Of a stretch of 64,000 nucleotides of DNA, positions 1 through 64,000 are shown piece after piece. The stretch covers positions 69,501 to 133,500 of the forward strand of contig NZ_CP091799.1 in assembly GCF_022024235.1 (NCBI RefSeq), read 5' to 3'. The notes beneath the pieces were generated by a model. That model was given only the letters and a program-made list of their open reading frames with translations. It was not told the DNA's origin and did not search any database. The number at the start of each line of letters is the position of its first letter. Positions within the stretch are counted from its first letter, which is position 1. The position numbers were made by a program, and so were the translations under genes. The stretch comes from Segatella baroniae B14. Its GTDB lineage: Bacteria; Bacteroidota; Bacteroidia; Bacteroidales; Bacteroidaceae.

Positions 1-788
1 TCTTAGTCTTAAACTGCCATGGAGTAACACCGACTTTAGAATGAACCACTACAAGTCCGCTGGTCAAATCACCATATTCTGCAGAAGGAATACCTCGAAT
101 GATTTCCACCTGATCGATATTGTCAGCAGCAACCTGGCGCAAGTCTGTACCAACAAAGGCAGAACTGGAGAACTGTCCCTGGGTGAGCGCACCATTGTTC
201 GATATCGGTACACCATCAATCACAATCTGACTACCAAAGGCACTCGTATTGTTATTGGTTAAGGTACGCAACTGCAAATTTGTTTGAGACGTAAGATCGG
301 TGTTCCCCATCTTTTGTCCAGGTAGAAGTTGCATGATGTCGGCAAGTGAGGCAGCTTGCAAGTGATCTATGGCCTGACGGTTTACAACAGAGGTTGTAGA
401 GGCACCTGAAGACTTTTGTTGAGCGGTTACAACGACCTCTTGAAGTGCAAGTGAAGTTGGTGTAAGCCGAATATGAAGATTCATATCTTTGTTCACTTTA
501 ACAATCGTTTTAGACTCTTCATAGCCTACGTAAGATACGAGAAGAGTATATATACCGTCGGGCACTTTGTCAAGCGAGGCCTTACCATCAGCATCTGTGA
601 CGGATGTTGCTTGCAGCGGTTCTAACTTCAGTGTGGCCATAATAATAGACTCATGGGTGTTCTTGTCTGTTACCGTCACACCTATCCGATATTTCCCTTC
701 ATTTTTCTGCGCAAATGTAATGAGCGAAATCAATAGAAGACAAAAAACTAGTGATAGTCTCTTGTAATTACTTGTGTAGAAAATCATG
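1..788 (-). CDS. TonB-dependent receptor, N-terminal part (runs off the window)
   Basis: About 262 N-terminal residues are visible and the gene continues beyond base 1. The reading frame starts with a signal peptide (MIFYTSNYKRLSLVF... ending near FAQ), then a carboxypeptidase-regulatory-like beta-sandwich of about 90 residues (pattern VTDADGKASLDKVPDG, then YTLLVSYVGYEES), then a plug domain with the run up to VEIIRGIPSAEYGDLTSG that is typical of outer-membrane TonB receptors. It lacks the SusC signature, so it is more like a metal or siderophore type receptor than a glycan importer. The upstream neighbour on the same strand encodes a secreted heavy-metal-associated domain protein, which suggests, but does not prove, a metal substrate. 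A -7 box lies at 821-828. The family call is firm; the substrate is inference. Confidence 0.88.
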
Positions 789-820
789 ATTCGTTTTTTT
801 ACTAATTTTAATCTTTGTGA

Positions 821-828
821 CAAATATA
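821..828 (-). promoter_or_regulatory. Bacteroidetes -7 box (TATATTTG) for the TonB receptor
   Basis: On the minus strand the octamer TATATTTG matches the Bacteroidetes -7 consensus TAnnTTTG and lies 32 bases upstream of the receptor start codon. No clear -33 TTTG was found at the right distance. A short inverted repeat, TACCTA-CTTG-TAGGTA, lies further upstream at about 900-915 and could be an operator, but that is a guess. Confidence 0.5.
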
Positions 829-939
829 CCAATAAATTTCTTTAAAAAGCAACATTAATATGTTAATTCTTTATTCTTTTAACAGTTATAGTTTGAATTT
901 ACCTACTTGTAGGTATCGCAGATAATCGTTTTTAAATAA

Positions 940-982
940 AAAAAGGATAGGTGAGGGAGAATCCCTGGCCTATCCTTTTTTT
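940..982 (-). terminator. Rho-independent terminator after the HMA-protein gene
   Basis: The arms AAAAAGGATAGG (940-951) and CCTATCCTTTTT (969-980) form a 12-bp stem flanked by A and T runs, so the hairpin could work in both directions. It sits just after the stop codon of the minus-strand HMA gene and separates it from the TonB receptor, which has its own promoter. Confidence 0.8.
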
Positions 983-1008
983 TGTGCTTGTGATATGGCT
1001 TACTTAAT

Positions 1009-1770
1009 TTATGGTATCCTTTGAAAAGTTAGCCCAAGTACTTGGAGATCTTTTTCTAATTTTTCAGTGGTGGTTCCGATTTGATCTATGAAGTATGTGA
1101 TAGCAAGTGTTTGTTTTTTGACATTGATGGTTGCATCATCCACTCCATTGATGGTGAGTACATTTTCTTCTGTAGCAGAAGTAGCCTGTTCTGCAGGTAA
1201 TTGATAGAGAGCAAACTTGATTTTAGAACTATTGTAATAGTTCGTAGGTGTAAAGCCACTGTCGATTAAAGCTCTACGAATCGTAGCCTTGTCTGTTCGG
1301 TTAGCATCGTATCGGATAAAGAGATAATGTTTGTCAAGATGTGGTGCCAACGAGTCGATACCCGTTAATCCTTGGAGCGCACGAATAGCCTTTTGTGCAT
1401 CTGCTTCGGTTACGATTTCCATGTGTTGGCCATAACCTCGCATAATGATATCGCTGGCGCTATAGGAAGTTGGGTTATACCGAGTACCAATAAGTGGTTT
1501 CTTAATAGAATCTTCACAAGTCACCTCTGGATTATAGCTGATGGTAGCTGTGCGTCTCTCCAGATTGAATTGAATATCGTCTACTCCGTTAATTTTGGTC
1601 AGTTTGTCCATGACTTTATGGGCACAGTCATCACAACGCATACCTTTAATACGTACTGTAAAAGATTGATTTTGTTGTGCACATGCGAATTCGCTTGTGG
1701 TGAAAAGTGCCATGGCGATGAGAGTCATGCGGATGGCTTTTAATCTTATTGTCTTTTTCATCTTCATCAT
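1009..1770 (-). CDS. Secreted protein with three HMA-like modules, only the first with CxxC
   Basis: This 253-residue protein has an N-terminal signal peptide (charged start, hydrophobic core, cut near FACAQQ). The first module, from about residue 36, is a heavy-metal-associated (HMA) domain with the metal-binding motif GMRCDDCAHKV and the usual following pattern INGVDDIQFNLERRTATISY. Two further stretches (about residues 108-180 and 183-250) repeat the ferredoxin-like pattern (GLTGIDSL..., then INGVDDATINVKKQTLAITY) but lack the CxxC pair. The predicted place is the periplasm or outer membrane. It starts 26 bases after pflA on the same strand and is followed by a terminator and a TonB receptor, so it could be read from the pfl promoter region. 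A role in copper or other metal binding is inferred from the first domain. Several Met codons near the start make the exact start uncertain. Confidence 0.75.
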   Translation of the reverse strand: MMKMKKTIRLKAIRMTLIAMALFTTSEFACAQQNQSFTVRIKGMRCDDCAHKVMDKLTKINGVDDIQFNLERRTATISYNPEVTCEDSIKKPLIGTRYNPTSYSASDIIMRGYGQHMEIVTEADAQKAIRALQGLTGIDSLAPHLDKHYLFIRYDANRTDKATIRRALIDSGFTPTNYYNSSKIKFALYQLPAEQATSATEENVLTINGVDDATINVKKQTLAITYFIDQIGTTTEKLEKDLQVLGLTFQRIP

Positions 1771-1796
1771 CTATGTGGTTTTAGAATTTTTTGCTA

Positions 1797-2543
1797 TCAT
1801 GCTCTTTCTTTGAGCGGTACTTGGGCCAGAATGTTTTTAGCATTTTCTATTCGCTCTGGTGTAGGTGTCGGTATGCCTTCTAATGGGTAATCTATACCTA
1901 GCTTTTCATACTTGAAAACACCCAGTGTATGATAGGGCAGTACATCAATGCGCTCGATATTCTTTAGTGTCTTTAGAAATTCGGCGAGTTCTTGTAGATA
2001 CCTATCATTATCAGTGATGCTTGGGATGAGCACGTGGCGAATCCAGACGGGTTTGTTGATATCAGAAAGATAGCGTGCACAGTCCAGGATATTTTCATTT
2101 CCCCATCGGGTTAACTTTTTATGCTCCTCGCTATTGATATGCTTGATATCCAAAAGGATGGTGTCGGTAACTGCCATTAACTTTTCGAATTTTTCAAACC
2201 ATGCACCATGGCGAGTAAACGGTTGTGCAGAAGTATCCAGACAAGTATTGATACCGCGCTGATGAGCTTTCTCAAAAAGTTCGAGAAGAAAATCGATCTG
2301 CATCAAAGCCTCGCCACCGCTCACCGTGATACCTCCTTTTTCTCCCCAATAGGTGCGATAGCGTTCTGCCTTGTCAAGCAAATCGTCTGCTGTAGTCTCG
2401 TTGGTCTTGTCTAATTTCCAGGTGTCTGGATTATGGCAAAACTGACACCGCATAGGGCAGCCTTTTAAGAATGCGATGAAACGTATACCAGGACCATCTA
2501 CAGAGCCGAAACTTTCGATAGAATGTACATATCCTAAATTCAT
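1797..2543 (-). CDS. pflA: Pyruvate formate-lyase activating enzyme (radical SAM)
   Basis: The 248-residue protein has the radical-SAM cluster motif CxxxCxxC (Cys29, Cys33, Cys36 in GCPMRCQFCHNP), preceded by the SVDGPGIR motif found in PflA proteins, and the GGI.VSGGEALMQ segment that binds S-adenosylmethionine. It is cytoplasmic and makes the glycyl radical on PflB. The gene lies directly downstream of pflB on the same strand, with a hairpin between them. Unusually for this window it has a strong ribosome binding site (GGAGG, 8 bases before ATG). Length and motifs match the family well. Confidence 0.97.
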   Translation of the reverse strand: MNLGYVHSIESFGSVDGPGIRFIAFLKGCPMRCQFCHNPDTWKLDKTNETTADDLLDKAERYRTYWGEKGGITVSGGEALMQIDFLLELFEKAHQRGINTCLDTSAQPFTRHGAWFEKFEKLMAVTDTILLDIKHINSEEHKKLTRWGNENILDCARYLSDINKPVWIRHVLIPSITDNDRYLQELAEFLKTLKNIERIDVLPYHTLGVFKYEKLGIDYPLEGIPTPTPERIENAKNILAQVPLKERA

Positions 2544-2571
2544 AATCTTTCCTCCTTACAAGTTTATCAAT

Positions 2572-2614
2572 GAAAAAAGTCCGGAGACTGAATCTTGTCA
2601 GTAACTCCGGACTT
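2572..2614 (-). terminator. Hairpin between pflB and pflA (partial terminator)
   Basis: The arms AAGTCCGGAG (2577-2586) and CTCCGGACTT (2605-2614) form a perfect 10-bp stem. On the minus strand the stem is followed by a T run. It lies between the stop of pflB and the ribosome binding site of pflA, with no TAnnTTTG box seen between the two genes, so it probably lowers pflA expression relative to pflB, or protects the pflB message end. Confidence 0.8.
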
Positions 2615-2632
2615 CTATGTTGTTCTATTATA

Positions 2633-4879
2633 TTAGAGTCTTTCGTGAGCCTGACGAGCGATAACATCGAGCTGCTGCTCGCGAGTCAGGTCGATGAACT
2701 TCACTGCATAACCGCTGACACGGATGGTGAAGTTAGCATACTCAGGTTTCTCTGGATGCTCCATAGCATCTTTCAACTTATCAACACCGAATACGTTAAC
2801 ATTCAAGTGGTGAGAACCCTGATTAAAGTAACCGTCCATAACACCTACCAAAGTATTAGCACGCTCTTCATCATCATGACCGAGTGCATCAGGGTTAATG
2901 GTCTGTGTATTAGAGATACCATCGAGTGCATACTCATAAGGCAACTTCGCTACAGAGTTCAAAGAAGCGAGCAAGCCATTTTGCTCAGCACCGTAACTTG
3001 GGTTAGCACCTGGAGCCAATGGAGTACCAGCCTTGCGACCATCAGGCATGTTACTGGTGTACTTACCATAAACAACATTTGATGTGATGGTAAGAATACT
3101 TGTTGTAGGCTCAGAGTTACGATAAGTATGATGCTTCTTAATCATCGTGATGAAGGTCTTCAGCAACCAAACTGCGATCTCGTCTGCACGCTCATCATCG
3201 TTACCATAGCGAGGGAAGTCGCCTTCTGTCTTAAATTCGAGAGGGAAACCAGTCTCGTCACGAATGATGTTAACCTTAGCATACTTGATAGCGCTGATAG
3301 AGTCGACTACATGAGAGAAACCGGCAATACCTGTAGCGAAAGTACGACGAACATCTGTATCGATGAGTGCCATCTCTGCTGCTTCATAGAAGTATTTGTC
3401 ATGCATGTAGTGAATCAAGTTCAATGTCTTCACATATACAGCAGCCAACCATTCCATCATATCCATGAACTTAGGCAAGAAGTCCTCATAAGTTACTACA
3501 TCACCCTCGATAGGACGATAAGCAGGACCTACCTGCTGACGAGTCTTTGAGTCTACACCACCGCTGATAGCGTATGTAAGACATTTAGCCAGGTTGGCGC
3601 GAGCACCGAAGAACTGCATCTCTTTACCGGTCTGTGTAGCAGATACACAGCAGCAGATGCTATAGTCATCACCCCATATTGGGCGCATTACATCATCATT
3701 CTCATACTGAATAGAACTTGTCTTTACAGAAATCATCGCAGCATAGTGCTTGAAATTCTTAGGAAGACGAGAACTATAAAGTACTGTCAAGTTAGGTTCT
3801 GGTGAAGGACCCATATTCTCTAATGTGTGGAGGAAACGGAAGTCGTTCTTGGTAACCATAGAACGGCCATCCTGACCAATACCACCAACTTCGAGAGTAG
3901 CCCAAACAGGGTCGCCAGAGAATAACTCATTATAAGAAGGGATACGAGCGAATTTCACCATGCGGAACTTCATAACCAAGTGGTCGATGAGCTCCTGTGC
4001 TTCTTCCTCTGTCAGTGTACCCTCGTTGAGATCACGAGTGATATAGATATCAAGGAATGTAGAAACACGACCAACAGACATCGCTGCACCATTCTGAGTC
4101 TTAACAGCACCCAGGTAGCCGAAATACAACCACTGAACAGCTTCAATAGCATTTGTAGCAGGCTGAGAAATATCAAAACCATAGGTTGCAGCCATTTCCT
4201 TCAAACCCTTGAGGGCACGAATCTGCATAGAAACCTCTTCGCGAAGACGAATAACATCGTCAATCATTTCACGGTCGCCCATGTTAGCGAGGTCTTTCTT
4301 CTTCTCTTCTATCAGATAATCGATACCGTAAAGAGCTACACGACGATAGTCACCTACGATACGACCACGGCCATAAGTGTCAGGAAGACCTGTAAGAATA
4401 TGGGCATGGCGAACCAAACGCATTTCTGGTGTGTAACTGTCGAACACACCGTCATTGTGAGTCTTGCAATATTTAGTGAAAATTTCTGTAAGTTTTTCTG
4501 ATGGTTCGTAACCGTAAGTAGTACAAGCCTGTGCTGCCATCTTAATACCACCGTAAGGCATAAATGCGCGCTTGAGTGGCTTGTCTGTCTGGAGACCGAC
4601 AACTTTTTCTAAATCCTTAGTTTTTTCATCGATGTAAGCTGGTCCGTAAGCTGTTAAACTTGATACTACTTCTGTCTCCATATCAAGAACGCCGCCTTTA
4701 GCACGCTCTTCTTTCTGAAGCTCCTGAAGTTTACCCCAAAGTGTCTCTGTTGCTTGAGTAGGTCCTGCGAGGAAACTTTCGTCACCGTCATAACTGGTGT
4801 AGTTGTGCTGAATGAAATCGCGAACATTCACTTCATTCTTCCACTTGTTTCCTTTGAAACCTCTCCATTGTGTACTCAT
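2633..4879 (-). CDS. pflB: Formate C-acetyltransferase (pyruvate formate-lyase)
   Basis: This 748-residue glycyl-radical enzyme converts pyruvate and CoA to acetyl-CoA and formate in anaerobic fermentation. The active-site cysteines are in the run [11 protein letters not shown], and the glycyl-radical loop RVSGYAVKF lies about 25 residues from the C-terminus. The length matches bacterial PflB (about 740-760). The start at 4879 ([10 protein letters not shown]) is preferred because family members begin close to the WRGFKGN motif; an ATG two codons upstream (4885) is the alternative and neither has a Shine-Dalgarno site. A -7 box lies at 4967-4974. pflA follows after a hairpin. Confidence 0.97.
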
Positions 4880-4966
4880 AATCATTTTTTTTAATTGAGG
4901 AATTGCTATTGATACCTCGTTAGTTATGTTTGTAATATAGAAATTAACTTTCTCGTAATCGACTGC

Positions 4967-4974
4967 AAAGGTAG
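4967..4974 (-). promoter_or_regulatory. pflB: -7 box (TACCTTTG) for pflB
   Basis: The minus-strand octamer TACCTTTG fits TAnnTTTG and would give a leader of roughly 80-90 bases before pflB. No matching -33 TTTG was found. The leader is AT-rich and shows no strong hairpin by eye. Confidence 0.55.
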
Positions 4975-5077
4975 CTATATTTTATGAATTATAGCCTTGT
5001 TTCTATATGAAATGTGATTTTATTTTTGTTCACTTAAAATATGTGTGTGTTTGTTTTCTTATTCCAGCTTGATTTGT

Positions 5078-5085
5078 TATCTTTG
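5078..5085 (+). promoter_or_regulatory. -7 box (TATCTTTG) for the glycosidase-like gene
   Basis: TATCTTTG lies 36 bases upstream of the ATG at 5122 and matches the Bacteroidetes -7 consensus. A TTTG at 5050-5053 is a possible -33 element, but its 24-base spacing is longer than usual. Confidence 0.5.
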
Positions 5086-5121
5086 CGAAGCTAACGCAAA
5101 TATTTAATACCTAATATTCAC

Positions 5122-7233
5122 ATGTCTAAACATTTCAAAGTTCATATACTGAGTCTTGCTTTTTGCTCATTGTTATTTCATTCGCCCCTTTGGGCGAAAA
5201 TTGATCGTCATGCTGTGGTTACCCGGAATAACCCTTGGGTAACTTCTATGGATTCTCTTCAGTCTCTTTCTGTAGGCAATGGCGGTTTTGCGATGACGGT
5301 AGATGGTACGGGACTGCAAACTTTTCCTGAGTACTATTCGCATGGGGTGCCTCTGGGAACGATGAGCGACTGGGGATGGCATACTTTCGCTAATCCGGAT
5401 GACCTGAGAGTTGAAGAGGCGCTTGTGGCTAAAGACTTCGGACGTGGACACCTTGAGTACTATGCGGCGCAATTTAAAACGAAGGGGCGACAGCATGATG
5501 CGAGTGAGTGGTATCGTAAAAATGCACATCGACTTCATTTGGGAACGGTTGGATTAAATTTAGCGGATATCCAACAGGTTCGTCAGATTCGTGAATCATT
5601 AGATATGTGGAACGGAGTAATCCATAGCTCTTTTTACTATGGCGGAAATAAATATGAAGTTCAGACGGTATGCTCTCCAGAAGCAGATCGTATCGCTTCT
5701 GTGGTAAGGTCTACGGTAAAGCCTTCTGTTCGTCTTCGGTTTCCTTATCCTACGGGTGGACACAGTGATGATGCTTGTGATTGGAAGGCTAATGATAAGC
5801 ATACGACAACTATCGTTGCGCGGTATGACCATGCTGTTGTTCTTCAGCATCAGTTGGATGCTACGGTATATTATGTTATCGTCAGTTGGAAAGGTAAGGC
5901 GGATTTACAGAAAAAAGCAGAGCATGTCTTTGTTCTTCAGTCACGTGCGAATGAATTAGAGTTTTCTGTGGAATATCGTCAGAATCTTCCCGATAAGTTC
6001 ACTATACATCTTGCTGATTTTAAATCCACCAGTCAGGCTTCTGCTCATTATTGGCAGGGGTATTGGAAGAGTGGGGGTATTGTTGATTTCTCTCATGTTA
6101 AAGATAATAGAGCGAAGGAATTAGAACGACGTGTGGTTCTTTCGCAATATTTATTGGCTGTCAATGATGCGGGTACTACACCACCACAAGAAACCGGACT
6201 TACTTATAATTCATGGTTTGGGAAATTTCATTTGGAGATGACCTGGTGGCATTTAGCTCAGTTTGCCTTATGGGGACATTCTGAGTTACTCGATCGCCCG
6301 TTAAGTTGGTATCAGAAGGTTGCGCCTGTAGCGCGCGATATAGCTAAGCGACAAGGTTTTGATGGAATACGATGGATGAAAATGACCGATCCTTCTGGCG
6401 CAGAGGCTCCATCTAATGTCGGTTCTTATCTGATATGGCAGCAACCTCATCTTATTTATTTGGCTGAGTTGTTGTATCGTGCTCATCCATCTCAGTTGCT
6501 ATTGGATAAGTATGGTGAACTTATTGATCAGACGGCAGATTTTATGTATTCGTTTGCGACGTATGATCAGACCAACGATCGTTATATATTAAAAGGTTGT
6601 ATACCTGCTCAGGAAACCTTGAAAGCAGAGGTGACCTACAATCCTCCTTTTGAGTTGTCTTATTGGCATTATGCCATTCAGGTTGCCCAAAAATGGCGTG
6701 AACGCCGTGGATTGCCTCGAAAAGAGAAATGGGATGTACTCGTAGAAAAGTTATCTCCTTTGGCTGCGAATGCTGATAGCTTATATCTGGCTGCAGAATC
6801 TGCAGTAGAGACCTATCAGGATATCAGATGTACTTCAGACCATATGGCCGTGCTGGGGGCATTAGGTATTTTGCCCGATAACAAATTGGTGGATAAAAAT
6901 ATCATGCGACATACTTTTGATTGGGTGATTAAAAATTGGAACTGGAATAAAACCTGGGGGTGGGATTTCCCAATGACAGCGATGTGTGCTACTCGCCTGG
7001 GTGACCCGGAAGCTGCTGTAAATGCGCTGTTGTTACCTCAACGTACCAATACTTATTTAGTGAGCGGGCATAATTATCAAGATGATCGGTTACGTGTGTA
7101 TCTTCCTGGTAATGGTGGGCTCTTGACAACAGTTGCCTTGATGTGTGCCGGTTGGGATGGTAATCAAAGCAAGAATCCAGGATTTCCAAAAGAATGGGAT
7201 GTCAGATGGGAAGGACTTCTTCCAATGCCATAA
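5122..7233 (+). CDS. Secreted six-hairpin glycosidase-like protein
   Basis: The 703-residue protein has a signal peptide (MSKHFKVHILSLAFCSLLF, cut near LWA). The N-terminal third is beta-rich (LSVGNGGFAMTVDGTGLQTF). The C-terminal half has the aromatic helix pairs of an (alpha/alpha)6 toroid: YNSWFGKFHLEMTWWHLAQF, IRWMKMTDPSG, YLIWQQPHLIYLAELLYR, and WNWNKTWGWDFPMTAMCA. This arrangement resembles GH65/GH95-type enzymes, but no family signature is certain enough to assign a number or substrate. Its likely place is the periplasm. It is a single-gene unit with its own promoter and a terminator. Neighbouring GH43 and GH28 genes hint at a plant-polysaccharide substrate. Confidence 0.6.
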   Translation: MSKHFKVHILSLAFCSLLFHSPLWAKIDRHAVVTRNNPWVTSMDSLQSLSVGNGGFAMTVDGTGLQTFPEYYSHGVPLGTMSDWGWHTFANPDDLRVEEALVAKDFGRGHLEYYAAQFKTKGRQHDASEWYRKNAHRLHLGTVGLNLADIQQVRQIRESLDMWNGVIHSSFYYGGNKYEVQTVCSPEADRIASVVRSTVKPSVRLRFPYPTGGHSDDACDWKANDKHTTTIVARYDHAVVLQHQLDATVYYVIVSWKGKADLQKKAEHVFVLQSRANELEFSVEYRQNLPDKFTIHLADFKSTSQASAHYWQGYWKSGGIVDFSHVKDNRAKELERRVVLSQYLLAVNDAGTTPPQETGLTYNSWFGKFHLEMTWWHLAQFALWGHSELLDRPLSWYQKVAPVARDIAKRQGFDGIRWMKMTDPSGAEAPSNVGSYLIWQQPHLIYLAELLYRAHPSQLLLDKYGELIDQTADFMYSFATYDQTNDRYILKGCIPAQETLKAEVTYNPPFELSYWHYAIQVAQKWRERRGLPRKEKWDVLVEKLSPLAANADSLYLAAESAVETYQDIRCTSDHMAVLGALGILPDNKLVDKNIMRHTFDWVIKNWNWNKTWGWDFPMTAMCATRLGDPEAAVNALLLPQRTNTYLVSGHNYQDDRLRVYLPGNGGLLTTVALMCAGWDGNQSKNPGFPKEWDVRWEGLLPMP

Positions 7234-7239
7234 AACAAC

Positions 7240-7282
7240 AAAAGAGCCGTTAGCTTCATATAAATACGCTAACGGCTCTTTT
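7240..7282. terminator. Bidirectional terminator between convergent genes
   Basis: The arms 7240-7254 and 7268-7282 (AAAAGAGCCGTTAGC and its exact complement) form a perfect 15-bp stem ending in A and T runs. It can serve both the plus-strand glycosidase gene and the minus-strand sigma factor gene. Confidence 0.9.
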
Positions 7283-7304
7283 GGAAAAACATACTTCTAT
7301 TACC

Positions 7305-8060
7305 TTATTTAAGGTATGATTTCAATTGATCATTCTTTGTATATTTCTTCATCTTTCGTTCAGCTTTCTTGCGAATATCGCGTACACGTTCGCGTTTCAA
7401 GCCCAATTGTGTGCCTATTTCCTCATAGGTAAGACCAGCATTCTGGTCATTGAGACCATAAAACATACTGACCACTCTTCTTTCTCTGTCGTTCAGTACG
7501 CTAAGTGAACGAATTAAGCCTTGGCGTAAGACATCATCAAGATAGGGTTTGTCAGGAATGACAGCATTAGGATCGCTTAATACGTGAAGCAAACTTGCAG
7601 TTTTGCCTTGTACCAAAGGAGCATCAACTGAGAATGCCTTGCTTTGCTTTAATTCCACAGGATCATCCATGCTATGTGGTAAAGTATAGATACCACTTTG
7701 TTCCTGTATCGCATTCTCGATTGCCTGCCGGATGAAATGCACCGCATATTGTACAAAGCGTTGCCCCTTAGCAGCATCAAACTTTCGTGCTGCTTTTATT
7801 AAACCAAAATTACCCTCACTAATCAGATCATTGATACCAAGCCCTCGATCTTGATAGCGTTTGGCGATACTAACCACAAAACGCAGGTTGGCTGTCGTCA
7901 ATTTCTCTATAGCACTTTCGTCGCCATTTTGTATTTTAGCAGACAGTTCCTGCTCTTCCTGTTCGGAGAGTAAATTTTCTTTTCCTATCTCAGAGAGATA
8001 AGTTTGAAGCGAATCATTTTCTTGTTCGCTTAGCGGTTTGCCTGTTTTGATTTCTCTCAT
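7305..8060 (-). CDS. Divergent sigma-70 family factor lacking region 3.1
   Basis: This 251-residue protein keeps region 1.2 (YLSEIGKENLLSEQEEQEL), region 2 (ANLRFVVSIAKRYQDRGLG, then DLISEGNFGLIKAARKFD) and region 4 with its helix-turn-helix (GLTYEEIGTQLGLKRERVRD). It is shorter than the main Bacteroidetes sigma factor as I recall it (about 285 residues). The stretch between regions 2 and 3.2 that normally holds regions 3.0-3.1 is reduced to roughly 20 residues (LPHSMDDPVELKQSKAFSVD). In region 2.3 the usual WW pair is HF (QYAVHFIRQAIENA), which should change -10 melting. It is therefore likely an alternative, RpoD-like factor. Its ATG overlaps the thyX stop in an ATGA, implying translational coupling. 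Confidence 0.85.
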   Translation of the reverse strand: MREIKTGKPLSEQENDSLQTYLSEIGKENLLSEQEEQELSAKIQNGDESAIEKLTTANLRFVVSIAKRYQDRGLGINDLISEGNFGLIKAARKFDAAKGQRFVQYAVHFIRQAIENAIQEQSGIYTLPHSMDDPVELKQSKAFSVDAPLVQGKTASLLHVLSDPNAVIPDKPYLDDVLRQGLIRSLSVLNDRERRVVSMFYGLNDQNAGLTYEEIGTQLGLKRERVRDIRKKAERKMKKYTKNDQLKSYLK

Positions 8061-8938
8061 AAAATGTATCCTCTTGTCTTGAATTCCTCGTAGAGAGGCT
8101 GTGCGATAGCCTTGGCGTCAGGATGGGGCGCACCAGTTGTACCGAGAGCTCTCAAGTCGAAGAAATGTTTCCAGTCACTAACAAATGCAGTATGTACCAA
8201 TTCTGTATTGGTGTCGAGGGGAAGTATGACACGAGCCTCTTGCGGCTTGCATCCTAATTCTATCAGATGCATGTATGCATACTCTGCAGCTTCATTGGCA
8301 AAAAGCCATAATTGGAACTTGCTCCATTCTGAACTTTTGCCTTCGCTCATATCGCGGAGTAAATTTACAAAATCATGTTGATCGTAATTGGTATTACTAT
8401 CAAAATCGGGTTCATTTTTTACCCATTCTGGTAGATTTACCGAAATTTCATTACCAAACTTGTTTTTGCTGTAATTGCAATAGCGTGTACTTTGTTCCGC
8501 CATAGAGTCTGCCCGATGGCGATTGAATTCGCGGGTAATCGCTACTTGAGTAGTGAAATGAACGGTGATACGACGCTCAAAATTACTATTATAATCCTCG
8601 AAATACTGCAGGTCGTCCAACCATTTGTTTTCAGCGAGTACACGCATATTGGTGGTGATGTAATCTTTACCGTTTACGGTGTTCAGTCTGCTGAAAGGGT
8701 TGGTAGCATATTTACTGGTTAGTACGCCATGGTCAGCGCAGAGATACACCGTACCATGTTCAAGCATAGCATAGTGCTCGTGCTCTATCATGCGACCAAC
8801 AAAGGGTTTAGCACTCGTTGCGGTCGTATGCTCTTCGCTTTTGTAACATACTCTACCAGCACGCTCAATCTGGGTATATATCGCATTTTCACCCTGAGCC
8901 TGCTCCCATATTTCATATTGAGGTTTGATGATTTTCAT
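8057..8938 (-). CDS. thyX: FAD-dependent thymidylate synthase
   Basis: The 293-residue protein carries the ThyX signature RHR-x7-S (Arg140-His141-Arg142 to Ser150 in RHRADSMAEQSTR). ThyX makes dTMP from dUMP with methylenetetrahydrofolate and FAD. The start at 8938 (MKIIKPQYEIWE) is chosen because a -7 box lies at 8966-8973; in-frame ATG codons further upstream would precede the transcript start. AAGGAC just before the ATG could be a ribosome binding site. The stop overlaps the start of the sigma factor gene by four bases. No thyA is seen in this window. Confidence 0.96.
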   Translation of the reverse strand: MKIIKPQYEIWEQAQGENAIYTQIERAGRVCYKSEEHTTATSAKPFVGRMIEHEHYAMLEHGTVYLCADHGVLTSKYATNPFSRLNTVNGKDYITTNMRVLAENKWLDDLQYFEDYNSNFERRITVHFTTQVAITREFNRHRADSMAEQSTRYCNYSKNKFGNEISVNLPEWVKNEPDFDSNTNYDQHDFVNLLRDMSEGKSSEWSKFQLWLFANEAAEYAYMHLIELGCKPQEARVILPLDTNTELVHTAFVSDWKHFFDLRALGTTGAPHPDAKAIAQPLYEEFKTRGYIL

Positions 8939-8965
8939 TGATTGTCCTTCTTTTTGCGTTTTATG

Positions 8966-8973
8966 CAAAGTTA
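8966..8973 (-). promoter_or_regulatory. thyX: -7 box (TAACTTTG) for thyX-sigma
   Basis: The minus-strand TAACTTTG fits the TAnnTTTG consensus and lies 27 bases before the thyX ATG at 8938. It decides the start codon. It is divergent from the GH43 promoter about 40 bases away. Confidence 0.6.
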
Positions 8974-9014
8974 CCATAATTTTTTGATACCACAATGCTT
9001 TTGATATTTTTTAT

Positions 9015-9022
9015 TATCTTTG
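9015..9022 (+). promoter_or_regulatory. -7 box (TATCTTTG) for the GH43 gene
   Basis: TATCTTTG at 9015-9022 lies 18 and 27 bases upstream of two possible start codons (9041 and 9050). A properly spaced -33 TTTG is not evident. Confidence 0.6.
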
Positions 9023-9049
9023 CAGATAGAACCGATAATCATGTTTACT

Positions 9050-10603
9050 ATGAAGCGTTTGTCAACTTTTTTTGTTTTCGTTTGTTGTGTTTTGGCACTT
9101 TTTGCACAGAGCAAGGAGTTTCGTAATCCCATCATTCCTGGTTTTCATCCTGATCCAAGTATATGTAGAGTAGGAAGCGATTTTTATCTCGTGAATTCTT
9201 CTTTTAATTATTTTCCGGGAGTTCCTATTTTTCACAGTAAAGACTTGATACACTGGCAACAAATCGGTAATGTTCTTGATCGTGAATCTCAACTCCCGTT
9301 GCAAGGTGCTAATTCGTGGACAGGCATTTATGCTCCTACACTTCGCTATTATGAGGGTGTTTATTATATGATTACGACGAATATAGGACATGGCGGAAAT
9401 TTCTTGGTAACGGCAAAAAATCCGCAAGGGCCTTGGAGTGAACCTGTCTGGTTGGAGCAACAGGGGATAGATCCGTCACTTTATTTTGAACATGGAAAAT
9501 GCTATATGGTCAGTAACCCTGACAATACGATTATGCTGTGTGAGATCGATGCTAAAACGGGTAAACAGTTGACACCTAGTAGGGCCATATGGCATGGTGA
9601 TGGTGGCCGATATCCAGAAGGACCTCATATTTATAAGAAAGATGGTTATTATTATTTGCTTATTTCGGAAGGTGGAACGGAATTGGCACACCATCTCACG
9701 ATTGCACGCAGTAAAAATATAGCGGGACCTTATGAGAGTAATCCGGCTAACCCTATTCTTACTAATTGTAATATGAAGGGGCAATTGATGCAGATTCAAG
9801 GCACGGGACATGGTGATTTTGTTCAGGCGCCTGATGGTAGTTGGTGGATAACATTCCTGGCTTATCGCAATATGGGGGGGAGTTATCATCATTTAGGTCG
9901 GGAAACGTGTATCGCTCCTGTGAAATGGGATGAGGGCCAATGGCCGATAGTATATAATCTTCAACCTATCGATACTTTGATGCAGGCATCTCTATTGCCA
10001 GCTGTCGAATGGACAAAGTCTACTGGAAAAATAGTTTTCTCGTCTGGTCAATTAGGGCCTCAATGGGTGTATCTGCAGAATCCTGTTTGGGATAATTATC
10101 AGTTTGTGTCGGGTAAATTGCGGTTGAAAGGTGGATGGAGTAGTTTGACAGAAAATAACCGTCCAACTTTCCTTGGCCTTCGACAGGAAGCTGAGCGAAT
10201 CGTTTTGGAAACACAGGTAACTCCTCATGGTAAGACGGGTTTTGAAAGTGGACTAACCGTTTATCAGATTAATGACGGGCATTATGATCTTTTTGTGCAG
10301 GCAGAAAAGAATGGTAAGTATGCTGTCGGACTTCGGTATGTCGTGAAGAATCTACCTCATAATGAGATTGTTTTTGCTCATATCGACAATCCCTACAATT
10401 TGAAACTACGTGTGCGTTCGGGTGATAATCAGTATTATTTCGATTATGCAGAGAAGGGGATGCATTATAAAAATGTAGGTCAACTTTCTTCCACCTTGTT
10501 AAGTACAGAAGTCGTCGGTGGATTTACGGGTGTCACCCTTGGTATGTATGCGCAGGGTAGTGGATATGCCGATTTTGCTTACTTTGATTATGTTGAGCAA
10601 TAA
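9050..10603 (+). CDS. GH43 family beta-xylosidase / alpha-L-arabinofuranosidase
   Basis: This protein of about 517 residues has a signal peptide (MKRLSTFFVFVCCVLALFAQ). The GH43 five-bladed propeller begins with FRNPIIPGFHPDPSICR, whose Asp in HPDPS is the general base of the family. The motif RYPEGPHIYKKDGYYYLL holds the likely catalytic acid Glu. The last 200 residues form a beta-sandwich accessory domain typical of GH43 enzymes that remove xylose or arabinose from side chains. It should act in the periplasm on arabinan or xylan fragments. ATG at 9041 is an alternative start three codons upstream. The gene is monocistronic or read with trmO, which has its own -7 box. Confidence 0.92.
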   Translation: MKRLSTFFVFVCCVLALFAQSKEFRNPIIPGFHPDPSICRVGSDFYLVNSSFNYFPGVPIFHSKDLIHWQQIGNVLDRESQLPLQGANSWTGIYAPTLRYYEGVYYMITTNIGHGGNFLVTAKNPQGPWSEPVWLEQQGIDPSLYFEHGKCYMVSNPDNTIMLCEIDAKTGKQLTPSRAIWHGDGGRYPEGPHIYKKDGYYYLLISEGGTELAHHLTIARSKNIAGPYESNPANPILTNCNMKGQLMQIQGTGHGDFVQAPDGSWWITFLAYRNMGGSYHHLGRETCIAPVKWDEGQWPIVYNLQPIDTLMQASLLPAVEWTKSTGKIVFSSGQLGPQWVYLQNPVWDNYQFVSGKLRLKGGWSSLTENNRPTFLGLRQEAERIVLETQVTPHGKTGFESGLTVYQINDGHYDLFVQAEKNGKYAVGLRYVVKNLPHNEIVFAHIDNPYNLKLRVRSGDNQYYFDYAEKGMHYKNVGQLSSTLLSTEVVGGFTGVTLGMYAQGSGYADFAYFDYVEQ

Positions 10604-10632
10604 GGTAGAGGGGTTATTGCAATAAAAATTGT

Positions 10633-10640
10633 TACCTTTG
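10633..10640 (+). promoter_or_regulatory. trmO: -7 box (TACCTTTG) almost touching the trmO start
   Basis: TACCTTTG ends four bases before the trmO ATG at 10645. In Bacteroidetes, transcription starts only a few bases after this box, so the message would be leaderless or nearly so. Confidence 0.55.
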
Positions 10641-10644
10641 CATC

Positions 10645-11325
10645 ATGGAAATACAACCAGTAGCAATTTTTCATTCTCCCTTTGCTTCTAAATTTGGTAT
10701 ACCTAAGCAAAGTGGTATTATAGAAGAACTGAAAGGCGAAATCGTCTTCGAACCGCAATATCGTAATCCTGATGCTATTCGTGGAATAGAAGGATTTGAG
10801 TATTTGTGGCTTATTTGGCAGTTTTCTGCGAATAAGCATGCTGCAAATAGCCTGATGGTTCGCCCACCTCGTTTGGGGGGTAATGAGAAAGTAGGCGTTT
10901 TTGCCAGTAGAAGTCCTTTTCGTCCGAATGGTTTAGGTTTATCGTCTGTGAGAATCGATTATGTGGAGTGGGAAAGTCATCGTGGTCCTGTTATCCATGT
11001 TCTTGGGGCTGATCTCATGGACGGTACACCGATTTATGACATTAAGCCGTATGTGACCTATGCTGATAGTCATGCAGAGGCACAAAGTGGTTTTGTAGAT
11101 GAGCGGAAATGGTGTAAGCTAAAGGTTGTTTTATCTGATAATACTAAAGCACGTCTATTGACGCAAAAGGGGTGGACAGATGAAACGATAGCTCAATTAC
11201 AGGAGGTTCTTGCTGAAGACCCTCGCCCGCAATATCAAAAAGACCCGCAGAAGGTCTATGGTATGCCTTTTGCGGGTCTTGATATTCACTTTCGCGTCAT
11301 CGATGATGTCGTCGAAGTGCTATAA
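10645..11325 (+). CDS. trmO: tRNA (N6-threonylcarbamoyl-A37) methyltransferase TrmO
   Basis: The 226-residue protein belongs to the TsaA/YaeB/TrmO family, which uses S-adenosylmethionine to methylate t6A37 in tRNA-Thr. Visible signatures are IEGFEYLWLIWQFS, VRPPRLGGNEKVGVFASRSPFRPNGLGLS and GADLMDGTPIYDIKPYVTYAD. It is cytoplasmic. The C-terminus has the HxxxD-like segment typical of the family (GMPFAGLDIHFRVID). The last 90 bases of the gene also contain the terminator of the convergent GH28 gene. A -7 box directly precedes the ATG. Confidence 0.95.
   Translation: MEIQPVAIFHSPFASKFGIPKQSGIIEELKGEIVFEPQYRNPDAIRGIEGFEYLWLIWQFSANKHAANSLMVRPPRLGGNEKVGVFASRSPFRPNGLGLSSVRIDYVEWESHRGPVIHVLGADLMDGTPIYDIKPYVTYADSHAEAQSGFVDERKWCKLKVVLSDNTKARLLTQKGWTDETIAQLQEVLAEDPRPQYQKDPQKVYGMPFAGLDIHFRVIDDVVEVL
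11236..11281 (-). terminator. GH28 terminator embedded in the trmO coding region
   Basis: The arms 11240-11254 and 11266-11280 pair over 15 positions with one mismatch (core AAGACCCGCA / TGCGGGTCTT). On the minus strand the stem is followed by TTTTT, but on the plus strand there is no T run. It lies 57 bases past the stop of the minus-strand GH28 gene, inside the convergent trmO gene. Confidence 0.75.
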
Positions 11326-11337
11326 AGTGTGTTTCGT

Positions 11338-12738
11338 TTATTGGGCAAATGTAACAAAGTTAACATTTGTCAATGTGATATCACTGTTTGCATCAATATC
11401 CTGAGCGGTTTCATGATAGAAAATGTTTGCATTTTCGATGGTAATACCATGAATCATGCCTTTTTCGCCATGAGCAGCAATACCTGTTTTACAACCTCTT
11501 ACTACGATATCTTTCATGTGGATGTCAGTAAAGTTAGGTGCAAACTCAACTTTGGTAGGTTGAGCGCCTTTCTTAGCACCAACATGGTTATCAAAATAGG
11601 TTGTCTCGAATACAATGGCCTGATTATCGATGTCAGTCATGTAGATATTGCTAATGTAGATATCTTCTGTAGTACCACCACGACCAACAGAACTCTTGAA
11701 GCGAAGTCCTGTGTCAGTGCCAGAGAAAGTATTATTGTGTACGTAGATATTCTTCATTCCACCCGAGAACTCACTTCCGATAACGAAACCACCGTGAGCA
11801 TGGTAAACGATATTATCTTGTATGTTGATGTTCAGACATGGACCGTATTCTAATGCTTTTGCACCAGCACCACCTTTCATACAGATACCGTCATCACCCG
11901 CGTCAATCACGTTATTCACGATAAGTACATTGGTACAGTTACCGATATCGATAGCATCGCCATTCTGAGCATTCCATGGGCAACGTACAGTTACGCCATC
12001 AATAATAACATTCTTACAGCGTTGTGGTACAATATGAAATTTTGGAGAATTTTCAACTGTAACACCTTGAATCAATACATTTTCGCAATCAGTCAGGCGT
12101 ATGAGGTGTGTACGCATTTTCTCCTGAGCTTCGGGTGTAGCAGCAATGTTATCAAAATGTTTCAGGTTGAATGGATACCATAAGTCGCCTTTGGCACTTT
12201 CAGTTCCACCCATAGCCTTGAAGTCGTTCCATTCGGTGTTGCTCACCTTGCTTCGTTTAACAGGGCGCCACCATTCTCCATTACCGTCGATGATACCTTC
12301 ACCCGTAATAGAAATATTCTTGCGCTTGCTGGCATTAATACCAGGTGTAGCCTTGTCATCTTTTACACCATTTTCTTCCTTAATAAATTCTTTCTTATCT
12401 TCAGAGAAAACAATAATTGCATTTTTCTCCAAATGAAGGTCGATATTATCCTTGAAAGAAATCAATCCTGTAAGATAAATACCAGCAGGTACATTCAAAT
12501 GACCACCGCCTAGTTTGCTTAATTTGCTTATTGCTTTGCGAAATGCTTCTGTGTTAGAGGTAATACCATCTCCTTTGCCACCACAATCAAGTATTGAAAC
12601 GGTATTTGCAGGTATTGTTGGAACCGTAACTTCAGGCATTGCTTTAGGTAAATTTTGGTAATACTTGCTGTAATCTCCTGCAAATACACTTGTAAGAGAA
12701 AAAAGCAAAGAAAGTGCTAATAGAATAGTTCTTCTCAT
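11338..12738 (-). CDS. GH28 polygalacturonase-type pectin hydrolase
   Basis: The 466-residue protein starts with a signal peptide (MRRTILLALSLLFSLTSVFA) followed by a right-handed parallel beta-helix. GH28 catalytic motifs are visible: NGDAIDIGN, VIDAGDDGICMKGG (the paired Asp residues), AHGGFVIGSEFSGG (the GHG-type His) and TGLRFKSSVGRGG (the RxK equivalent). It should hydrolyse galacturonan linkages in the periplasm. It is transcribed toward trmO, with only 12 bases between stop codons. Its own -7 box lies at 12785-12792. It stands outside the large pectin locus but fits the same diet. Confidence 0.93.
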   Translation of the reverse strand: MRRTILLALSLLFSLTSVFAGDYSKYYQNLPKAMPEVTVPTIPANTVSILDCGGKGDGITSNTEAFRKAISKLSKLGGGHLNVPAGIYLTGLISFKDNIDLHLEKNAIIVFSEDKKEFIKEENGVKDDKATPGINASKRKNISITGEGIIDGNGEWWRPVKRSKVSNTEWNDFKAMGGTESAKGDLWYPFNLKHFDNIAATPEAQEKMRTHLIRLTDCENVLIQGVTVENSPKFHIVPQRCKNVIIDGVTVRCPWNAQNGDAIDIGNCTNVLIVNNVIDAGDDGICMKGGAGAKALEYGPCLNINIQDNIVYHAHGGFVIGSEFSGGMKNIYVHNNTFSGTDTGLRFKSSVGRGGTTEDIYISNIYMTDIDNQAIVFETTYFDNHVGAKKGAQPTKVEFAPNFTDIHMKDIVVRGCKTGIAAHGEKGMIHGITIENANIFYHETAQDIDANSDITLTNVNFVTFAQ

Positions 12739-12784
12739 TTGTTTTCTACGTTAAATAATAGCTTATATTTCTTTATTCAGTGTA

Positions 12785-12792
12785 CAAACTTA
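12785..12792 (-). promoter_or_regulatory. -7 box (TAAGTTTG) for the minus-strand GH28 gene
   Basis: The minus-strand TAAGTTTG matches TAnnTTTG and lies 46 bases before the ATG. No clear -33 element was found. Confidence 0.5.
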
Positions 12793-12872
12793 CGTAAAAA
12801 TAATAACAAACGAGTATTCTTTTGGATATTTTAGGGATATTAGGGATAATTTAGTGTAATGATATAAAAATA

Positions 12873-12909
12873 AAAAAAGGCGGCCTTCTTGTAATAAGAG
12901 AACCGCCCT
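12873..12909 (-). terminator. Terminator after tRNA-Phe
   Basis: On the minus strand GGGCGG and CCGCC(T) arms flank a partly paired stem followed by seven T residues. It lies about 15 bases after the end of tRNA-Phe. Confidence 0.65.
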
Positions 12910-12923
12910 AATGAAAGGAGGAG

Positions 12924-12996
12924 TGGTACCTCTTGGAGTTGAACCAAGGACACATGGATTTTCAGTCCATTGCTCTACCACCTGAGCTAAGGTACC
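12924..12996 (-). tRNA. tRNA-Phe (GAA)
   Basis: The 73-base gene folds as a cloverleaf: acceptor arms GGTACCT and AGGTACC, D-arm TAGCTCAGGTGGTAGAGC, anticodon stem ATGGA/TCCAT around loop CTGAAAA (anticodon GAA, Phe), and T-arm with GGTTCAACTCC. The discriminator base is A. The 3' CCA is not encoded. A -7 box lies just upstream and a terminator follows. Confidence 0.97.
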
Positions 12997-13013
12997 GTGC
13001 TTAATTGCGGGTG

Positions 13014-13021
13014 CAAAGGTA
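13014..13021 (-). promoter_or_regulatory. -7 box (TACCTTTG) for tRNA-Phe
   Basis: The minus-strand TACCTTTG ends 17 bases before the first tRNA base, so tRNA-Phe can be transcribed independently of the upstream thiL operon. Confidence 0.55.
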
Positions 13022-13100
13022 GTAAAAAACTTTGAACCCGCAAAAAAATATCCATAAAAGTTCTATGCATTAATATTTGTTAACATCTAGAACGCTTGGA

Positions 13101-14219
13101 TTAGTCTTTTTGATCAAACAGAGGATTCCACCCCTGTGCTTTCAATTCAAATTCCTTATCGTCGCGTGTAATCAGCATCGCACCAAGGTTTTCTTTTGTA
13201 ATATAGCCGATTTGACGAATACCTTCTATGCCTTCTAACTTTTCGTGATCACCAATAGGTACTGTGAACACTAATTCGTAGTCTTCGCCACCATTCAGTG
13301 CACAAGTAGTGACATTCATGTTCAGTTCTTCTGCCATCACAGCTGTTTGGTAATCGATAGGCAGATTCTTTTCGTAGATGCGGCATCCACAGTGGCTTTG
13401 GCTGCAAATGTGTAGCAGTTCGCTACTCAAACCATCAGAAATATCCATCATAGAAGTAGGGCGAATGCCTGCTTCCTTCAGTTTTTGGTTGATGTCACCA
13501 CGAGCTTCTGGTTGAATCTGGCGTTGCAAAAGATATTCTTTACCTGAGAAATCTGGTTGAAAATCAAATACTTCTTTTCTTTTGGCTTCAAGAGCAGCTA
13601 CTTTATTTTTATCATCTGCAATCTTAGCCTCTTTCAGTTTCTTGTTAAAGTCGTTAATCTGACCATAATACACGGTCTTTTCGCGTTCAAGAAGTTGGAG
13701 TCCCATGTAGCTTGCTCCTAAGTCTCCGCTGACACAGATGATATCGGTTTCTTTAGCACCGTTTCGATATATGATTTCGTCTTTTGGGGCATCGCCAATA
13801 CAAGTAATGCTGATAGCAAGACCTGTATAAGATGACGTTGTGTCGCCACCTACGATATCAACGTTCCATTTATCGCAAGCTGCACGTAAACCACGATAGA
13901 AGGCTTCTACATCTTCTACTTTGAAGCGCTTATCTACAGCAAGACTTACAACGAGCTGGCGAGGCGTTCCGTTCATGGCAAAGATATCACTTAAGTTAAC
14001 CATGGCAGACTTATAGCCTAAGTGCTCCAAGTCCATGTAGGTCAAGTCGAAGTGAATACCCTCCATAAGCATATCTGTAGTCATCAGCACTTCCTTGTCT
14101 GGGTAGTGCATCACGGCACAATCATCGCCGACACCATATACGGTTGACTCGTTTTTGATAGCAATGTCTTTTGTGAGGCGCTTAATCAGACCAAACTCAC
14201 CTAATTTAGATATTTCCAT
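13101..14219 (-). CDS. thiL: Thiamine-monophosphate kinase
   Basis: This 372-residue cytoplasmic enzyme phosphorylates thiamine monophosphate to the diphosphate cofactor. Family motifs include GEFGLIKRL, VYGVGDDCAV (ATP/Mg binding), TTDMLMEGIHFDL, VNLSDIFAMNGTPRQLVVSL, GGDTTSS and the late MDISDGLSSELLHI. It is somewhat longer than most ThiL proteins (about 320-350) because of a charged helical insert around residues 180-220 (FNKKLKEAKIADDKNKVAAL). It is the last protein gene of the sppA-lpxK-PNP-thiL operon and starts 24 bases after the PNP gene. Confidence 0.95.
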   Translation of the reverse strand: MEISKLGEFGLIKRLTKDIAIKNESTVYGVGDDCAVMHYPDKEVLMTTDMLMEGIHFDLTYMDLEHLGYKSAMVNLSDIFAMNGTPRQLVVSLAVDKRFKVEDVEAFYRGLRAACDKWNVDIVGGDTTSSYTGLAISITCIGDAPKDEIIYRNGAKETDIICVSGDLGASYMGLQLLEREKTVYYGQINDFNKKLKEAKIADDKNKVAALEAKRKEVFDFQPDFSGKEYLLQRQIQPEARGDINQKLKEAGIRPTSMMDISDGLSSELLHICSQSHCGCRIYEKNLPIDYQTAVMAEELNMNVTTCALNGGEDYELVFTVPIGDHEKLEGIEGIRQIGYITKENLGAMLITRDDKEFELKAQGWNPLFDQKD

Positions 14220-14243
14220 CTAGTTTATTTCTTAATCATATAA

Positions 14244-15056
14244 TTATTCAGACCGGCGAATGATTTCGCGGAAGATCTCAGTCATTCTTGGTTGAGCCTC
14301 GTTGGCTGCCTTCTGAACCTCTTCGTGACTAACCTCTACAGGAACATCAAATCCTCCCAAGTCTGTGATTACACTAATTCCGAATACTTTGATACCACAA
14401 TGACGAGCTACAATGACTTCTGGAACAGTACTCATGCCAACGGCATCACCACCAAGGATGCGGTACATGCGATACTCGGCAGGGGTCTCAAAGGTAGGTC
14501 CCTGTACACCTACATATACGCCATGTTTCACTTCGATACCTTTTTCTTGAGCAATCTCATCAGCCAATTTAATCAACTGATGGTCATAGGCTTCATGCAT
14601 ATCAGGGAAGCGAGGACCTGTAGGGAAGTTTGGACCATGGAGTGGGTGCTCTGGGAAGAAATTAATGTGGTCGTTGATAATCATTAAGTCGCCAATCTTG
14701 AATGAAGGATTCATACCACCAGAAGCATTAGATACAAAAAGCGTCTTGATACCCAATTCGTACATGATTCGCTCTGGGAAAGTAACTTCCTTCATAGAAT
14801 AGCCTTCATAAAAATGGAAACGACCCTCCATAGCGACAATATCTTTACCGCCTAACTTACCGAAAATCAATTTTCCAGCATGTCCTTCTACTGTTGATAC
14901 TGGGAAGTTTGGAATATCAGCATACGAAAACTCGTAACTGTCAGTTATTTCTGAAGCTAATTGTCCCAGCCCCGTTCCTAGAATGATTGCTGTTTTTGGA
15001 CTTGTGGTCATCCTTTCTTTTAACCAGGATGCTGTTTCTTGAATTTTTTCGTACAT
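14244..15056 (-). CDS. punA: Purine-nucleoside phosphorylase, trimeric type
   Basis: The 270-residue protein matches trimeric inosine/guanosine phosphorylases: AIILGTGLGQLA (phosphate loop), VEGHAGKLIFG, GRFHFYEGYSM, VSNASGGMNPSFKIGD and GGDAVGMSTVPEVIVARH. It salvages purine nucleosides in the cytoplasm. The start at 15056 is preferred over a Met at 15011 because the stretch YEKIQETASWLKER aligns with the normal N-terminus of the family. As a result its first 116 bases overlap the end of lpxK in another frame. Confidence 0.94.
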   Translation of the reverse strand: MYEKIQETASWLKERMTTSPKTAIILGTGLGQLASEITDSYEFSYADIPNFPVSTVEGHAGKLIFGKLGGKDIVAMEGRFHFYEGYSMKEVTFPERIMYELGIKTLFVSNASGGMNPSFKIGDLMIINDHINFFPEHPLHGPNFPTGPRFPDMHEAYDHQLIKLADEIAQEKGIEVKHGVYVGVQGPTFETPAEYRMYRILGGDAVGMSTVPEVIVARHCGIKVFGISVITDLGGFDVPVEVSHEEVQKAANEAQPRMTEIFREIIRRSE

Positions 15057-16122
15057 AGCTTATTATTTTTTCATTAAATTCTTCTTCATTGAGCATAAAT
15101 CTTACTTTGATAGGCAGACTGTAAATGCTCTTTTTAACTTCTTCACTCAAACCTTCGAGGCATTGGATGCGTGTAGCATCTTTTTCTGTTGTAATAATCA
15201 GTTTAGGTGATGACATTGCTGCAAATGTTTCATTGATTTTTTCAATGTCTCTATTGGTAAACTGATGATGGTCGCCAAAGGTTAGTGGTTTGATGATGGG
15301 TTGATAGGTTCTCAGATCCATGATCATCTGTTTAGGCGAAGCTATACCGGTCAGAAGAAGTACGTTTTTATTGCGTAATTCCTGAAGTGCAACCTCTTTT
15401 TTCTCTGCTTGATCGAAGATCGGGTTGAGAGGGTCGTAATCTAGTGTCGTAAAATACAACTGTTGATATGGAAACAGATCTATAGCTTTGGTTAGTACTC
15501 TGAATTCCATAGGTTTCAGGTCTTTTGGACATTTGGTGATAATAACCAAGTCTGCTCTGTTTTTACCACTTAGAGGTTCACGAAGTCTGCCGGCAGGTAA
15601 TAACTTGTCGTAAATAATCAGTCTGTGATAATCTATCAGTAGGATATTGATGCCAGGTTTAACATAACGATGCTGAAAGGCATCGTCTAGTAGGATGACA
15701 TCTGTAGAGCGTGTTTCGTCATCAAAGGAAAGATGATCGATGCCTCTGCATCTATCTTTGTCAACGGCAACAAATGCATTTGGAAATTTCTGGTGCATCT
15801 GGTAAGGTTCGTCGCCAATTTCAGGCATGGCAGTGTTTGGACCAGCCAAAACATAACCATGACTTTTACGTTTATAGCCACGACTCAATATAGCAACTTG
15901 TGCTACATCTTGCAATAATCTTATCAGATATTCTACATGCGGTGTTTTACCAGCCCCTCCTACGGTGATATTACCTACAGAGATGACAGGTATATCAAAT
16001 GCTCTCGACTTCTTGATGCCTACATCAAAAAGCCAGTTTCGGAATCTTACCCCTGCACCGTAAATCCAAGATAGAGGTAAGAGCCAATCATTGATTTTTA
16101 TGAAATCTCCTTCTGTTCTCAT
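14941..16122 (-). CDS. lpxK: Tetraacyldisaccharide 4'-kinase (lipid A)
   Basis: The 393-residue protein phosphorylates the 4' position of the lipid A precursor at the inner membrane. The P-loop is in VGNITVGGAGKTPHVEYL, and family motifs SRGYKRKSHGYVLA, GDEPYQMHQKFP and DVILLDDAFQHRYVKPGINIL are clear. The last 38 residues, rich in Lys, Arg, Asn and Ser, are encoded inside the PNP gene in a different frame. The ATG overlaps the sppA stop codon by one base, indicating coupled translation. Confidence 0.95.
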   Translation of the reverse strand: MRTEGDFIKINDWLLPLSWIYGAGVRFRNWLFDVGIKKSRAFDIPVISVGNITVGGAGKTPHVEYLIRLLQDVAQVAILSRGYKRKSHGYVLAGPNTAMPEIGDEPYQMHQKFPNAFVAVDKDRCRGIDHLSFDDETRSTDVILLDDAFQHRYVKPGINILLIDYHRLIIYDKLLPAGRLREPLSGKNRADLVIITKCPKDLKPMEFRVLTKAIDLFPYQQLYFTTLDYDPLNPIFDQAEKKEVALQELRNKNVLLLTGIASPKQMIMDLRTYQPIIKPLTFGDHHQFTNRDIEKINETFAAMSSPKLIITTEKDATRIQCLEGLSEEVKKSIYSLPIKVRFMLNEEEFNEKIISYVRKNSRNSILVKRKDDHKSKNSNHSRNGAGTISFRNN

Positions 16123-17903
16123 TAATACAAGTTTAGTATATATGGAATGCGTGCCTGTAATACTTCGTGTTGCTTGATGTTTCGTAACATCATAAATGGT
16201 GTATAGTATTCACCTAATGCCAAACGAAGTTGTTCATCTAAAGAGTTGCTGTCTTCTGTTATACCAAGTAGTTGGTCTATCCAATTCGTAGGTTGTGAAT
16301 AGTCTACTGTATAATAGTTTTTCAGTTTGGCAAATGAAGCCGCTTTTTGGATAGCATCATCCATACTGCCTAATTGGTCTACCAGTTTGAGTTTGATGGC
16401 ATCTGTTCCTAAGAATACATGCCCTTGTGCTACCTCATGTACTTGATTTACAGACAATTTTCTTCCATCCGCTACGCGTTGGCAGAATAAGTCATAACCT
16501 CTGTCAACATATCTCTGCAGCGCTTTGGCTTCATCTTCATTGTATGGTCTTGCCATAGGGATAGGGTTATTCATTGAGAATGTGCTATTCTTATTGGTTC
16601 CTATCTCATCAAATTTAATGCCAAGTTTTTGTGTCATCAGTCCACTAAAGTCTGGAATGGCTGCAAAAATACCAATACTTCCAGTTTCTGTAGTAGGTTG
16701 AGCTACAATCCATCGTGCGCCCATGCTCATATAGTAAGCTCCTGAAGCAGCCATGCCGCTCATTGATACCACTACAGGCTTTTGGGCATTCAACTTCTTG
16801 ACATAATGCCAAATTTGCTCTGAAGCATAAGCATCTCCACCCCCGGAATTGATGCGGAGAACTACAGCTTTAATTCTGTCATCATTGGCCATGTCTTCCA
16901 AATCTTTGCAAACTTTGCTCGCAACAATCTGTGGCTCATTGTTATTCAATGAATTCGCCTTATCAATAATGCTACCCTCACAATAGTATAGAGCGATTTT
17001 ATCTCCCTTATCCTCGTTGATAATAGCTTTGTTCATTTCGGCAACGCTCACCTGATGAATCATGTCATCGTCTTCAAGTCCGAGTCGCTTTTTGACTACA
17101 GATTTTATTTCGTCGGCATATAAAAGACCATCTACGAAATTCTTTTTAAGTAATGATTTACCTCCGTCGAGTGAAACGATTTCATCAGCATACTGGTTAA
17201 GCTGGCTGGTACTGATGTGACGAGACTGAGAAACCTGTGTGCACACTTCAGACCATAAACCGTTGATAATACGACTCATCTGTTCACGGTTAGCGTCACT
17301 CATTTTGTCTTCGGTAAATGTTTCGGTATAGCTTTTATATTTTCCTACTTTGAAAATTTGAAAACGAACCCCAAATTTTGCGAATAAGTCTTTGTAATAT
17401 TCAGGTTGAGCTGCTATACCATGCCAGTCAATCATACCTTCAGGATTGAGGTATACCTTATTGGCAGCAGTACTGATATAGTATGTAGGCTGATTAAAGC
17501 GTTCACCATAAGCGATAATCCATTTACCTGATTTACGGAAATCTTGTAATGCACCTCTTATCTCTTGCACGGTAGCCCAGTCTGCAGACAAAAAGCCTGA
17601 CTCCAAATAGATACCCTGAATATGCTTATCATTTTTGGCTTTTTTGATGGCTGACATCATTTCGTTCATACCGATTTGGTTGATTTGATGCCCTGTAATC
17701 TGTCCAATGAAGTTATCGCTTGCCTGTTCGTTAATTATTCCCTGAAGTTTAAGAACCAAAACGGAATTGTCCTGTAAAGTAGTTCCTGCGCTTTTCGAAG
17801 AAATCATACCGATAAGGCTGATTAGGCCGAAAAATCCAATAAGAGACCCAAACAGAAAAATACCTATGATAGTGGCAAGTACATTTTTTAAGAAATCCTT
17901 CAT
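16122..17903 (-). CDS. sppA: Signal peptide peptidase A, 67K type (membrane protease IV)
   Basis: The 593-residue enzyme has one N-terminal membrane anchor (residues about 8-34) and two ClpP-like domains. The catalytic dyad is visible as Lys190 in VGKYKSYTETF and Ser387 in SGMAASGAYY, matching E. coli Lys209/Ser409. It digests cleaved signal peptides in the periplasmic face of the inner membrane. The start at 17903 is chosen because a -7 box lies at 17931-17938, so upstream in-frame Met codons cannot be used. It heads the operon with lpxK, PNP and thiL. Confidence 0.95.
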   Translation of the reverse strand: MKDFLKNVLATIIGIFLFGSLIGFFGLISLIGMISSKSAGTTLQDNSVLVLKLQGIINEQASDNFIGQITGHQINQIGMNEMMSAIKKAKNDKHIQGIYLESGFLSADWATVQEIRGALQDFRKSGKWIIAYGERFNQPTYYISTAANKVYLNPEGMIDWHGIAAQPEYYKDLFAKFGVRFQIFKVGKYKSYTETFTEDKMSDANREQMSRIINGLWSEVCTQVSQSRHISTSQLNQYADEIVSLDGGKSLLKKNFVDGLLYADEIKSVVKKRLGLEDDDMIHQVSVAEMNKAIINEDKGDKIALYYCEGSIIDKANSLNNNEPQIVASKVCKDLEDMANDDRIKAVVLRINSGGGDAYASEQIWHYVKKLNAQKPVVVSMSGMAASGAYYMSMGARWIVAQPTTETGSIGIFAAIPDFSGLMTQKLGIKFDEIGTNKNSTFSMNNPIPMARPYNEDEAKALQRYVDRGYDLFCQRVADGRKLSVNQVHEVAQGHVFLGTDAIKLKLVDQLGSMDDAIQKAASFAKLKNYYTVDYSQPTNWIDQLLGITEDSNSLDEQLRLALGEYYTPFMMLRNIKQHEVLQARIPYILNLY

Positions 17904-17930
17904 ACTTCGTTTTTGATAAGTTTTGTTCCG

Positions 17931-17938
17931 CAAAGATA
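17931..17938 (-). promoter_or_regulatory. sppA: -7 box (TATCTTTG) for the sppA operon
   Basis: The minus-strand TATCTTTG lies 27 bases before the chosen sppA start and fixes the start codon. It is the only TAnnTTTG box seen for the four-gene operon. Confidence 0.6.
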
Positions 17939-18035
17939 GCAAAAATATTTTGTCATATAGGAGTAAATGTATTGTTTTTATCAAAAATCAGAGTTTTTTT
18001 ACCAAATCCTAAAAATTGGCAGATAAATCTTTTTG

Positions 18036-18043
18036 TATCTTTG
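18036..18043 (+). promoter_or_regulatory. -7 box (TATCTTTG) for the GH28-CE12 pair
   Basis: TATCTTTG ends 26 bases before the GH28 ATG at 18070. A TTGG at 18016-18019, about 17 bases upstream of the box, could be the -33 element. Confidence 0.6.
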
Positions 18044-18069
18044 CAGACATATAACTTTTACTCTAAACG

Positions 18070-19404
18070 ATGAAAAAAATCTTATTAATAGCCTTATTAT
18101 TTGTAGCTGGCTGGTCTGGTTGTCAGACTGTAAATGCCAAAGCAAAAAAACAATTATGGCCTGATGGCACTCCTATAGATTCTTGGTTTAATGATACCAC
18201 TAAGGTTGATGTAGCACAGTTGGGCAAGAAATATGTGATTACAGACTATGGTGTTGTTCGCGATAGTAATCTAGTGCAAACTGCTGCTATACAGAAAGTT
18301 ATAGATGTGGCTTCTCAACAGGGAGGTGGTGTAGTTGTAGTTCCTAAGGGAACTTTTCAGACGGGTAGTTTATTTTTTAAGAAGGGTACTCATCTTTATG
18401 TAGAAGAAGGTGGTGTGCTCAAGGGGTCTGATCGTATTGAGAACTTTGCTATTCAAGAAACTCGTATCGAAGGGCAAACCTGTAAGTATTTTACGGCTAT
18501 CGTTAATGCCGATGGTCTGGATGGATTTACCATCGCCGGAAAGGGAACAATTAATGGTAATGGCTATCATTATTGGAAGGAATTTTGGATTCGTCGCGAA
18601 TGGAATCGTCAGTGCACCAATAAAGATGCTCAGCGTCCTCGTCTTGTTTATATTTCTAATTGTAAGAATGTAACCGTACAGGATGTGCATCTTATCAATA
18701 GTCCTTTCTGGACCAATCATCTCTATAGAAGCAACCATGTGCGTTATTTAGATTGCTATATATATGCTCCGACAGAGGGTGTAAAGGCACCAAGTAGTGA
18801 TGCTATTGATATCGATGTATGCGATGATGTTTTGATAAATGGCTGTTTCATGAATGTAAATGATGATGCCGTAGTATTAAAAGGTGGTAAGGGTACTTAT
18901 GCTGATGTTGATTCAACGAATGGTCCTTGCAATCGTATCATGATTCAGAATTGTCATTATGGTATTGTCCATGGTTGTCTGACATTGGGAAGTGAAAGTG
19001 TTCACGACCGTAATGTTATCCTTCGTAACATTAAGGTTGATAAAGCACATCGTGTGCTTTGGTTAAAGATGCGTCCTGATACACCTCAGCATTATGAGTA
19101 TGTTACAGTAAGCAATATTACTGGTAATTGTGAGAACTTCTTAGTTGTTCGTCCTTGGACCCAGTTCTATGAAAAGCAGAATCGTCCGGATATGCCTACA
19201 AGTCAGTGCAATAATATTGCGATAGAAAATATTAAAATGGATTGTGGTAATTTCTTTAATGTAGGGACTAGCGATAAATACATCTTGAATGATTTTTCAT
19301 TTAAGGATATCCATATTCAGGATGAGAAAAATTCATTCGATAAGAATATGATTACCAATACAACGGTAAAGAATGTTGTCATCAATGGTGAAAAGGTGAA
19401 GTAA
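18070..19404 (+). CDS. GH28 family hydrolase, rhamnogalacturonan type
   Basis: This 444-residue protein has a hydrophobic export signal that may be read either as a lipoprotein signal (WSGC near residue 20) or as a cleavable peptide. A right-handed beta-helix follows. GH28 motifs are APSSDAIDIDVCDD, NVNDDAVVLKGG, HGCLTLGSES and WLKMRPDTPQHYE. Its divergence from plain polygalacturonases and its place beside a CE12-type esterase and PL11 lyases suggest rhamnogalacturonan fragments as substrate; this is inference. Its TAA overlaps a following ATG (TAATG), so it is translationally linked to the esterase. Confidence 0.88.
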   Translation: MKKILLIALLFVAGWSGCQTVNAKAKKQLWPDGTPIDSWFNDTTKVDVAQLGKKYVITDYGVVRDSNLVQTAAIQKVIDVASQQGGGVVVVPKGTFQTGSLFFKKGTHLYVEEGGVLKGSDRIENFAIQETRIEGQTCKYFTAIVNADGLDGFTIAGKGTINGNGYHYWKEFWIRREWNRQCTNKDAQRPRLVYISNCKNVTVQDVHLINSPFWTNHLYRSNHVRYLDCYIYAPTEGVKAPSSDAIDIDVCDDVLINGCFMNVNDDAVVLKGGKGTYADVDSTNGPCNRIMIQNCHYGIVHGCLTLGSESVHDRNVILRNIKVDKAHRVLWLKMRPDTPQHYEYVTVSNITGNCENFLVVRPWTQFYEKQNRPDMPTSQCNNIAIENIKMDCGNFFNVGTSDKYILNDFSFKDIHIQDEKNSFDKNMITNTTVKNVVINGEKVK

Positions 19405-19421
19405 TGATTATAGGAAGGACC

Positions 19422-20666
19422 ATGAAAATAAAATTGTTATTAGCAGGCTTGCTTTTGAGTGCATTAGGGGTGTCTGCTCAGACATATCAGTTTGATATGA
19501 CAAAAAGTCAGCCTAATTATACAGATCAAGCAGGATATGGCTATGATGTTGTAGCTGCACCAGAACAGAAAGATATTAAAAAAGCATTCTTTTTTTCTGT
19601 AAAAGTTCCGGATGGTAATTATCGTGTTACCGTAACTTTAGGTAGTAGTAAGCGTGCAGCATCTACAGTTGTTCGTGCGGAATGTCGTCGTCTCTTTCTT
19701 GAAGAGTGCGTAACGAAGAAAGGTAAATATCAGACATTCTCGTTTTTGGTCAATAAGCGCAGCCCTTATATTAATAATAAGGAACGCGTACTTATAAAAG
19801 ATAGGGAGAGAGAATATCTTCATTGGGATGATCGCCTGACATTGGAGTTTAATGGTTCTGCTCCTGCTGTTCGGGAGATACGAGTTGAGCGTGATACGAT
19901 AGCACCTACAGTTTTCCTTTGTGGCAACTCTACTGTTGTCGATCAAGCCAAAGAGCCTTGGGCTAGTTGGGGACAGATGATTCCTCGCTGGTTTGATGAT
20001 CAGGTATGTTTTGCTAACTTTGCGGAAAGTGGACTTACGGCATCATCTTTTATCGCCCAGAAACGTCTTGATAAAATTATGAGTATGATTAAGAAGGGTG
20101 ATTATGTGCTTTGTGAATTTGGTCATAATGATCAGAAAGAAAAAGGTCCCGGTGCTGGCGCATATTATAATTTCTCCTTTGCATTGAAGAAATTTATAGA
20201 TATGACTCGCAAAGCAGGGGCAACCATAATTTTTGTTACTCCAACGCAGCGTCGTGCATGGGATACAAGTAAGACTAAAATTTTAGAAACACACAGTAAT
20301 TATCCGGAGGCGATGCGTGCTGTTGCTATTCGAGAAAAGGTTCCTGTAATAGAACTTCATGACATGACTCGTACATTCTTCGAAACTTTAGGTTATGACA
20401 ATAGTACGAAAGCTTTGGTTCATTATCCAGCAAATACATTTCCTGGTCAGACAACAGCATTGGCAGATAATACACACTTCAATCAATATGGCGCTTATGA
20501 AGTGTCAAAAATGGTTGTGATGGGCATGAAAAAGCTTCAGTTGCCAATTGTTAATAATTTAAGAAATGATTGGAAAGATTATAATCCAGCCCAACCAGAT
20601 GATTGGAAAACATTTCATTGGGCACTTTGTCCGATTTATGAGACGATAAAGCCAGATGGTAATTAG
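19422..20666 (+). CDS. CE12-type rhamnogalacturonan acetylesterase (SGNH fold)
   Basis: The protein is about 414 residues with a signal peptide (MKIKLLLAGLLLSALGVSAQ). Residues 21-160 form a beta-rich accessory domain. The SGNH hydrolase domain has block I FLCGNSTVVDQA (nucleophile Ser170), block III EFGHNDQ and block V ADNTHFNQYGAYE (Asp/His pair), as in CE12 esterases that remove acetyl groups from rhamnogalacturonan. The start at 19422 follows GGAAGG, a plausible ribosome binding site. An ATG at 19404 overlapping the upstream stop is the alternative. Confidence 0.9.
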   Translation: MKIKLLLAGLLLSALGVSAQTYQFDMTKSQPNYTDQAGYGYDVVAAPEQKDIKKAFFFSVKVPDGNYRVTVTLGSSKRAASTVVRAECRRLFLEECVTKKGKYQTFSFLVNKRSPYINNKERVLIKDREREYLHWDDRLTLEFNGSAPAVREIRVERDTIAPTVFLCGNSTVVDQAKEPWASWGQMIPRWFDDQVCFANFAESGLTASSFIAQKRLDKIMSMIKKGDYVLCEFGHNDQKEKGPGAGAYYNFSFALKKFIDMTRKAGATIIFVTPTQRRAWDTSKTKILETHSNYPEAMRAVAIREKVPVIELHDMTRTFFETLGYDNSTKALVHYPANTFPGQTTALADNTHFNQYGAYEVSKMVVMGMKKLQLPIVNNLRNDWKDYNPAQPDDWKTFHWALCPIYETIKPDGN

Positions 20667-20688
20667 ATATATATAATAAAAAAGGTAT

Positions 20689-20731
20689 TTTCCCCTTCTT
20701 GAACGTGAGTTTTGGAAGGGGATTTTTTTTT
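20689..20731 (+). terminator. Terminator after the CE12 gene
   Basis: TCCCCTTC (20691-20698) pairs with GAAGGGGA (20715-20722), and a run of nine T follows. It separates GH28-CE12 from the first susC unit. Confidence 0.85.
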
Positions 20732-20809
20732 GTACTCATTGTAAATGTTAAATATCAAAAAATAAAGTCTTGTAATCAAAAATTACGGGTGTATAGATAC
20801 AATTTTAGG

Positions 20810-20817
20810 TACTTTTG
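20810..20817 (+). promoter_or_regulatory. -7 box (TACTTTTG) for the first susC/susD unit
   Basis: TACTTTTG gives a leader of about 140 bases before the susC start at 20963. There is no -33 TTTG at the usual spacing, as is common for activator-dependent glycan-locus promoters. The 296 bases between the CE12 gene and susC hold only the terminator, this box and the long leader; the short open frame over the leader is not believable as a gene. Confidence 0.5.
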
Positions 20818-20962
20818 CCATCGTAATAAACTATACTTAATAAGATTATACCATCGGTTGCGCATCAACCTACGGCCTAATTTTAACAAAATATGCCACG
20901 AAAGACCTTGTGCTGGTTACATGTGGACCTAATAAAGATAATATAACAACCTAATTAATAAC

Positions 20963-23900
20963 ATGAATAGTAAAAAGCTATTAAAAACAACAGCTCTACC
21001 AACGGTAGTTGCATGTTCGGCTTTAGCATTCAGTCCTTACGGAGTGCAGACAGCTAATGCTGCAGTTCAGATTGCCCAGCAGGCTAACAGTATCAAGGGT
21101 ACTGTAGTAGATGATATGGGTGAGCCTGTTATTGGTGCTACTATCAAGGTAGTTGGTGCCAAGGGCACAGGAACAGTAACCGACTTGGATGGTAATTTTG
21201 TATTGAATGTAAAGCCAGGTACCAAACTACAAATCTCTTAAATTGGTTATGATAATGTAACAGTAGATGCAAAGAATGGTTTAAAAGTGCAGCTGAAATC
21301 TGCTGGTGCTGTAAATCTGAAAGGCGTCGAAGTTGTAGCCTATGGTGTTCAGAAGAAAGTGACCGTTACAGGTGCTTTGTCATCTGTCAAAGGTGATGAT
21401 TTGGTAAAAACTCCAATATCTTCTGTTAATAATGTTTTGGCGGGTCAGCTTTCAGGTGTGACAACTGTTCAGTATTCCGGTGAGCCTGGTAGTGATGCAG
21501 CTTCTATTTTCGTTCGTGGTAAAGGTTCATGGGAAAATTCTTCTCCATTGATTCAAGTTGATGGTGTAGAACGTTCTATGAGCGATATAGACCCTAATGA
21601 AATTGAAAGCATTACGGTCTTGAAAGATGCATCTGCTACTGCTGTGTTCGGTGTACGTGGTGCAAATGGTGTTGTTTTGATTACTACCAAACGTGGTCAG
21701 GAGGGTAAAGCTAAAATTACAGCTTCTACAACATTCTCAGCGCTGACACCTACTAAAATGGTAGAGCAAGCTTCTTCTTATGATTATGCCACATTCTATA
21801 ATGCAATGTTAGCCAATGATGGTAGTGGAGCTCGTTTTTCACAGTCTGTTATTGATCACTTCAAAAATGGTGACGATCCTATTCGTTTCCCAAATATGAA
21901 GTGGGCTGATTACATTATGAAAGATGTTACTTTGCAGACACAGAGTAACGTGAATATTTCTGGTGGTACTAAGAAACTCCGCTATTTCATCAGTGCTGGT
22001 ATGTATACCACTGGTGGCTTGTTCAAGCAGTTTGATGAGTCATATGATAATGATTATCGTTATGAGCGCTTTAACTATCGTGCTAATATAGACTTGGATC
22101 TCACTCCAACAACTACGTTGAGTGCGAATCTTTCTGGTATGATAGATGAGGCTAAAAAACCATATACAGGTCAGGGCTCATCTGGTATGATAAAGAATAT
22201 TTATTATGCGACTCCTTTCTCAAGTCCTGGTATTGTTGATGGTCGTTATATTGTAAATACTGTATCAACAGCAGATAACAGTGACGGTCAAGTCCTTCCA
22301 TTTGTAGGAAGTACAGCTATGACTTATTATGGTTCTGGTTTTATGAACACTAATAAGAATAAGTTGAGTATGGACTTGCAACTTACTCAAAAATTGGATT
22401 TCATTACAAAAGGTCTTTCTTGGAGAGTTAAGGGCTCATATAATAGCCAGTTTGATGTTTATAAGCAGGGCTCTGCTTCTGTAGCTACTTATACCCCAGT
22501 ATATCAGGGGCTTGATGCTGAAGGTAATTCTACATATCTTTATCGTAAGAATGGTGATACGACAGAACCTTCATATGCTGAAAGTCGTGGCAAGGCACGT
22601 GATTGGTATTTTGAAACCGCTTTTAATTATAATCGTACCTTTGGTATGCACACCGTCGGAGCTCTTGCTTTGTATAATCAGAGTAAGACTTATTATCCTT
22701 CTGGTAGTTATTCTGATATTCCTCATGGTTATGTAGGTTTGGTTGGTCGTGTTACTTACGACTGGAATAACCGTTATATGGCTGAGTTTAACGTAGGTTA
22801 TAATGGTTCTGAAAACTTTGCACCAGAAAAGCGATATGGTTTCTTCCCTGCAGGTTCTGTGGGATGGGTAGCTAGTGACGAGCCATTCTTTAAGCCTTTA
22901 AAGAAAGTGATTTCTTTCTTGAAACTTCGTGCATCATGGGGCCTTGTTGGTAATGACTGGTTGGGTTCTGCTTATCGATTCTACTATACAGCAGACCCAT
23001 ATACACCTAACCAGACAGCTTTGTTCAATAGAACAGGTAAAGATGGTGGTGCATATGGTTACAACTTTGGTGTAGAAAATGGTACAACAAAGTATGGTGC
23101 TATCGAATCTCAAAAGCATAATCCAGATATTACATGGGAAACTGCCTTTAAGCAGGATTATGGTGTAGATGTTAATTTCTTTAATGATCGTCTTCGTGCA
23201 ACATTTGATTATTTCAGGGAGCGTCGTAAGGATATCTTCGTTTCTGATGGTACTGTTCCTACTTTCATAGGTTTTACTGCACCTCGTGCAAACTTGGGTG
23301 AAGCGAAATCTTGGGGTTATGAAGTTTCTTTAAACTGGAATGATAAGATTGGCAAGGAATTCCGCTATTGGGTAAAGGCAAATCTTTCTTATAACCAGAA
23401 TGAAGTCATTGATGCTCGAGAGGCACCTATGAATAACGAATATCAGTATTCTAAGGGTCATCGTATTGGTGCTCGTTCTCAGTATAAGTTCTGGAAATTC
23501 TACTATGAAGGAGCTGAGACTGATTATGAAAAGGAATTTGGTTCTGCGTTCCCTAAGCAGTTGGTAAATACGTTGGAACCTGGTGATGCTGTTTATGTAG
23601 ATTTGGATAAAAATGGAATCATAGATGGTAATGATATGAGCCGTGATTATGGTTATACAGATGATCCTGAGTATATTGCAGGTTTGAACTTCGGTTTCCA
23701 GTGGAAAGGTCTTTCATTGAATGCTCAGTTCACAGGCGCTTGGAATGTATCTCGTATGCTTAGTGATGTGTTCCGTCAGCCATTCTATAGTTCTTCTTCT
23801 ACAACAGAAGGTGGCTTGCTTCAGTATCATGTAGATAACACTTGGACTGCAGAGAATCCTTCTCAGAGTTCTGAATATCCACGTGCGACTTGGACAAATG

Positions 23901-24160
23901 CCGCTCAGAACTATGCTACTTCTACATTATATGAAAAGGATGCTAAATACTTGCGTTTGAAGACCTTGATGGTTGCATATGATTTCAAATTCCCATTCAT
24001 GAAGACTTTGGGCTTAACTCAGTTACAAGTTTCTTTGAGTGGTTACAACCTCTTTACAGTTACTCCTTATAAGTGGGGTGATCCTGAGACTCGTGCTTCT
24101 AATGCACCTTCTTATCCACTTCAGAGAACATATACACTTGGTGTAAAGGTTGGATTCTAA
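20963..24160 (+). pseudogene. susC: SusC-family TonB-dependent transporter broken by one in-frame stop
   Basis: Read through, this is a normal SusC protein of about 1,065 residues: signal peptide, carboxypeptidase-like domain (IKGTVVDDMGEPVIGATIKV, then TVTDLDGNFVLNVKPGTKL), TonB-box-like VVAYGVQKK, plug (ESITVLKDASATAVFGVRGA) and a C-terminal barrel ending VKVGF. The codon at 21239-21241 is TAA, exactly where family members have Tyr in the pattern LQISYIGYD, so one base change from TAT or TAC explains it. Reading frame and coding quality are intact on both sides. The upstream piece is 92 residues. Restart near 21287 (GTG) would give a protein with no signal peptide. It may be a fresh pseudogene, a mixed-population mutation or a sequencing error. 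The paired susD follows after 15 bases and is intact. Confidence 0.88.
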
Positions 24161-24175
24161 ACGATAAAGATAATT

Positions 24176-26239
24176 ATGAAATTAAATAAATTATATAAAG
24201 GAGTTACTTGCCTTTTGTTGGGTACTGCGATGTTTACTGCTTGTACCGACAAAGTTGCTTTTGGTGATTCTTTCTTGGATAAGGCTGCTGGTAACACGGT
24301 AACAGAGGATACTGTTTTTAACAGTGCAGAATATACTGGTCAGTTCTTAAATTCCATATATGCACTTCAGTATTATGGATTACCATATAATAATAATTGT
24401 GGTAATTCTGCTAGTCCATGGACTGGTAAATTTGATCAGGTTACCGATTGTTGGTTAATGCATTGGGATAATAATACTATTTATAAGGCTTATTATTCTG
24501 GAACATTGGATGCTACTCAAACGCCATTGTTCTCATATAGTAATGATAATGTATGGCAGGCTGTTCGTGCAGGTTGGAAATTAATTGAGCATCTTCCTAC
24601 TGTACCAGGCTTGACAGATGCTGAAAAGGCTAGTATGGAAGCACAGGCTAAATGTCTGATAGCAGCACGTTACTTTGATTTGTTCTCTGTTTATGGTGGA
24701 CTTCCGATTGTAGATCATGCTTATACAGGTACCGAGGGTAGCTATGAGTTGCCACGTGCAACTGTAGATTCAACAGTACAATTTATGACAGGTTTGTTGG
24801 ATGAGGCAATTCAGTCTGGTGGTTTACGTTGGGCTTATGATGGTAATACTACAGAGACAGATTCTACCAATAATATTGGCCGTTGGACTAAGGCTGGAGC
24901 TATGGCCTTGAAAGCTAAAATTTTGACTTTCGCTGCTTCTCCAATCTTCAATGCAGACCAGGGTTATTATGGTGGTTCTTCAGAGGCTGAGCAGAAACAT
25001 TTGGTATGGTATGGTAATTATGATGCAACACGTTGGCAGAAAGCTCTTAAGGCTTGTCAAGATTTCTTTGCAGAATTGAGCGCTCATGGTTGGTATAAAT
25101 TGACACAACCAGAAGATGTCGGTTGTACAAGAACTCCGGATGGTTATCGTCAGGCCTATCGTAAAGGTTATGCACATCAGGGTAGTCATGAGATTATTCA
25201 CTCTGTTCGTGTTGGTGGTGTAGATGCATTTAAGTCTGGTACTTATACTTGGCATCAATGGCATGATTCTCCTGCTCGCCAAAACTGTCTTCCTACTCAG
25301 GAATATATAGAAATGTTCCCTTGGAGCGATGGTACTCCATTTAATTGGAAAACTGATTCTATTAAGGGACGTTTAACAGGGGTTAATGGTCGTATGTTCT
25401 ATAAGTACAAAGCTGTTCGTGGTGGTGTTGTAAAAACTGCATCTCGCGACCCTCGTTTATATGAAGAGTGTATTGTTAATGGTCAGCAAAAGTCTTTAGA
25501 CTGGACTTCTGGTACATCTAATGGTGATGTTTATGAACTTTGGGTCGGTGGCTATGATGCTGCTTATAATGTCGCTTCTTATGATGATAAGACCAGTAAA
25601 GTAAAGGTGACCGAGGCCTTAACTTCACGTTATGCTACAGGTTACGATGATAACAAATATTATATGAATCAGGACTACCTTCGTCAGTATACTCAGTGGG
25701 TATATTTGAGTTTGGATGAAATGTATCTGATGTATGCTGAATGTTTGGCACAGACAGGTAATCTGACATCTGCTCTTGATCAGGTTGATATAGTTCGTAG
25801 TCGTGTTGGTTTGGATCCATTAGCTAGTTGTAATCCAACTCTTAATTTGACTTCAAACAAGGATAATTTGATCAATGAAATCCTTCGCGAACGCGCTTGT
25901 GAGTTAGGCTTGAGCAACAATCACTATTATGATATGATTCGTTATAAGAGAGGTGATTGGATGACAAAACCTCTGCATGGTCTGATAACTTATCGTATGC
26001 AGAAGAATGCTGCCGGTAAGTGGGTTAGAGTATATGGTCCTTGGATGGGTGCAGATAAAGATGCAGGAGAGGTTGAACCTTCTCGTTTTGAATATGAGAA
26101 GTTTGAAATCCAAAATCGTAAACATGCATTATGGGGTCAGAATCCAACATCACAGACTGTTACTAAATGGTTCTTGTGGCCTTTCCCACAGTCAGAAATC
26201 AATAAGCAGTATGGTCTGGTACAGAATCCAGGATGGTAA
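24176..26239 (+). CDS. susD: SusD/RagB-family surface glycan-binding lipoprotein
   Basis: The 687-residue lipoprotein has a type II signal peptide with lipobox MFTAC (Cys around residue 23). The SusD helical TPR-like scaffold is seen in AKCLIAARYFDLFSVYGGLPIVDHAY, GAMALKAKILTFAASPIFN and the C-terminal NEILRERACELGLSNNHYYD. It would sit on the cell surface as a lid on the SusC barrel encoded just upstream, which is interrupted here. It is longer than a typical SusD (about 500-600), with inserts in the second half. Confidence 0.93.
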   Translation: MKLNKLYKGVTCLLLGTAMFTACTDKVAFGDSFLDKAAGNTVTEDTVFNSAEYTGQFLNSIYALQYYGLPYNNNCGNSASPWTGKFDQVTDCWLMHWDNNTIYKAYYSGTLDATQTPLFSYSNDNVWQAVRAGWKLIEHLPTVPGLTDAEKASMEAQAKCLIAARYFDLFSVYGGLPIVDHAYTGTEGSYELPRATVDSTVQFMTGLLDEAIQSGGLRWAYDGNTTETDSTNNIGRWTKAGAMALKAKILTFAASPIFNADQGYYGGSSEAEQKHLVWYGNYDATRWQKALKACQDFFAELSAHGWYKLTQPEDVGCTRTPDGYRQAYRKGYAHQGSHEIIHSVRVGGVDAFKSGTYTWHQWHDSPARQNCLPTQEYIEMFPWSDGTPFNWKTDSIKGRLTGVNGRMFYKYKAVRGGVVKTASRDPRLYEECIVNGQQKSLDWTSGTSNGDVYELWVGGYDAAYNVASYDDKTSKVKVTEALTSRYATGYDDNKYYMNQDYLRQYTQWVYLSLDEMYLMYAECLAQTGNLTSALDQVDIVRSRVGLDPLASCNPTLNLTSNKDNLINEILRERACELGLSNNHYYDMIRYKRGDWMTKPLHGLITYRMQKNAAGKWVRVYGPWMGADKDAGEVEPSRFEYEKFEIQNRKHALWGQNPTSQTVTKWFLWPFPQSEINKQYGLVQNPGW

Positions 26240-26280
26240 TTTTTTTGATATGTTTATTATCAATTGTTAATTGAATCACA

Positions 26281-29106
26281 ATGAATAAGAAAAATATATA
26301 TGCGATTTCTCTGCTGGTAAGTTCTGTCTTACCAGCAGTAGCGCAAAATGATTCTGTTAGTTCTGCTAGTCGATTTGTTAATCAGACTATTGAGGTTGGA
26401 GCCAACAAGAATTTTACACGTAAGCATTCTACGGCAGCAGTTACCGTTATCGAGAATAAAGATGTAAATAAGCGTTCAGCCAAAAACATCGGCAATTCTA
26501 TTATAGGTCAGGGTGGTAATGGTCTTGTCTCTTTGCAAAATGCAGGTTTGTATTATGCTGCTGATCCTACTTTTTATGTTCGTGGACTTCAGTCATTAAG
26601 TACTAGCAATCCTTTAATATTGGTTGATGGAATTGAGCGTGATATTACCTTTATAGATCCACTTGAGGTTGAGAGTGTAGCCATCTTGAAAGATGCAGCA
26701 GCAACAGCTCTTTATGGTTATAAGGGTATTAATGGTGCTATTCAGGTAACAACAAAACGTGGTAAGTATAATTCTAAAGAAATTAAGGTAACTTACGACC
26801 ATTTATTTAATTACCAGATAGATCGTCCTAAGTTTATTGATGCACCTACATATGCGAGCGCAATGAATGAGGCTTTGGCTAACGAGGGTGCTTCTGCTAA
26901 ATATACAGGACAGGAAATAGAAGCGTTCCGAAATGGAACTTATTCTAATCTCTATCCAAATGTAAATTGGGTAGATGAAACGTTCCGTCATCATGGTGTA
27001 ACCAATAAAATAGGTGCAGAGTTCACGGGTGGAACGAATAATTTCCGTTATTATACGATGGTGAATTTGCTTTCTGATAAAGGATTCATCAACAACACGA
27101 AGGATGATAATGGTAACAATACTCAGGATAAATTCGTACGTGGTAACCTTCGTATAAATCTTGATGTCGATTTGACCAATACGACCAAGATGAAGGTGAA
27201 TGCCTTGGGTATGTTAAGTGAAATGTCTCGTCCTGGTAACCAGACCGATCTTTGGGGCTTGGTATATGCTTTGCCAGCAGCTGCATTCCCAATTAAAAAT
27301 GCAGAAACTGATCTTTGGGGTGGTAGCGTAACATGGGCTGGTACCAATAATCCTGTGGCGAATACAGCTGGTGCTGCTTATTATAAATTGCATAATCGTG
27401 CATTATATGGTGATGTAACCTTAGATCAAGATTTAGGTATGTTCTTGAAAGGTTTAAGTGCAACTTTAAAATTTGGCTATGATACTTATTCTACTGTTTA
27501 TGAGAATCATAGTAAAACATTCCCTTATTCATATTACACCGCTATTGATTGGGAATCTGGCAGTCCTGTTGGTACAGGTTTAACTACTGGTGGTCAAGCT
27601 GGTACACAAAGTCAGGAAGCTAATACGAATTCATATCATAAGCGTTTTACTTTTAATGGAGGCTTAAATTTTGAACGTAGTTTTGAGCATCATCATTATT
27701 GGTATTCTTCTTTGCGTTGGGATTATGAATATGAAAATGCTACAGGAGTAAATACAACCGTTTATCGTCAGAATGCTTCTTGGCTCAATCATTATGAATA
27801 CAAGAATCGTTATATTGCAGAGTTAGCTCTCGTAGCTTCTGGTTCTAGTCGTTTAGCACCGGGAACCAAGTGGTCTTTCTCACCAACAATAAGTGGTGCT
27901 TGGATTATCAGTAACGAGAACAATGTTAAAGATTCGAAGTGGATTGATCTTTTGAAACTTCGTGTGTCTTATGGTCACCTCAATGCTGATTATCTTCCAG
28001 GCGATAATGTATGGACTTATTATACACAGAGTTATTCTACTGATGGTGTAACATATCCTTTTAATTCTGGTTATGATTCCGATTTCGGTCGAACAACTTT
28101 GGGTCAGATGGCAACCATAAGTCCTTATCATGAAACTTCTGATAAGTTTAATCTTGGTTTTGATGCTAGCTTATTTAAAGGTCTGAATATTCAAATGGAT
28201 CTATACTATCAGCATCGTGATAACATTTGGGTTTCTGGTTCAGGTGCTTATGGCTCTATTATTGGTTTTTCAGCACCTTATGTAAATCAGGGTGTTGTAA
28301 AGAGTTGGGGCTATGAAGCCAGTGCTGATTATACACATACATTTGGCCAGGTTAAATTTAATGTTGGTGGAACTTTCTCTTTGAATAAGAATAAGATTCA
28401 TAATCAGGCAGAAGAGCCACGTGCTTATGATAATTTGGTAACAACAGGTTATCCTTTAAATAGTATTTGGGGATTAAAGGCTCTTGGTCTATTCCAAAGT
28501 GAAGAGGAAATTGCAAATAGTCCTACCCAAACTTATTCATCTGTTCATCCTGGTGATATCAAGTATGAAGATGTTAACGGTGATAACAAGATTGATGATA
28601 ATGATAAGGTAAAATTAGGTTATAGCACCGCTGCTCCTGAAATTTACTATACTTTCCATCTTGGTGCTGAGTATAAAGGATTTGGTTTTGATGCAATGTT
28701 CCAGGGCGTAGGACAGTATTCTGCTATTTTGAATACAACAGGTTATTATTGGGGCTTAATCAGCAATCGTACTCTTTCTCAGTACGTCTATGATAATCGT
28801 TGGACTCCATCTAATACAAGTGCAGAGTTCCCTCGCTTAAGTTCTAGCTCTAATGCTAATAACTATCAGACAAGTTCTTTCTGGATGCGTGATCGTAGCT
28901 TCTTCAAGCTTCGCAATGTAGAAGTGTATTATAACTTCCCTAAGGAATTGTTAAGCAAGACAGGTTTCTTAAATGCTGCTAAACTGTATGTTCGTGGTGT
29001 AGATTTATTTACTTGTGATCATATTAAGACAGTTGATGCAGAATCATATGGCGCAACGAGTCCGTTGAACCGCAGTCTTGTTGTTGGTGCTTCACTTACA
29101 TTCTAA
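26281..29106 (+). CDS. susC: SusC-family transporter without the N-terminal carboxypeptidase-like domain
   Basis: The 941-residue outer-membrane protein has a signal peptide (MNKKNIYAISLLVSSVLPAVAQ), then goes almost straight to a plug (TFYVRGLQSLSTSNPLILVDGIERD, then VAILKDAAATALYGYKGINGAI) and the beta barrel ending LVVGASLTF. The VTD.DGN-type domain present in the other two SusC proteins is missing, and so is an obvious VVxGYG TonB box. It should pair with the SusD that follows. The gene lies 41 bases after the first susD, so all four genes may form one transcript. Confidence 0.92.
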   Translation: MNKKNIYAISLLVSSVLPAVAQNDSVSSASRFVNQTIEVGANKNFTRKHSTAAVTVIENKDVNKRSAKNIGNSIIGQGGNGLVSLQNAGLYYAADPTFYVRGLQSLSTSNPLILVDGIERDITFIDPLEVESVAILKDAAATALYGYKGINGAIQVTTKRGKYNSKEIKVTYDHLFNYQIDRPKFIDAPTYASAMNEALANEGASAKYTGQEIEAFRNGTYSNLYPNVNWVDETFRHHGVTNKIGAEFTGGTNNFRYYTMVNLLSDKGFINNTKDDNGNNTQDKFVRGNLRINLDVDLTNTTKMKVNALGMLSEMSRPGNQTDLWGLVYALPAAAFPIKNAETDLWGGSVTWAGTNNPVANTAGAAYYKLHNRALYGDVTLDQDLGMFLKGLSATLKFGYDTYSTVYENHSKTFPYSYYTAIDWESGSPVGTGLTTGGQAGTQSQEANTNSYHKRFTFNGGLNFERSFEHHHYWYSSLRWDYEYENATGVNTTVYRQNASWLNHYEYKNRYIAELALVASGSSRLAPGTKWSFSPTISGAWIISNENNVKDSKWIDLLKLRVSYGHLNADYLPGDNVWTYYTQSYSTDGVTYPFNSGYDSDFGRTTLGQMATISPYHETSDKFNLGFDASLFKGLNIQMDLYYQHRDNIWVSGSGAYGSIIGFSAPYVNQGVVKSWGYEASADYTHTFGQVKFNVGGTFSLNKNKIHNQAEEPRAYDNLVTTGYPLNSIWGLKALGLFQSEEEIANSPTQTYSSVHPGDIKYEDVNGDNKIDDNDKVKLGYSTAAPEIYYTFHLGAEYKGFGFDAMFQGVGQYSAILNTTGYYWGLISNRTLSQYVYDNRWTPSNTSAEFPRLSSSSNANNYQTSSFWMRDRSFFKLRNVEVYYNFPKELLSKTGFLNAAKLYVRGVDLFTCDHIKTVDAESYGATSPLNRSLVVGASLTF

Positions 29107-29125
29107 TAATAAATTGAATAAAGTT

Positions 29126-30817
29126 ATGAAACTTAGAAATATATTTTTGGCATCTGCTGCGGGACTCCTTGCATTAAGTTCATGCTCAGACAAAATGAAT
29201 TATGAAGAGTATAATGTCTATGATGAGGCATATATTCAGGAGATGTTCGGTCGTGTAGGAGGATTTATGACCAAAATCTATAATGATATCGATTATGATT
29301 TTGGTAATTATTCTGGTGCAATGTTGAGTTCAGCGACAGATGAATCTGTATATTCACATCCAGGTAATGCTGTAGAGGATTTCTACAATGGTGCTTGGAG
29401 TGCTACAAATTCAAAAAACTCTTATTGGACAACAGCTTGGGATGGTATCAGTTATTGTAATTTGGTTCTTGATAACTTCTCTGGTTTGACTTTCCCAGAA
29501 TACCTTCTTGATGTGCATTATAAGGAGGAGATGAACCAATATAAGAACTATACATATGAGGCTCGTTGGGCTCGTGCTTATTTCTATTTTGAATTGGTTC
29601 GTCGTTATAAGAATATTCCTTTGAAAACAAAGCATATGGATGCAGACGAAGCCAATGCACTTCCTCAGGTATCATCTGACTCTATTTTCCAGTTTATTGA
29701 TGCGGAATGTGCAGCTATTCAAGATAGTATTGTTAAGGACTATACAGCTATTGGTTATCCTACAAAGTCTGAGACCGGTCGTGCTAACAAATTGGCTGTT
29801 ATGGCTCTTCGTGCACGAGCTGCTTTGTACCATGCTAGTCCTTTGTTTAATACTAACAATGATAAGAATTTGTGGCTTGAAGCAGCTAAACGTTGTAATG
29901 AAGTTATCGTTGAAGCTAAAAATGAGGGCAAAGGATTATCTAACGATTATGCTAAGATGTTTGGTAGCGACAGTTGGAGCGATGCTAATGCTCAGAAGGA
30001 AATTATCTTTGGTCGTCGTACAGCAGCCAGCAACTCTTTTGAGAAATATAATTTCCCAATTGGTCTTGAGAATGCAGGTGGTGGCAATTGCCCTACGCAA
30101 AACTTGGTAGATGCTTTCGAAATGACCAACGGTAAGGCTATAAATGAAGAGGGCAGTAATTATGATCCTCAGAATCCATATGCTAATCGTGATAAGCGTC
30201 TTGCTCTTATTGTGGCTCGTAACGGAGAAGTTTGGCCTGATCAAGAATTGGAGACATATGTTGGTGGTGCAAATTCTTCTTCTGTTACCTATGGTACTCC
30301 AACCAGTTATTATTTGAAGAAATACGTTAACCAGAGTACAATCATTAAGGCTAATGGTGCAAGTAGCTTCTATCATATTTGGATTACATTCCGTCTGGCA
30401 GAGTTCTATTTGAACTATGCAGAAGCTGCACTTAACTACACGGGTAGCGGCTATACTGCTCCTACAGGTTTGTCGATGACGGCAGCTCAAGCCATTAATA
30501 CGGTTCGTAAACGTGCTGGTCAACCTGATTTGGCTACAAATTTGGATTTTGATGCATTCAAGAAGAAGTATGAGAATGAACGTTTCGTAGAACTTGCTTT
30601 TGAGGGGCATCGCTTCTTTGATCTTCGTAGATGGAAGGAAGCTCCAGAATACTTGAAGACTATCAAAAAAATGACGATTACCAAGAATACAGATGGTAGT
30701 TTGACTTATACACCAGGTACTCTTGAGACACGTACTTGGAAGGATGCTTGGTATCTCTTCCCATTCCCTCAGAAGGATATCATGAACTGTAATTATGTTC
30801 AGAATCCAGGGTATTAA
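29126..30817 (+). CDS. susD: SusD/RagB-family surface lipoprotein
   Basis: The 563-residue lipoprotein has signal MKLRNIFLASAAGLLALSSC with lipobox LSSC. SusD family traits include YEARWARAYFYFELVRRYKNIP, ALRARAALYHASPLF and FVELAFEGHRFFDLRRWKE. It is the partner of the preceding short SusC. The start at 29126 is chosen for the signal peptide; it lies 19 bases after the susC stop. An imperfectly terminator-like hairpin follows at 30848-30875. Confidence 0.94.
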   Translation: MKLRNIFLASAAGLLALSSCSDKMNYEEYNVYDEAYIQEMFGRVGGFMTKIYNDIDYDFGNYSGAMLSSATDESVYSHPGNAVEDFYNGAWSATNSKNSYWTTAWDGISYCNLVLDNFSGLTFPEYLLDVHYKEEMNQYKNYTYEARWARAYFYFELVRRYKNIPLKTKHMDADEANALPQVSSDSIFQFIDAECAAIQDSIVKDYTAIGYPTKSETGRANKLAVMALRARAALYHASPLFNTNNDKNLWLEAAKRCNEVIVEAKNEGKGLSNDYAKMFGSDSWSDANAQKEIIFGRRTAASNSFEKYNFPIGLENAGGGNCPTQNLVDAFEMTNGKAINEEGSNYDPQNPYANRDKRLALIVARNGEVWPDQELETYVGGANSSSVTYGTPTSYYLKKYVNQSTIIKANGASSFYHIWITFRLAEFYLNYAEAALNYTGSGYTAPTGLSMTAAQAINTVRKRAGQPDLATNLDFDAFKKKYENERFVELAFEGHRFFDLRRWKEAPEYLKTIKKMTITKNTDGSLTYTPGTLETRTWKDAWYLFPFPQKDIMNCNYVQNPGY

Positions 30818-30847
30818 TGTGTTAACGACCTCATGATTTCATATTGT

Positions 30848-30875
30848 TTGGCTAAGGTTTTTATACCTTAGCCAA
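30848..30875 (+). other. Intercistronic hairpin without T run
   Basis: TTGGCTAAGG and CCTTAGCCAA form a perfect 10-bp stem around an 8-base loop between the second susD and the next gene. No T run follows, so it is more likely to be an RNA-stability or processing hairpin than a terminator. Confidence 0.55.
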
Positions 30876-30924
30876 TACTTAGTCTAATACTTTTTACAAA
30901 CTTAATAATTTAAACTTGTTATCT

Positions 30925-32937
30925 ATGAGAAAATTTTATCTTTTCTTGACAGCTCTTGTTGCTTTTGCAACGAGTGCAAATGCGAGTATTAAAGTCCTGT
31001 ATAATCAGAACTTTGAGGCGGCTACAGATGTTGCTTCTACTCAATGGGTATCTCCATCAGCAGCAGCAGGGTTGTCTATTAGTGGTGATCAGTTTGGTAA
31101 ATTTATTCGGTTCACTCAAAGTGGTAATGACCGTTCTGCTCATTTGCTTTGGGGTACAGACTTGATTAAGAGTGAAAATGTTGCTAGTTATACAGTATCG
31201 TTTGACATGAGTGCGACTGCTTGGGGTAACAACCATTCAACGACAGAGTATACCATCATGAGTGATGAGACCAATTGTACGAAAAAGCCAAATAATAACT
31301 TTCGAGCTAATAGTGCAAACTGGTTGTTTGACTTGACACAAATACCTGAGGCTAGTGGTGGTAAGGCTTTAGCTGCTACCGGTGATCAGGTCTTTGCTAT
31401 TAATGGTGATTCTGCATACACAGTTACATTATCTTCAGGTGTTTTCTATAAAGTTACCCTTGATATTGATACGATAGCTCGTACTGTTGATTGGAAAATT
31501 GAGAATCCTGCTAAAGAAGTGACAGTTGCGTCTAATACTTATACTGTTCCAGAGGGAACAAGCATGATTGCGACTGGTCTTTATTTCCTCGGTGCTCGTT
31601 TTAACCATAATCAGGTTTTCGATAATATCAGAGTTAGTACTTATGTAGATGAGGATGTCGCAAATAACCCTTCTGTGGCTCTAACTGGTATTAATAATCA
31701 GCAGCGTATTTACAAGATTCAATTCCTGAAGGGTGAAACTCTTCATTTGAGCTTCCAAGGAAACGAACTTGATCCTATATCATTTGCTGACTGTGATGGT
31801 AATTATGTTTGGTCAAATAATCCAAATTTTAATCCGGAAAATGAGGAATTAGTGAATGATGCGTGTGCTACTGGTACATTAGTTGCATGGACAACTTCTG
31901 GTAGTGCAACTTCTGAAAAGATTTCTGAGGAGGTTTCTAACGAAATCATTGCCCTTCCTGCTGCTGCTTTATCAGTAACTAACGTTACTGAAGGTTTTGG
32001 TAAAACTTATACAATGACTGTTGATAATAGTTCAACTCCACTTTTGCCTACAGTTTTTGTGGACTATACATTTACACCTTCTGATGGTGGTGATGTTCTT
32101 AAAGGTTCTGATTTGAAGACAGGTTCTTCTATTGAAGTCCCTTCAAAGGGAACTCTTGAATTGGTTTCAAAGGCATTTGGTTATGGTGAAACTAAGACAA
32201 CTATTGTTAACGATGTAGAATATGCTCAATCAGCTGATTATGACTTTGCTCATATGACTATTCCTGTAGGCTTTAATGAAGATGGTAAGGTAACAGGAAA
32301 TTATGCTACTTATGGCCGTCTCTATGGTAACCAGGAAGGTACAGAAGTAGTTGATGAAACAACAGGTAATACTACTTATACCAAACTAACATACAATGAT
32401 ATTATACAGTATACCAAGAAATCTTCAGAGTGGACAGATTCAATTCTTGTAGATAAAGTAGCTTTCACAGCTATCCCTTCTGTTAATGTTCATATTTGGC
32501 CAGGTGTTGGTTTGAATCTCGAAGGTAGAAAAGGTGATGATTTATCAGGCTCATGGATTACAAGTTTGTATTTAACCGTTAATGGTCTTACCTCTGATGA
32601 TATCGTTTTGGTTTCTTCTTTGAGCAACTATGGTTCAAACTCTTTGCATCCAGTAGTAGCTACTCTTGATGATTATGTAGCAGCTCATAATGCTCCTATA
32701 ACAAGTGTTTTGAAGGGAAATGATCAGATTGCTCTTTATCGTATCTCTGATGTAATTGCTCGTATTTTAGTTATGAGTCCAAAGAAGAATGCTACTGGAA
32801 TTAGTGAAGTTTCTGTTGAAGAGAATAAGTTGAATGCAGATGCTCCTATCTATACCATCAGTGGTGTTCGTGTAAGTAAAAATAACTTGAAGGCTGGCGT
32901 TTACGTTCAGAATGGAAAGAAATTTGTTGTTAGGTAA
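30925..32937 (+). CDS. Secreted protein of unknown function with T9SS-type tail
   Basis: This 670-residue protein has a signal peptide (MRKFYLFLTALVAFATSANA). Residues about 22-240 look like a jelly-roll, concanavalin-type domain (KVLYNQNFEAATDV... ending VFDNIRVSTYVDE). The middle holds beta-rich Ig-like segments. The end (IYTISGVRV, then LKAGVYVQNGKKFVVR) is the Prevotella-type C-terminal sorting signal for type IX secretion. It has no recognisable catalytic motif. Its place between SusCD and the PL11 lyase suggests a surface pectin-binding or helper protein; that is inference. The start at 30925 follows no clear ribosome binding site. Confidence 0.7.
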   Translation: MRKFYLFLTALVAFATSANASIKVLYNQNFEAATDVASTQWVSPSAAAGLSISGDQFGKFIRFTQSGNDRSAHLLWGTDLIKSENVASYTVSFDMSATAWGNNHSTTEYTIMSDETNCTKKPNNNFRANSANWLFDLTQIPEASGGKALAATGDQVFAINGDSAYTVTLSSGVFYKVTLDIDTIARTVDWKIENPAKEVTVASNTYTVPEGTSMIATGLYFLGARFNHNQVFDNIRVSTYVDEDVANNPSVALTGINNQQRIYKIQFLKGETLHLSFQGNELDPISFADCDGNYVWSNNPNFNPENEELVNDACATGTLVAWTTSGSATSEKISEEVSNEIIALPAAALSVTNVTEGFGKTYTMTVDNSSTPLLPTVFVDYTFTPSDGGDVLKGSDLKTGSSIEVPSKGTLELVSKAFGYGETKTTIVNDVEYAQSADYDFAHMTIPVGFNEDGKVTGNYATYGRLYGNQEGTEVVDETTGNTTYTKLTYNDIIQYTKKSSEWTDSILVDKVAFTAIPSVNVHIWPGVGLNLEGRKGDDLSGSWITSLYLTVNGLTSDDIVLVSSLSNYGSNSLHPVVATLDDYVAAHNAPITSVLKGNDQIALYRISDVIARILVMSPKKNATGISEVSVEENKLNADAPIYTISGVRVSKNNLKAGVYVQNGKKFVVR

Positions 32938-32961
32938 TTTTTTATATAACATTCTTTTTAA

Positions 32962-32996
32962 TCCTCTTCTCCCTATGGAGAAGAGGACTTTTTTTA
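32962..32996 (+). terminator. Terminator after the T9SS-tailed protein
   Basis: TCCTCTTCTCC (32962-32972) pairs with GGAGAAGAGGA (32977-32987) and is followed by seven T after a single C. It ends the susCD-secreted protein unit. Confidence 0.9.
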
Positions 32997-33056
32997 TACC
33001 TGTCAAAATTTCGGGTTAAAAATCAAATTTCTTGGTATGAATAATTCTATTATTTG

Positions 33057-33064
33057 TAATTTTG
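33057..33064 (+). promoter_or_regulatory. -7 box (TAATTTTG) for the PL11 fusion gene
   Basis: TAATTTTG matches TAnnTTTG and lies 36 bases before the ATG at 33101. A TTGG at 33032-33035 lies near, but slightly too far for, the -33 position. Confidence 0.5.
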
Positions 33065-33100
33065 CATACAGAACCTAATAATGTATAAAACCTAATTAAT

Positions 33101-36100
33101 ATGATTAAAAAGACTTTTCTAGCAGCTTTATTAGCGATGTCTGCTACGATGGGCGTTCAGGCTCAACGCTTTATGGATACCCTTGATCGTGGTCTTATTG
33201 CAGTAAAGTCAACCTCTGGGGTGTATGTCAGTTGGCGAATTTATGGAACTGAATATTATGGTGTTGCTTATAATATTTATCGCGATGGTATCAAGTTAAA
33301 CACAGTTCCTTTGTATGTTTCTAACTTTACGGATGAAACTGGTAACGAATCTAGTAAGTATACGGTTTCCGCTGTTGTAAATGGCGTAGAGCAGGAACAG
33401 AGTAAACCGGTGCCAGTTTGGCAAAATGACTATTTGGTAATACCTAAAGCTAAACGTATTTCTAATGATGGTGTAACGGATATTACTGATTATTTTGAAC
33501 CTAATGATGCAACTTTTGCAGATGTTGATGGTGATGGCGAAATGGAAGTTATCATCAAAGAATGGAACGATGTTGATCATAATGCAGGTTTTCCTGCTGA
33601 TGGAAAAGATTTTGATCGTATCGAGGTTTATAAATTAGATGGTACTTTACTATGGTGGATAGATTGTGGTCCTAATCTTACCGATTTCCAACATAATGAA
33701 ACAAATATAGCGCTTTATGATTGGGATATGGACGGTAAAGCTGAGGCTATAATGCGTGCTGCTGATGGTACAGTTATACATATGGCTGATGGTACGACAC
33801 AGGTTATTGGTGATAAAACCGTGAATTGGCGTAATGATAATACGATAAATACTTCAGCTTATTTCGTACACAAAGGAGATGAGTATCTTGTTTATATGAA
33901 TGGTCAGACAGGTAAGCCTTACTCTGTCAGCCCTTACCCATTGAAGCGACTAGAAGCTAATGAAACTAGCCTTGAGGCTGCTTGGGGGGATGGTTATGGT
34001 CACCGTTCTACAAAAAACTTCTTTGGTGCGCCTTATTTTGATGGAAAAAAACCAAGTATTTTCCTGGCTCGCGGTATCTATACTCGTCATAAGATGATAG
34101 CTCTTGATGTCGATCCTTCTACCCATCAGTTGACTACCCGTTGGACTTGGAACTGTAATGATGCTTCTTCTAAGTGGTACGGTCAGGGCTATCACAACTA
34201 TGCCGTAGCTGATGTAGATATGGATGGCCGCGACGAAATCGTTTTCGGTTCAATGGTAATCGATGATAGTGGTAAGGGTTTGAGCACAACAGGACTTGGG
34301 CATGGAGATGCCGAACATGTAAGTGATTACAATCCATATGTACCTGGTCTGGAAATCTATGCATGTAATGAAGATAATCCTGCCAATAACTATCGTGATG
34401 CAACTACCAGTAAGATTTACTATCGTTTGGCGGGTGGTAGCGATGATGGCCGTTCTATGGCAGGTAATTTTACGAATGACATACCTGGTGCGATTGGCTT
34501 TAGTGGTCATGATACCCCAATTAGCTGTGTGACTAACAATCATGTAGAAGGTATCAGTAGTAGTGGTGTAACTTTGAATTTCCGAACTTATTGGGACGGT
34601 GATCTCTGTGATGAGAGTTTTAACGGTAATGCCACCCGTAATGGTCAGGGTGTTATTTATAAGTATGGTCAAGGTGCTATCAAGACTTTTGCCGATACTT
34701 ATACTAACAATGATACTAAGGCTACACCTTGTTTCCAAGGTGATATCTTTGGTGACTGGCGCGAGGAAATCGCTATGCGTGATAAAGATAATAATTTACG
34801 TATTGAGACAACTACAATACCTACACAATGGCGCAATTATACTTTGCTTCACGATCCACAGTATCGTAATGCTATGGTCTGGCAAATGAATGGTTATAAC
34901 CAGCCACCTGCTGTGAGTTATTTCTTAGGTGAAATGGAAGGTATTACAGTGGCCCCACCTCCTGCTACTAAGATGGGTAAAGAAGTTATTGCTGCAGGTG
35001 GTACAATTTCTACAGCTTATAATAGTAAGCAGGTTCTGCTTGACGAAACAGCTGATGCTGAATATACTGTGGCAGAAGGTGTTTCTCCAGCGATCTTCTT
35101 TGATAACGCTCCGTCATGGGTAAAAGGCCATGATGATAACGATGCTATTGAGTATATTACCTATAAGCATACCTTAAAAGGTGGAGCCTTTGCTGGCGGT
35201 ACTTGCGTTGTTAAGCAGGGAGATGGCGAATTAACCCTTCCTAATGTAGAGCAGACCTATACTGGTAATACCGATGTCTGGGCTGGTACTGTAAATTTTG
35301 ATGGTACGATGAAGAACAGTCGAGTTTGGTTGAATCGTTTTACTACACTGAATTCGAATGGAGGTAAATTTTTAAATGGTATTGTGGCAGACTATGGTGC
35401 AACTGTTCGTCCTGGTGGAAAAGAGGTCAAGGGTACTATTGAGACCGATTCTTTGAAGTTGAATTTCGGTTCTATTATAGATTTCGATGTCTTCGCCGAT
35501 GGTACATCTGATATGATTACGACTAATGTACTTGAGTTAGAAAAGAAGGATTGGAAAGTTGGTCCTGCGTATTTGGTTCCACGTTTCAATATTACATTCA
35601 ATGGTGAGGTGAAGGCTGGTACCTATACTATAGCTAAAGTAGGTAAAATTCAAGGTGCCTCATGGAGTGATGTTAAACTTACTGGTTTGGCTGGTCACAA
35701 GGGTTCTCTTTCTTATGAGAATGGTGAAATTAAGTTGACTATTGCTGATCTTCGTGATGCAACTTCTGTAGAGTGGACAGGTGATAAAGATGCGACCTGG
35801 CAATTAGCTGATAAGGAAAACTTCAAGAATGTAAGTACAGGTGATGATGACGTCTTTGTTTCAGGTGATCAAGTAATCTTCCGTGATGGTGCAAGTAATG
35901 CAACTGTTAAGATTGAAGAGCCTGTTTCACCAGCATCAGTAACCTTTGCTAATACTACTCTGGAATATACTTTAACAGGCGATAGTATAGTCGGAACTTC
36001 TAGTATTACCAAGAATGGTAATGCTAATGTGAATATCAATAATGTCAACACATTTACGGGTTCAACCAATATTTATGGCGGTTCTATTACAGTTAATAGT

Positions 36101-37648
36101 CTAGGACAGGCTAATGGTGTAAACTATGGTGCCTTTGGTAAATATACCAATACGATATATTTGAATGGTGGAACCTTAATTCCTTCTGCATCTTTCACTA
36201 CAGATCATCCTTTTGTTCTCAATACAAATGGAGGTACAATACAGACAGGAGAGGGTGTCACGATGACGATAGGATCTTCGATTAAAGGAAAGGGATATTC
36301 ATTAACCAAAGAAGGTGCTGGTACGCTTGTACTTGCTCCAACAGCTGATTATGAAAACCTTATTGTGAATGGTGGTACAGTCCATATTCAGGAAACTGGA
36401 GATAAGCATGGTGTTCCAACAAACATAACCTTGAACAATTCAACGTTGAATGATGTTGATGGAATGTATTCATATTCTAGTAACTCTGCTAATGTGGTGG
36501 TTCCTGAAGAATCAACATCTGCATGGTATCTTGATTCAAGATGTGATTATAAGGGCAAACTGACAGGAGCTGGAACATTAAACCTCTATGCTCGTAATAT
36601 CCGAAATATTATAACAGGTAACTGGAGTGCATTTACCGGTACGATTAATGTGAATGCCAATAAAACAGGTTCTTATACTCCTGTGTTGTACTTTGCTAAC
36701 TCAAATGGATTGAAAAATGCAACTTTGAATGTTGCTTGTGAGTTTAGTTGTACGAATCCAAACAGTTCTGGTAGTAAATACAATGTTACTATTGGTAACC
36801 TTAAGGGAGGTGGCACATTAAGTGGTGCAGGAACGTGGACGATAGGTACATTAAACCAAGATATTACTTATAATGGTATATTCTCTGGTGGTAAGATTAT
36901 GAAGACTGGTGATGGTGTTTGGACGATGAGCAAACTTCAGCAAGGAGTAGGTGGACAGACTACAGTAAATGGTGGTGTGCTCAACTTGAGTAATTCTTCT
37001 TCCAAGGATCTTTTCTTCGGTGATAATGATGTAGTCGCTTCTGGTACAGGTACACTTGCCGGTCAAGCTTATGTTCGTAACATCTATGTGAATAATGGTG
37101 GAACCATTGCTCCAGGCAATTATACTCAGGAATTAAAGACTGGTAGTTTGAAGGCTCAAAGTAGTATTTTCTGCTATGAAGGTTCTACTGCTAAATTTAT
37201 GATTCGTCGTGCAAATAGCGCAACAAGTAGTTCTGCTTTACAAGCAGGTAGTATGGTGTCGATTGCGGGTAATATTGTTGTTGAAAATTATACCCGTAGC
37301 TATGCCTTGCGGGCTGGCGACAGCTTTACCTTATGGACAGCAAATAGCTATAGTGGAACTCCTACAAGTATTACCTTACCTGAACTTCCAGAAAACTTAG
37401 CATGGGATACTTCTGAATTGTTGCAGCCTACAGGTGTTATTAAAGTGGTTGAGGCTACTACTGGTATTGATAATATTGCAGTTAATCAGACCATTTCTGG
37501 ATCTGTTTATACGGTTAATGGTATTAAGGTGGCTAATATTACAACAACTAAGGCTAATGCTGCAAGAGATATTAAGAAGATTACAGGAGCAGATGGTGTA
37601 TATGTTATCCGTTCGGCTCAGGGAAGCTTTAAAGTAACTGTAAAGTAA
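33101..37648 (+). CDS. PL11 rhamnogalacturonan lyase fused to autotransporter-type beta-strand repeats and a T9SS tail
   Basis: The protein is 1,515 residues. After a signal peptide (cut near VQA-QRF), residues about 22-620 form a PL11 rhamnogalacturonan lyase: MDTLDRGLIAVKSTSGVYVSW, TFADVDGDGEMEVIIKEW, GHGDAEHVSDYNP, YWDGDLCDE and FGDWREEIAMRD, with many Ca-binding DxDxDG loops. Residues about 640-1440 hold several autotransporter-associated beta-strand repeats (for example GSTNIYGGSITVNSLGQAN, LTKEGAGTLVL, ENLIVNGGTVHI, GGTLSGAGTWTIG, TTVNGGVLNLSN). The end (SVYTVNGIKV... DGVYVIRSAQGSFKVTVK) is a T9SS-type sorting signal. It should act outside the cell on the rhamnogalacturonan-I backbone. 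Such repeats are normally seen in type V autotransporters; here no transporter barrel is present. A lipoprotein gene follows after 22 bases. Confidence 0.9.
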   Translation: MIKKTFLAALLAMSATMGVQAQRFMDTLDRGLIAVKSTSGVYVSWRIYGTEYYGVAYNIYRDGIKLNTVPLYVSNFTDETGNESSKYTVSAVVNGVEQEQSKPVPVWQNDYLVIPKAKRISNDGVTDITDYFEPNDATFADVDGDGEMEVIIKEWNDVDHNAGFPADGKDFDRIEVYKLDGTLLWWIDCGPNLTDFQHNETNIALYDWDMDGKAEAIMRAADGTVIHMADGTTQVIGDKTVNWRNDNTINTSAYFVHKGDEYLVYMNGQTGKPYSVSPYPLKRLEANETSLEAAWGDGYGHRSTKNFFGAPYFDGKKPSIFLARGIYTRHKMIALDVDPSTHQLTTRWTWNCNDASSKWYGQGYHNYAVADVDMDGRDEIVFGSMVIDDSGKGLSTTGLGHGDAEHVSDYNPYVPGLEIYACNEDNPANNYRDATTSKIYYRLAGGSDDGRSMAGNFTNDIPGAIGFSGHDTPISCVTNNHVEGISSSGVTLNFRTYWDGDLCDESFNGNATRNGQGVIYKYGQGAIKTFADTYTNNDTKATPCFQGDIFGDWREEIAMRDKDNNLRIETTTIPTQWRNYTLLHDPQYRNAMVWQMNGYNQPPAVSYFLGEMEGITVAPPPATKMGKEVIAAGGTISTAYNSKQVLLDETADAEYTVAEGVSPAIFFDNAPSWVKGHDDNDAIEYITYKHTLKGGAFAGGTCVVKQGDGELTLPNVEQTYTGNTDVWAGTVNFDGTMKNSRVWLNRFTTLNSNGGKFLNGIVADYGATVRPGGKEVKGTIETDSLKLNFGSIIDFDVFADGTSDMITTNVLELEKKDWKVGPAYLVPRFNITFNGEVKAGTYTIAKVGKIQGASWSDVKLTGLAGHKGSLSYENGEIKLTIADLRDATSVEWTGDKDATWQLADKENFKNVSTGDDDVFVSGDQVIFRDGASNATVKIEEPVSPASVTFANTTLEYTLTGDSIVGTSSITKNGNANVNINNVNTFTGSTNIYGGSITVNSLGQANGVNYGAFGKYTNTIYLNGGTLIPSASFTTDHPFVLNTNGGTIQTGEGVTMTIGSSIKGKGYSLTKEGAGTLVLAPTADYENLIVNGGTVHIQETGDKHGVPTNITLNNSTLNDVDGMYSYSSNSANVVVPEESTSAWYLDSRCDYKGKLTGAGTLNLYARNIRNIITGNWSAFTGTINVNANKTGSYTPVLYFANSNGLKNATLNVACEFSCTNPNSSGSKYNVTIGNLKGGGTLSGAGTWTIGTLNQDITYNGIFSGGKIMKTGDGVWTMSKLQQGVGGQTTVNGGVLNLSNSSSKDLFFGDNDVVASGTGTLAGQAYVRNIYVNNGGTIAPGNYTQELKTGSLKAQSSIFCYEGSTAKFMIRRANSATSSSALQAGSMVSIAGNIVVENYTRSYALRAGDSFTLWTANSYSGTPTSITLPELPENLAWDTSELLQPTGVIKVVEATTGIDNIAVNQTISGSVYTVNGIKVANITTTKANAARDIKKITGADGVYVIRSAQGSFKVTVK

Positions 37649-37670
37649 TGCTATTATAATCGATATAAAT

Positions 37671-38273
37671 ATGAAAAAGATTCAAACTCTGCTATTAACT
37701 CTATGTCTGCTTATGGCAGGCATAGAGTTTTCATCTTGTTCTTCTGATACGGTCAATACTGATACTTGGGGCAGTGGTGTTGCTGCTATGTTTCAGAATA
37801 TGAAGGGCAATTATAGTTGCTATCTTGATATGCCTGATAATACCCGTAAGTCGCTCAATATTGCTATATCTGATGTTACAAAGAATAGCTATGGAACGGC
37901 TGTTCAGGTTGTAGATTTTCCAATTGATGTGATATTAAGTAAGCTTTACCCGAATGACTATCAGTATGTTTCATCTGTCAATGTTGATACCTATGAGTCT
38001 CCTATTGATAGTGTGGGCGCTTCGAGTTCTGTCTTTTTACTATTCAAAACAAATAATGACTATACAGAAAACCTTAATTTTAGTTTTGTAAGGGATGGCG
38101 TTTCTCATCAAGGTTGGGCTAAAGTATCTGTACAGGGGGTATATACATATACCAATAATAATATGACTTTTTATTTCTCTGTTAATGATTTAGTATTAGA
38201 CGATCAGGATAAATCAAACTTGACTCCGATTTTATTTCAGGCAGAAGGAACAAAAACGTCCTCGACTAAGTAA
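37671..38273 (+). CDS. Lipoprotein of unknown function
   Basis: This 200-residue protein has a type II signal peptide with lipobox FSSC (Cys around residue 23) followed by Ser-Ser-Asp. The remainder is predicted beta-rich (LNIAISDVTKNSYGTAVQV, then NMTFYFSVNDLVLDD). It resembles small Bacteroidetes lipoproteins of the DUF4840 kind, but the match is not certain from reading alone. It is 22 bases after the PL11 fusion gene and is followed by a terminator, so the two form one unit. A role in holding or assisting the lyase is only a guess. Confidence 0.65.
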   Translation: MKKIQTLLLTLCLLMAGIEFSSCSSDTVNTDTWGSGVAAMFQNMKGNYSCYLDMPDNTRKSLNIAISDVTKNSYGTAVQVVDFPIDVILSKLYPNDYQYVSSVNVDTYESPIDSVGASSSVFLLFKTNNDYTENLNFSFVRDGVSHQGWAKVSVQGVYTYTNNNMTFYFSVNDLVLDDQDKSNLTPILFQAEGTKTSSTK

Positions 38274-38309
38274 CAAAGTAAGTCAAAATAATACACCGAT
38301 CGAACGATG

Positions 38310-38360
38310 AATACAGTCCTTATTTCGATGCATGTCGAAAAAAAGACTGTATTTTTTTTT
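38310..38360 (+). terminator. Terminator after the lipoprotein gene
   Basis: AATACAGTC (38310-38318) pairs with GACTGTATT (38345-38353), with an inner hairpin TTTCGA-TGCATG-TCGAAA, and a run of nine T follows. Confidence 0.85.
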
Positions 38361-38502
38361 ACAAGAACGGTCTTGTAGTTTGCGTATTTGTAGCTGATAT
38401 GTTAGAAGGACTCAAATATGCAAATTTTGAGGCGTTTTTATATCTGTCTGAATATCAGCACGTTATGCGTTTATTGTTTCGTGGGCTAAATAAATGGGCG
38501 CC

Positions 38503-38605
38503 AAAACCACAGGTCCTAGGGGTCGAAACCTAAGACTTTGTTCGCTAAACTCTATGACCTTATCGCATTAACCCTAAGCTTTCGACCCCTAGGACCTATG
38601 GTTTT
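38503..38605. repeat. Large imperfect inverted repeat (26-bp arms)
   Basis: The arms 38503-38528 and 38580-38605 are complementary at 25 of 26 positions; the core of each is the palindrome-containing GGTCCTAGGGGTCG. The spacer is 51 bases and contains the related pieces CCTAAG and CCCTAAG. No T run follows, so it is not a simple terminator. It could be a REP/MITE-like element or a large operator. No target-site duplication was seen. Confidence 0.75.
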
Positions 38606-38810
38606 GTCGGGAGAGAAAATCGAGGGGTGAAAAAAAGACCAAACAGGCTGACCAAAAGTTGAATATTTTGAGCTAGATGACGACTTTTGGAGGCTATGTT
38701 TTTTTTGATTTTTTTATTAAGATTTTAGCAGAGCTTACCTCTTTCTTCTTTTGGAGCACGGATATGAGGTGAAAAATCAAATTTTAAGGGTCTGTTTTTA
38801 TTTGTTTGCG

Positions 38811-38818
38811 TATTTTTG
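38811..38818 (+). promoter_or_regulatory. -7 box (TATTTTTG) for the second PL11 gene
   Basis: TATTTTTG fits TAnnTTTG and ends 49 bases before the ATG at 38868. The motif sits in a T-rich tract, which lowers confidence. Confidence 0.45.
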
Positions 38819-38867
38819 CAAATAACCATAACAATCTCATAAATAGGCTAAAATCTAAAATACACTC

Positions 38868-40919
38868 ATGATGAACAAATTATTTGCATCGTTAGTTCTA
38901 ATAGGTGGCTTTTCTGTGAATAGTTTCGCACAAAAGCCGGGGACTCCTGCGTCTCAAATGGAGAAACTGGACAGGGGCGTTATTGCTACTTTATCGCAAC
39001 CTGGAAAGTACTTCTTGAGTTGGCGCTATTTAGCGAACGATGATAAAAATACTTCTTTCCGTGTCTTGCGAGATGGTAAAGTGGTTGCTGATCATCTTAC
39101 ACAGGCTACTAGTATGGAGATTGATGGAAAACCAGATAGTAAGTTTCAGGTGGTAACTTTGGTTAATGGGGTAGCGAAGGATATTTCTAAGGCAATTACT
39201 CCTTCTGCTTTGCCGTATATGACTTTGCGACTGAACTGTCCTCCGAATGGAGAAAGTTGGCGTTATACCCCTAATGATTGTTCGGTGGGTGATGTGGATG
39301 GCGATGGACAGTATGAACTGATTGTGAAATGGGATCCATCGAATAGTCATGATAATAGTCATCGAGGCTATACGGGTAATACTTATATCGACTGTTATAA
39401 GTTTGATGGTACACAGTTATGGCGTGTCGATTTAGGTAAGAATATCCGTTCGGGTGCGCATTACACCCAGTTTATGGTTTATGATTTCGATGGCGACGGT
39501 AAGGCTGAAATGATTTGTAAAACAGCTCCTGGTACCTTGGATGGAAAAGGGCACTATGTAAATCAGGCGGCTACAGATGTTAAGATAAAATCAGAGAACA
39601 ATCAGGTGGATTATCGCAATAATCAGGGCCTTATTATGAGTGGTCCCGAATATTTGACGGTGTTTGAAGGACAAACAGGCAAGGCTGTCCATACGATATA
39701 TTATAATCCGAATCGTGAGGGAACTTTCAATCAAGTAGGTCAGTATCCGGATAAATCGTTTTGGGGTGATGAGTATGCCAACCGCTCTGAACGTTATTTG
39801 GCAGCTGTGGCTTATTTAGATGGTCCAAATGCTCTGCCAAGTGCAGTGATGTGCAGAGGATATTATACCCGAAGTTATCTGTGGGCAGTAGATTATCAGA
39901 ATGGTAAGCTCAATACGAAATGGCTTCATGCTTCTGTGTCGAATACGGAGGTTGACCGCTATGATGCTCATTGGAATAAGACGGTTAAAACTTATCAGCA
40001 TAATACATTCAATGACATTCATGGGGCATTTACGGCTTATGGACAAGGAGCCCATAGCCTCAGTGTGGCTGATGTAGATGGTGACGGTTGTGACGAGATT
40101 ACCTATGGCTCGGCTGCTATCGATCACGATGGTAACTTACTTTATTCTACAGGATTAGGTCATGGCGATGCTCAACATTTAAGTGATTTTGATCCAGACC
40201 GTCCTGGTTTGGAATACTTTATGGTCCTCGAGAACGATCCCTATGGATTCAACTATCGTGATGCTCGTACTGGTGAGGTCTTGCTATATCATACAGCTAA
40301 AGACGACACGGGGCGTGGACTTATGGCTGATATTGACTCTACTCATCGTGGTGCAGAATATAGTTATATAGGTCAACCTTCAACTTTTGATATTAAGGGT
40401 AGTGTGATTTCAACAGTTAAGTGGCTTCCAAATGATCAGAATAGTCATGTCAGAAGACCACGAGGTAATGGCGAGCGTAACAGAGGTTTTAATATCTGGC
40501 GCAGTATGATGGGTATGAACTTCCGTATTTATTGGGATGGCGATGTTTATGATGAAATGCTCAATGGTAACTCGATTACAAAATGGAATGGAGGTAAAGA
40601 GGTGAAAGAACTCGGTGTGGGGGATAAAGCTCTTCGCGAATTAGGTAATCCACAATCTTGTAATGGTAGTAAGAGTACCCCATGCTTGCAAGCAGATCTC
40701 TTTGGCGACTGGCGTGAAGAAGTCATCTTACGAGACCGTGAAGATCCAAGTTTGCTCTATATCTATTCTACTCAAACCCCAACCCCTTATCGAGTGCCTT
40801 GCTTGATGCAAGATCATGTGTATCGCATGGGGGTGGCTTGGCAGAATGTGTCGTATAATCAGCCTCCACATTTAGGCTATTATCTGCCTGACTATATCGA
40901 GACCTTTCAGAGAAAATAA
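38868..40919 (+). CDS. PL11 rhamnogalacturonan lyase
   Basis: The 683-residue protein has a signal peptide (ending NSFAQ) and a single PL11 domain: MEKLDRGVIATLSQPGKYFLSWR, SVGDVDGDGQYELIVKWDPSN, MVYDFDGDGKAEMICKTAPG, HGDAQHLSDFDPDRPG and LFGDWREEVILRDRED. It cleaves the rhamnose-galacturonate backbone by beta-elimination. Unlike the PL11 at 33101 it has no repeats and ends directly at LPDYIETFQRK, so it is probably periplasmic or exported another way. A Met one codon later (38871) is an equal start. The esterase gene follows after 35 bases. Confidence 0.94.
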   Translation: MMNKLFASLVLIGGFSVNSFAQKPGTPASQMEKLDRGVIATLSQPGKYFLSWRYLANDDKNTSFRVLRDGKVVADHLTQATSMEIDGKPDSKFQVVTLVNGVAKDISKAITPSALPYMTLRLNCPPNGESWRYTPNDCSVGDVDGDGQYELIVKWDPSNSHDNSHRGYTGNTYIDCYKFDGTQLWRVDLGKNIRSGAHYTQFMVYDFDGDGKAEMICKTAPGTLDGKGHYVNQAATDVKIKSENNQVDYRNNQGLIMSGPEYLTVFEGQTGKAVHTIYYNPNREGTFNQVGQYPDKSFWGDEYANRSERYLAAVAYLDGPNALPSAVMCRGYYTRSYLWAVDYQNGKLNTKWLHASVSNTEVDRYDAHWNKTVKTYQHNTFNDIHGAFTAYGQGAHSLSVADVDGDGCDEITYGSAAIDHDGNLLYSTGLGHGDAQHLSDFDPDRPGLEYFMVLENDPYGFNYRDARTGEVLLYHTAKDDTGRGLMADIDSTHRGAEYSYIGQPSTFDIKGSVISTVKWLPNDQNSHVRRPRGNGERNRGFNIWRSMMGMNFRIYWDGDVYDEMLNGNSITKWNGGKEVKELGVGDKALRELGNPQSCNGSKSTPCLQADLFGDWREEVILRDREDPSLLYIYSTQTPTPYRVPCLMQDHVYRMGVAWQNVSYNQPPHLGYYLPDYIETFQRK

Positions 40920-40954
40920 TTATTAACTAAACGATATCTATAAATATTACACTC

Positions 40955-42394
40955 ATGAAGAGGAATTTATTTTTAGCTGTGGCTATGCTGTGGTTGTCAT
41001 CTACGATGATGGCACAGTCTACGGTTCGAAAATTTGAATGGAAAAATTCTACAGATGGACAGTCGGTTGTTTATGCTTATCTGCCAGATGCCAGCAAGGC
41101 TACAGGTAGAGCTATTGTAGACTGTCCGGGTGGTGGCTATTCTCATTTGGCTATGGACCACGAAGGTCATCAATGGGCTGAATATTTCAATAGTCAGGGT
41201 ATAGCTTATTTCGTACTGAAATACCGTATGCCAAATGGAGACCGTACTATTCCGTTGGGTGATGCTTATCACGCTATCCAAACGGTAAGAGATAGTGCCA
41301 GTGTATGGCATGTGAATCCGTATGATGTGGGTATTATGGGATTCTCGGCAGGTGGCCATTTGGCTTCTTCGGTGAGTACTCACGCAGACTGGAAAGTTCG
41401 CCCTAACTTCACGATCTTATTCTATCCTGTTGTCTCTATGAATGAGCGGGATACACATAAAGGTAGTGTTAATGGATTCCTGGGTGAAAAAAAAGCCGAT
41501 AAAGAGTTGGTAAAATCATTCAGTAATTTTAATTCTGTTAAACGCCACTTGACTCCTCCAGCCATTATCCTTCTTGCCAATGACGACCGGGTAGTGCCTC
41601 CTGTAACCAACGGTGTGGCTTATTATAGTGCTATGCGCAGAGCTGGTAATAACTGTTCACTTTATATTTATCCTAGTGGCGGTCACGGTTTTGGATTTCG
41701 TACGAACTATGCTTACCATGACCAAATGTTGACTGAGTTAACCAACTGGCTGAATGCACTCCCTTCACCAAAGGCAGATGCGGTACGTGTAGCTTGCATT
41801 GGTAACTCAATAACAGATGGTTTTGGTATTGATATGGCTGATAACTTAGGCTATCCTGCTGTGTTGCAGAAAAAATTAGGTAGTAATTATAACGTCAAGA
41901 ACTTTGGCGTTAGTGGGCGTACATTATTAAATAAAGGTGATTTGCCTTACCAGAAAGAAGAGGCTTGGCATGATGCCTTGGCTTTCGAGCCTAATATCGC
42001 TATAGTGAAATTAGGAACGAATGACGTAAAAGGGTATAATTGGGCTCATAAGAATGAGTTTCATGCAGATTATCAGCAATTGATTGATAGCCTGAAAGCT
42101 CTGCCAACTAATCCTCGTATTATCCTGGTTACACCAATTGGTACCAATGTGAAATGGGATATGAAGGAGGAAACATTCCAGGAAATTATCCCGATGATTC
42201 GTAAAATAGCCAAGAAAAATAAACTGGAGGTTATAGAAATGCGTGATCTCTTCAAGAATGAAGATGGTAAACAATTCCAGGCAGACGGTGTGCATCCTTC
42301 TATACAAGGAGCTACCCAGATGGCTACGATTATTAGTCAGACTCTTCTCAAAGATGCGTCTTCGGCTAAGAATTCAAAGAAAAAGAAAAAATAA
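40955..42394 (+). CDS. Double esterase: alpha/beta hydrolase fused to SGNH hydrolase
   Basis: The 479-residue protein has a signal peptide (cut near MMAQS). Residues about 25-270 form an alpha/beta-hydrolase acetylesterase with the oxyanion motif CPGGGYSHL, nucleophile elbow GFSAGG (Ser131), the Asp in LLANDDRVVPP and His in SGGHGFGF. Residues about 275-465 form an SGNH/GDSL esterase with GNSITDGFG (Ser), VKLGTNDVKG and DGVHPSIQGA (Asp/His). Both catalytic sets look complete. The tail is a short lysine-rich stretch. It probably removes two kinds of ester from pectin (for example acetyl on rhamnogalacturonan) in the periplasm. It follows PL11 in the same unit and ends at a terminator. Confidence 0.9.
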   Translation: MKRNLFLAVAMLWLSSTMMAQSTVRKFEWKNSTDGQSVVYAYLPDASKATGRAIVDCPGGGYSHLAMDHEGHQWAEYFNSQGIAYFVLKYRMPNGDRTIPLGDAYHAIQTVRDSASVWHVNPYDVGIMGFSAGGHLASSVSTHADWKVRPNFTILFYPVVSMNERDTHKGSVNGFLGEKKADKELVKSFSNFNSVKRHLTPPAIILLANDDRVVPPVTNGVAYYSAMRRAGNNCSLYIYPSGGHGFGFRTNYAYHDQMLTELTNWLNALPSPKADAVRVACIGNSITDGFGIDMADNLGYPAVLQKKLGSNYNVKNFGVSGRTLLNKGDLPYQKEEAWHDALAFEPNIAIVKLGTNDVKGYNWAHKNEFHADYQQLIDSLKALPTNPRIILVTPIGTNVKWDMKEETFQEIIPMIRKIAKKNKLEVIEMRDLFKNEDGKQFQADGVHPSIQGATQMATIISQTLLKDASSAKNSKKKKK

Positions 42395-42437
42395 TTAAAA
42401 TAATATGAGATGAAGTGTGGTACTTTCACACGGATAT

Positions 42438-42472
42438 AACTGCTGGTGCATGAAGCATCAGCAGTTTTTTTT
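42438..42472 (+). terminator. Terminator after the double esterase gene
   Basis: AACTGCTGGTGC (42438-42449) pairs with GCATCAGCAGTT (42455-42466) with one G-T pair, and a run of T follows. Confidence 0.9.
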
Positions 42473-42583
42473 GTGCCTTGTGCGTAGTGTCACATTTTAA
42501 GAAAAGTTATTAAAAAAAGCCCTTCTTAATATATAAAAACCTTAAAATAAAAAGGGTCTTATTTCATCGCGAATTATTTTTTT

Positions 42584-42591
42584 TACTTTTG
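42584..42591 (+). promoter_or_regulatory. -7 box (TACTTTTG) for the third susC/susD pair
   Basis: TACTTTTG is identical to the -7 box of the first susC unit (20810-20817) and is followed by a similarly long leader (about 130 bases). No -33 TTTG is present, which suggests control by an activator. Confidence 0.55.
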
Positions 42592-42727
42592 AAGCATCAA
42601 CTAAACTAGACAAAACAATCTAATTGAAGCGAACAAATACCTAAAGCAAATCAGTCTTGCCTTCTTCTACAAGACTTTCCTTTTTGTATCATGTTCCACA
42701 TTTATTAATAACTAATATAACGCTAAT

Positions 42728-45700
42728 ATGTACCTAAAAATGAAAGAAGCCTCTATGGCTTTATGTTTAGGCCTGACTTGTATGCCGGCTTTGGCACAGC
42801 AAAGACAAGTTACGGGTACCGTGAAAGATGTTAACGGTGAACCAATGATTGGTGTGACAATTATGATTAACGGTCGGTCTGCAGCTGTAACTGATCTTGA
42901 TGGTAATTACACGATTTCTAATGTTAACCCCAATTCTAAGTTAACAGTAAGCTATGTCGGTTATCAAGAGCAGGTCGTAACGATTGGTAATCGTACCACG
43001 ATTAACCTTACCATGAAGGAGGATAACCAAAATCTGGATGAGGTGGTCGTTATCGGTTATGGTACGATGAAAAAGAAAGACCTGACGGGTTCTGTAGCTA
43101 GTGTCAACACGAAAGACATTAATCAGGTGGCTAGTGCAAATGCCCTTCAAGCCATGCAAGCAAAGGTGCCGGGTGTAGATCTTCAGCAGAGTGACGGACA
43201 GGCTGGTTCGGGTGTCAGTATGACGCTTCGTGGTAATCGTTCTCTATTGGCTTCTAATAATCCTTTGATCTTGGTGGATGGAGTAGAATATGGTTCTACT
43301 CTGGATATTCCTGCCAGCGATATTGAGTCGATGGATATCTTGAAGGATGCAGCATCTACAGCAATCTATGGTACTAAGGGTGCTAATGGTGTCATCATTA
43401 TTACTACCAAGCGTGGTAAGGCTGGTCGTACATCGGTTAGTTTCAATGGTTATCTTTCTTTTAATAGTGCTACGGGTGTTACCAAGTCCATGTATGGTGA
43501 CAAGGAAGTACAACGTATGATAGATGCCAAAGATTATAAGAATATGCTTTCTTCTGGTGACTGGAGTTCAGCGTCAAAGACAACGACTGCAGAGGATGTG
43601 TTGGGTGAATATCTGGATGATGGTACTTCTACTCTTTCTATCTATAATGACAAATCGTATACCGATTGGCTGGATATGATCCTGACGAATAGTGTATCTC
43701 AAAATTATGAAGTATCTATACAGGGTGGTAGTGAGAAAACGAATTTCAATGTCTCGCTGTCTGATATGATTGATCAGGGTCTGATGGATGGTGATCAATA
43801 TAACCGATATACAGGTAGAGCTAATATCGATCATCGTATTAACAAACTGGTTAAAGTGGGTGCAAGCTTGTCGTATGTATATAAGGATAATGACAAGCGA
43901 AATAGTGGTGTGTTCGGTCAGGCTCAGAAGATGACTTCTATTACCCATGCTTATCTCAGTGATGGTTCTATCAATGCAACTCCTAACCCATGGTATATAG
44001 CGCATTGTTCGCCTTTGATGGACGAAAATGGCAACTATCAGCGTAATGTAGAGACTACACGTTTCTTTGGTAGTGCTTATGCAGAACTTACTCCATTTAA
44101 GGGCTTCAATTTTAGGTCTCAGTTTACATTAGATCGTAACAATTCGAGAGATGGGTTGTATCAGGATTACGAGAGTCAGGGCCGTTACCAGAGTTCTAAG
44201 ACAACGTATATCAGTAATGCATCTTCTATTTCTACCAAATATGTATGGCAGAATACGGCTAATTATAATTTTACCCTTAATAAGGTACATGATTTCAACT
44301 TCTTACTGGGTCATGAAATGACACAGACGGTAAAAGAAACCAGTAGTATCTCTGGAGAGGCAGGACAAGAACATTACTATACAAGTTCGTTTTATGATGT
44401 TTCAAAGATTACCAGTCCTACAGCGACAAGTTCTTATGTCAAGAGCAATATGGTATCTTTCTTTGGACGTGTCAACTATTCTTATGACTCTAAATATCTT
44501 TTCCAGGCTTCTATCCGTGCTGATGGTTCTTCTGTTCTTGCAGATGGACATAAGTGGGGCTATTTCCCTTCTTTCAGTGCGGGCTGGCGTATAAGCGAAG
44601 AGAATTTTATGCGAAATACCAAGTCGTGGTTGGATAACTTAAAGGTTCGTGCTTCGTGGGGTTTGTCGGGTAACTCTGCCATCAGTGCTTATCAGACTTT
44701 AGCTACGATTTCGTCTATTCTGCCGAACTCTACAGACCAGGCGCCAATGACTATGGCCAATGAAGATCTTACATGGGAGAAGACTGCTTCTCTTGATTTC
44801 GGTTTGGACTGGTCGGTATTAGGTAGCAGACTGTATGGTAGCTTTGATTATTATAAAACGCATACGTACGATTTGCTGTATTATAAGACGGCACCTGCCT
44901 CTTCTGTATATACCAGTCAGTTGGATAATGTGGGCGAAACCAGTGGCCATGGTTTCGAAATTTCCCTGGGAGCAGTACCTGTGCAGAACAAAAATTTCAG
45001 ATGGGATGTCAGTGCCTCTGCCACTTTCTCACGTGATTATGTAGATGAACTGTCTGATGGTATTACACAATATGTATCTGACAATTATAACATACTGAAA
45101 GTAGGTTCGCCAGTTTCGGCTTATTATACCTATCAAGTAGAAAATTGTTGGGGAGTAGGAGAGTTTGACCAGTATGTAGAAGAAAACTATACCAGCAAGG
45201 GACTAACCTTTACAAAGCCATACGATGATTATGGAGATCCTGGTACACCAAAAGTAGTAGACCAAAATAATGATGGCGTAATCAATGATGATGATAAAAT
45301 AGTTTATAATCGTTCGCCAAAAGCCATCTTGGGCTTGAATACCTCTTTGACCTATAAGGACTTTAATTTGAGTATTTCTACCATGGCCCGTCTTGGAGGC
45401 TATATGTATTACAGTGCCTATACTCTCTATACCTATGATGGTTCTAACTGGGGAGATTTGGATTATTGGACACCTGATAACACAGATACCACCATACCAT
45501 CTCCAGGTGCATCAGGACAATCATCAACGGCCTTTAAGAACGCTATCGCCATGCAAAAGGCTGATTATTTTAAAATTAAAGACATTACACTGTCTTACAA
45601 TCTGCCTAAACCTTTGCTGAAAAAGGTCCTTGCTAGCAATGCCCGTGTATATTGTTCTCTGAAAAACTTCTTTACATTCAGCCGTTTTGGTGACTATGAT

Positions 45701-45772
45701 CCAGAACGTGGCGGTGCTGTAACATTCCCTCTGCAGAAACAGGTGGTAGTAGGTCTTAATGTAACATTCTAA
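42728..45772 (+). CDS. susC: SusC-family TonB-dependent transporter
   Basis: The 1,014-residue protein has a signal peptide (cut near ALAQQ), a carboxypeptidase-like domain (VTGTVKDVNGEPMIGVTIM, AVTDLDGNYTISNVNPNSKL), the TonB-box-like EVVVIGYGTMKKKDLTGSV, plug (LRGNRSLLASNNPLILVDGV, MDILKDAASTAIYGTKGANG) and a barrel ending VVVGLNVTF. It should import oligosaccharides together with the SusD encoded 17 bases downstream. The MK at codon 5 is a possible later start. This is the intact counterpart of the interrupted susC at 20963. Confidence 0.95.
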   Translation: MYLKMKEASMALCLGLTCMPALAQQRQVTGTVKDVNGEPMIGVTIMINGRSAAVTDLDGNYTISNVNPNSKLTVSYVGYQEQVVTIGNRTTINLTMKEDNQNLDEVVVIGYGTMKKKDLTGSVASVNTKDINQVASANALQAMQAKVPGVDLQQSDGQAGSGVSMTLRGNRSLLASNNPLILVDGVEYGSTLDIPASDIESMDILKDAASTAIYGTKGANGVIIITTKRGKAGRTSVSFNGYLSFNSATGVTKSMYGDKEVQRMIDAKDYKNMLSSGDWSSASKTTTAEDVLGEYLDDGTSTLSIYNDKSYTDWLDMILTNSVSQNYEVSIQGGSEKTNFNVSLSDMIDQGLMDGDQYNRYTGRANIDHRINKLVKVGASLSYVYKDNDKRNSGVFGQAQKMTSITHAYLSDGSINATPNPWYIAHCSPLMDENGNYQRNVETTRFFGSAYAELTPFKGFNFRSQFTLDRNNSRDGLYQDYESQGRYQSSKTTYISNASSISTKYVWQNTANYNFTLNKVHDFNFLLGHEMTQTVKETSSISGEAGQEHYYTSSFYDVSKITSPTATSSYVKSNMVSFFGRVNYSYDSKYLFQASIRADGSSVLADGHKWGYFPSFSAGWRISEENFMRNTKSWLDNLKVRASWGLSGNSAISAYQTLATISSILPNSTDQAPMTMANEDLTWEKTASLDFGLDWSVLGSRLYGSFDYYKTHTYDLLYYKTAPASSVYTSQLDNVGETSGHGFEISLGAVPVQNKNFRWDVSASATFSRDYVDELSDGITQYVSDNYNILKVGSPVSAYYTYQVENCWGVGEFDQYVEENYTSKGLTFTKPYDDYGDPGTPKVVDQNNDGVINDDDKIVYNRSPKAILGLNTSLTYKDFNLSISTMARLGGYMYYSAYTLYTYDGSNWGDLDYWTPDNTDTTIPSPGASGQSSTAFKNAIAMQKADYFKIKDITLSYNLPKPLLKKVLASNARVYCSLKNFFTFSRFGDYDPERGGAVTFPLQKQVVVGLNVTF

Positions 45773-45789
45773 CTCTAAACAATCTTAGC

Positions 45790-47949
45790 ATGAAAACAAT
45801 ATATGGTTTATTTCTCGCTGTCTCAGTTCTCGGAGTAACGGCGACCTCTTGTTCTGACTATTTGACTGAGGATAATAAAACGGGAACAACTGCAGATTTG
45901 GCCTATAATACGGCTTCAGGTATCGATGGCCTGGTATCTTCAGCATATGCGTATGCTCGTGGTTGGTGGGGCAAAGAACCTTCTCTCGGTTTGGCAGAGA
46001 TGGGGTCTGATTTGTTTTATTATGGCTATGATAATAAACAGAAATCGCTCTGCAGCTATGACCTTTCTGCTGAAAGTTATGGATTTTCTTCTACTTCGGG
46101 TACCAATGCTGTTAATAATAATCCTTGTCTGGATCAGTACTGGGAGTTGTTTTACGCAGGAATAGATGTTTGTAACAATACTTTGAAATATGTGGACGAA
46201 AGTTCGGCTATTGATGATACGCAGAAAGCCGCTTATGAAGCAGATGCTTATTTCTTGAGAGCGCTATATTACTCACAGATGGTGGCTTTGTGGGGCCCTA
46301 TTCCTTATAATTCAGAACCAATAACGACGGTGAGTACAACTCCTGTACGTCAACCAGAAAATGTGGTCTATGGTCATATTTTAGATGATTTGAAATTGGC
46401 TATGGAAAAATATAAGAGTGCGGGTATCATGTCTCAGTCGAATGCAACGGGTACCGGTCGTGCTTATTACTATTCTGCCGAGGCTCTATATGCTCGTGTC
46501 GCTCTGTATGCAGCATCTTGGTTAGGGGCTAATAGTGTAGACGGTTATGGTAATCTGTATACTGAAGCCTTGAATGCTGCTAAGGACGTTATTAGTAGTT
46601 CGGGTGCTAGTTTATACACACGCTATTCTGATACGTGGAATTTGAACAACGAGGAAAATAATTCAGAGTCGTTGTTCCGCGTACATTATGGCAATACGCT
46701 CAGTTCTGGTTATGATAACTGTGTTCCTTATCGCTTTAGTACGGATGAAGATGGAGATCATGAAGAGTATAACTCGTTGTTAACTCGCCGTGGCTATAGT
46801 AAGAATGGTGGTAGTGCGATGAACTTAATGTTTGTCAGCATGTGGAATAATGGTGCCAGTGATTTGGGCGGTAGTGGCCAGAATAAAAATCAGGTATTTG
46901 TACGTGTAACCGATGCAACCAGTAGTAGTCGTAATGACTATATCGTGAGTGCTACAACAGGTGAAAAAGTTACAGTGGGTCCTTATTATTCTCCTTACGG
47001 CCGTGGCTTTACTCGTTATCTGCCATCGTTGTACTTGTGGCAGCTCTTGGATGAGGTAAAGGAAACCGATCAGCGTTATCAGGGTACTATGCTTACCAGT
47101 TATCGTATTCCTAAGGATTTGGCTGGTAATGCTACTAACTATCCAAATATGGCAGATCAAGACTTTGCAGATTATGATTCTGTTTACAATGCCGATGGAA
47201 ATTATTTCAATGGTGGTGGAGCTGCTATCGTATATAGTCTGCTCGATGGTGACTCTCAAGAAGGACAGGCTGCACAAGCTGAGGCTAAGAATAAATATCG
47301 TATCCAGTTTGCCAGTGGTGGTGATATTCCTGTTTATACTTCTAACGATCCTGCAACAGCTCTTCCTACGAAGTCGGCTAAGAAAACCTCAGATGTATAT
47401 GGAGACAGTCGCTACAATTCATATAAAATAGGCGGCTGGTGTTCTTATCCTGGTATTCGAAAATTCCTGGATGACCAATATGATACGGACTATCCTACAT
47501 ACGACTGTTCTTATCGTGATATCATGGTACTTCGTCTGGCAGAAATGTATCTTATCGAGGCTGAAGCAGAGATGCAAACCGGTGACAATAGTTCTGCACT
47601 TGCTACCATTAATGCGCTTCGTACCGTTCGTGCTATTTCGGGTAAGGACAATAAGATATCAGGTACTGTAACGATAGAAACCATTTTGAAAGAACGTGCC
47701 CTCGAACTCTGTGGCGAATATCAGAGATGGTTTGATCTGAAACGTACTCATACTTTGCTCGACCACGTGAAGAAATATAATGCGCAAGGATCTGGTAATA
47801 TAGCCTTGAAGCACTATTATCGTCCTATTCCAAGCTATGAATTAGAATCGGATACTAATTTGAGCAGTGAGACCTATAGTCAAGATGCAGATGGAGTAAT
47901 TCAGTATAGTACGGCTTCTGCTAATATGTGGCAGAATCCAGGTTATTAA
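45790..47949 (+). CDS. susD: SusD/RagB-family surface lipoprotein
   Basis: The 719-residue lipoprotein has lipobox ATSC (Cys around residue 21) in MKTIYGLFLAVSVLGV.... SusD traits are AYEADAYFLRALYYSQMVALWGPIP, YSAEALYARVALYAASWL, RLAEMYLIEAEAEMQTGD and ILKERALELCGEYQRWFDLKRTH. It is long for the family because of an insert around residues 300-480 rich in Asp, Ser and Gly. It closes the pectin locus and is followed by a palindromic terminator. Confidence 0.94.
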   Translation: MKTIYGLFLAVSVLGVTATSCSDYLTEDNKTGTTADLAYNTASGIDGLVSSAYAYARGWWGKEPSLGLAEMGSDLFYYGYDNKQKSLCSYDLSAESYGFSSTSGTNAVNNNPCLDQYWELFYAGIDVCNNTLKYVDESSAIDDTQKAAYEADAYFLRALYYSQMVALWGPIPYNSEPITTVSTTPVRQPENVVYGHILDDLKLAMEKYKSAGIMSQSNATGTGRAYYYSAEALYARVALYAASWLGANSVDGYGNLYTEALNAAKDVISSSGASLYTRYSDTWNLNNEENNSESLFRVHYGNTLSSGYDNCVPYRFSTDEDGDHEEYNSLLTRRGYSKNGGSAMNLMFVSMWNNGASDLGGSGQNKNQVFVRVTDATSSSRNDYIVSATTGEKVTVGPYYSPYGRGFTRYLPSLYLWQLLDEVKETDQRYQGTMLTSYRIPKDLAGNATNYPNMADQDFADYDSVYNADGNYFNGGGAAIVYSLLDGDSQEGQAAQAEAKNKYRIQFASGGDIPVYTSNDPATALPTKSAKKTSDVYGDSRYNSYKIGGWCSYPGIRKFLDDQYDTDYPTYDCSYRDIMVLRLAEMYLIEAEAEMQTGDNSSALATINALRTVRAISGKDNKISGTVTIETILKERALELCGEYQRWFDLKRTHTLLDHVKKYNAQGSGNIALKHYYRPIPSYELESDTNLSSETYSQDADGVIQYSTASANMWQNPGY

Positions 47950-47976
47950 GCTGTCGTGTGACAAAATTGTCAGTAT

Positions 47977-48008
47977 AGCGTGTGACAAATTTGTCACACG
48001 CTTTTTTT
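47977..48008 (+). terminator. Palindromic terminator after the last susD
   Basis: Bases 47977-48002 are a perfect 26-base palindrome with centre TGTGACAAATTTGTCACA, followed by seven T. A partial copy (GTGTGACAAAATTGTC) lies just upstream at 47957-47971. Confidence 0.85.
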
Positions 48009-48034
48009 GGCACACTTTATGTATAATAATGGTC

Positions 48035-48060
48035 GAGCGCTAAATGATAGATTAGCACCC
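48035..48060 (+). promoter_or_regulatory. CIRCE-like half sites in everted order before groES
   Basis: GAGCGCTAA and TTAGCACCC are separated by 8 bases. Each resembles one half of the heat-shock element CIRCE (TTAGCACTC-N9-GAGTGCTAA), but the order is reversed, so it is not a classic CIRCE. No TAnnTTTG box was seen before groES; TATAAT-like TATAATAA lies at about 48022. Confidence 0.35.
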
Positions 48061-48094
48061 AGGTATTAAAATAACAAATAAAAAATATAAAATC

Positions 48095-48367
48095 ATGAAC
48101 ATTAAACCATTAGCAGACAGAGTGCTGGTACTTCCTGCACCAGCTGAAGAAAAAGTAGGTGGAATCATTATCCCTGATACAGCTAAAGAAAAACCACAGC
48201 GTGGTAAAGTTGTCGCTGTAGGTCAGGGTACAAAGGACGAACAGATGATCCTGAAAGAAGGCGATGTTGTTCTTTATGGTAAGTATGCTGGTACAGAGCT
48301 TGAGGCAAATGGTGAGAAATACCTCATGATGCGTCAGAGCGATGTTTTAGCTATCGTAGAAGACTAA
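48095..48367 (+). CDS. groS: Co-chaperonin GroES
   Basis: The 90-residue protein is a full-length Gro[20 protein letters not shown], then [22 protein letters not shown] (mobile loop) and [17 protein letters not shown]. It caps the GroEL ring during protein folding in the cytoplasm. It is followed by groEL after 34 bases, forming the usual operon. Confidence 0.98.
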
Positions 48368-48386
48368 TTATTTGTATAATCATTAA

Positions 48387-50024
<1,638 letters not shown>

Positions 50025-50056
50025 GCCTATAATTGTAAACCATAGATAACAAAAAT

Positions 50057-50089
50057 AGGGATGGGTCTTAAAGATCTGTCCCTTTTTTA
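50057..50089 (+). terminator. groESL terminator
   Basis: AGGGATGGGTCT (50057-50068) pairs with AGATCTGTCCCT (50072-50083) with three G-T pairs and a 3-base loop, followed by six T. Confidence 0.85.
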
Positions 50090-50108
50090 TTATTTTTATA
50101 ATAGGCAG

Positions 50109-50130
50109 AACATTTTTTTGCAAAAATGTT
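50109..50130. promoter_or_regulatory. Inverted repeat overlapping the -33 element of the ncRNA promoter
   Basis: AACATTTTT and AAAAATGTT form a 9-bp inverted repeat around a 4-base loop. Its right arm runs into the TTTG (50130-50133) of the promoter that follows, so it could be an operator. Confidence 0.4.
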
Positions 50131-50160
50131 TTGTGGTTATTTTTAAAACATTTATCTTTG
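50130..50160 (+). promoter_or_regulatory. Full consensus promoter (TTTG-N19-TATCTTTG)
   Basis: TTTG at 50130-50133 and TATCTTTG at 50153-50160 are separated by exactly 19 bases, a textbook Bacteroidetes promoter. There is no gene start in the following 125 bases before a terminator, so it drives the candidate ncRNA below. Confidence 0.75.
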
Positions 50161-50164
50161 CAGT

Positions 50165-50290
50165 GTAATAAGTAAAGAAAGTATCGGAATTTTCCGAATA
50201 AAGATATTTTTTTGATTTGTTTTAGTAGATTAGTTTTTAAGTAGTTTGTTTTTGAAAATCGGTTGTCGTGACGACATCCGATTTTTTTTT
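50165..50290 (+). ncRNA. Candidate small RNA of about 125 bases
   Basis: A full consensus promoter ends at 50160 and a strong terminator ends at 50290. The sequence between has no ATG on the plus strand, so it cannot encode an ATG-started protein. It contains a hairpin TCGGAA-TT-TTCCGA near its 5' part, a U-rich single-stranded middle and the terminator stem AAATCGGTTGTCG / CGACATCCGATTT. It lies between groESL and a small membrane-protein gene that has its own -7 box. The transcript ends are estimated, and its targets are unknown. It could also be a leader that attenuates the next gene. Confidence 0.6.
50255..50290 (+). terminator. Terminator of the candidate ncRNA
   Basis: AAATCGGTTGTCG (50256-50268) pairs with CGACATCCGATTT (50272-50284), with one T-T mismatch and a 3-base loop, followed by nine or more T. 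The T run leads straight into the next promoter's -7 box. Confidence 0.9.
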
Positions 50291-50291
50291 G

Positions 50292-50299
50292 TATCTTTG
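50292..50299 (+). promoter_or_regulatory. -7 box (TATCTTTG) for the small membrane-protein gene
   Basis: TATCTTTG ends seven bases before the ATG at 50307, implying a very short or absent leader. It begins directly at the end of the terminator T run. Confidence 0.65.
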
Positions 50300-50306
50300 C
50301 AACCAT

Positions 50307-50534
50307 ATGAAACAGAAAATTGATATCGACTGGAAAAAGTTTATCGGCTTTGCTTTTGTCATTGGTTTGATTTACTTTATTACGAGTTTCGTTCTTCATC
50401 TGGTTCACCCCTTGTTGATGACTGTAGGTATTCTGTTATTATTGTTGGTTGGCGATCATTATGCACAGGTTGCTGATCAGAAATTGGCAGAAAAACGTAG
50501 AAAAAAAGACGAAGAAAAAAACAGGGAGGAATAA
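50307..50534 (+). CDS. Small membrane protein of unknown function
   Basis: The 75-residue protein begins MKQKIDIDWKK, has hydrophobic segments FIGFAFVIGLIYFITSFVL and PLLMTVGILLLLLVGDH that can form two membrane helices, and ends in a charged tail (LAEKRRKKDEEKNREE). The start at 50307 is set by the -7 box; earlier in-frame codons lie inside the terminator. It ends nine bases before the kinase-RapZ fusion gene and is probably co-transcribed with it. No function can be assigned from sequence. Confidence 0.7.
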   Translation: MKQKIDIDWKKFIGFAFVIGLIYFITSFVLHLVHPLLMTVGILLLLLVGDHYAQVADQKLAEKRRKKDEEKNREE

Positions 50535-50543
50535 GAAGGAAAG

Positions 50544-52091
50544 ATGGAAAAACTTGTTGAATTATTTGAGCAATGGAGTGGTAAGAAACCTGCTCGTGTA
50601 GAACAACTAGCTGGTCAGGGTAGTAATCGCCAGTATTATCGTATGTTTGATGATGATGGCCACTCGGTTATCGGTGTTGTGGGCACGAGTCGTGATGAAG
50701 ATCATGCATTTGTTTATCTTACCCGTCATTTTACCAAGCGCCAACTGCCTGTACCAAAGATTCTCGCAGTTAGTGCGGATGAACTTCGTTATATCCAGAC
50801 AGATTTAGGTGGAGTATCCCTTTTCGATGCCATTCGTGGTGGTAGAGAAGCTGGAGGCAGATATAATCAGAAAGAATATGAACTTCTATTGAAGACCATC
50901 CGTGAATTACCCAATATTCAGATTCGTGGTGCACGAGAATTAGACTGGAGTAATTGTTATCCACAACCAGAATTTGATGAGGCTGGAGTACTTTTTGACT
51001 TGAATTATTTCAAGTATTGTTTCTTGAAACCTACAGATTTAGATTTTCATGAATTAAAGCTTGAAGCAAACTTCCGTCTGTTTGCCAAAGACTTGACATC
51101 AGAGAAGATGGAATGTTTCTTGTATCGTGATTTCCAGGCACGCAATATAATGTTGGATTCAGAAGGAAATCCGTACTTTATTGACTATCAAGGAGGGCGA
51201 AAAGGACCATTTTATTATGATCTGGCTTCATTCTTATGGCAGGCTTCCGCACATTATTCTTTTAAGATGCGTCGCCAGCTGATTATGGAATATTACAATA
51301 GTCTGAAGAATTATATCGAAGTGCCAAGTGAGCGCCACTTCGTACGTCGACTCTCTCTATTTGTGCTCTTCCGTACCCTTCAAGTTTTAGGAGCATATGG
51401 TTTCAGAGGCTATTTTGAGCGTAAAAAACATTTTATCGATTCTATTCCGCCTGCTATTCAGAATCTTCGTGATTTAATAGCACTGGGTGATAAAGTGTTC
51501 CCTTATCCATATATGATGGATATGTTGCGTCGATTAACAGAACTACCTCAGTTTGCACGAATAGAACAGCCTGCGTTGACTCGTGCAGATGGTTATAAGG
51601 TGGCAGATAACAATATTTATCAAGCTCATCCACAAGATGGACCAGCAACTTTTTCAAAATACGAAGGTAAAGGTCCATTGGTCGTGCACGTCTATAGCTT
51701 CTCATTCCACAAAGGTATACCAGAAGACCCATCAGGAAATGGTGGTGGCTATGTCTTCGACTGTAGAAGTACGCATAACCCCGGTCGTTACGAACCTTAT
51801 AAAAAGCTTACAGGTCTAGACGAACCTGTTATCCGATTCCTTGAAGATGATGGTGAGATTCTGACATTCCTGAAGAGCGTATATCAATTGGCCGATCATC
51901 ATGTGGAGCGCTATATACAACGAGGCTTTACCAGTTTGATGTTCTGTTTTGGTTGTACCGGAGGACAACATCGAAGTGTATATAGCTGTCAACATCTAGC
52001 CGAACATATCCACGAGAAGTTTGGTATCGAAGTAGAGATTACCCATCGTGAACAGCATATTCACCAGATATTACCAGCCCGCGAACAATAA
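50544..52091 (+). CDS. AmgK-like sugar kinase fused to a RapZ C-terminal domain
   Basis: The 515-residue cytoplasmic protein has two parts. Residues about 10-340 form an aminoglycoside-phosphotransferase-fold kinase close to AmgK: GQGSNRQYYR, the catalytic loop YRDFQARNIML (Asp196, Asn201) and the metal-binding YFIDYQGGRKGP (Asp214). AmgK phosphorylates MurNAc and GlcNAc at the anomeric carbon in cell-wall recycling. Residues about 378-512 match the RapZ C-terminal domain (VYSFSFHKGIPEDP, YVFDCRSTHNPGRY, KLTGLDEPVIRFLE, FGCTGGQHRSVYSCQHLAEHI), which in E. coli RapZ binds glucosamine-6-phosphate and RNA partners. The Walker-A half of RapZ is absent. A MurU-like gene follows after 65 bases. Function is inferred from domains and context. 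Confidence 0.85.
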   Translation: MEKLVELFEQWSGKKPARVEQLAGQGSNRQYYRMFDDDGHSVIGVVGTSRDEDHAFVYLTRHFTKRQLPVPKILAVSADELRYIQTDLGGVSLFDAIRGGREAGGRYNQKEYELLLKTIRELPNIQIRGARELDWSNCYPQPEFDEAGVLFDLNYFKYCFLKPTDLDFHELKLEANFRLFAKDLTSEKMECFLYRDFQARNIMLDSEGNPYFIDYQGGRKGPFYYDLASFLWQASAHYSFKMRRQLIMEYYNSLKNYIEVPSERHFVRRLSLFVLFRTLQVLGAYGFRGYFERKKHFIDSIPPAIQNLRDLIALGDKVFPYPYMMDMLRRLTELPQFARIEQPALTRADGYKVADNNIYQAHPQDGPATFSKYEGKGPLVVHVYSFSFHKGIPEDPSGNGGGYVFDCRSTHNPGRYEPYKKLTGLDEPVIRFLEDDGEILTFLKSVYQLADHHVERYIQRGFTSLMFCFGCTGGQHRSVYSCQHLAEHIHEKFGIEVEITHREQHIHQILPAREQ

Positions 52092-52098
52092 TCGCGGG
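52078..52098 (+). terminator. Hairpin at the stop codon of the kinase-RapZ gene
   Basis: CCCGCGA and TCGCGGG form a 7-bp stem whose loop contains the TAA stop codon. Only a weak T-rich tail follows, so it is probably a partial terminator. Confidence 0.5.
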
Positions 52099-52104
52099 TT
52101 ATCT

Positions 52105-52136
52105 TTTGGTAGTCTCATGAAAAATGATTAAATTTG
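52105..52136 (+). promoter_or_regulatory. Promoter for murU-guaA (TTTG-N20-TAAATTTG)
   Basis: TTTG at 52105-52108 and TAAATTTG at 52129-52136 are spaced by 20 bases, a good fit to the Bacteroidetes consensus. It gives a leader of about 15-20 bases before the MurU-like gene. Confidence 0.6.
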
Positions 52137-52156
52137 CACGCATTAAAAAGTAGAAG

Positions 52157-53008
52157 ATGATGCAAGCAATGATTTTTGCGGCTGGGTTAGGTACCCGATT
52201 GAAACCTCTTACGGATCATATGCCAAAGGCATTGGTAAGGGTAGGAGGAGAACCGCTTTTGCGTCGTGTCATTTTCAAACTTAAAGCAGCTGGCGTTACC
52301 CGTATTATTATTAATGTTCATCATTTTTCAGATATGATTGTTGATTATCTGAAAGAAAATGATAATTTCGGCATGGATATCCGTATCAGTGATGAGACGG
52401 CCGAATTATTAGAGACGGGAGGTGGCATACTTCATGCTCGCAAGCTGTTTAGTCCTTTAACACCTATCCTTATTCATAATGTAGACATATTGAGTAATGT
52501 CGACTTGAAGAAGTTCTATCACTTAAATCCTCGCATCATGTGTCAGGAGTGTGGTGTTCCTCATATTCAGGCAGATGCTACATTATTAATGAGTTGGCGT
52601 AAAACCAAACGCTATTTGGTCTTCAATAATGACATGCTTCTCGTCGGATGGGTGAATATAGAAACCGGAGAAGTGAAGAGTCCGTTTGAAGAAGTCAAAA
52701 CGGAGATAGCAGAAAACGTTGAATCCCTCAAAGCTCAGCTATCAGCGATCCATACTTCTACACCAACAAACTCGCCGCTTTCTACACTTCACTATCAACT
52801 GTATGCTTTCAGTGGCATACATACTTTTTCTCCTCGCCTTTTCTCGTTGATGGAAAGCTATCCGGAGAAATTCCCAATTATGGACTTCTATCTGCAAAAC
52901 TGTGACAAGGCTGTCATCAGAGGTTATGTAAAAAATGACCTCCGATTGATGGACGTGGGCAAACAGGATACTTTGAAGCAGGCAGAAGACTTTCTGAATA
53001 CGTTATAA
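52157..53008 (+). CDS. MurU-like sugar-1-phosphate nucleotidyltransferase
   Basis: The 283-residue protein starts with the nucleotidyltransferase signature MIFAAGLGTRLKPLTDHMPKALVRVGG. Other family parts are IIINVHHFSDMIVDYL, ISDETAELLETGGGILHA and PILIHNVDILSNVD. Together with the upstream AmgK-like kinase it resembles the AmgK-MurU route, which turns MurNAc into UDP-MurNAc and bypasses de novo synthesis. Compared with other MurU proteins there is an insert around residues 180-215 (Ser/Thr-rich). It is followed by guaA after 25 bases. A second ATG lies one codon downstream. Confidence 0.88.
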   Translation: MMQAMIFAAGLGTRLKPLTDHMPKALVRVGGEPLLRRVIFKLKAAGVTRIIINVHHFSDMIVDYLKENDNFGMDIRISDETAELLETGGGILHARKLFSPLTPILIHNVDILSNVDLKKFYHLNPRIMCQECGVPHIQADATLLMSWRKTKRYLVFNNDMLLVGWVNIETGEVKSPFEEVKTEIAENVESLKAQLSAIHTSTPTNSPLSTLHYQLYAFSGIHTFSPRLFSLMESYPEKFPIMDFYLQNCDKAVIRGYVKNDLRLMDVGKQDTLKQAEDFLNTL

Positions 53009-53033
53009 TCCCAATAAATAACATATTTATAAA

Positions 53034-54578
53034 ATGCAACAGAAGATTATTATCCTCGATTTCGGATCTCAGACCACACAGCTTATTGGTCGTCGTGTCC
53101 GTGAACTTGACACCTTCTGCGAGATTTTACCGTACAACAAATTTCCAAAAGATGACGAAGGTGTAATCGGCGTCATCCTTAGTGGTAGTCCTTATTCTGT
53201 ACATGATAAGGAGGCATTCAAGGTAGACTTGAATCAGTTTATCGGTAAATATCCAGTATTAGGTATCTGCTATGGTGCACAGTTTATTTCTTATGCACAA
53301 GGTGGAAAGGTTGAGCAAACGGGTACACGTGAATATGGCCGTGCTAATCTGGAAACTATTGACACTGAAACTGCTATCTTCAAGGGCTTTGAAAAAGGTT
53401 CTCAGGTATGGATGAGCCATGGTGATACCATCACTGCTATTCCTGAAGGGTATCGTGTTACGGCATCTACTAATGATGTAAAATATGCTGCCTATGCCAA
53501 TGAAGATAAACGTGTATGGTGTGTACAGTTCCATCCAGAGGTTTTCCATTCTACTCAGGGTACACAATTGCTGAAGAATTTTGTTGTTGATGTCTGTGGT
53601 AGTCGTCAGGAATGGAGTGCTGCTTCTTTCGTGGAAACTACTGTACAACAGCTGAAGGAACAGGTGGGTAATGACCGTGTAATTCTCGGACTCTCAGGTG
53701 GTGTAGACTCTTCTGTTTGTGCTACCTTGTTGAACAAGGCTATTGGCAAGAATCTTACCTGTATCTTTGTAGATCATGGTATGCTTCGTAAAGATGAGTT
53801 CAAGAAGGTAATGGAAGCTTACAATGGTCTTGGCCTTAATGTAATCGGTGTTGATGCTAGTGAGAAGTTCTTCAAGGATCTTGAAGGTGTAACTGATCCA
53901 GAGCAAAAACGTAAGATTATTGGTCGTGACTTCGTTGAGGTATTTAATGCAGAAGCTAAAAAGATTACTGATGCTAAATGGTTAGCTCAAGGTACGATCT
54001 ATCCAGACCGTATTGAGAGTTTGAGTATAACCGGTATGGTCATCAAGAGTCACCATAATGTAGGTGGTCTGCCTAAGGAAATGCACTTGCAGCTTTGTGA
54101 ACCTCTGAAGTGGCTCTTCAAAGATGAAGTTCGTCGTGTAGGTTATGAACTAGGTATGCCAGAGCGCTTAATTAAGCGTCATCCATTCCCTGGTCCAGGT
54201 CTTGCTGTACGTATTTTAGGTGATGTTACTCGTGAGAAAGTGCGTATCCTTCAGGATGCAGACGATATCTATATCGAGAATATGCATAATTATACTATGC
54301 CTGATGGAACTAGTCTGTATGATCATATTTGGCAGGCCGGTACCGTGTTACTCTCTACTATACGTAGTGTGGGAGTGATGGGTGACGAGCGTACTTATGA
54401 GCATCCAGTAGCACTTCGTGCTGTTACCAGTACAGATGCAATGACTGCTGACTGGGCACATCTGCCATACGATTTTATGGCTAAGGTGAGCAATGAGATT
54501 ATCAATAAGGTAAAAGGTGTAAACCGCGTTTGTTATGATATCTCATCAAAACCACCTTCGACCATTGAGTGGGAATAA
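53034..54578 (+). CDS. guaA: GMP synthase (glutamine-hydrolysing)
   Basis: The 514-residue enzyme has an N-terminal class-I glutamine amidotransferase domain with catalytic Cys in [12 protein letters not shown] and His in [10 protein letters not shown], followed by the ATP-pyrophosphatase P-loop [11 protein letters not shown] and the C-terminal dimerisation domain ending KPPSTIEWE. It converts XMP to GMP. It is transcribed with the MurU-like gene and ends before a perfect 25-bp hairpin. Confidence 0.98.
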
Positions 54579-54643
54579 GGAAACTTGGAGACCCACTCCA
54601 GCCCTCCCTGTAAGGGAGGGAGTTCATACAGAAAAGGAGGGGG

Positions 54644-54698
54644 TAAATATAAACAGAACAGCCGATGCCATTAGCATCGGCTGTTCTGTTTATATTTA
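54644..54698 (+). terminator. guaA terminator with a perfect 25-bp stem
   Basis: Bases 54644-54668 and 54674-54698 are exact inverted copies around the 5-base loop CATTA; the inner core is CAGCCGATGC / GCATCGGCTG. The outer part is AT-rich (TAAATATAAACAGAA) and also acts as a T-rich tail. Such a long perfect stem is unusual for a terminator. Confidence 0.85.
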
Positions 54699-54718
54699 TA
54701 TCCCCTAGAAATACCCCC

Positions 54719-55170
54719 GACATATGCAGAGTTGTTCACCCTCCCTTGCAGGGAGGGCGGGGAGGGTCTCCCCCCGACATATGCAGAGTTGTTCACCCTC
54801 CCTTGCAGGGAGGGCGGGGAGGGTCTCCCCCCGACATATGCAGAGTTGTTCACCCTCCCTTGCAGGGAGGGCGGGGAGGGTCTCCCCCCGACATATGCAG
54901 AGTTGTTCACCCTCCCTTGCAGGGAGGGCGGGGAGGGTCTCCCCCCGACATATGCAGAGTTGTTCACCCTCCCTTGCAGGGAGGGCGGGGAGGGTCTCCC
55001 CCCGACATATGCAGAGTTGTTCACCCTCCCTTGCAGGGAGGGCGGGGAGGGTCTCCCCCCGACATATGCAGAGTTGTTCACCCTCCCTTGCAGGGAGGGC
55101 GGGGAGGGTCTCCCCCCGACATACGCAGAGTTGTTCCCCCTCCCTTGCAGGGAGGGCGGGGAGGGTCTCC
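54719..55170. repeat. Eight 57-bp tandem repeats carrying G-quadruplex motifs
   Basis: Copies begin at 54719, 54776, 54833, 54890, 54947, 55004, 55061 and 55118. The first seven appear identical and the last has two substitutions and is shortened to end at the mscL stop codon. Each unit contains CCCTCCC-TTGCA-GGGAGGG, which can form a hairpin, and GGGAGGGCGGGGAGGG, a four-tract G-quadruplex motif with one-base loops on the plus strand. The unit length is a multiple of three with no stop codons, so long false reading frames cross it in several frames. It lies between the convergent guaA and mscL genes. A related fragment (CCCTCCCTGTAAGGGAGGG) lies at 54602-54620. Confidence 0.95.
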
Positions 55171-55599
55171 CTATTTATTTTTCAGTAAATCTCTGATTTC
55201 AGTGAGTAGTAACTCTTCCTTAGTAGGCTCTGGCGGAGTAGGAGGAGTTGCAGCCTCTTCTTCCTTCTTCTTGCGAGTTAGTTTAGTTATGCCCTTAACG
55301 AGAAGGAAAACACATAAGGCAATAATAACAAAGTCAATAAGAGTCTGGATAAAATTGCCATAGTTGATAGTAGCAGGAGCTAACTTTTCCAATCCTGGAA
55401 TTTCAACTTGAGGCAATGTAACCTTCAGATCGCTAAAGTTTACACCACCGATAAGCCATCCGATAGGAGGCATAATGATATCATCTACAATACTCGTAAC
55501 AATCTTGCCGAAAGCACCACCGATGATAACACCGACAGCCATATCGACGGCATTACCTTTTACGGCAAAGTCTTTAAACTCTTGAATTAATTTTCCCAT
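55171..55599 (-). CDS. mscL: Large-conductance mechanosensitive channel
   Basis: The 142-residue inner-membrane channel has the MscL N-terminus ([41 protein letters not shown]), the second helix [17 protein letters not shown] and a C-terminal helix ([18 protein letters not shown]). It opens under membrane tension to release solutes on osmotic downshock. The stop codon lies directly at the edge of the repeat array, which is downstream of this gene. A weak -7 box on the minus strand lies at 55735-55742. Confidence 0.97.
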
Positions 55600-55734
55600 A
55601 ACTTTTTTATTTTAAAAACTTGAAATCGTGTTTTGCAACATAGACTTAACAGTCAGCTACCTTTCTATTAAAAAATGCCATAAAAAGAAGTTAGAAACCC
55701 ATCTTTTTGGATAATTTAATGAGAAATCTCCATG

Positions 55735-55742
55735 CAAATATA
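55735..55742 (-). promoter_or_regulatory. mscL: Possible -7 box (TATATTTG) for mscL
   Basis: The minus-strand TATATTTG would give a leader of about 130 bases. It is divergent from and closely packed with the gapA -7 box, and no -33 element was found. Confidence 0.35.
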
Positions 55743-55754
55743 GAAAAAAAATTG

Positions 55755-55762
55755 TATCTTTG
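55755..55762 (+). promoter_or_regulatory. gapA: -7 box (TATCTTTG) for gapA
   Basis: TATCTTTG gives an AT-rich leader of about 120 bases before gapA. The 290 bases between mscL and gapA hold this box, the possible mscL box and the leader, and no gene. Confidence 0.6.
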
Positions 55763-55889
55763 CTACCGTTAAAATTAAAAAATGCTGATATAGTGTTATC
55801 TTAAGACGTATTTCGTATATAATAAGGTGCACTGTAATAAGGCAAAAAGATTTGATATATTTTTAAACCTTTAATAAAAATAAAAAGAA

Positions 55890-56918
55890 ATGGTAAATGT
55901 AGCTATTAATGGTTTCGGTCGTATCGGCCGTCTCGCATTCCGTCAGATGTTTGAGGCTGAAGGTTATGAAGTTGTAGCAATCAACGACTTGACAAGCCCT
56001 AAGATGCTTGCTCACCTTTTGAAGTATGATACCGCTCAGGGTGGTTTCGCTGGTAAATACGGTGAAGGTAAGCACACTGTAGAGGCAACAGAAAACTCTA
56101 TCATCGTTGACGGTAAGGAGATTAAGATCTCTGCAGAGAAGGACGCTGCTAACTGCCCATGGGCTGCTAACAAGGTAGACGTAGTTCTCGAATGTACAGG
56201 TTTCTATACATCTAAGGAGAAGGCTTCTGCTCACCTTGCAGCAGGTGCTAAGAAGGTAGTTATCTCTGCTCCAGCTGGTAACGATCTTCCAACAATCGTT
56301 TACAATGTAAACCACAAGACTTTGACAGCTAACGATAACATTATTTCTGCTGCTTCTTGTACAACTAACTGCTTGGCTCCTATGGCTGCTGCTTTGAACG
56401 CATATGCTCCAATCCAGAGCGGTATTATGTCTACAATTCACGCTTATACAGGTGACCAGATGATTCTTGACGGTCCACAGCGTAAGGGTGACCTCCGTCG
56501 TTCACGTGCAGGTGCTTGCAACATCGTTCCTAACTCAACTGGTGCTGCTAAGGCTATCGGTCTCGTTATTCCTGAGTTGAACGGTAAGTTGATCGGTTCA
56601 GCACAGCGTGTTCCAACTCCAACAGGTTCTACTACAATCTTGATCGCTGTTGTTAAGGGTAAGGATGTAACTGTTGAGGGTATCAACGCTGCAATGAAGG
56701 CTGCTGCTACTGAGTCTTTCGGTTACAACGAGGATCTGATCGTTTCTTCTGATATCATCGGTATGCGTTTCGGTTCACTCTTCGACGCTACTCAGACTAT
56801 GGTATCTAAGATCGATGATGATACATACCAGGTACAGGTAGTTTCTTGGTACGACAATGAGAACTCTTATACTTCTCAGATGGTTCGTACAATCAAGTAC
56901 TTCGCAGAGTTGGCTTAA
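55890..56918 (+). CDS. gapA: Glyceraldehyde-3-phosphate dehydrogenase
   Basis: The 342-residue glycolytic enzyme shows the NAD-binding start [19 protein letters not shown], the catalytic Cys in [19 protein letters not shown] and the C-terminal [17 protein letters not shown]. It uses phosphate and NAD to make 1,3-bisphosphoglycerate. Codon use is strongly biased (GCT, AAC, GGT, CGT), as for highly expressed genes. A strong terminator follows. Confidence 0.98.
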
Positions 56919-56951
56919 TCCAAGTTTAGCACTTGATTATACATCATATAG

Positions 56952-56982
56952 CCGCTCAGCTTTATGGCTGAGCGGTTTTTTT
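56952..56982 (+). terminator. gapA terminator
   Basis: CCGCTCAGC (56952-56960) pairs with GCTGAGCGG (56967-56975), followed by seven T. Confidence 0.92.
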
Positions 56983-57015
56983 ATACTCTTTTTTGCAGGT
57001 GTACTAAAAATTGAT

Positions 57016-57023
57016 TATATTTG
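57016..57023 (+). promoter_or_regulatory. miaA: -7 box (TATATTTG) almost touching the miaA start
   Basis: TATATTTG ends four bases before the ATG at 57028, the same geometry as at trmO, so the message may be leaderless from this ATG. Confidence 0.5.
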
Positions 57024-57027
57024 CGGA

Positions 57028-58017
57028 ATGAGAGATGAGAATATGAAGCAGTATTCTATGCAAGACGATTTGGAAACATCTAAAATGATTACTATTCTTG
57101 GTCCTACGGCTAGTGGAAAAACTTCTTTGGCTGCAGCCTTGGCACATGACATTGGTGGTGAAATCATCAGTGCAGATAGTCGGCAGGTATATCGAGGTAT
57201 GGATATCGGTACAGGCAAGGATCTGGAAGATTATACTATCGATGGGCATTTGGTGCCTTATCATCTTATTGATATATGTGAACCTGGTACGAAATATAAT
57301 CTTTTTCGCTATCAAGCAGATTTTCTGAAGGCTTATGAAGATATTTTGGCGAGAAAGGCTACTCCGATACTTTGCGGAGGTACAGGACTGTATATTGAGT
57401 CTGTATTGAAAGGGTATATGTTATCGCCTGTGCCACAGAATCAGGCTTTGCGAGATGCACTTGCAGATAAGTCTTTAGAGGAACTGACAGAACAACTACG
57501 TGCACTGAAGACTAAAACAGGTAGTAATATGCACAATAAGACAGATGTAGACAGTGTACAGAGAGCTATTCGAGCTATTGAAATCGAAACTTATAATCTG
57601 GAACATCCTACTCCGGAAAGAGAATTTCCTTCTATTGATTCACTGGTAATCGGTGTGAATATAGACCGGGAAGCAAGAAGAGAAAAAATTACTAGAAGAT
57701 TAAAAGACCGTTTGGAACATGGAATGGTAGATGAAATCAAAGGTTTATTGGAGAGAGGAATACCTGCAGAAGATTTAATCTACTATGGTCTTGAATATAA
57801 ATATATTACAGAATATATTATCGGGAAATTATCTTACAAAGAGATGTTCCGACAACTTGAAATTGCCATTCATCAATTTGCCAAGCGACAGATGACTTGG
57901 TTTAGAGGAATGGAACGCAGAGGATTTACCATACATTGGATAGATGCTTTACTACCAATAGAAGATAAAGTCAATGAAATAAAACGACTCATGCAATATG
58001 GCAATAACGGAAAATAA
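57028..58017 (+). CDS. miaA: tRNA dimethylallyltransferase
   Basis: The protein is about 329 residues from this start. MiaA adds a dimethylallyl group to A37 of tRNAs reading UNN codons. The P-loop is ILGPTASGKTSLA, followed by the DSRQVYRGMDIGTGKD motif and YGLEYKYITEYIIGKL near the C-terminus. The family usually starts a few residues before the P-loop, so Met codons at 57043 and 57085 are also possible. The start at 57028 is chosen as the first Met after the -7 box. A longer frame further upstream runs into gapA and is rejected. The end overlaps the lipid kinase gene by 20 bases. Confidence 0.93.
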   Translation: MRDENMKQYSMQDDLETSKMITILGPTASGKTSLAAALAHDIGGEIISADSRQVYRGMDIGTGKDLEDYTIDGHLVPYHLIDICEPGTKYNLFRYQADFLKAYEDILARKATPILCGGTGLYIESVLKGYMLSPVPQNQALRDALADKSLEELTEQLRALKTKTGSNMHNKTDVDSVQRAIRAIEIETYNLEHPTPEREFPSIDSLVIGVNIDREARREKITRRLKDRLEHGMVDEIKGLLERGIPAEDLIYYGLEYKYITEYIIGKLSYKEMFRQLEIAIHQFAKRQMTWFRGMERRGFTIHWIDALLPIEDKVNEIKRLMQYGNNGK

Positions 58018-58933
58018 ATGGGGCGTAATCTATTGTCCAAAAGGAGGTTATCGTAATCATAAACGATGGAAAAAAATAAAAGATTGCCTTCATGATAACG
58101 CCATCGACTTCGACTATGTTCAGAGTGAAAATACAGACAGTGTAGATCGTCTGGTTAAGATGATGATTAATAATTCGTATAAAACGATTATCATCGTGGG
58201 GGGGGATTCTGCATTGAATGATGCGGTAAACTGTCTGATGTCTGTCGATGCTCAGGTAAGAGATTCTGTTGCCTTAGGAGTGATACCTAATGGTACGATG
58301 AATGATTTTGCACATTTTTGGGGGTTTGACGAAGTAGATTATGAACAGACCATTAAGTGGTTGAAAGCCGGACGTATTCGAAAAGTAGATCTAGGGTGTA
58401 TCAGATATGTAAATCGTGATCATGATAACTGTCACCGTTATTTCTTAAATTGTGTCAATATCGGTCTGCTTTCTACAGTGACCGACCTTCGTAACCGTAC
58501 TCGCCATATATTTATGGGATCACGTACATTGTCATTCTTTTTCTCTTTTCTTCTGATGACATTCCAGCGGTTGGATTATAAAATGCATTTGAAGATTAAT
58601 ATGGACGAGATCAAAAGGCGTGTAATGACAGTTTGTATTGGTAATAGTTCAGGCTATGGTCAAACTCCTAATGCAGTGCCTTATAATGGTCTACTTGATG
58701 TGTCAGTAGTATATCAGCCAAAAGTGACCCAACTGTTTGAGGGCTTTTATCTCTTAGTAAAAAATAAATTTTTGAATCATAAGAGTGTACACCCTTATCG
58801 TACAAGAGAGGTAGAGGTGGTTAATTCCAATCAAGCACTTGTTACTATTGATGGTAGACTTATGAAGACCCCAATAGGTTCTTATAAAATAACCGTAGAA
58901 CAAGAAATCATCAATTTCCTTATACCTGAATAA
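57998..58933 (+). CDS. Diacylglycerol kinase-family lipid kinase
   Basis: This 311-residue protein belongs to the DAGK catalytic family: TIIIVGGDSALNDAVNCLM (the GGDG-type nucleotide motif, here GGDS), LGVIPNGTMNDFAHFWG and the C-terminal EVEVVNSNQALVTIDGRLMKTP. It probably phosphorylates a membrane lipid such as diacylglycerol or sphingosine-type bases; Bacteroidales make sphingolipids, so the substrate is open. It overlaps the end of miaA by 20 bases and is likely coupled to it. Its last 29 bases form the first arm and loop of its own terminator. Confidence 0.88.
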   Translation: MAITENKWGVIYCPKGGYRNHKRWKKIKDCLHDNAIDFDYVQSENTDSVDRLVKMMINNSYKTIIIVGGDSALNDAVNCLMSVDAQVRDSVALGVIPNGTMNDFAHFWGFDEVDYEQTIKWLKAGRIRKVDLGCIRYVNRDHDNCHRYFLNCVNIGLLSTVTDLRNRTRHIFMGSRTLSFFFSFLLMTFQRLDYKMHLKINMDEIKRRVMTVCIGNSSGYGQTPNAVPYNGLLDVSVVYQPKVTQLFEGFYLLVKNKFLNHKSVHPYRTREVEVVNSNQALVTIDGRLMKTPIGSYKITVEQEIINFLIPE

Positions 58934-58951
58934 GGAAATTGATGATTTTTT
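58905..58951 (+). terminator. Terminator overlapping the lipid kinase stop codon
   Basis: Bases 58905-58922 and 58931-58948 form a perfect 18-bp stem around an 8-base loop, followed by T residues. The stop codon TAA (58931-58933) is the start of the right arm, so the left arm is coding sequence. Confidence 0.88.
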
Positions 58952-58976
58952 TCATGTATTCTCATACTATTGGTTG

Positions 58977-59678
58977 TTAACCCATAGTTGATATCTTTCG
59001 TAATTCCTCTTCTTTGATGATTTTTATTTTTCGACCATCAATAGCGATGAGTTGCTCGGTAGCGAATGCCGACAATGTACGAATAGCATTACTGGTAGTC
59101 ATATTTGACATGCTAGCCAGATCTTCTCGACTCAAGTATATGCTGAGCGTATAGCCATCTTCTTCCAATCCGTAATTGTCTTTCAAGAAGATAAGAGCTT
59201 CAGCCAGTCTTCCTCGAATATGTTTTTGAGTAAGATTAACAGTTCGTTCGTCAGAATTGCCCAATTCTCGTGCAAGACTATGTATAAGGTACAGGCAAAT
59301 CTGATGATTTTCTTCCATCAATTTTTCCAGTATTGTAATCGGAAAGGAAGCAATCGTACAAGCCTCTATAGCCATGGCAGAAGTTCGATAATCTTCTTGA
59401 GCGAAATGCGCACGATAACCAAAGAATTCAATAGGTTTGATAGCCCTAACAATTTGATTTCTACCTATACCGTCTTTAAAAATTTTTACTTTTCCACTAA
59501 TGAGGCAAAAAGTATTCTTCGGATTTTCAAAATCTTTATAAATAATATCGTTTTTCTTGTAGTGAGTAATCGTTAGATTATCTTTAAGAAGAGCCAAATG
59601 TTCTGCTGATAAAGTGCCCCATTGAGACACGATATCTTCAATTACTTTGCCTTTTTCTTGGTTTATTTTAGCCGCCAT
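58977..59678 (-). CDS. Crp/Fnr-family transcription regulator
   Basis: The 233-residue protein has a cyclic-nucleotide-binding-type sensor domain (about residues 20-130; YKKNDIIYKDFENPKNTFCLISGKVKIFKDG) and a winged helix-turn-helix at the C-terminus (LSIYLSREDLASMSNMTTSNAIRTLSAF). There is no N-terminal Cys cluster, so it is not an FNR-type oxygen sensor. The effector is unknown. The start at 59678 is set by a -7 box at 59707-59714 upstream. It is divergent from the alpha-glucan operon and could control it; this is inference from position. Confidence 0.92.
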   Translation of the reverse strand: MAAKINQEKGKVIEDIVSQWGTLSAEHLALLKDNLTITHYKKNDIIYKDFENPKNTFCLISGKVKIFKDGIGRNQIVRAIKPIEFFGYRAHFAQEDYRTSAMAIEACTIASFPITILEKLMEENHQICLYLIHSLARELGNSDERTVNLTQKHIRGRLAEALIFLKDNYGLEEDGYTLSIYLSREDLASMSNMTTSNAIRTLSAFATEQLIAIDGRKIKIIKEEELRKISTMG

Positions 59679-59706
59679 GTACAGATCTTTTTTACCTTTC
59701 TGTATG

Positions 59707-59714
59707 CAAAAGTA
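59707..59714 (-). promoter_or_regulatory. -7 box (TACTTTTG) for the Crp/Fnr gene
   Basis: The minus-strand TACTTTTG lies 28 bases before the chosen ATG. The longer frame from 59735 starts upstream of it and is therefore rejected. Confidence 0.6.
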
Positions 59715-59806
59715 CATAAAATAAATGAAATGCATCTATTTTTTGCTAAAAATATGTTTTATTCGTAAATTTCTGAATTCGATTTTGAAAATAATCTTTT
59801 TTTTAC

Positions 59807-59837
59807 TTTGTTATGAGTAAAAAATATATTAACTTTG
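59807..59837 (+). promoter_or_regulatory. Full consensus promoter (TTTG-N19-TAACTTTG) for the alpha-glucan operon
   Basis: TTTG at 59807-59810 and TAACTTTG at 59830-59837 are spaced by exactly 19 bases. The leader to the debranching enzyme is about 90 bases. The region between the divergent promoters is AT-rich. Confidence 0.75.
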
Positions 59838-59931
59838 AGTGCAATTAGAGTTGATGTAGCTGTTCATGCAACTTTACTCACATCATACATTCTAAAAAAT
59901 CAACATAAATTAGAAACCTTAATATAAGTCT

Positions 59932-61881
59932 ATGAGTTATCTGCGTTTTGAAAAAGCTTTGATGACTAATTTGCAAGAATCGTTGCCGAAGGAGGTGCTT
60001 CGTACCAATCGTTCGGGAGCATACTCGTGCACGACTATCGTAGACTGCAATATCAGAAAGTATCACGGTCTTCTTGTGGTTCCGATACCAGAACTGGATG
60101 AAGATAATCATGTCTTGCTTTCTTCATTAGATGTTACAGTTATTCAGCATGGCGCTGAGTTTAATCTTGGCCTGCATAAGTATCAAGGCAATCACTTTAG
60201 TCCTAATGGGCATAAGTATATCAAGGAATTTGATTGCGATACCGTGCCTACTACAATATACAGAGTGGGTGGTGTCCTATTGAAAAAGGAAGTCCTTTTT
60301 CAACATTATGAAGATCGCATTCTGTTGAAATATACTTTACTCGATGCTCATTCTTCAACAACTTTACGTTTCCGTCCTTTCCTGGCTTTCAGAAGTGTAC
60401 GCGAATTTACACATGAAAATGGCTATGCAAATCGTGACTATTCGGAAGTGGACAATGGCATTAAGACATGTATGTATCCAGGTTATCCTGAACTTTACAT
60501 GCAGTTTAACAAGAAAAATGAGTTTGTATTCCAACCTGATTGGTATCGTGGAGTGGAATATCCCAAGGAGCAAGAAAGAGGTTATTATTTTAATGAAGAC
60601 CTCTATGTGCCGGGCTATTTTGAAATGAATATCCGTAAAGGCGAATCTATCGTATTCTCTGCTTCAACTTCTGAGATAAAATCGAGCAAACTCAAGAAAA
60701 TGTTTGATGAGGAAAAGCAAATAAGAAGTCCTCGTGATAATTTTTTCCATTGTTTGATTAATGCCGCTCACCAATTTCATTTAGAGGATAAAGTTAGTGG
60801 TGAAACTTATCTGTTAGCGGGCTATCCTTGGTTTAAAGTAAGAGCCCGTGATACATTTATCGCTTTACCTGGTTTGACTTTAGGTATAGAAGAGCATGAT
60901 TACTTTGAAAAAGTCATGGATACTGCAGCTAAGGGCATCATGGATTTTATCGAGGGTCGCCCTTTATCGGTTAAGATCTATGAAATGGACAAACCTGATG
61001 TATTGCTTTGGGCTATTTGGAGCTTACAACAGTTTGCTTACGATTTAGGCAGAGATATCTTTTTAAAGAAATATAAGGAACTGGCCCGTGCTATCATTGA
61101 CTTCTATCTAGAGAACAGACATCCATATGTGAAGTTTATGGAGAATGGACTGTTGTGTGTAGAAGGTGGTGATCAGACACCGATGACTTGGAGGAACTCA
61201 GTATCAGGAGGTCGCCCTGTTGTTCCACGTAATGGCTACATCGTAGAAGTGAATGCTTTATGGTATAATGCCCTTTGCTTCTGTGCAGAATTGGCCGAAT
61301 ATAATGAAGATGAAGAAGCCCGTGCTAAATTGGCAGGTTTTGCTGAGAGATGTAAAGCGTCTTTTGGTAGTACATTCCTGAATCAGTGTGGTTATCTCTT
61401 TGATTATGTGGATGGTGAGAAAGTAGATTGGAGTGTTCGCCCAAATATGCTTTTCCCTGTTGCCTTTGACTATTCTCCTTTGACCAATGAACAGCAGAAG
61501 AATATTTTAGATATGGTGACCCGAGAATTGCTTACTCCAAAGGGGTTGCGTAGCTTGTCTCCAAAGAGTGATGGTTATCGCCCAATCTATGCTGGTCCTC
61601 AGAGTCAGCGCGACTTAGCCTATCATCAAGGTACAGCATGGCCATGGTTGTTTGGTTTTTATGCCAAGGCTTGTTTGAAATTATACAAGCAGTCTCGTCT
61701 TAGTTTCTTAGAACGCCTGATGGTGGGTTTCGAAGACGAAATGACTCAGCACTGTGTGGGTACAATCAGTGAATTGTATGATGGTAACCCACCATTCAAG
61801 AGTAGAGGAGCCGTCTCTTTTGCTGCAAATGTAGCAGAGATATTAGAGGCTTCACAGTTATTAGAAAAATATCGACTATAA
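59932..61881 (+). CDS. Glycogen debranching enzyme, amylo-alpha-1,6-glucosidase type
   Basis: The 649-residue cytoplasmic enzyme has an N-terminal beta-sandwich typical of archaeal/bacterial GDE (EVLRTNRSGAYSCTTIVDCNIRKYHGLLV) and an (alpha/alpha)6 GH133-like catalytic domain with LAGYPWFKVRARDTFIALPGL, CVEGGDQTPMTWRN and YHQGTAWPWLFGFYAK. It removes alpha-1,6 branches from glycogen. It has no signal peptide. The GT4 gene follows after 15 bases, so the operon is tight. Confidence 0.93.
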   Translation: MSYLRFEKALMTNLQESLPKEVLRTNRSGAYSCTTIVDCNIRKYHGLLVVPIPELDEDNHVLLSSLDVTVIQHGAEFNLGLHKYQGNHFSPNGHKYIKEFDCDTVPTTIYRVGGVLLKKEVLFQHYEDRILLKYTLLDAHSSTTLRFRPFLAFRSVREFTHENGYANRDYSEVDNGIKTCMYPGYPELYMQFNKKNEFVFQPDWYRGVEYPKEQERGYYFNEDLYVPGYFEMNIRKGESIVFSASTSEIKSSKLKKMFDEEKQIRSPRDNFFHCLINAAHQFHLEDKVSGETYLLAGYPWFKVRARDTFIALPGLTLGIEEHDYFEKVMDTAAKGIMDFIEGRPLSVKIYEMDKPDVLLWAIWSLQQFAYDLGRDIFLKKYKELARAIIDFYLENRHPYVKFMENGLLCVEGGDQTPMTWRNSVSGGRPVVPRNGYIVEVNALWYNALCFCAELAEYNEDEEARAKLAGFAERCKASFGSTFLNQCGYLFDYVDGEKVDWSVRPNMLFPVAFDYSPLTNEQQKNILDMVTRELLTPKGLRSLSPKSDGYRPIYAGPQSQRDLAYHQGTAWPWLFGFYAKACLKLYKQSRLSFLERLMVGFEDEMTQHCVGTISELYDGNPPFKSRGAVSFAANVAEILEASQLLEKYRL

Positions 61882-61896
61882 TCAGGAGGAGGCTAT

Positions 61897-63165
61897 ATGA
61901 AAGTTTTAATGTTTGGCTGGGAGTATCCCCCTCATGTTTTTGGTGGACTTGCAACTGCTAATTTTGGTATATCAGAAGGTCTTCATGCGCAGGGTGATAT
62001 CGAGACTATTTTGTGTTTGCCACACCCTTTTGGAGATGAAGACCGTACTTATGCCAATATTGTGGCGATGAATTGTGTGCCTATTGCCTATCGTGATGTA
62101 AATTATGATTATGTCAAGGATAGAGTAGGCAATATTATGGATCCGGAATTGTATTACAGATTGCGTGATCATATTTATGGTGACTTTAACTACATGCATG
62201 TCAATGATTTGGGGTGTATGGAGTTTGCTGGAGGTTATCCAGCTAATTTGAATGAGGAGATTAATAACTATTCTGTCATCGCTGGAGTCGTAGCGCGCAG
62301 CTTTGATTTTGATATCATTCATGCACATGACTGGTTGACATTCCCTGCTGGCATTCATGCTAAGCAGGTTACAGGAAAGCCATTATGTATTCATGTGCAT
62401 GCTACAGATTTCGACCGTAGCCGTGGTCACGTAAATCCTGTGGTATATGGTATCGAGAAAGATGGAATGGACCATGCAGACTGTATTATGTGTGTATCTG
62501 AGTTAACGCGACAGACGGTTATCCATCAGTATCACCAAGATCCTCGTAAGTGTTTTACGGTACATAATGCCGTATATCCATTGGCTCAGGAACTGCAAGA
62601 TATTCCACGTCCAAATCATACAGATAAGGAAAAAGTGGTAACTTTCTTAGGTCGTCTGACGATGCAGAAGGGCCCTGAGTATTTTATCGAAGCCGCTAAT
62701 TTGGTGCTTCATCGTACTCATAATATTCGTTTCTGTATGGCAGGTTCTGGTGATATGATGGAGCAGTGTATCAATATGGTAGCCGAACGAGGTATTGCTG
62801 ATCGTTTCCATTTTCCTGGATTTATGCGAGGCAAACAAGTATATGAATGTTTGAAGGCCTCTGATGTATATGTTATGCCGTCAGTAAGTGAACCGTTTGG
62901 TATTTCTCCTTTGGAGGCCATGCAGTGTGGTATGCCATCTATCATATCTAAACAGAGTGGTTGTGCTGAGATTCTGAGTAATTGTATTAAAGTGGATTAC
63001 TGGGATATTAATGCGATGGCTGATTACATGTACAGTATCTGTAACAATGAGAGTCTCTTTAAGTATCTCTCTGAAGAAGGGAAGAACGAAGTGGATCAGA
63101 TAACCTGGGAAAAGGTAGGTACATGGATTCGTGAGTTGTATATGCGAACTTTAGGTTGGAAGTAA
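61897..63165 (+). CDS. GT4-family glycosyltransferase, probable glycogen synthase
   Basis: The 422-residue GT-B enzyme has the start MKVLMFGWEYPPHVFGGLA, the domain IIHAHDWLTFPAGIHAK, FLGRLTMQKGPEYFIEAA and the C-terminal VMPSVSEPFGISPLEAMQCGMP that contains the nucleotide-sugar-binding E-x7-E motif. A ribosome binding site (AGGAGG) precedes the ATG. Its place between a debranching enzyme and a GH57 amylase makes glycogen synthesis the likely role. Confidence 0.9.
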   Translation: MKVLMFGWEYPPHVFGGLATANFGISEGLHAQGDIETILCLPHPFGDEDRTYANIVAMNCVPIAYRDVNYDYVKDRVGNIMDPELYYRLRDHIYGDFNYMHVNDLGCMEFAGGYPANLNEEINNYSVIAGVVARSFDFDIIHAHDWLTFPAGIHAKQVTGKPLCIHVHATDFDRSRGHVNPVVYGIEKDGMDHADCIMCVSELTRQTVIHQYHQDPRKCFTVHNAVYPLAQELQDIPRPNHTDKEKVVTFLGRLTMQKGPEYFIEAANLVLHRTHNIRFCMAGSGDMMEQCINMVAERGIADRFHFPGFMRGKQVYECLKASDVYVMPSVSEPFGISPLEAMQCGMPSIISKQSGCAEILSNCIKVDYWDINAMADYMYSICNNESLFKYLSEEGKNEVDQITWEKVGTWIRELYMRTLGWK

Positions 63166-63210
63166 TTGAAACTGAAGTTTACAAATAATCAAAATCAAAG
63201 TTAAAAACAC

Positions 63211-64000
63211 ATGAAAACGATTTGTCTTTATTTCGAAATACATCAGATAACTCATCTAAAACGGTATCGTTTTTTCGATATAGGTACCGATCATTATTAC
63301 TATGACGATTATGAGAATGATAATTCTATCTCTTATATCCGTGACCATAGTTATATGCCAGCTCTGAATGCTATCGAGCAGATGATTCAGGAAAATGGTA
63401 ATTATTTTAAGGTAGCTTTCTCGTTGAGTGGTGTGGGTATGGAGCAGTTGGAATTGCACGCTCCGGAAGTACTCCGCAAGTTGCAGGATTTGAGTAAAAC
63501 AGGATGTGTAGAGTTCTTAGCAGAGCCATATTCTCATGGTCTTGCATCTTTGATTACTCCAGATGGTTTTGCCAATGAGGTAAGACGTCAGGCTGAAAAG
63601 ATTAAAGAGTATTTTGGACAAGAGCCAAAAGTGCTCCGCAACTCATCATTGATATATAGTGATGATATTGGTAGCCAGGCATCACAGATGGGCTTTAAAG
63701 GTATGCTCACAGAGGGTGCTAAACACGTGTTGGGTTGGAAGTCTCCACATTATCTATATAGTTGCGCTCAGGCTCATAAATTAAAGTTATTACTTCGTGA
63801 TGTAGAACTCTCTGATGATATCTCTTTACGTTTTAATGATTCCAATTGGGATCAATATCCACTTTTTGCAGATACCTATATTAATAAGATCGCTTCTCTT
63901 CCTAAGGAAGAAGAAATTATTAATATTTTCATGGAGCTGACAGCATTGGGTATAGCTCAACCTTTAGAGAGTAATATTCTTGAATTTTTGAAAGCTTTGC
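63211..64000 (+). CDS. GH57-family alpha-amylase (start only; runs off the window)
   Basis: The frame is open from the ATG at 63211 to the end of the window (263 codons), so it is cut by the edge. Visible are the GH57 start ICLYFEIHQITHLKRYRFF, SLSGVGMEQLELHAPEVL, VEFLAEPYSHGLASL with the His-Gly motif and GFKGMLTEGAKHVLGWKSP. GH57 enzymes act on alpha-1,4-glucans in the cytoplasm. It follows the GT4 gene after 45 bases in the same operon. Confidence 0.9.
   Translation, partial: MKTICLYFEIHQITHLKRYRFFDIGTDHYYYDDYENDNSISYIRDHSYMPALNAIEQMIQENGNYFKVAFSLSGVGMEQLELHAPEVLRKLQDLSKTGCVEFLAEPYSHGLASLITPDGFANEVRRQAEKIKEYFGQEPKVLRNSSLIYSDDIGSQASQMGFKGMLTEGAKHVLGWKSPHYLYSCAQAHKLKLLLRDVELSDDISLRFNDSNWDQYPLFADTYINKIASLPKEEEIINIFMELTALGIAQPLESNILEFLKAL

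Follow-up and report, generated by a model that had tools for sequence, protein, structure and literature searches.

A widespread Bacteroidota module that joins an AmgK-like kinase, a RapZ C-terminal domain and a MurU-like enzyme suggests that the RapZ domain may act in sugar recycling

Work on RapZ has treated it as a sensor that binds RNA and monitors a precursor of the cell envelope; the authors of that work leave as questions the reason for its essential loop cysteine and the possible hydrolysis of GlcN6P. The window analysed here, the whole stretch of 64,000 nucleotides from the gut-type bacterium Segatella baroniae B14, contains a gene that places the RapZ C-terminal domain (RapZ-C) behind a sugar kinase and ahead of a MurU-like gene. 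What does a RapZ domain do at such a site? The original prediction offered two answers, a salvage kinase controlled by an amino-sugar phosphate or a kinase that takes part in RNA control. Our literature search found no paper naming RapZ and AmgK together. The features of the locus are as follows.

50164..50291, + strand: candidate small RNA bearing a terminator hairpin of its own; conserved, with an inconsistent link to the fusion gene
50307..50534, + strand: short ORF of 75 aa immediately 5' of the fusion gene; family search without assignment
50544..52091, + strand: fusion protein of 515 aa, AmgK-like kinase, linker and RapZ C-terminal domain (ORF list, Pfam, NCBIfam, model)
50574..51470, + strand: AmgK-like (APH-fold) kinase domain, residues 11-309 (profiles, alignments, fold match)
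51681..52055, + strand: RapZ C-terminal domain, residues 380-504 (Pfam, model, structure match)
51954..51974, + strand: phosphate-loop codons C471-T-G-G-Q-H-R477, equal to E. coli RapZ C247 to R253 (alignments, model)
52076..52100, + strand: terminator-like hairpin across the fusion-gene stop codon, with a poor T tail
52157..53008, + strand: MurU-like sugar-1-phosphate nucleotidyltransferase of 283 aa (Pfam, NCBIfam)

The ORF list, Pfam and NCBIfam agree on the predicted order and coordinates of the two joined domains. The kinase half matches Pfam APH (E = 1.4e-14, residues 19-234), and the C-terminal half passes the PF22740 cut-off of 27 bits with a score of 108.8 (E = 2.5e-31, residues 380-504). 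Both halves fall below the corresponding NCBIfam equivalog cut-offs, with 61.7 bits against 550 for AmgK (NF045759; E = 6.3e-17) and 89.9 bits against 244 for RapZ (PRK05416; E = 1.9e-25). The latter match spans profile positions 156-277 only, and the protein is not a full-length RapZ equivalog with the N-terminal Walker domain. Kinase residues R195-D196, N201 and D214 do not vary across the 27 rows of alignment A1 or the 36 rows of A3; we take D196 and N201 to be the catalytic aspartate and asparagine, and D214 the metal-binding aspartate, that characterize an APH-fold kinase. In the predicted structure of the whole fusion (pLDDT 90.8; unordered linker at 351-375), the kinase half resembles the APH-type kinase 3csv (Z 28.1, rmsd 2.8, 305 aligned). 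Profiles and fold match bear out the proposed salvage-type kinase, which by its sequence is AmgK-like and not filed as AmgK. A search of a defence-system library returned zero matches.

Structure prediction, proposed earlier as a check on the RapZ assignment, returned the RapZ fold. Modelled alone (pLDDT 93.7), RapZ-C aligns over 123/123 residues with the E. coli RapZ C-terminal domain (5o5s; Z 19.4, rmsd 1.6 Å, 34% identity). All of the 36 genomes in which we found RapZ-C share its phosphate loop, CTGGxHR, with C247, T248, G249, G250, H252 and R253 (E. coli numbering) unchanged in 36/36; nine canonical RapZ proteins from four phyla have the same loop, with one exception (T248 to S). In the window protein the loop is followed by S478 and lies between a modelled strand (464-471) and a helix from residue 477. 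A CX5R(S/T) loop between a strand and a helix is the signature of cysteine-dependent phosphatases, and window RapZ-C carries this signature at the level of the loop and in a predicted structure. Cysteine-phosphatase folds are absent among the structural matches listed for RapZ-C, an absence that excludes nothing. Alignment A2 held 65 of the 77 available domains plus the window, 12 having been removed by hand for size before conservation was viewed.

Loss of RapZ ligand-binding residues had been named as evidence against the original prediction. Most of the phosphate pocket is kept 36/36, but H190 is replaced by glycine in 36/36, leaving four of the five residues of the GlcN6P/sulphate pocket (H190, T248, G249, H252, R253) together with C247. 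H190 is reported as required for E. coli RapZ function (PMC9841335), and its uniform replacement means that the ligand may differ from GlcN6P. The basic C-terminal RNA-binding tail is lost as well, with K270, K281, R282 and K283 not kept as a set, and K251 is Q in 35/36. R184 is kept in 36/36, and a basic residue (K or R) stands at position 170 in 33/36.

The pairing with a MurU-like gene also held. The neighbour scores highest against MurU in NCBIfam (NF045761; E = 7.1e-37, 127.4 bits), followed by a second MurU model at 104 bits and the next family at 70, and it falls below the equivalog cut-off of 250, hence MurU-like. Across 80 loci murU is the next gene in 53, fused in 2, elsewhere in the locus in 6 and not in the locus in 17, with 2 loci incomplete. 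Adjacency is thus common, not universal, and the hairpin over the fusion-gene stop codon means that co-transcription with murU cannot be taken as given.

The proposed search for conservation across Bacteroidetes found RapZ-C in 36 of 296 genomes of the phylum, and the kinase is present in all 36 (Fisher 1.4e-45, each genome counted as independent). The two are fused in 27; seven genomes have separate kinase, rapZC and murU genes, and two have RapZ-C unlinked to the kinase. The nine stand-alone RapZ-C genes thus lie between kinase and murU in seven cases and apart from a co-present kinase in two. A close kinase outside the RapZ-C genomes occurs in a single genome of the 296, G009. Four loci (L054, L108, L155 and L156) encode kinase, RapZ-C and murU as a single ORF, so that RapZ-C occurs in three forms: joined to the kinase, encoded by its own gene, or within a triple fusion. 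L157 holds a long ORF that we rejected as a further fusion: its first third has no Pfam match and looks out of frame, and the nucleotidyltransferase part is absent. In the window's own family RapZ-C is found in 133/161 genomes, including 10/10 of the genus within the sample. One ORF in 27/296 genomes, together with this wide family presence, makes the fusion neither chance nor an assembly accident, and the kinase/RapZ-C/murU set is a widespread Bacteroidota module. A Bacteroides finegoldii plasmid protein, of the same kind by size and C-terminal sequence, is recorded publicly as 'RNase adapter RapZ'; on such a fusion this label is misleading whichever reading holds.

Domain content, fold, loop invariance, and physical and genomic coupling are established here. 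For the activity of RapZ-C we tentatively prefer, as narrowly more likely than a sensory role, a 6-to-1 salvage module in which the domain hydrolyses an amino-sugar 6-phosphate; this is quite possible, if somewhat short of an even chance. We infer the substrates, the hydrolysis and the direction of flow. RapZ-C would bind the 6-phosphate in its CX5R loop, and C471 would hydrolyse it. The freed sugar would then be handed to the kinase, which, judging by its family, would phosphorylate it at C1, and the MurU-like enzyme, again by family, would convert the sugar-1-phosphate to a UDP-sugar, most likely UDP-MurNAc. The net effect would be a shift of phosphate from C6 to C1, with RapZ-C in a role parallel to that of the unrelated phosphatase MupP before AmgK in Pseudomonas.

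Coupling to the kinase in 36/36, the stand-alone rapZC genes, the four triple fusions and the invariant loop argue for hydrolysis. In RapZ itself, C247S and C247A both abolish activity, and a crystal of the C-terminal domain with GlcN6P has density that probably belongs to a transformed product (PMC9841335). The pocket has been likened to the loop of cysteine-dependent tyrosine phosphatases and a catalytic role already proposed within the RapZ field (PMC7199280), and phosphatase activity has been reported for YvcJ (PMC7525490). Against hydrolysis, the loop cysteine is equally conserved in canonical RapZ, a regulator. A broader version, which we consider rather doubtful, is that RapZ-C was by origin a cysteine-dependent amino-sugar-6-phosphate phosphatase, that in Bacteroidota it works in cell-wall-sugar salvage, joined to the 1-kinase and at times to the uridylyltransferase so as to move phosphate from C6 to C1, and that the RNA-binding sensor RapZ of E. 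coli is a later reuse. Such a history would account for the Ser-intolerant cysteine of RapZ and the altered GlcN6P ligand in the crystal.

Genomic context bears on the phosphatase reading in both directions. AnmK is encoded in 207 of the 296 genomes, of which 182 lack RapZ-C and have MurQ (182/182), while 12 of the 25 genomes with AnmK and RapZ-C lack MurQ. AnmK without MurQ therefore occurs only alongside RapZ-C, in 12/12 genomes from six families among the 296 (Fisher 5.6e-13, each genome counted as independent). This confinement leans narrowly toward a phosphatase; it cannot single out RapZ-C, because the kinase always co-occurs with it. Also on the side of the phosphatase, kinase genomes without RapZ-C (62 from one single family, f17, plus G009) have AnmK in 0/63 and a BadF-type sugar kinase in 0/63. 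AnmK is not enriched with RapZ-C among the 296 genomes (25/36 versus 207/296 overall), and BadF-type kinases, found in 104/296, are common without RapZ-C (86 genomes), so the presence of a 6-kinase is by itself not tied to the domain. The window's own family provides strong counter-evidence: AnmK is found in 5/161 genomes, and 129 of the 133 with RapZ-C lack it (4/133 have it). Searches of the window's genome for AnmK, a true MurQ, NamZ and a MurK-like kinase found none, and its lone BadF-like match is a type II pantothenate kinase; a source of MurNAc-6-phosphate is thus not visible there. NCBIfam NF045760 was ruled out as a MupP model, since it describes YtpR.

The window's own family also gives weight to the main rival and main idea of the original prediction, in which RapZ-C, as an allosteric sensor, would bind GlcN6P or a different amino-sugar phosphate and lower (or raise) the activity of the salvage kinase to match the supply of de novo precursor. 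We regard this as a serious possibility, held with less than even confidence. The 129 AnmK-negative members of the family retain RapZ-C, as does the window's genome, in which a source of MurNAc-6-phosphate is not seen; the RapZ C-terminal domain is described as binding GlcN6P (PMC7073468), and fusion places sensor and kinase within one chain. GlcN6P sensing does not, however, predict the AnmK/MurQ pattern; H190, required in E. coli RapZ, is glycine in 36/36, and RapZ-C is a free-standing gene in 9/36 genomes, in two of them unlinked to the kinase. The same two genes speak against a domain that mainly holds a complex together, as a kinase dimer or a MurU dock for channelling, without catalysis or sensing. 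The C-terminal domain of RapZ dimerises by itself according to PMC7073468, and the four triple fusions suggest that proximity has value, but the phosphate loop and further polar residues are conserved more strictly than a scaffold needs, and we find this role improbable.

The RNA-control alternative, in which the kinase would take part in RNA control via RapZ-C and the upstream small RNA, fared worst. The predicted RNA candidate is present in the window and matched at 80-93% identity in 8/80 related loci, with most of the 80 lacking a match. In the window and in loci L040, L042 and L043 it lies directly 5' of the fusion gene, yet it is 3.7 to 7.7 kb away in five of the eight loci (L046, L047, L048, L051 and L052); from these sequences it looks real but not tied to the kinase. 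Although this adjacency, R184 and the basic residue at position 170 speak for RNA control, the tail is lost, K251 is Q in 35/36, the candidate is inconsistently placed, and B. subtilis YvcJ, also tail-less, is not known to bind RNA (PMC7525490). We dropped this as the main reading and consider it very improbable. In the window and in L040, L042, L043, L047 and L048 groEL precedes the candidate, but a groEL companion is only partly borne out: L046 and L052 have no groEL match in the preceding 2.5 and 4.2 kb, respectively, groEL loci L038, L045 and L050 have no RNA match, and L051 has too little preceding sequence to judge. Rfam at the gathering threshold found one tRNA only in the window, and a permissive scan of the candidate gave sub-threshold matches only, including Bacteroidetes FopS (17.3 bits versus 56). 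As to the substrate, it is unlikely, and compatible with any role of RapZ-C, that the module salvages another N-acetylhexosamine (GlcNAc, GalNAc or ManNAc), either in place of MurNAc or in addition to it. The unmatched AmgK and MurU equivalog cut-offs and the N-acetylhexosamine 1-kinases, further structural relatives of the kinase half (Z about 19, rmsd about 4), point that way; against it stand the neighbour's top match to MurU, the MurNAc-releasing family NamZ after a distantly related kinase-murU pair in the four f17 genomes examined, and the reported action of T. forsythia AmgK and MurU in E. coli, where they use MurNAc probes (PMC13041923).

The recurrence of this activity set across Bacteroidota suggests that the RapZ domain may be a sugar-recycling enzyme, not an RNA regulator. 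If RapZ-C is a phosphatase, it supplies one step in the recycling of the cell wall by Bacteroidota and would explain where RapZ came from; a RapZ domain in a salvage pathway without signs of RNA binding is a simple system for testing its chemistry.

Compared with the AmgK-MurU pathway of Pseudomonas, which operates with AnmK and MupP, the module likewise pairs an APH-fold anomeric kinase with a MurU-like uridylyltransferase, with the free sugar as the expected kinase substrate. It differs in that the window proteins score far below the AmgK and MurU equivalog cut-offs, RapZ-C is added, and the locus has no MupP or AnmK gene. MupP, a MurNAc-6-phosphate phosphatase acting ahead of AmgK (PMC5371407), would share with RapZ-C the proposed step from sugar-6-phosphate to free sugar; it is a HAD-type phosphatase, and we claim no common sequence or fold. 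With cysteine-dependent phosphatases RapZ-C shares the strand, C-x5-R loop and helix, as noted for RapZ (PMC7199280), but no fold match among the matches listed, and the loop may be convergent. Unlike E. coli RapZ (and B. subtilis YvcJ), the window fusion has an APH-fold kinase in place of the N-terminal Walker P-loop domain, and Bacteroidota RapZ-C has glycine for H190, has lost the basic RNA-binding tail and carries an extra glycine-rich loop (GNGGG in most) ahead of the FDCR motif, while the C-terminal fold and the phosphate loop are the same.

The original prediction of a kinase and a RapZ C-terminal domain (RapZ-C) joined in one open frame, with a MurU-like gene behind and a candidate small RNA nearby, holds at the level of the genes. 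These gene-level facts are firm, but the mechanism is not. The features concerned are as follows:

50164-50291: candidate RNA with a terminator hairpin
50544-52091, forward strand: fusion protein of 515 aa, AmgK-like kinase, linker, and RapZ-C
52157-53008: MurU-like gene, next after the fusion, with MurU as its top NCBIfam match

The fusion matches the APH kinase family at residues 19 to 234 (E = 1.4e-14) and the RapZ C-terminal domain at residues 380 to 504 (E = 2.5e-31). Against NCBIfam, it scores best with RapZ (E = 1.9e-25, through the C-terminal part alone) and with AmgK (E = 6.3e-17), each score falling far short of the equivalog cut-off. The next gene reaches 127 bits for MurU (E = 7.1e-37), where the cut-off is 250; we therefore use the names AmgK-like and MurU-like. 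A PDB chain labelled MurU (8hhd) is among the relatives of the latter product (E = 4.4e-17). AlphaFold2 models RapZ-C alone with a pLDDT of 93.7 and the whole fusion with 90.8, with a disordered linker at residues 351 to 375. Structure prediction agrees with the assignment of the C-terminal region: the RapZ-C model superimposes on the E. coli RapZ-CTD crystal 5o5s (Z = 19.4, rmsd 1.6 Å over 123 residues, 34% identity). The next non-RapZ entry is a phosphofructokinase (Z = 6.0, rmsd 3.7, 95 aligned), likewise the nearest relative of the published RapZ-CTD structure according to the accessible text of that report (PMC5737377). The kinase part superimposes on 3csv (Z = 28.1, rmsd 2.8, 305 aligned), with choline kinases and N-acetylhexosamine 1-kinases ranking lower.

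RapZ-C is present in 36 of the 296 Bacteroidota genomes drawn. Of these, 27 carry a fusion-size open frame with both domains confirmed in each, and nine carry stand-alone frames of 134 to 155 aa, seven of them in the gene order kinase, rapZC, murU. The kinase and RapZ-C lie at separate places in genomes G180 and G271, where no MurU-like gene was seen in the stretches read. When the 296 genomes were searched with the kinase domain (E limit, 1e-6), 37 of them had strong matches (E = 1.7e-34 or better), namely, all 36 with RapZ-C and G009, in which the kinase and murU adjoin without RapZ-C. Weak matches (E = 3.7e-19 or worse) occur in 62 genomes, all of family f17 and none with RapZ-C. The kinase-murU pair is present in the four f17 genomes inspected, where NamZ matches lie directly 3' of it by coordinates, one of them Pfam-confirmed; L123:3591-6710 and L124 to L126 show the pair adjoining this exo-muramidase family. 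Of the 161 genomes of the window's family, which include incomplete MAGs, 133 have RapZ-C, as do all 10 genomes of its genus in the same draw.

Relatives of the fusion are encoded in at least 584 stretches of named genomes. The best 80 of these include Prevotella, Leyella, Hoylesella, Alloprevotella, Phocaeicola, Bacteroides, Parabacteroides, and Muribaculum, a Tannerella sp. MAG, MAGs of Saprospirales, Chitinophagales, and Ignavibacteriales, and others. The gene pair recurs among these best 80: the MurU-like gene is the immediate neighbour in 53, part of the fusion in 2, and at another place in the locus in 6. No such gene was seen in 17, and 2 are not judgeable, so the MurU linkage is strong though not universal. 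Kinase, RapZ-C, and nucleotidyltransferase share a single open frame in L054 (760 aa) and L108 (751 aa), and L155 and L156 are two further triple fusions. A Bacteroides finegoldii plasmid (L149, NZ_OY725912.1, 1990-4179) encodes a fusion-sized protein with the same RapZ-C, annotated "RNase adapter RapZ," and then a nucleotidyltransferase. Two adjoining short genes on a Desulfosarcina ovata plasmid (L154, 2567-3171), each annotated RNase adapter RapZ, are possibly pieces of one gene. Streptomyces plasmids provide more enzyme-like RapZ-C contexts outside Bacteroidota: a fusion with a NUDIX domain in S. tsukubensis (L153:2013-2894) and proteins of ~130 aa in others (L150 to L152).

The small RNA proposed near the fusion lies just upstream of it in the window and folds at -30.1 kcal/mol against a shuffle mean of -18.1 (z = -4.2). 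The region is matched at 80 to 93% identity in 8 of the best 80 of at least 584 named loci, and its core is invariant across the nine aligned sequences, with changes on both sides in 3 of 22 predicted pairs. In the window, L040, L042, and L043, it sits a short way upstream of the fusion, but the distance is 3.7 to 7.7 kb in L046, L047, L048, L051, and L052. It follows groEL in six of nine (the window, L040, L042, L043, L047, and L048); no groEL match was seen ahead of it in L046 or L052, L051 is not judgeable, and the groEL loci L038, L045, and L050 have no RNA match. Similarity to FopS, a Bacteroidetes sRNA family, is weak and sub-threshold. The element is a conserved RNA candidate whose association with the kinase is not constant. 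Elsewhere in the window, near-identical repeats at about 54700-55200 form an array with overlapping repetitive ORFs on both strands, flanked by what we take from the sequences to be guaA and a reverse-strand mscL-like gene.

We aligned the 36 Bacteroidota RapZ-C domains with E. coli RapZ, whose numbering is used here. The expected retention of ligand residues holds for the loop, where C247, T248, G249, G250, H252, R253, and S254 are invariant in 36/36, as are D182, R184, N188, P189, and H276, but not for H190, where all 36 domains have G, in 35 of them with R or K at the next position. The loop is also invariant (C, T, G, G, H, R, S) across the window and 65 named-locus domains out of 77 available. 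Nine canonical RapZ proteins from Pseudomonadota, Actinomycetota, Bacillota, and Fusobacteriota share it, save for S at 248 in Fusobacterium, and have H or Y at 190. The suggested part in RNA control now appears very improbable, since K251 is Q in 35/36 and the basic tail of E. coli RapZ is not retained; a scaffold role is unlikely.

RapZ-C may instead act as a cysteine phosphatase that turns a sugar-6-phosphate into the kinase substrate, a reading we prefer tentatively. In the available text of Islam et al. (PMC9841335), H190A, G249W, R253A, C247A, and C247S abolish RapZ activity, and the density seen in a RapZ-CTD crystal with GlcN6P is probably that of a transformed product. In Pseudomonas, as the accessible part of PMC5371407 describes, MurNAc-6P made by AnmK is dephosphorylated by MupP; AmgK then adds a phosphate at C1, and MurU forms UDP-MurNAc. 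AnmK is present in 207 of the 296 genomes. MurQ scores separate into a group at E = 3.0e-51 or better, which is counted here, and one at 5.5e-12 or worse; the curated 302-bit cut-off would admit 204. MurQ accompanies AnmK in 182/182 genomes without RapZ-C, whereas 12 of 25 with RapZ-C, across six families, lack it (Fisher 5.6e-13, a P value that ignores shared ancestry; the 25 include G216, with a weak AnmK match only). Neither AnmK nor a BadF-type sugar kinase (E = 1e-15 or better) occurs in the 63 kinase genomes without RapZ-C, 62 of which are the single family f17. Nine of the 11 RapZ-C genomes without AnmK have such a BadF kinase; by coordinates, an AmpG-like permease gene adjoins it in eight and is one gene apart in G156. 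In G031, both are confirmed by NCBIfam and Pfam, and the third gene encodes a GH3/beta-lactamase protein; this locus (L130:6707-11764) is an apparent muropeptide-recycling row of BadF/NagK-like kinase, AmpG-like permease, and a fusion of GH3 hydrolase with a beta-lactamase-type domain. Rows similar by size and position occur in L128, L131, L134, and L140, families having been scanned in L130 only. In G230, a weaker BadF kinase adjoins MurQ, NamZ, and an AmpG-like gene. The eleventh genome, the window's own, has no such kinase.

Other observations argue against catalysis. AnmK is no commoner with RapZ-C (25/36) than overall, and 86 of the 104 genomes with BadF-type kinases among the 296 lack RapZ-C. 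Because RapZ-C and the kinase co-occur, the MurQ pattern applies to the module as a whole and does not point to RapZ-C in particular. AnmK occurs in 5 of 161 genomes of the window's family and is missing from 129 of the 133 with RapZ-C. Searches of the window's genome found no AnmK, true MurQ, or NamZ, and its sole BadF-like match is a type II pantothenate kinase; there is therefore no visible MurNAc-6P there, and sensor and phosphatase are equally plausible in that setting. Overall, a sensor is a realistic possibility, if a somewhat less probable one. The window's genome does have an AmpG-like permease, its gene lying beside a DUF4922 plus SpoIID protein, near a glycosyltransferase (L136:9137-15348). 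The substrate question is separate from this ranking.

Literature searches, which fell short of most subscription papers, found nothing joining RapZ and AmgK, and papers on RapZ and "Bacteroid" concern other topics by title. AmgK and MurU in Bacteroidetes led to work on Tannerella. Activity of T. forsythia AmgK and MurU toward MurNAc probes is reported in E. coli (PMC13041923). The C-x5-R pattern is short and on its own proves nothing; no phosphatase fold is among the structural matches listed for RapZ-C, which excludes nothing. The phosphatase idea itself is already in print for RapZ, in work by Khan and Görke. There, the RapZ loop is likened to that of cysteine-dependent tyrosine phosphatases and GlcN6P hydrolysis by RapZ is suggested (PMC7199280); the idea is therefore prior, and our addition to it is the pathway context.
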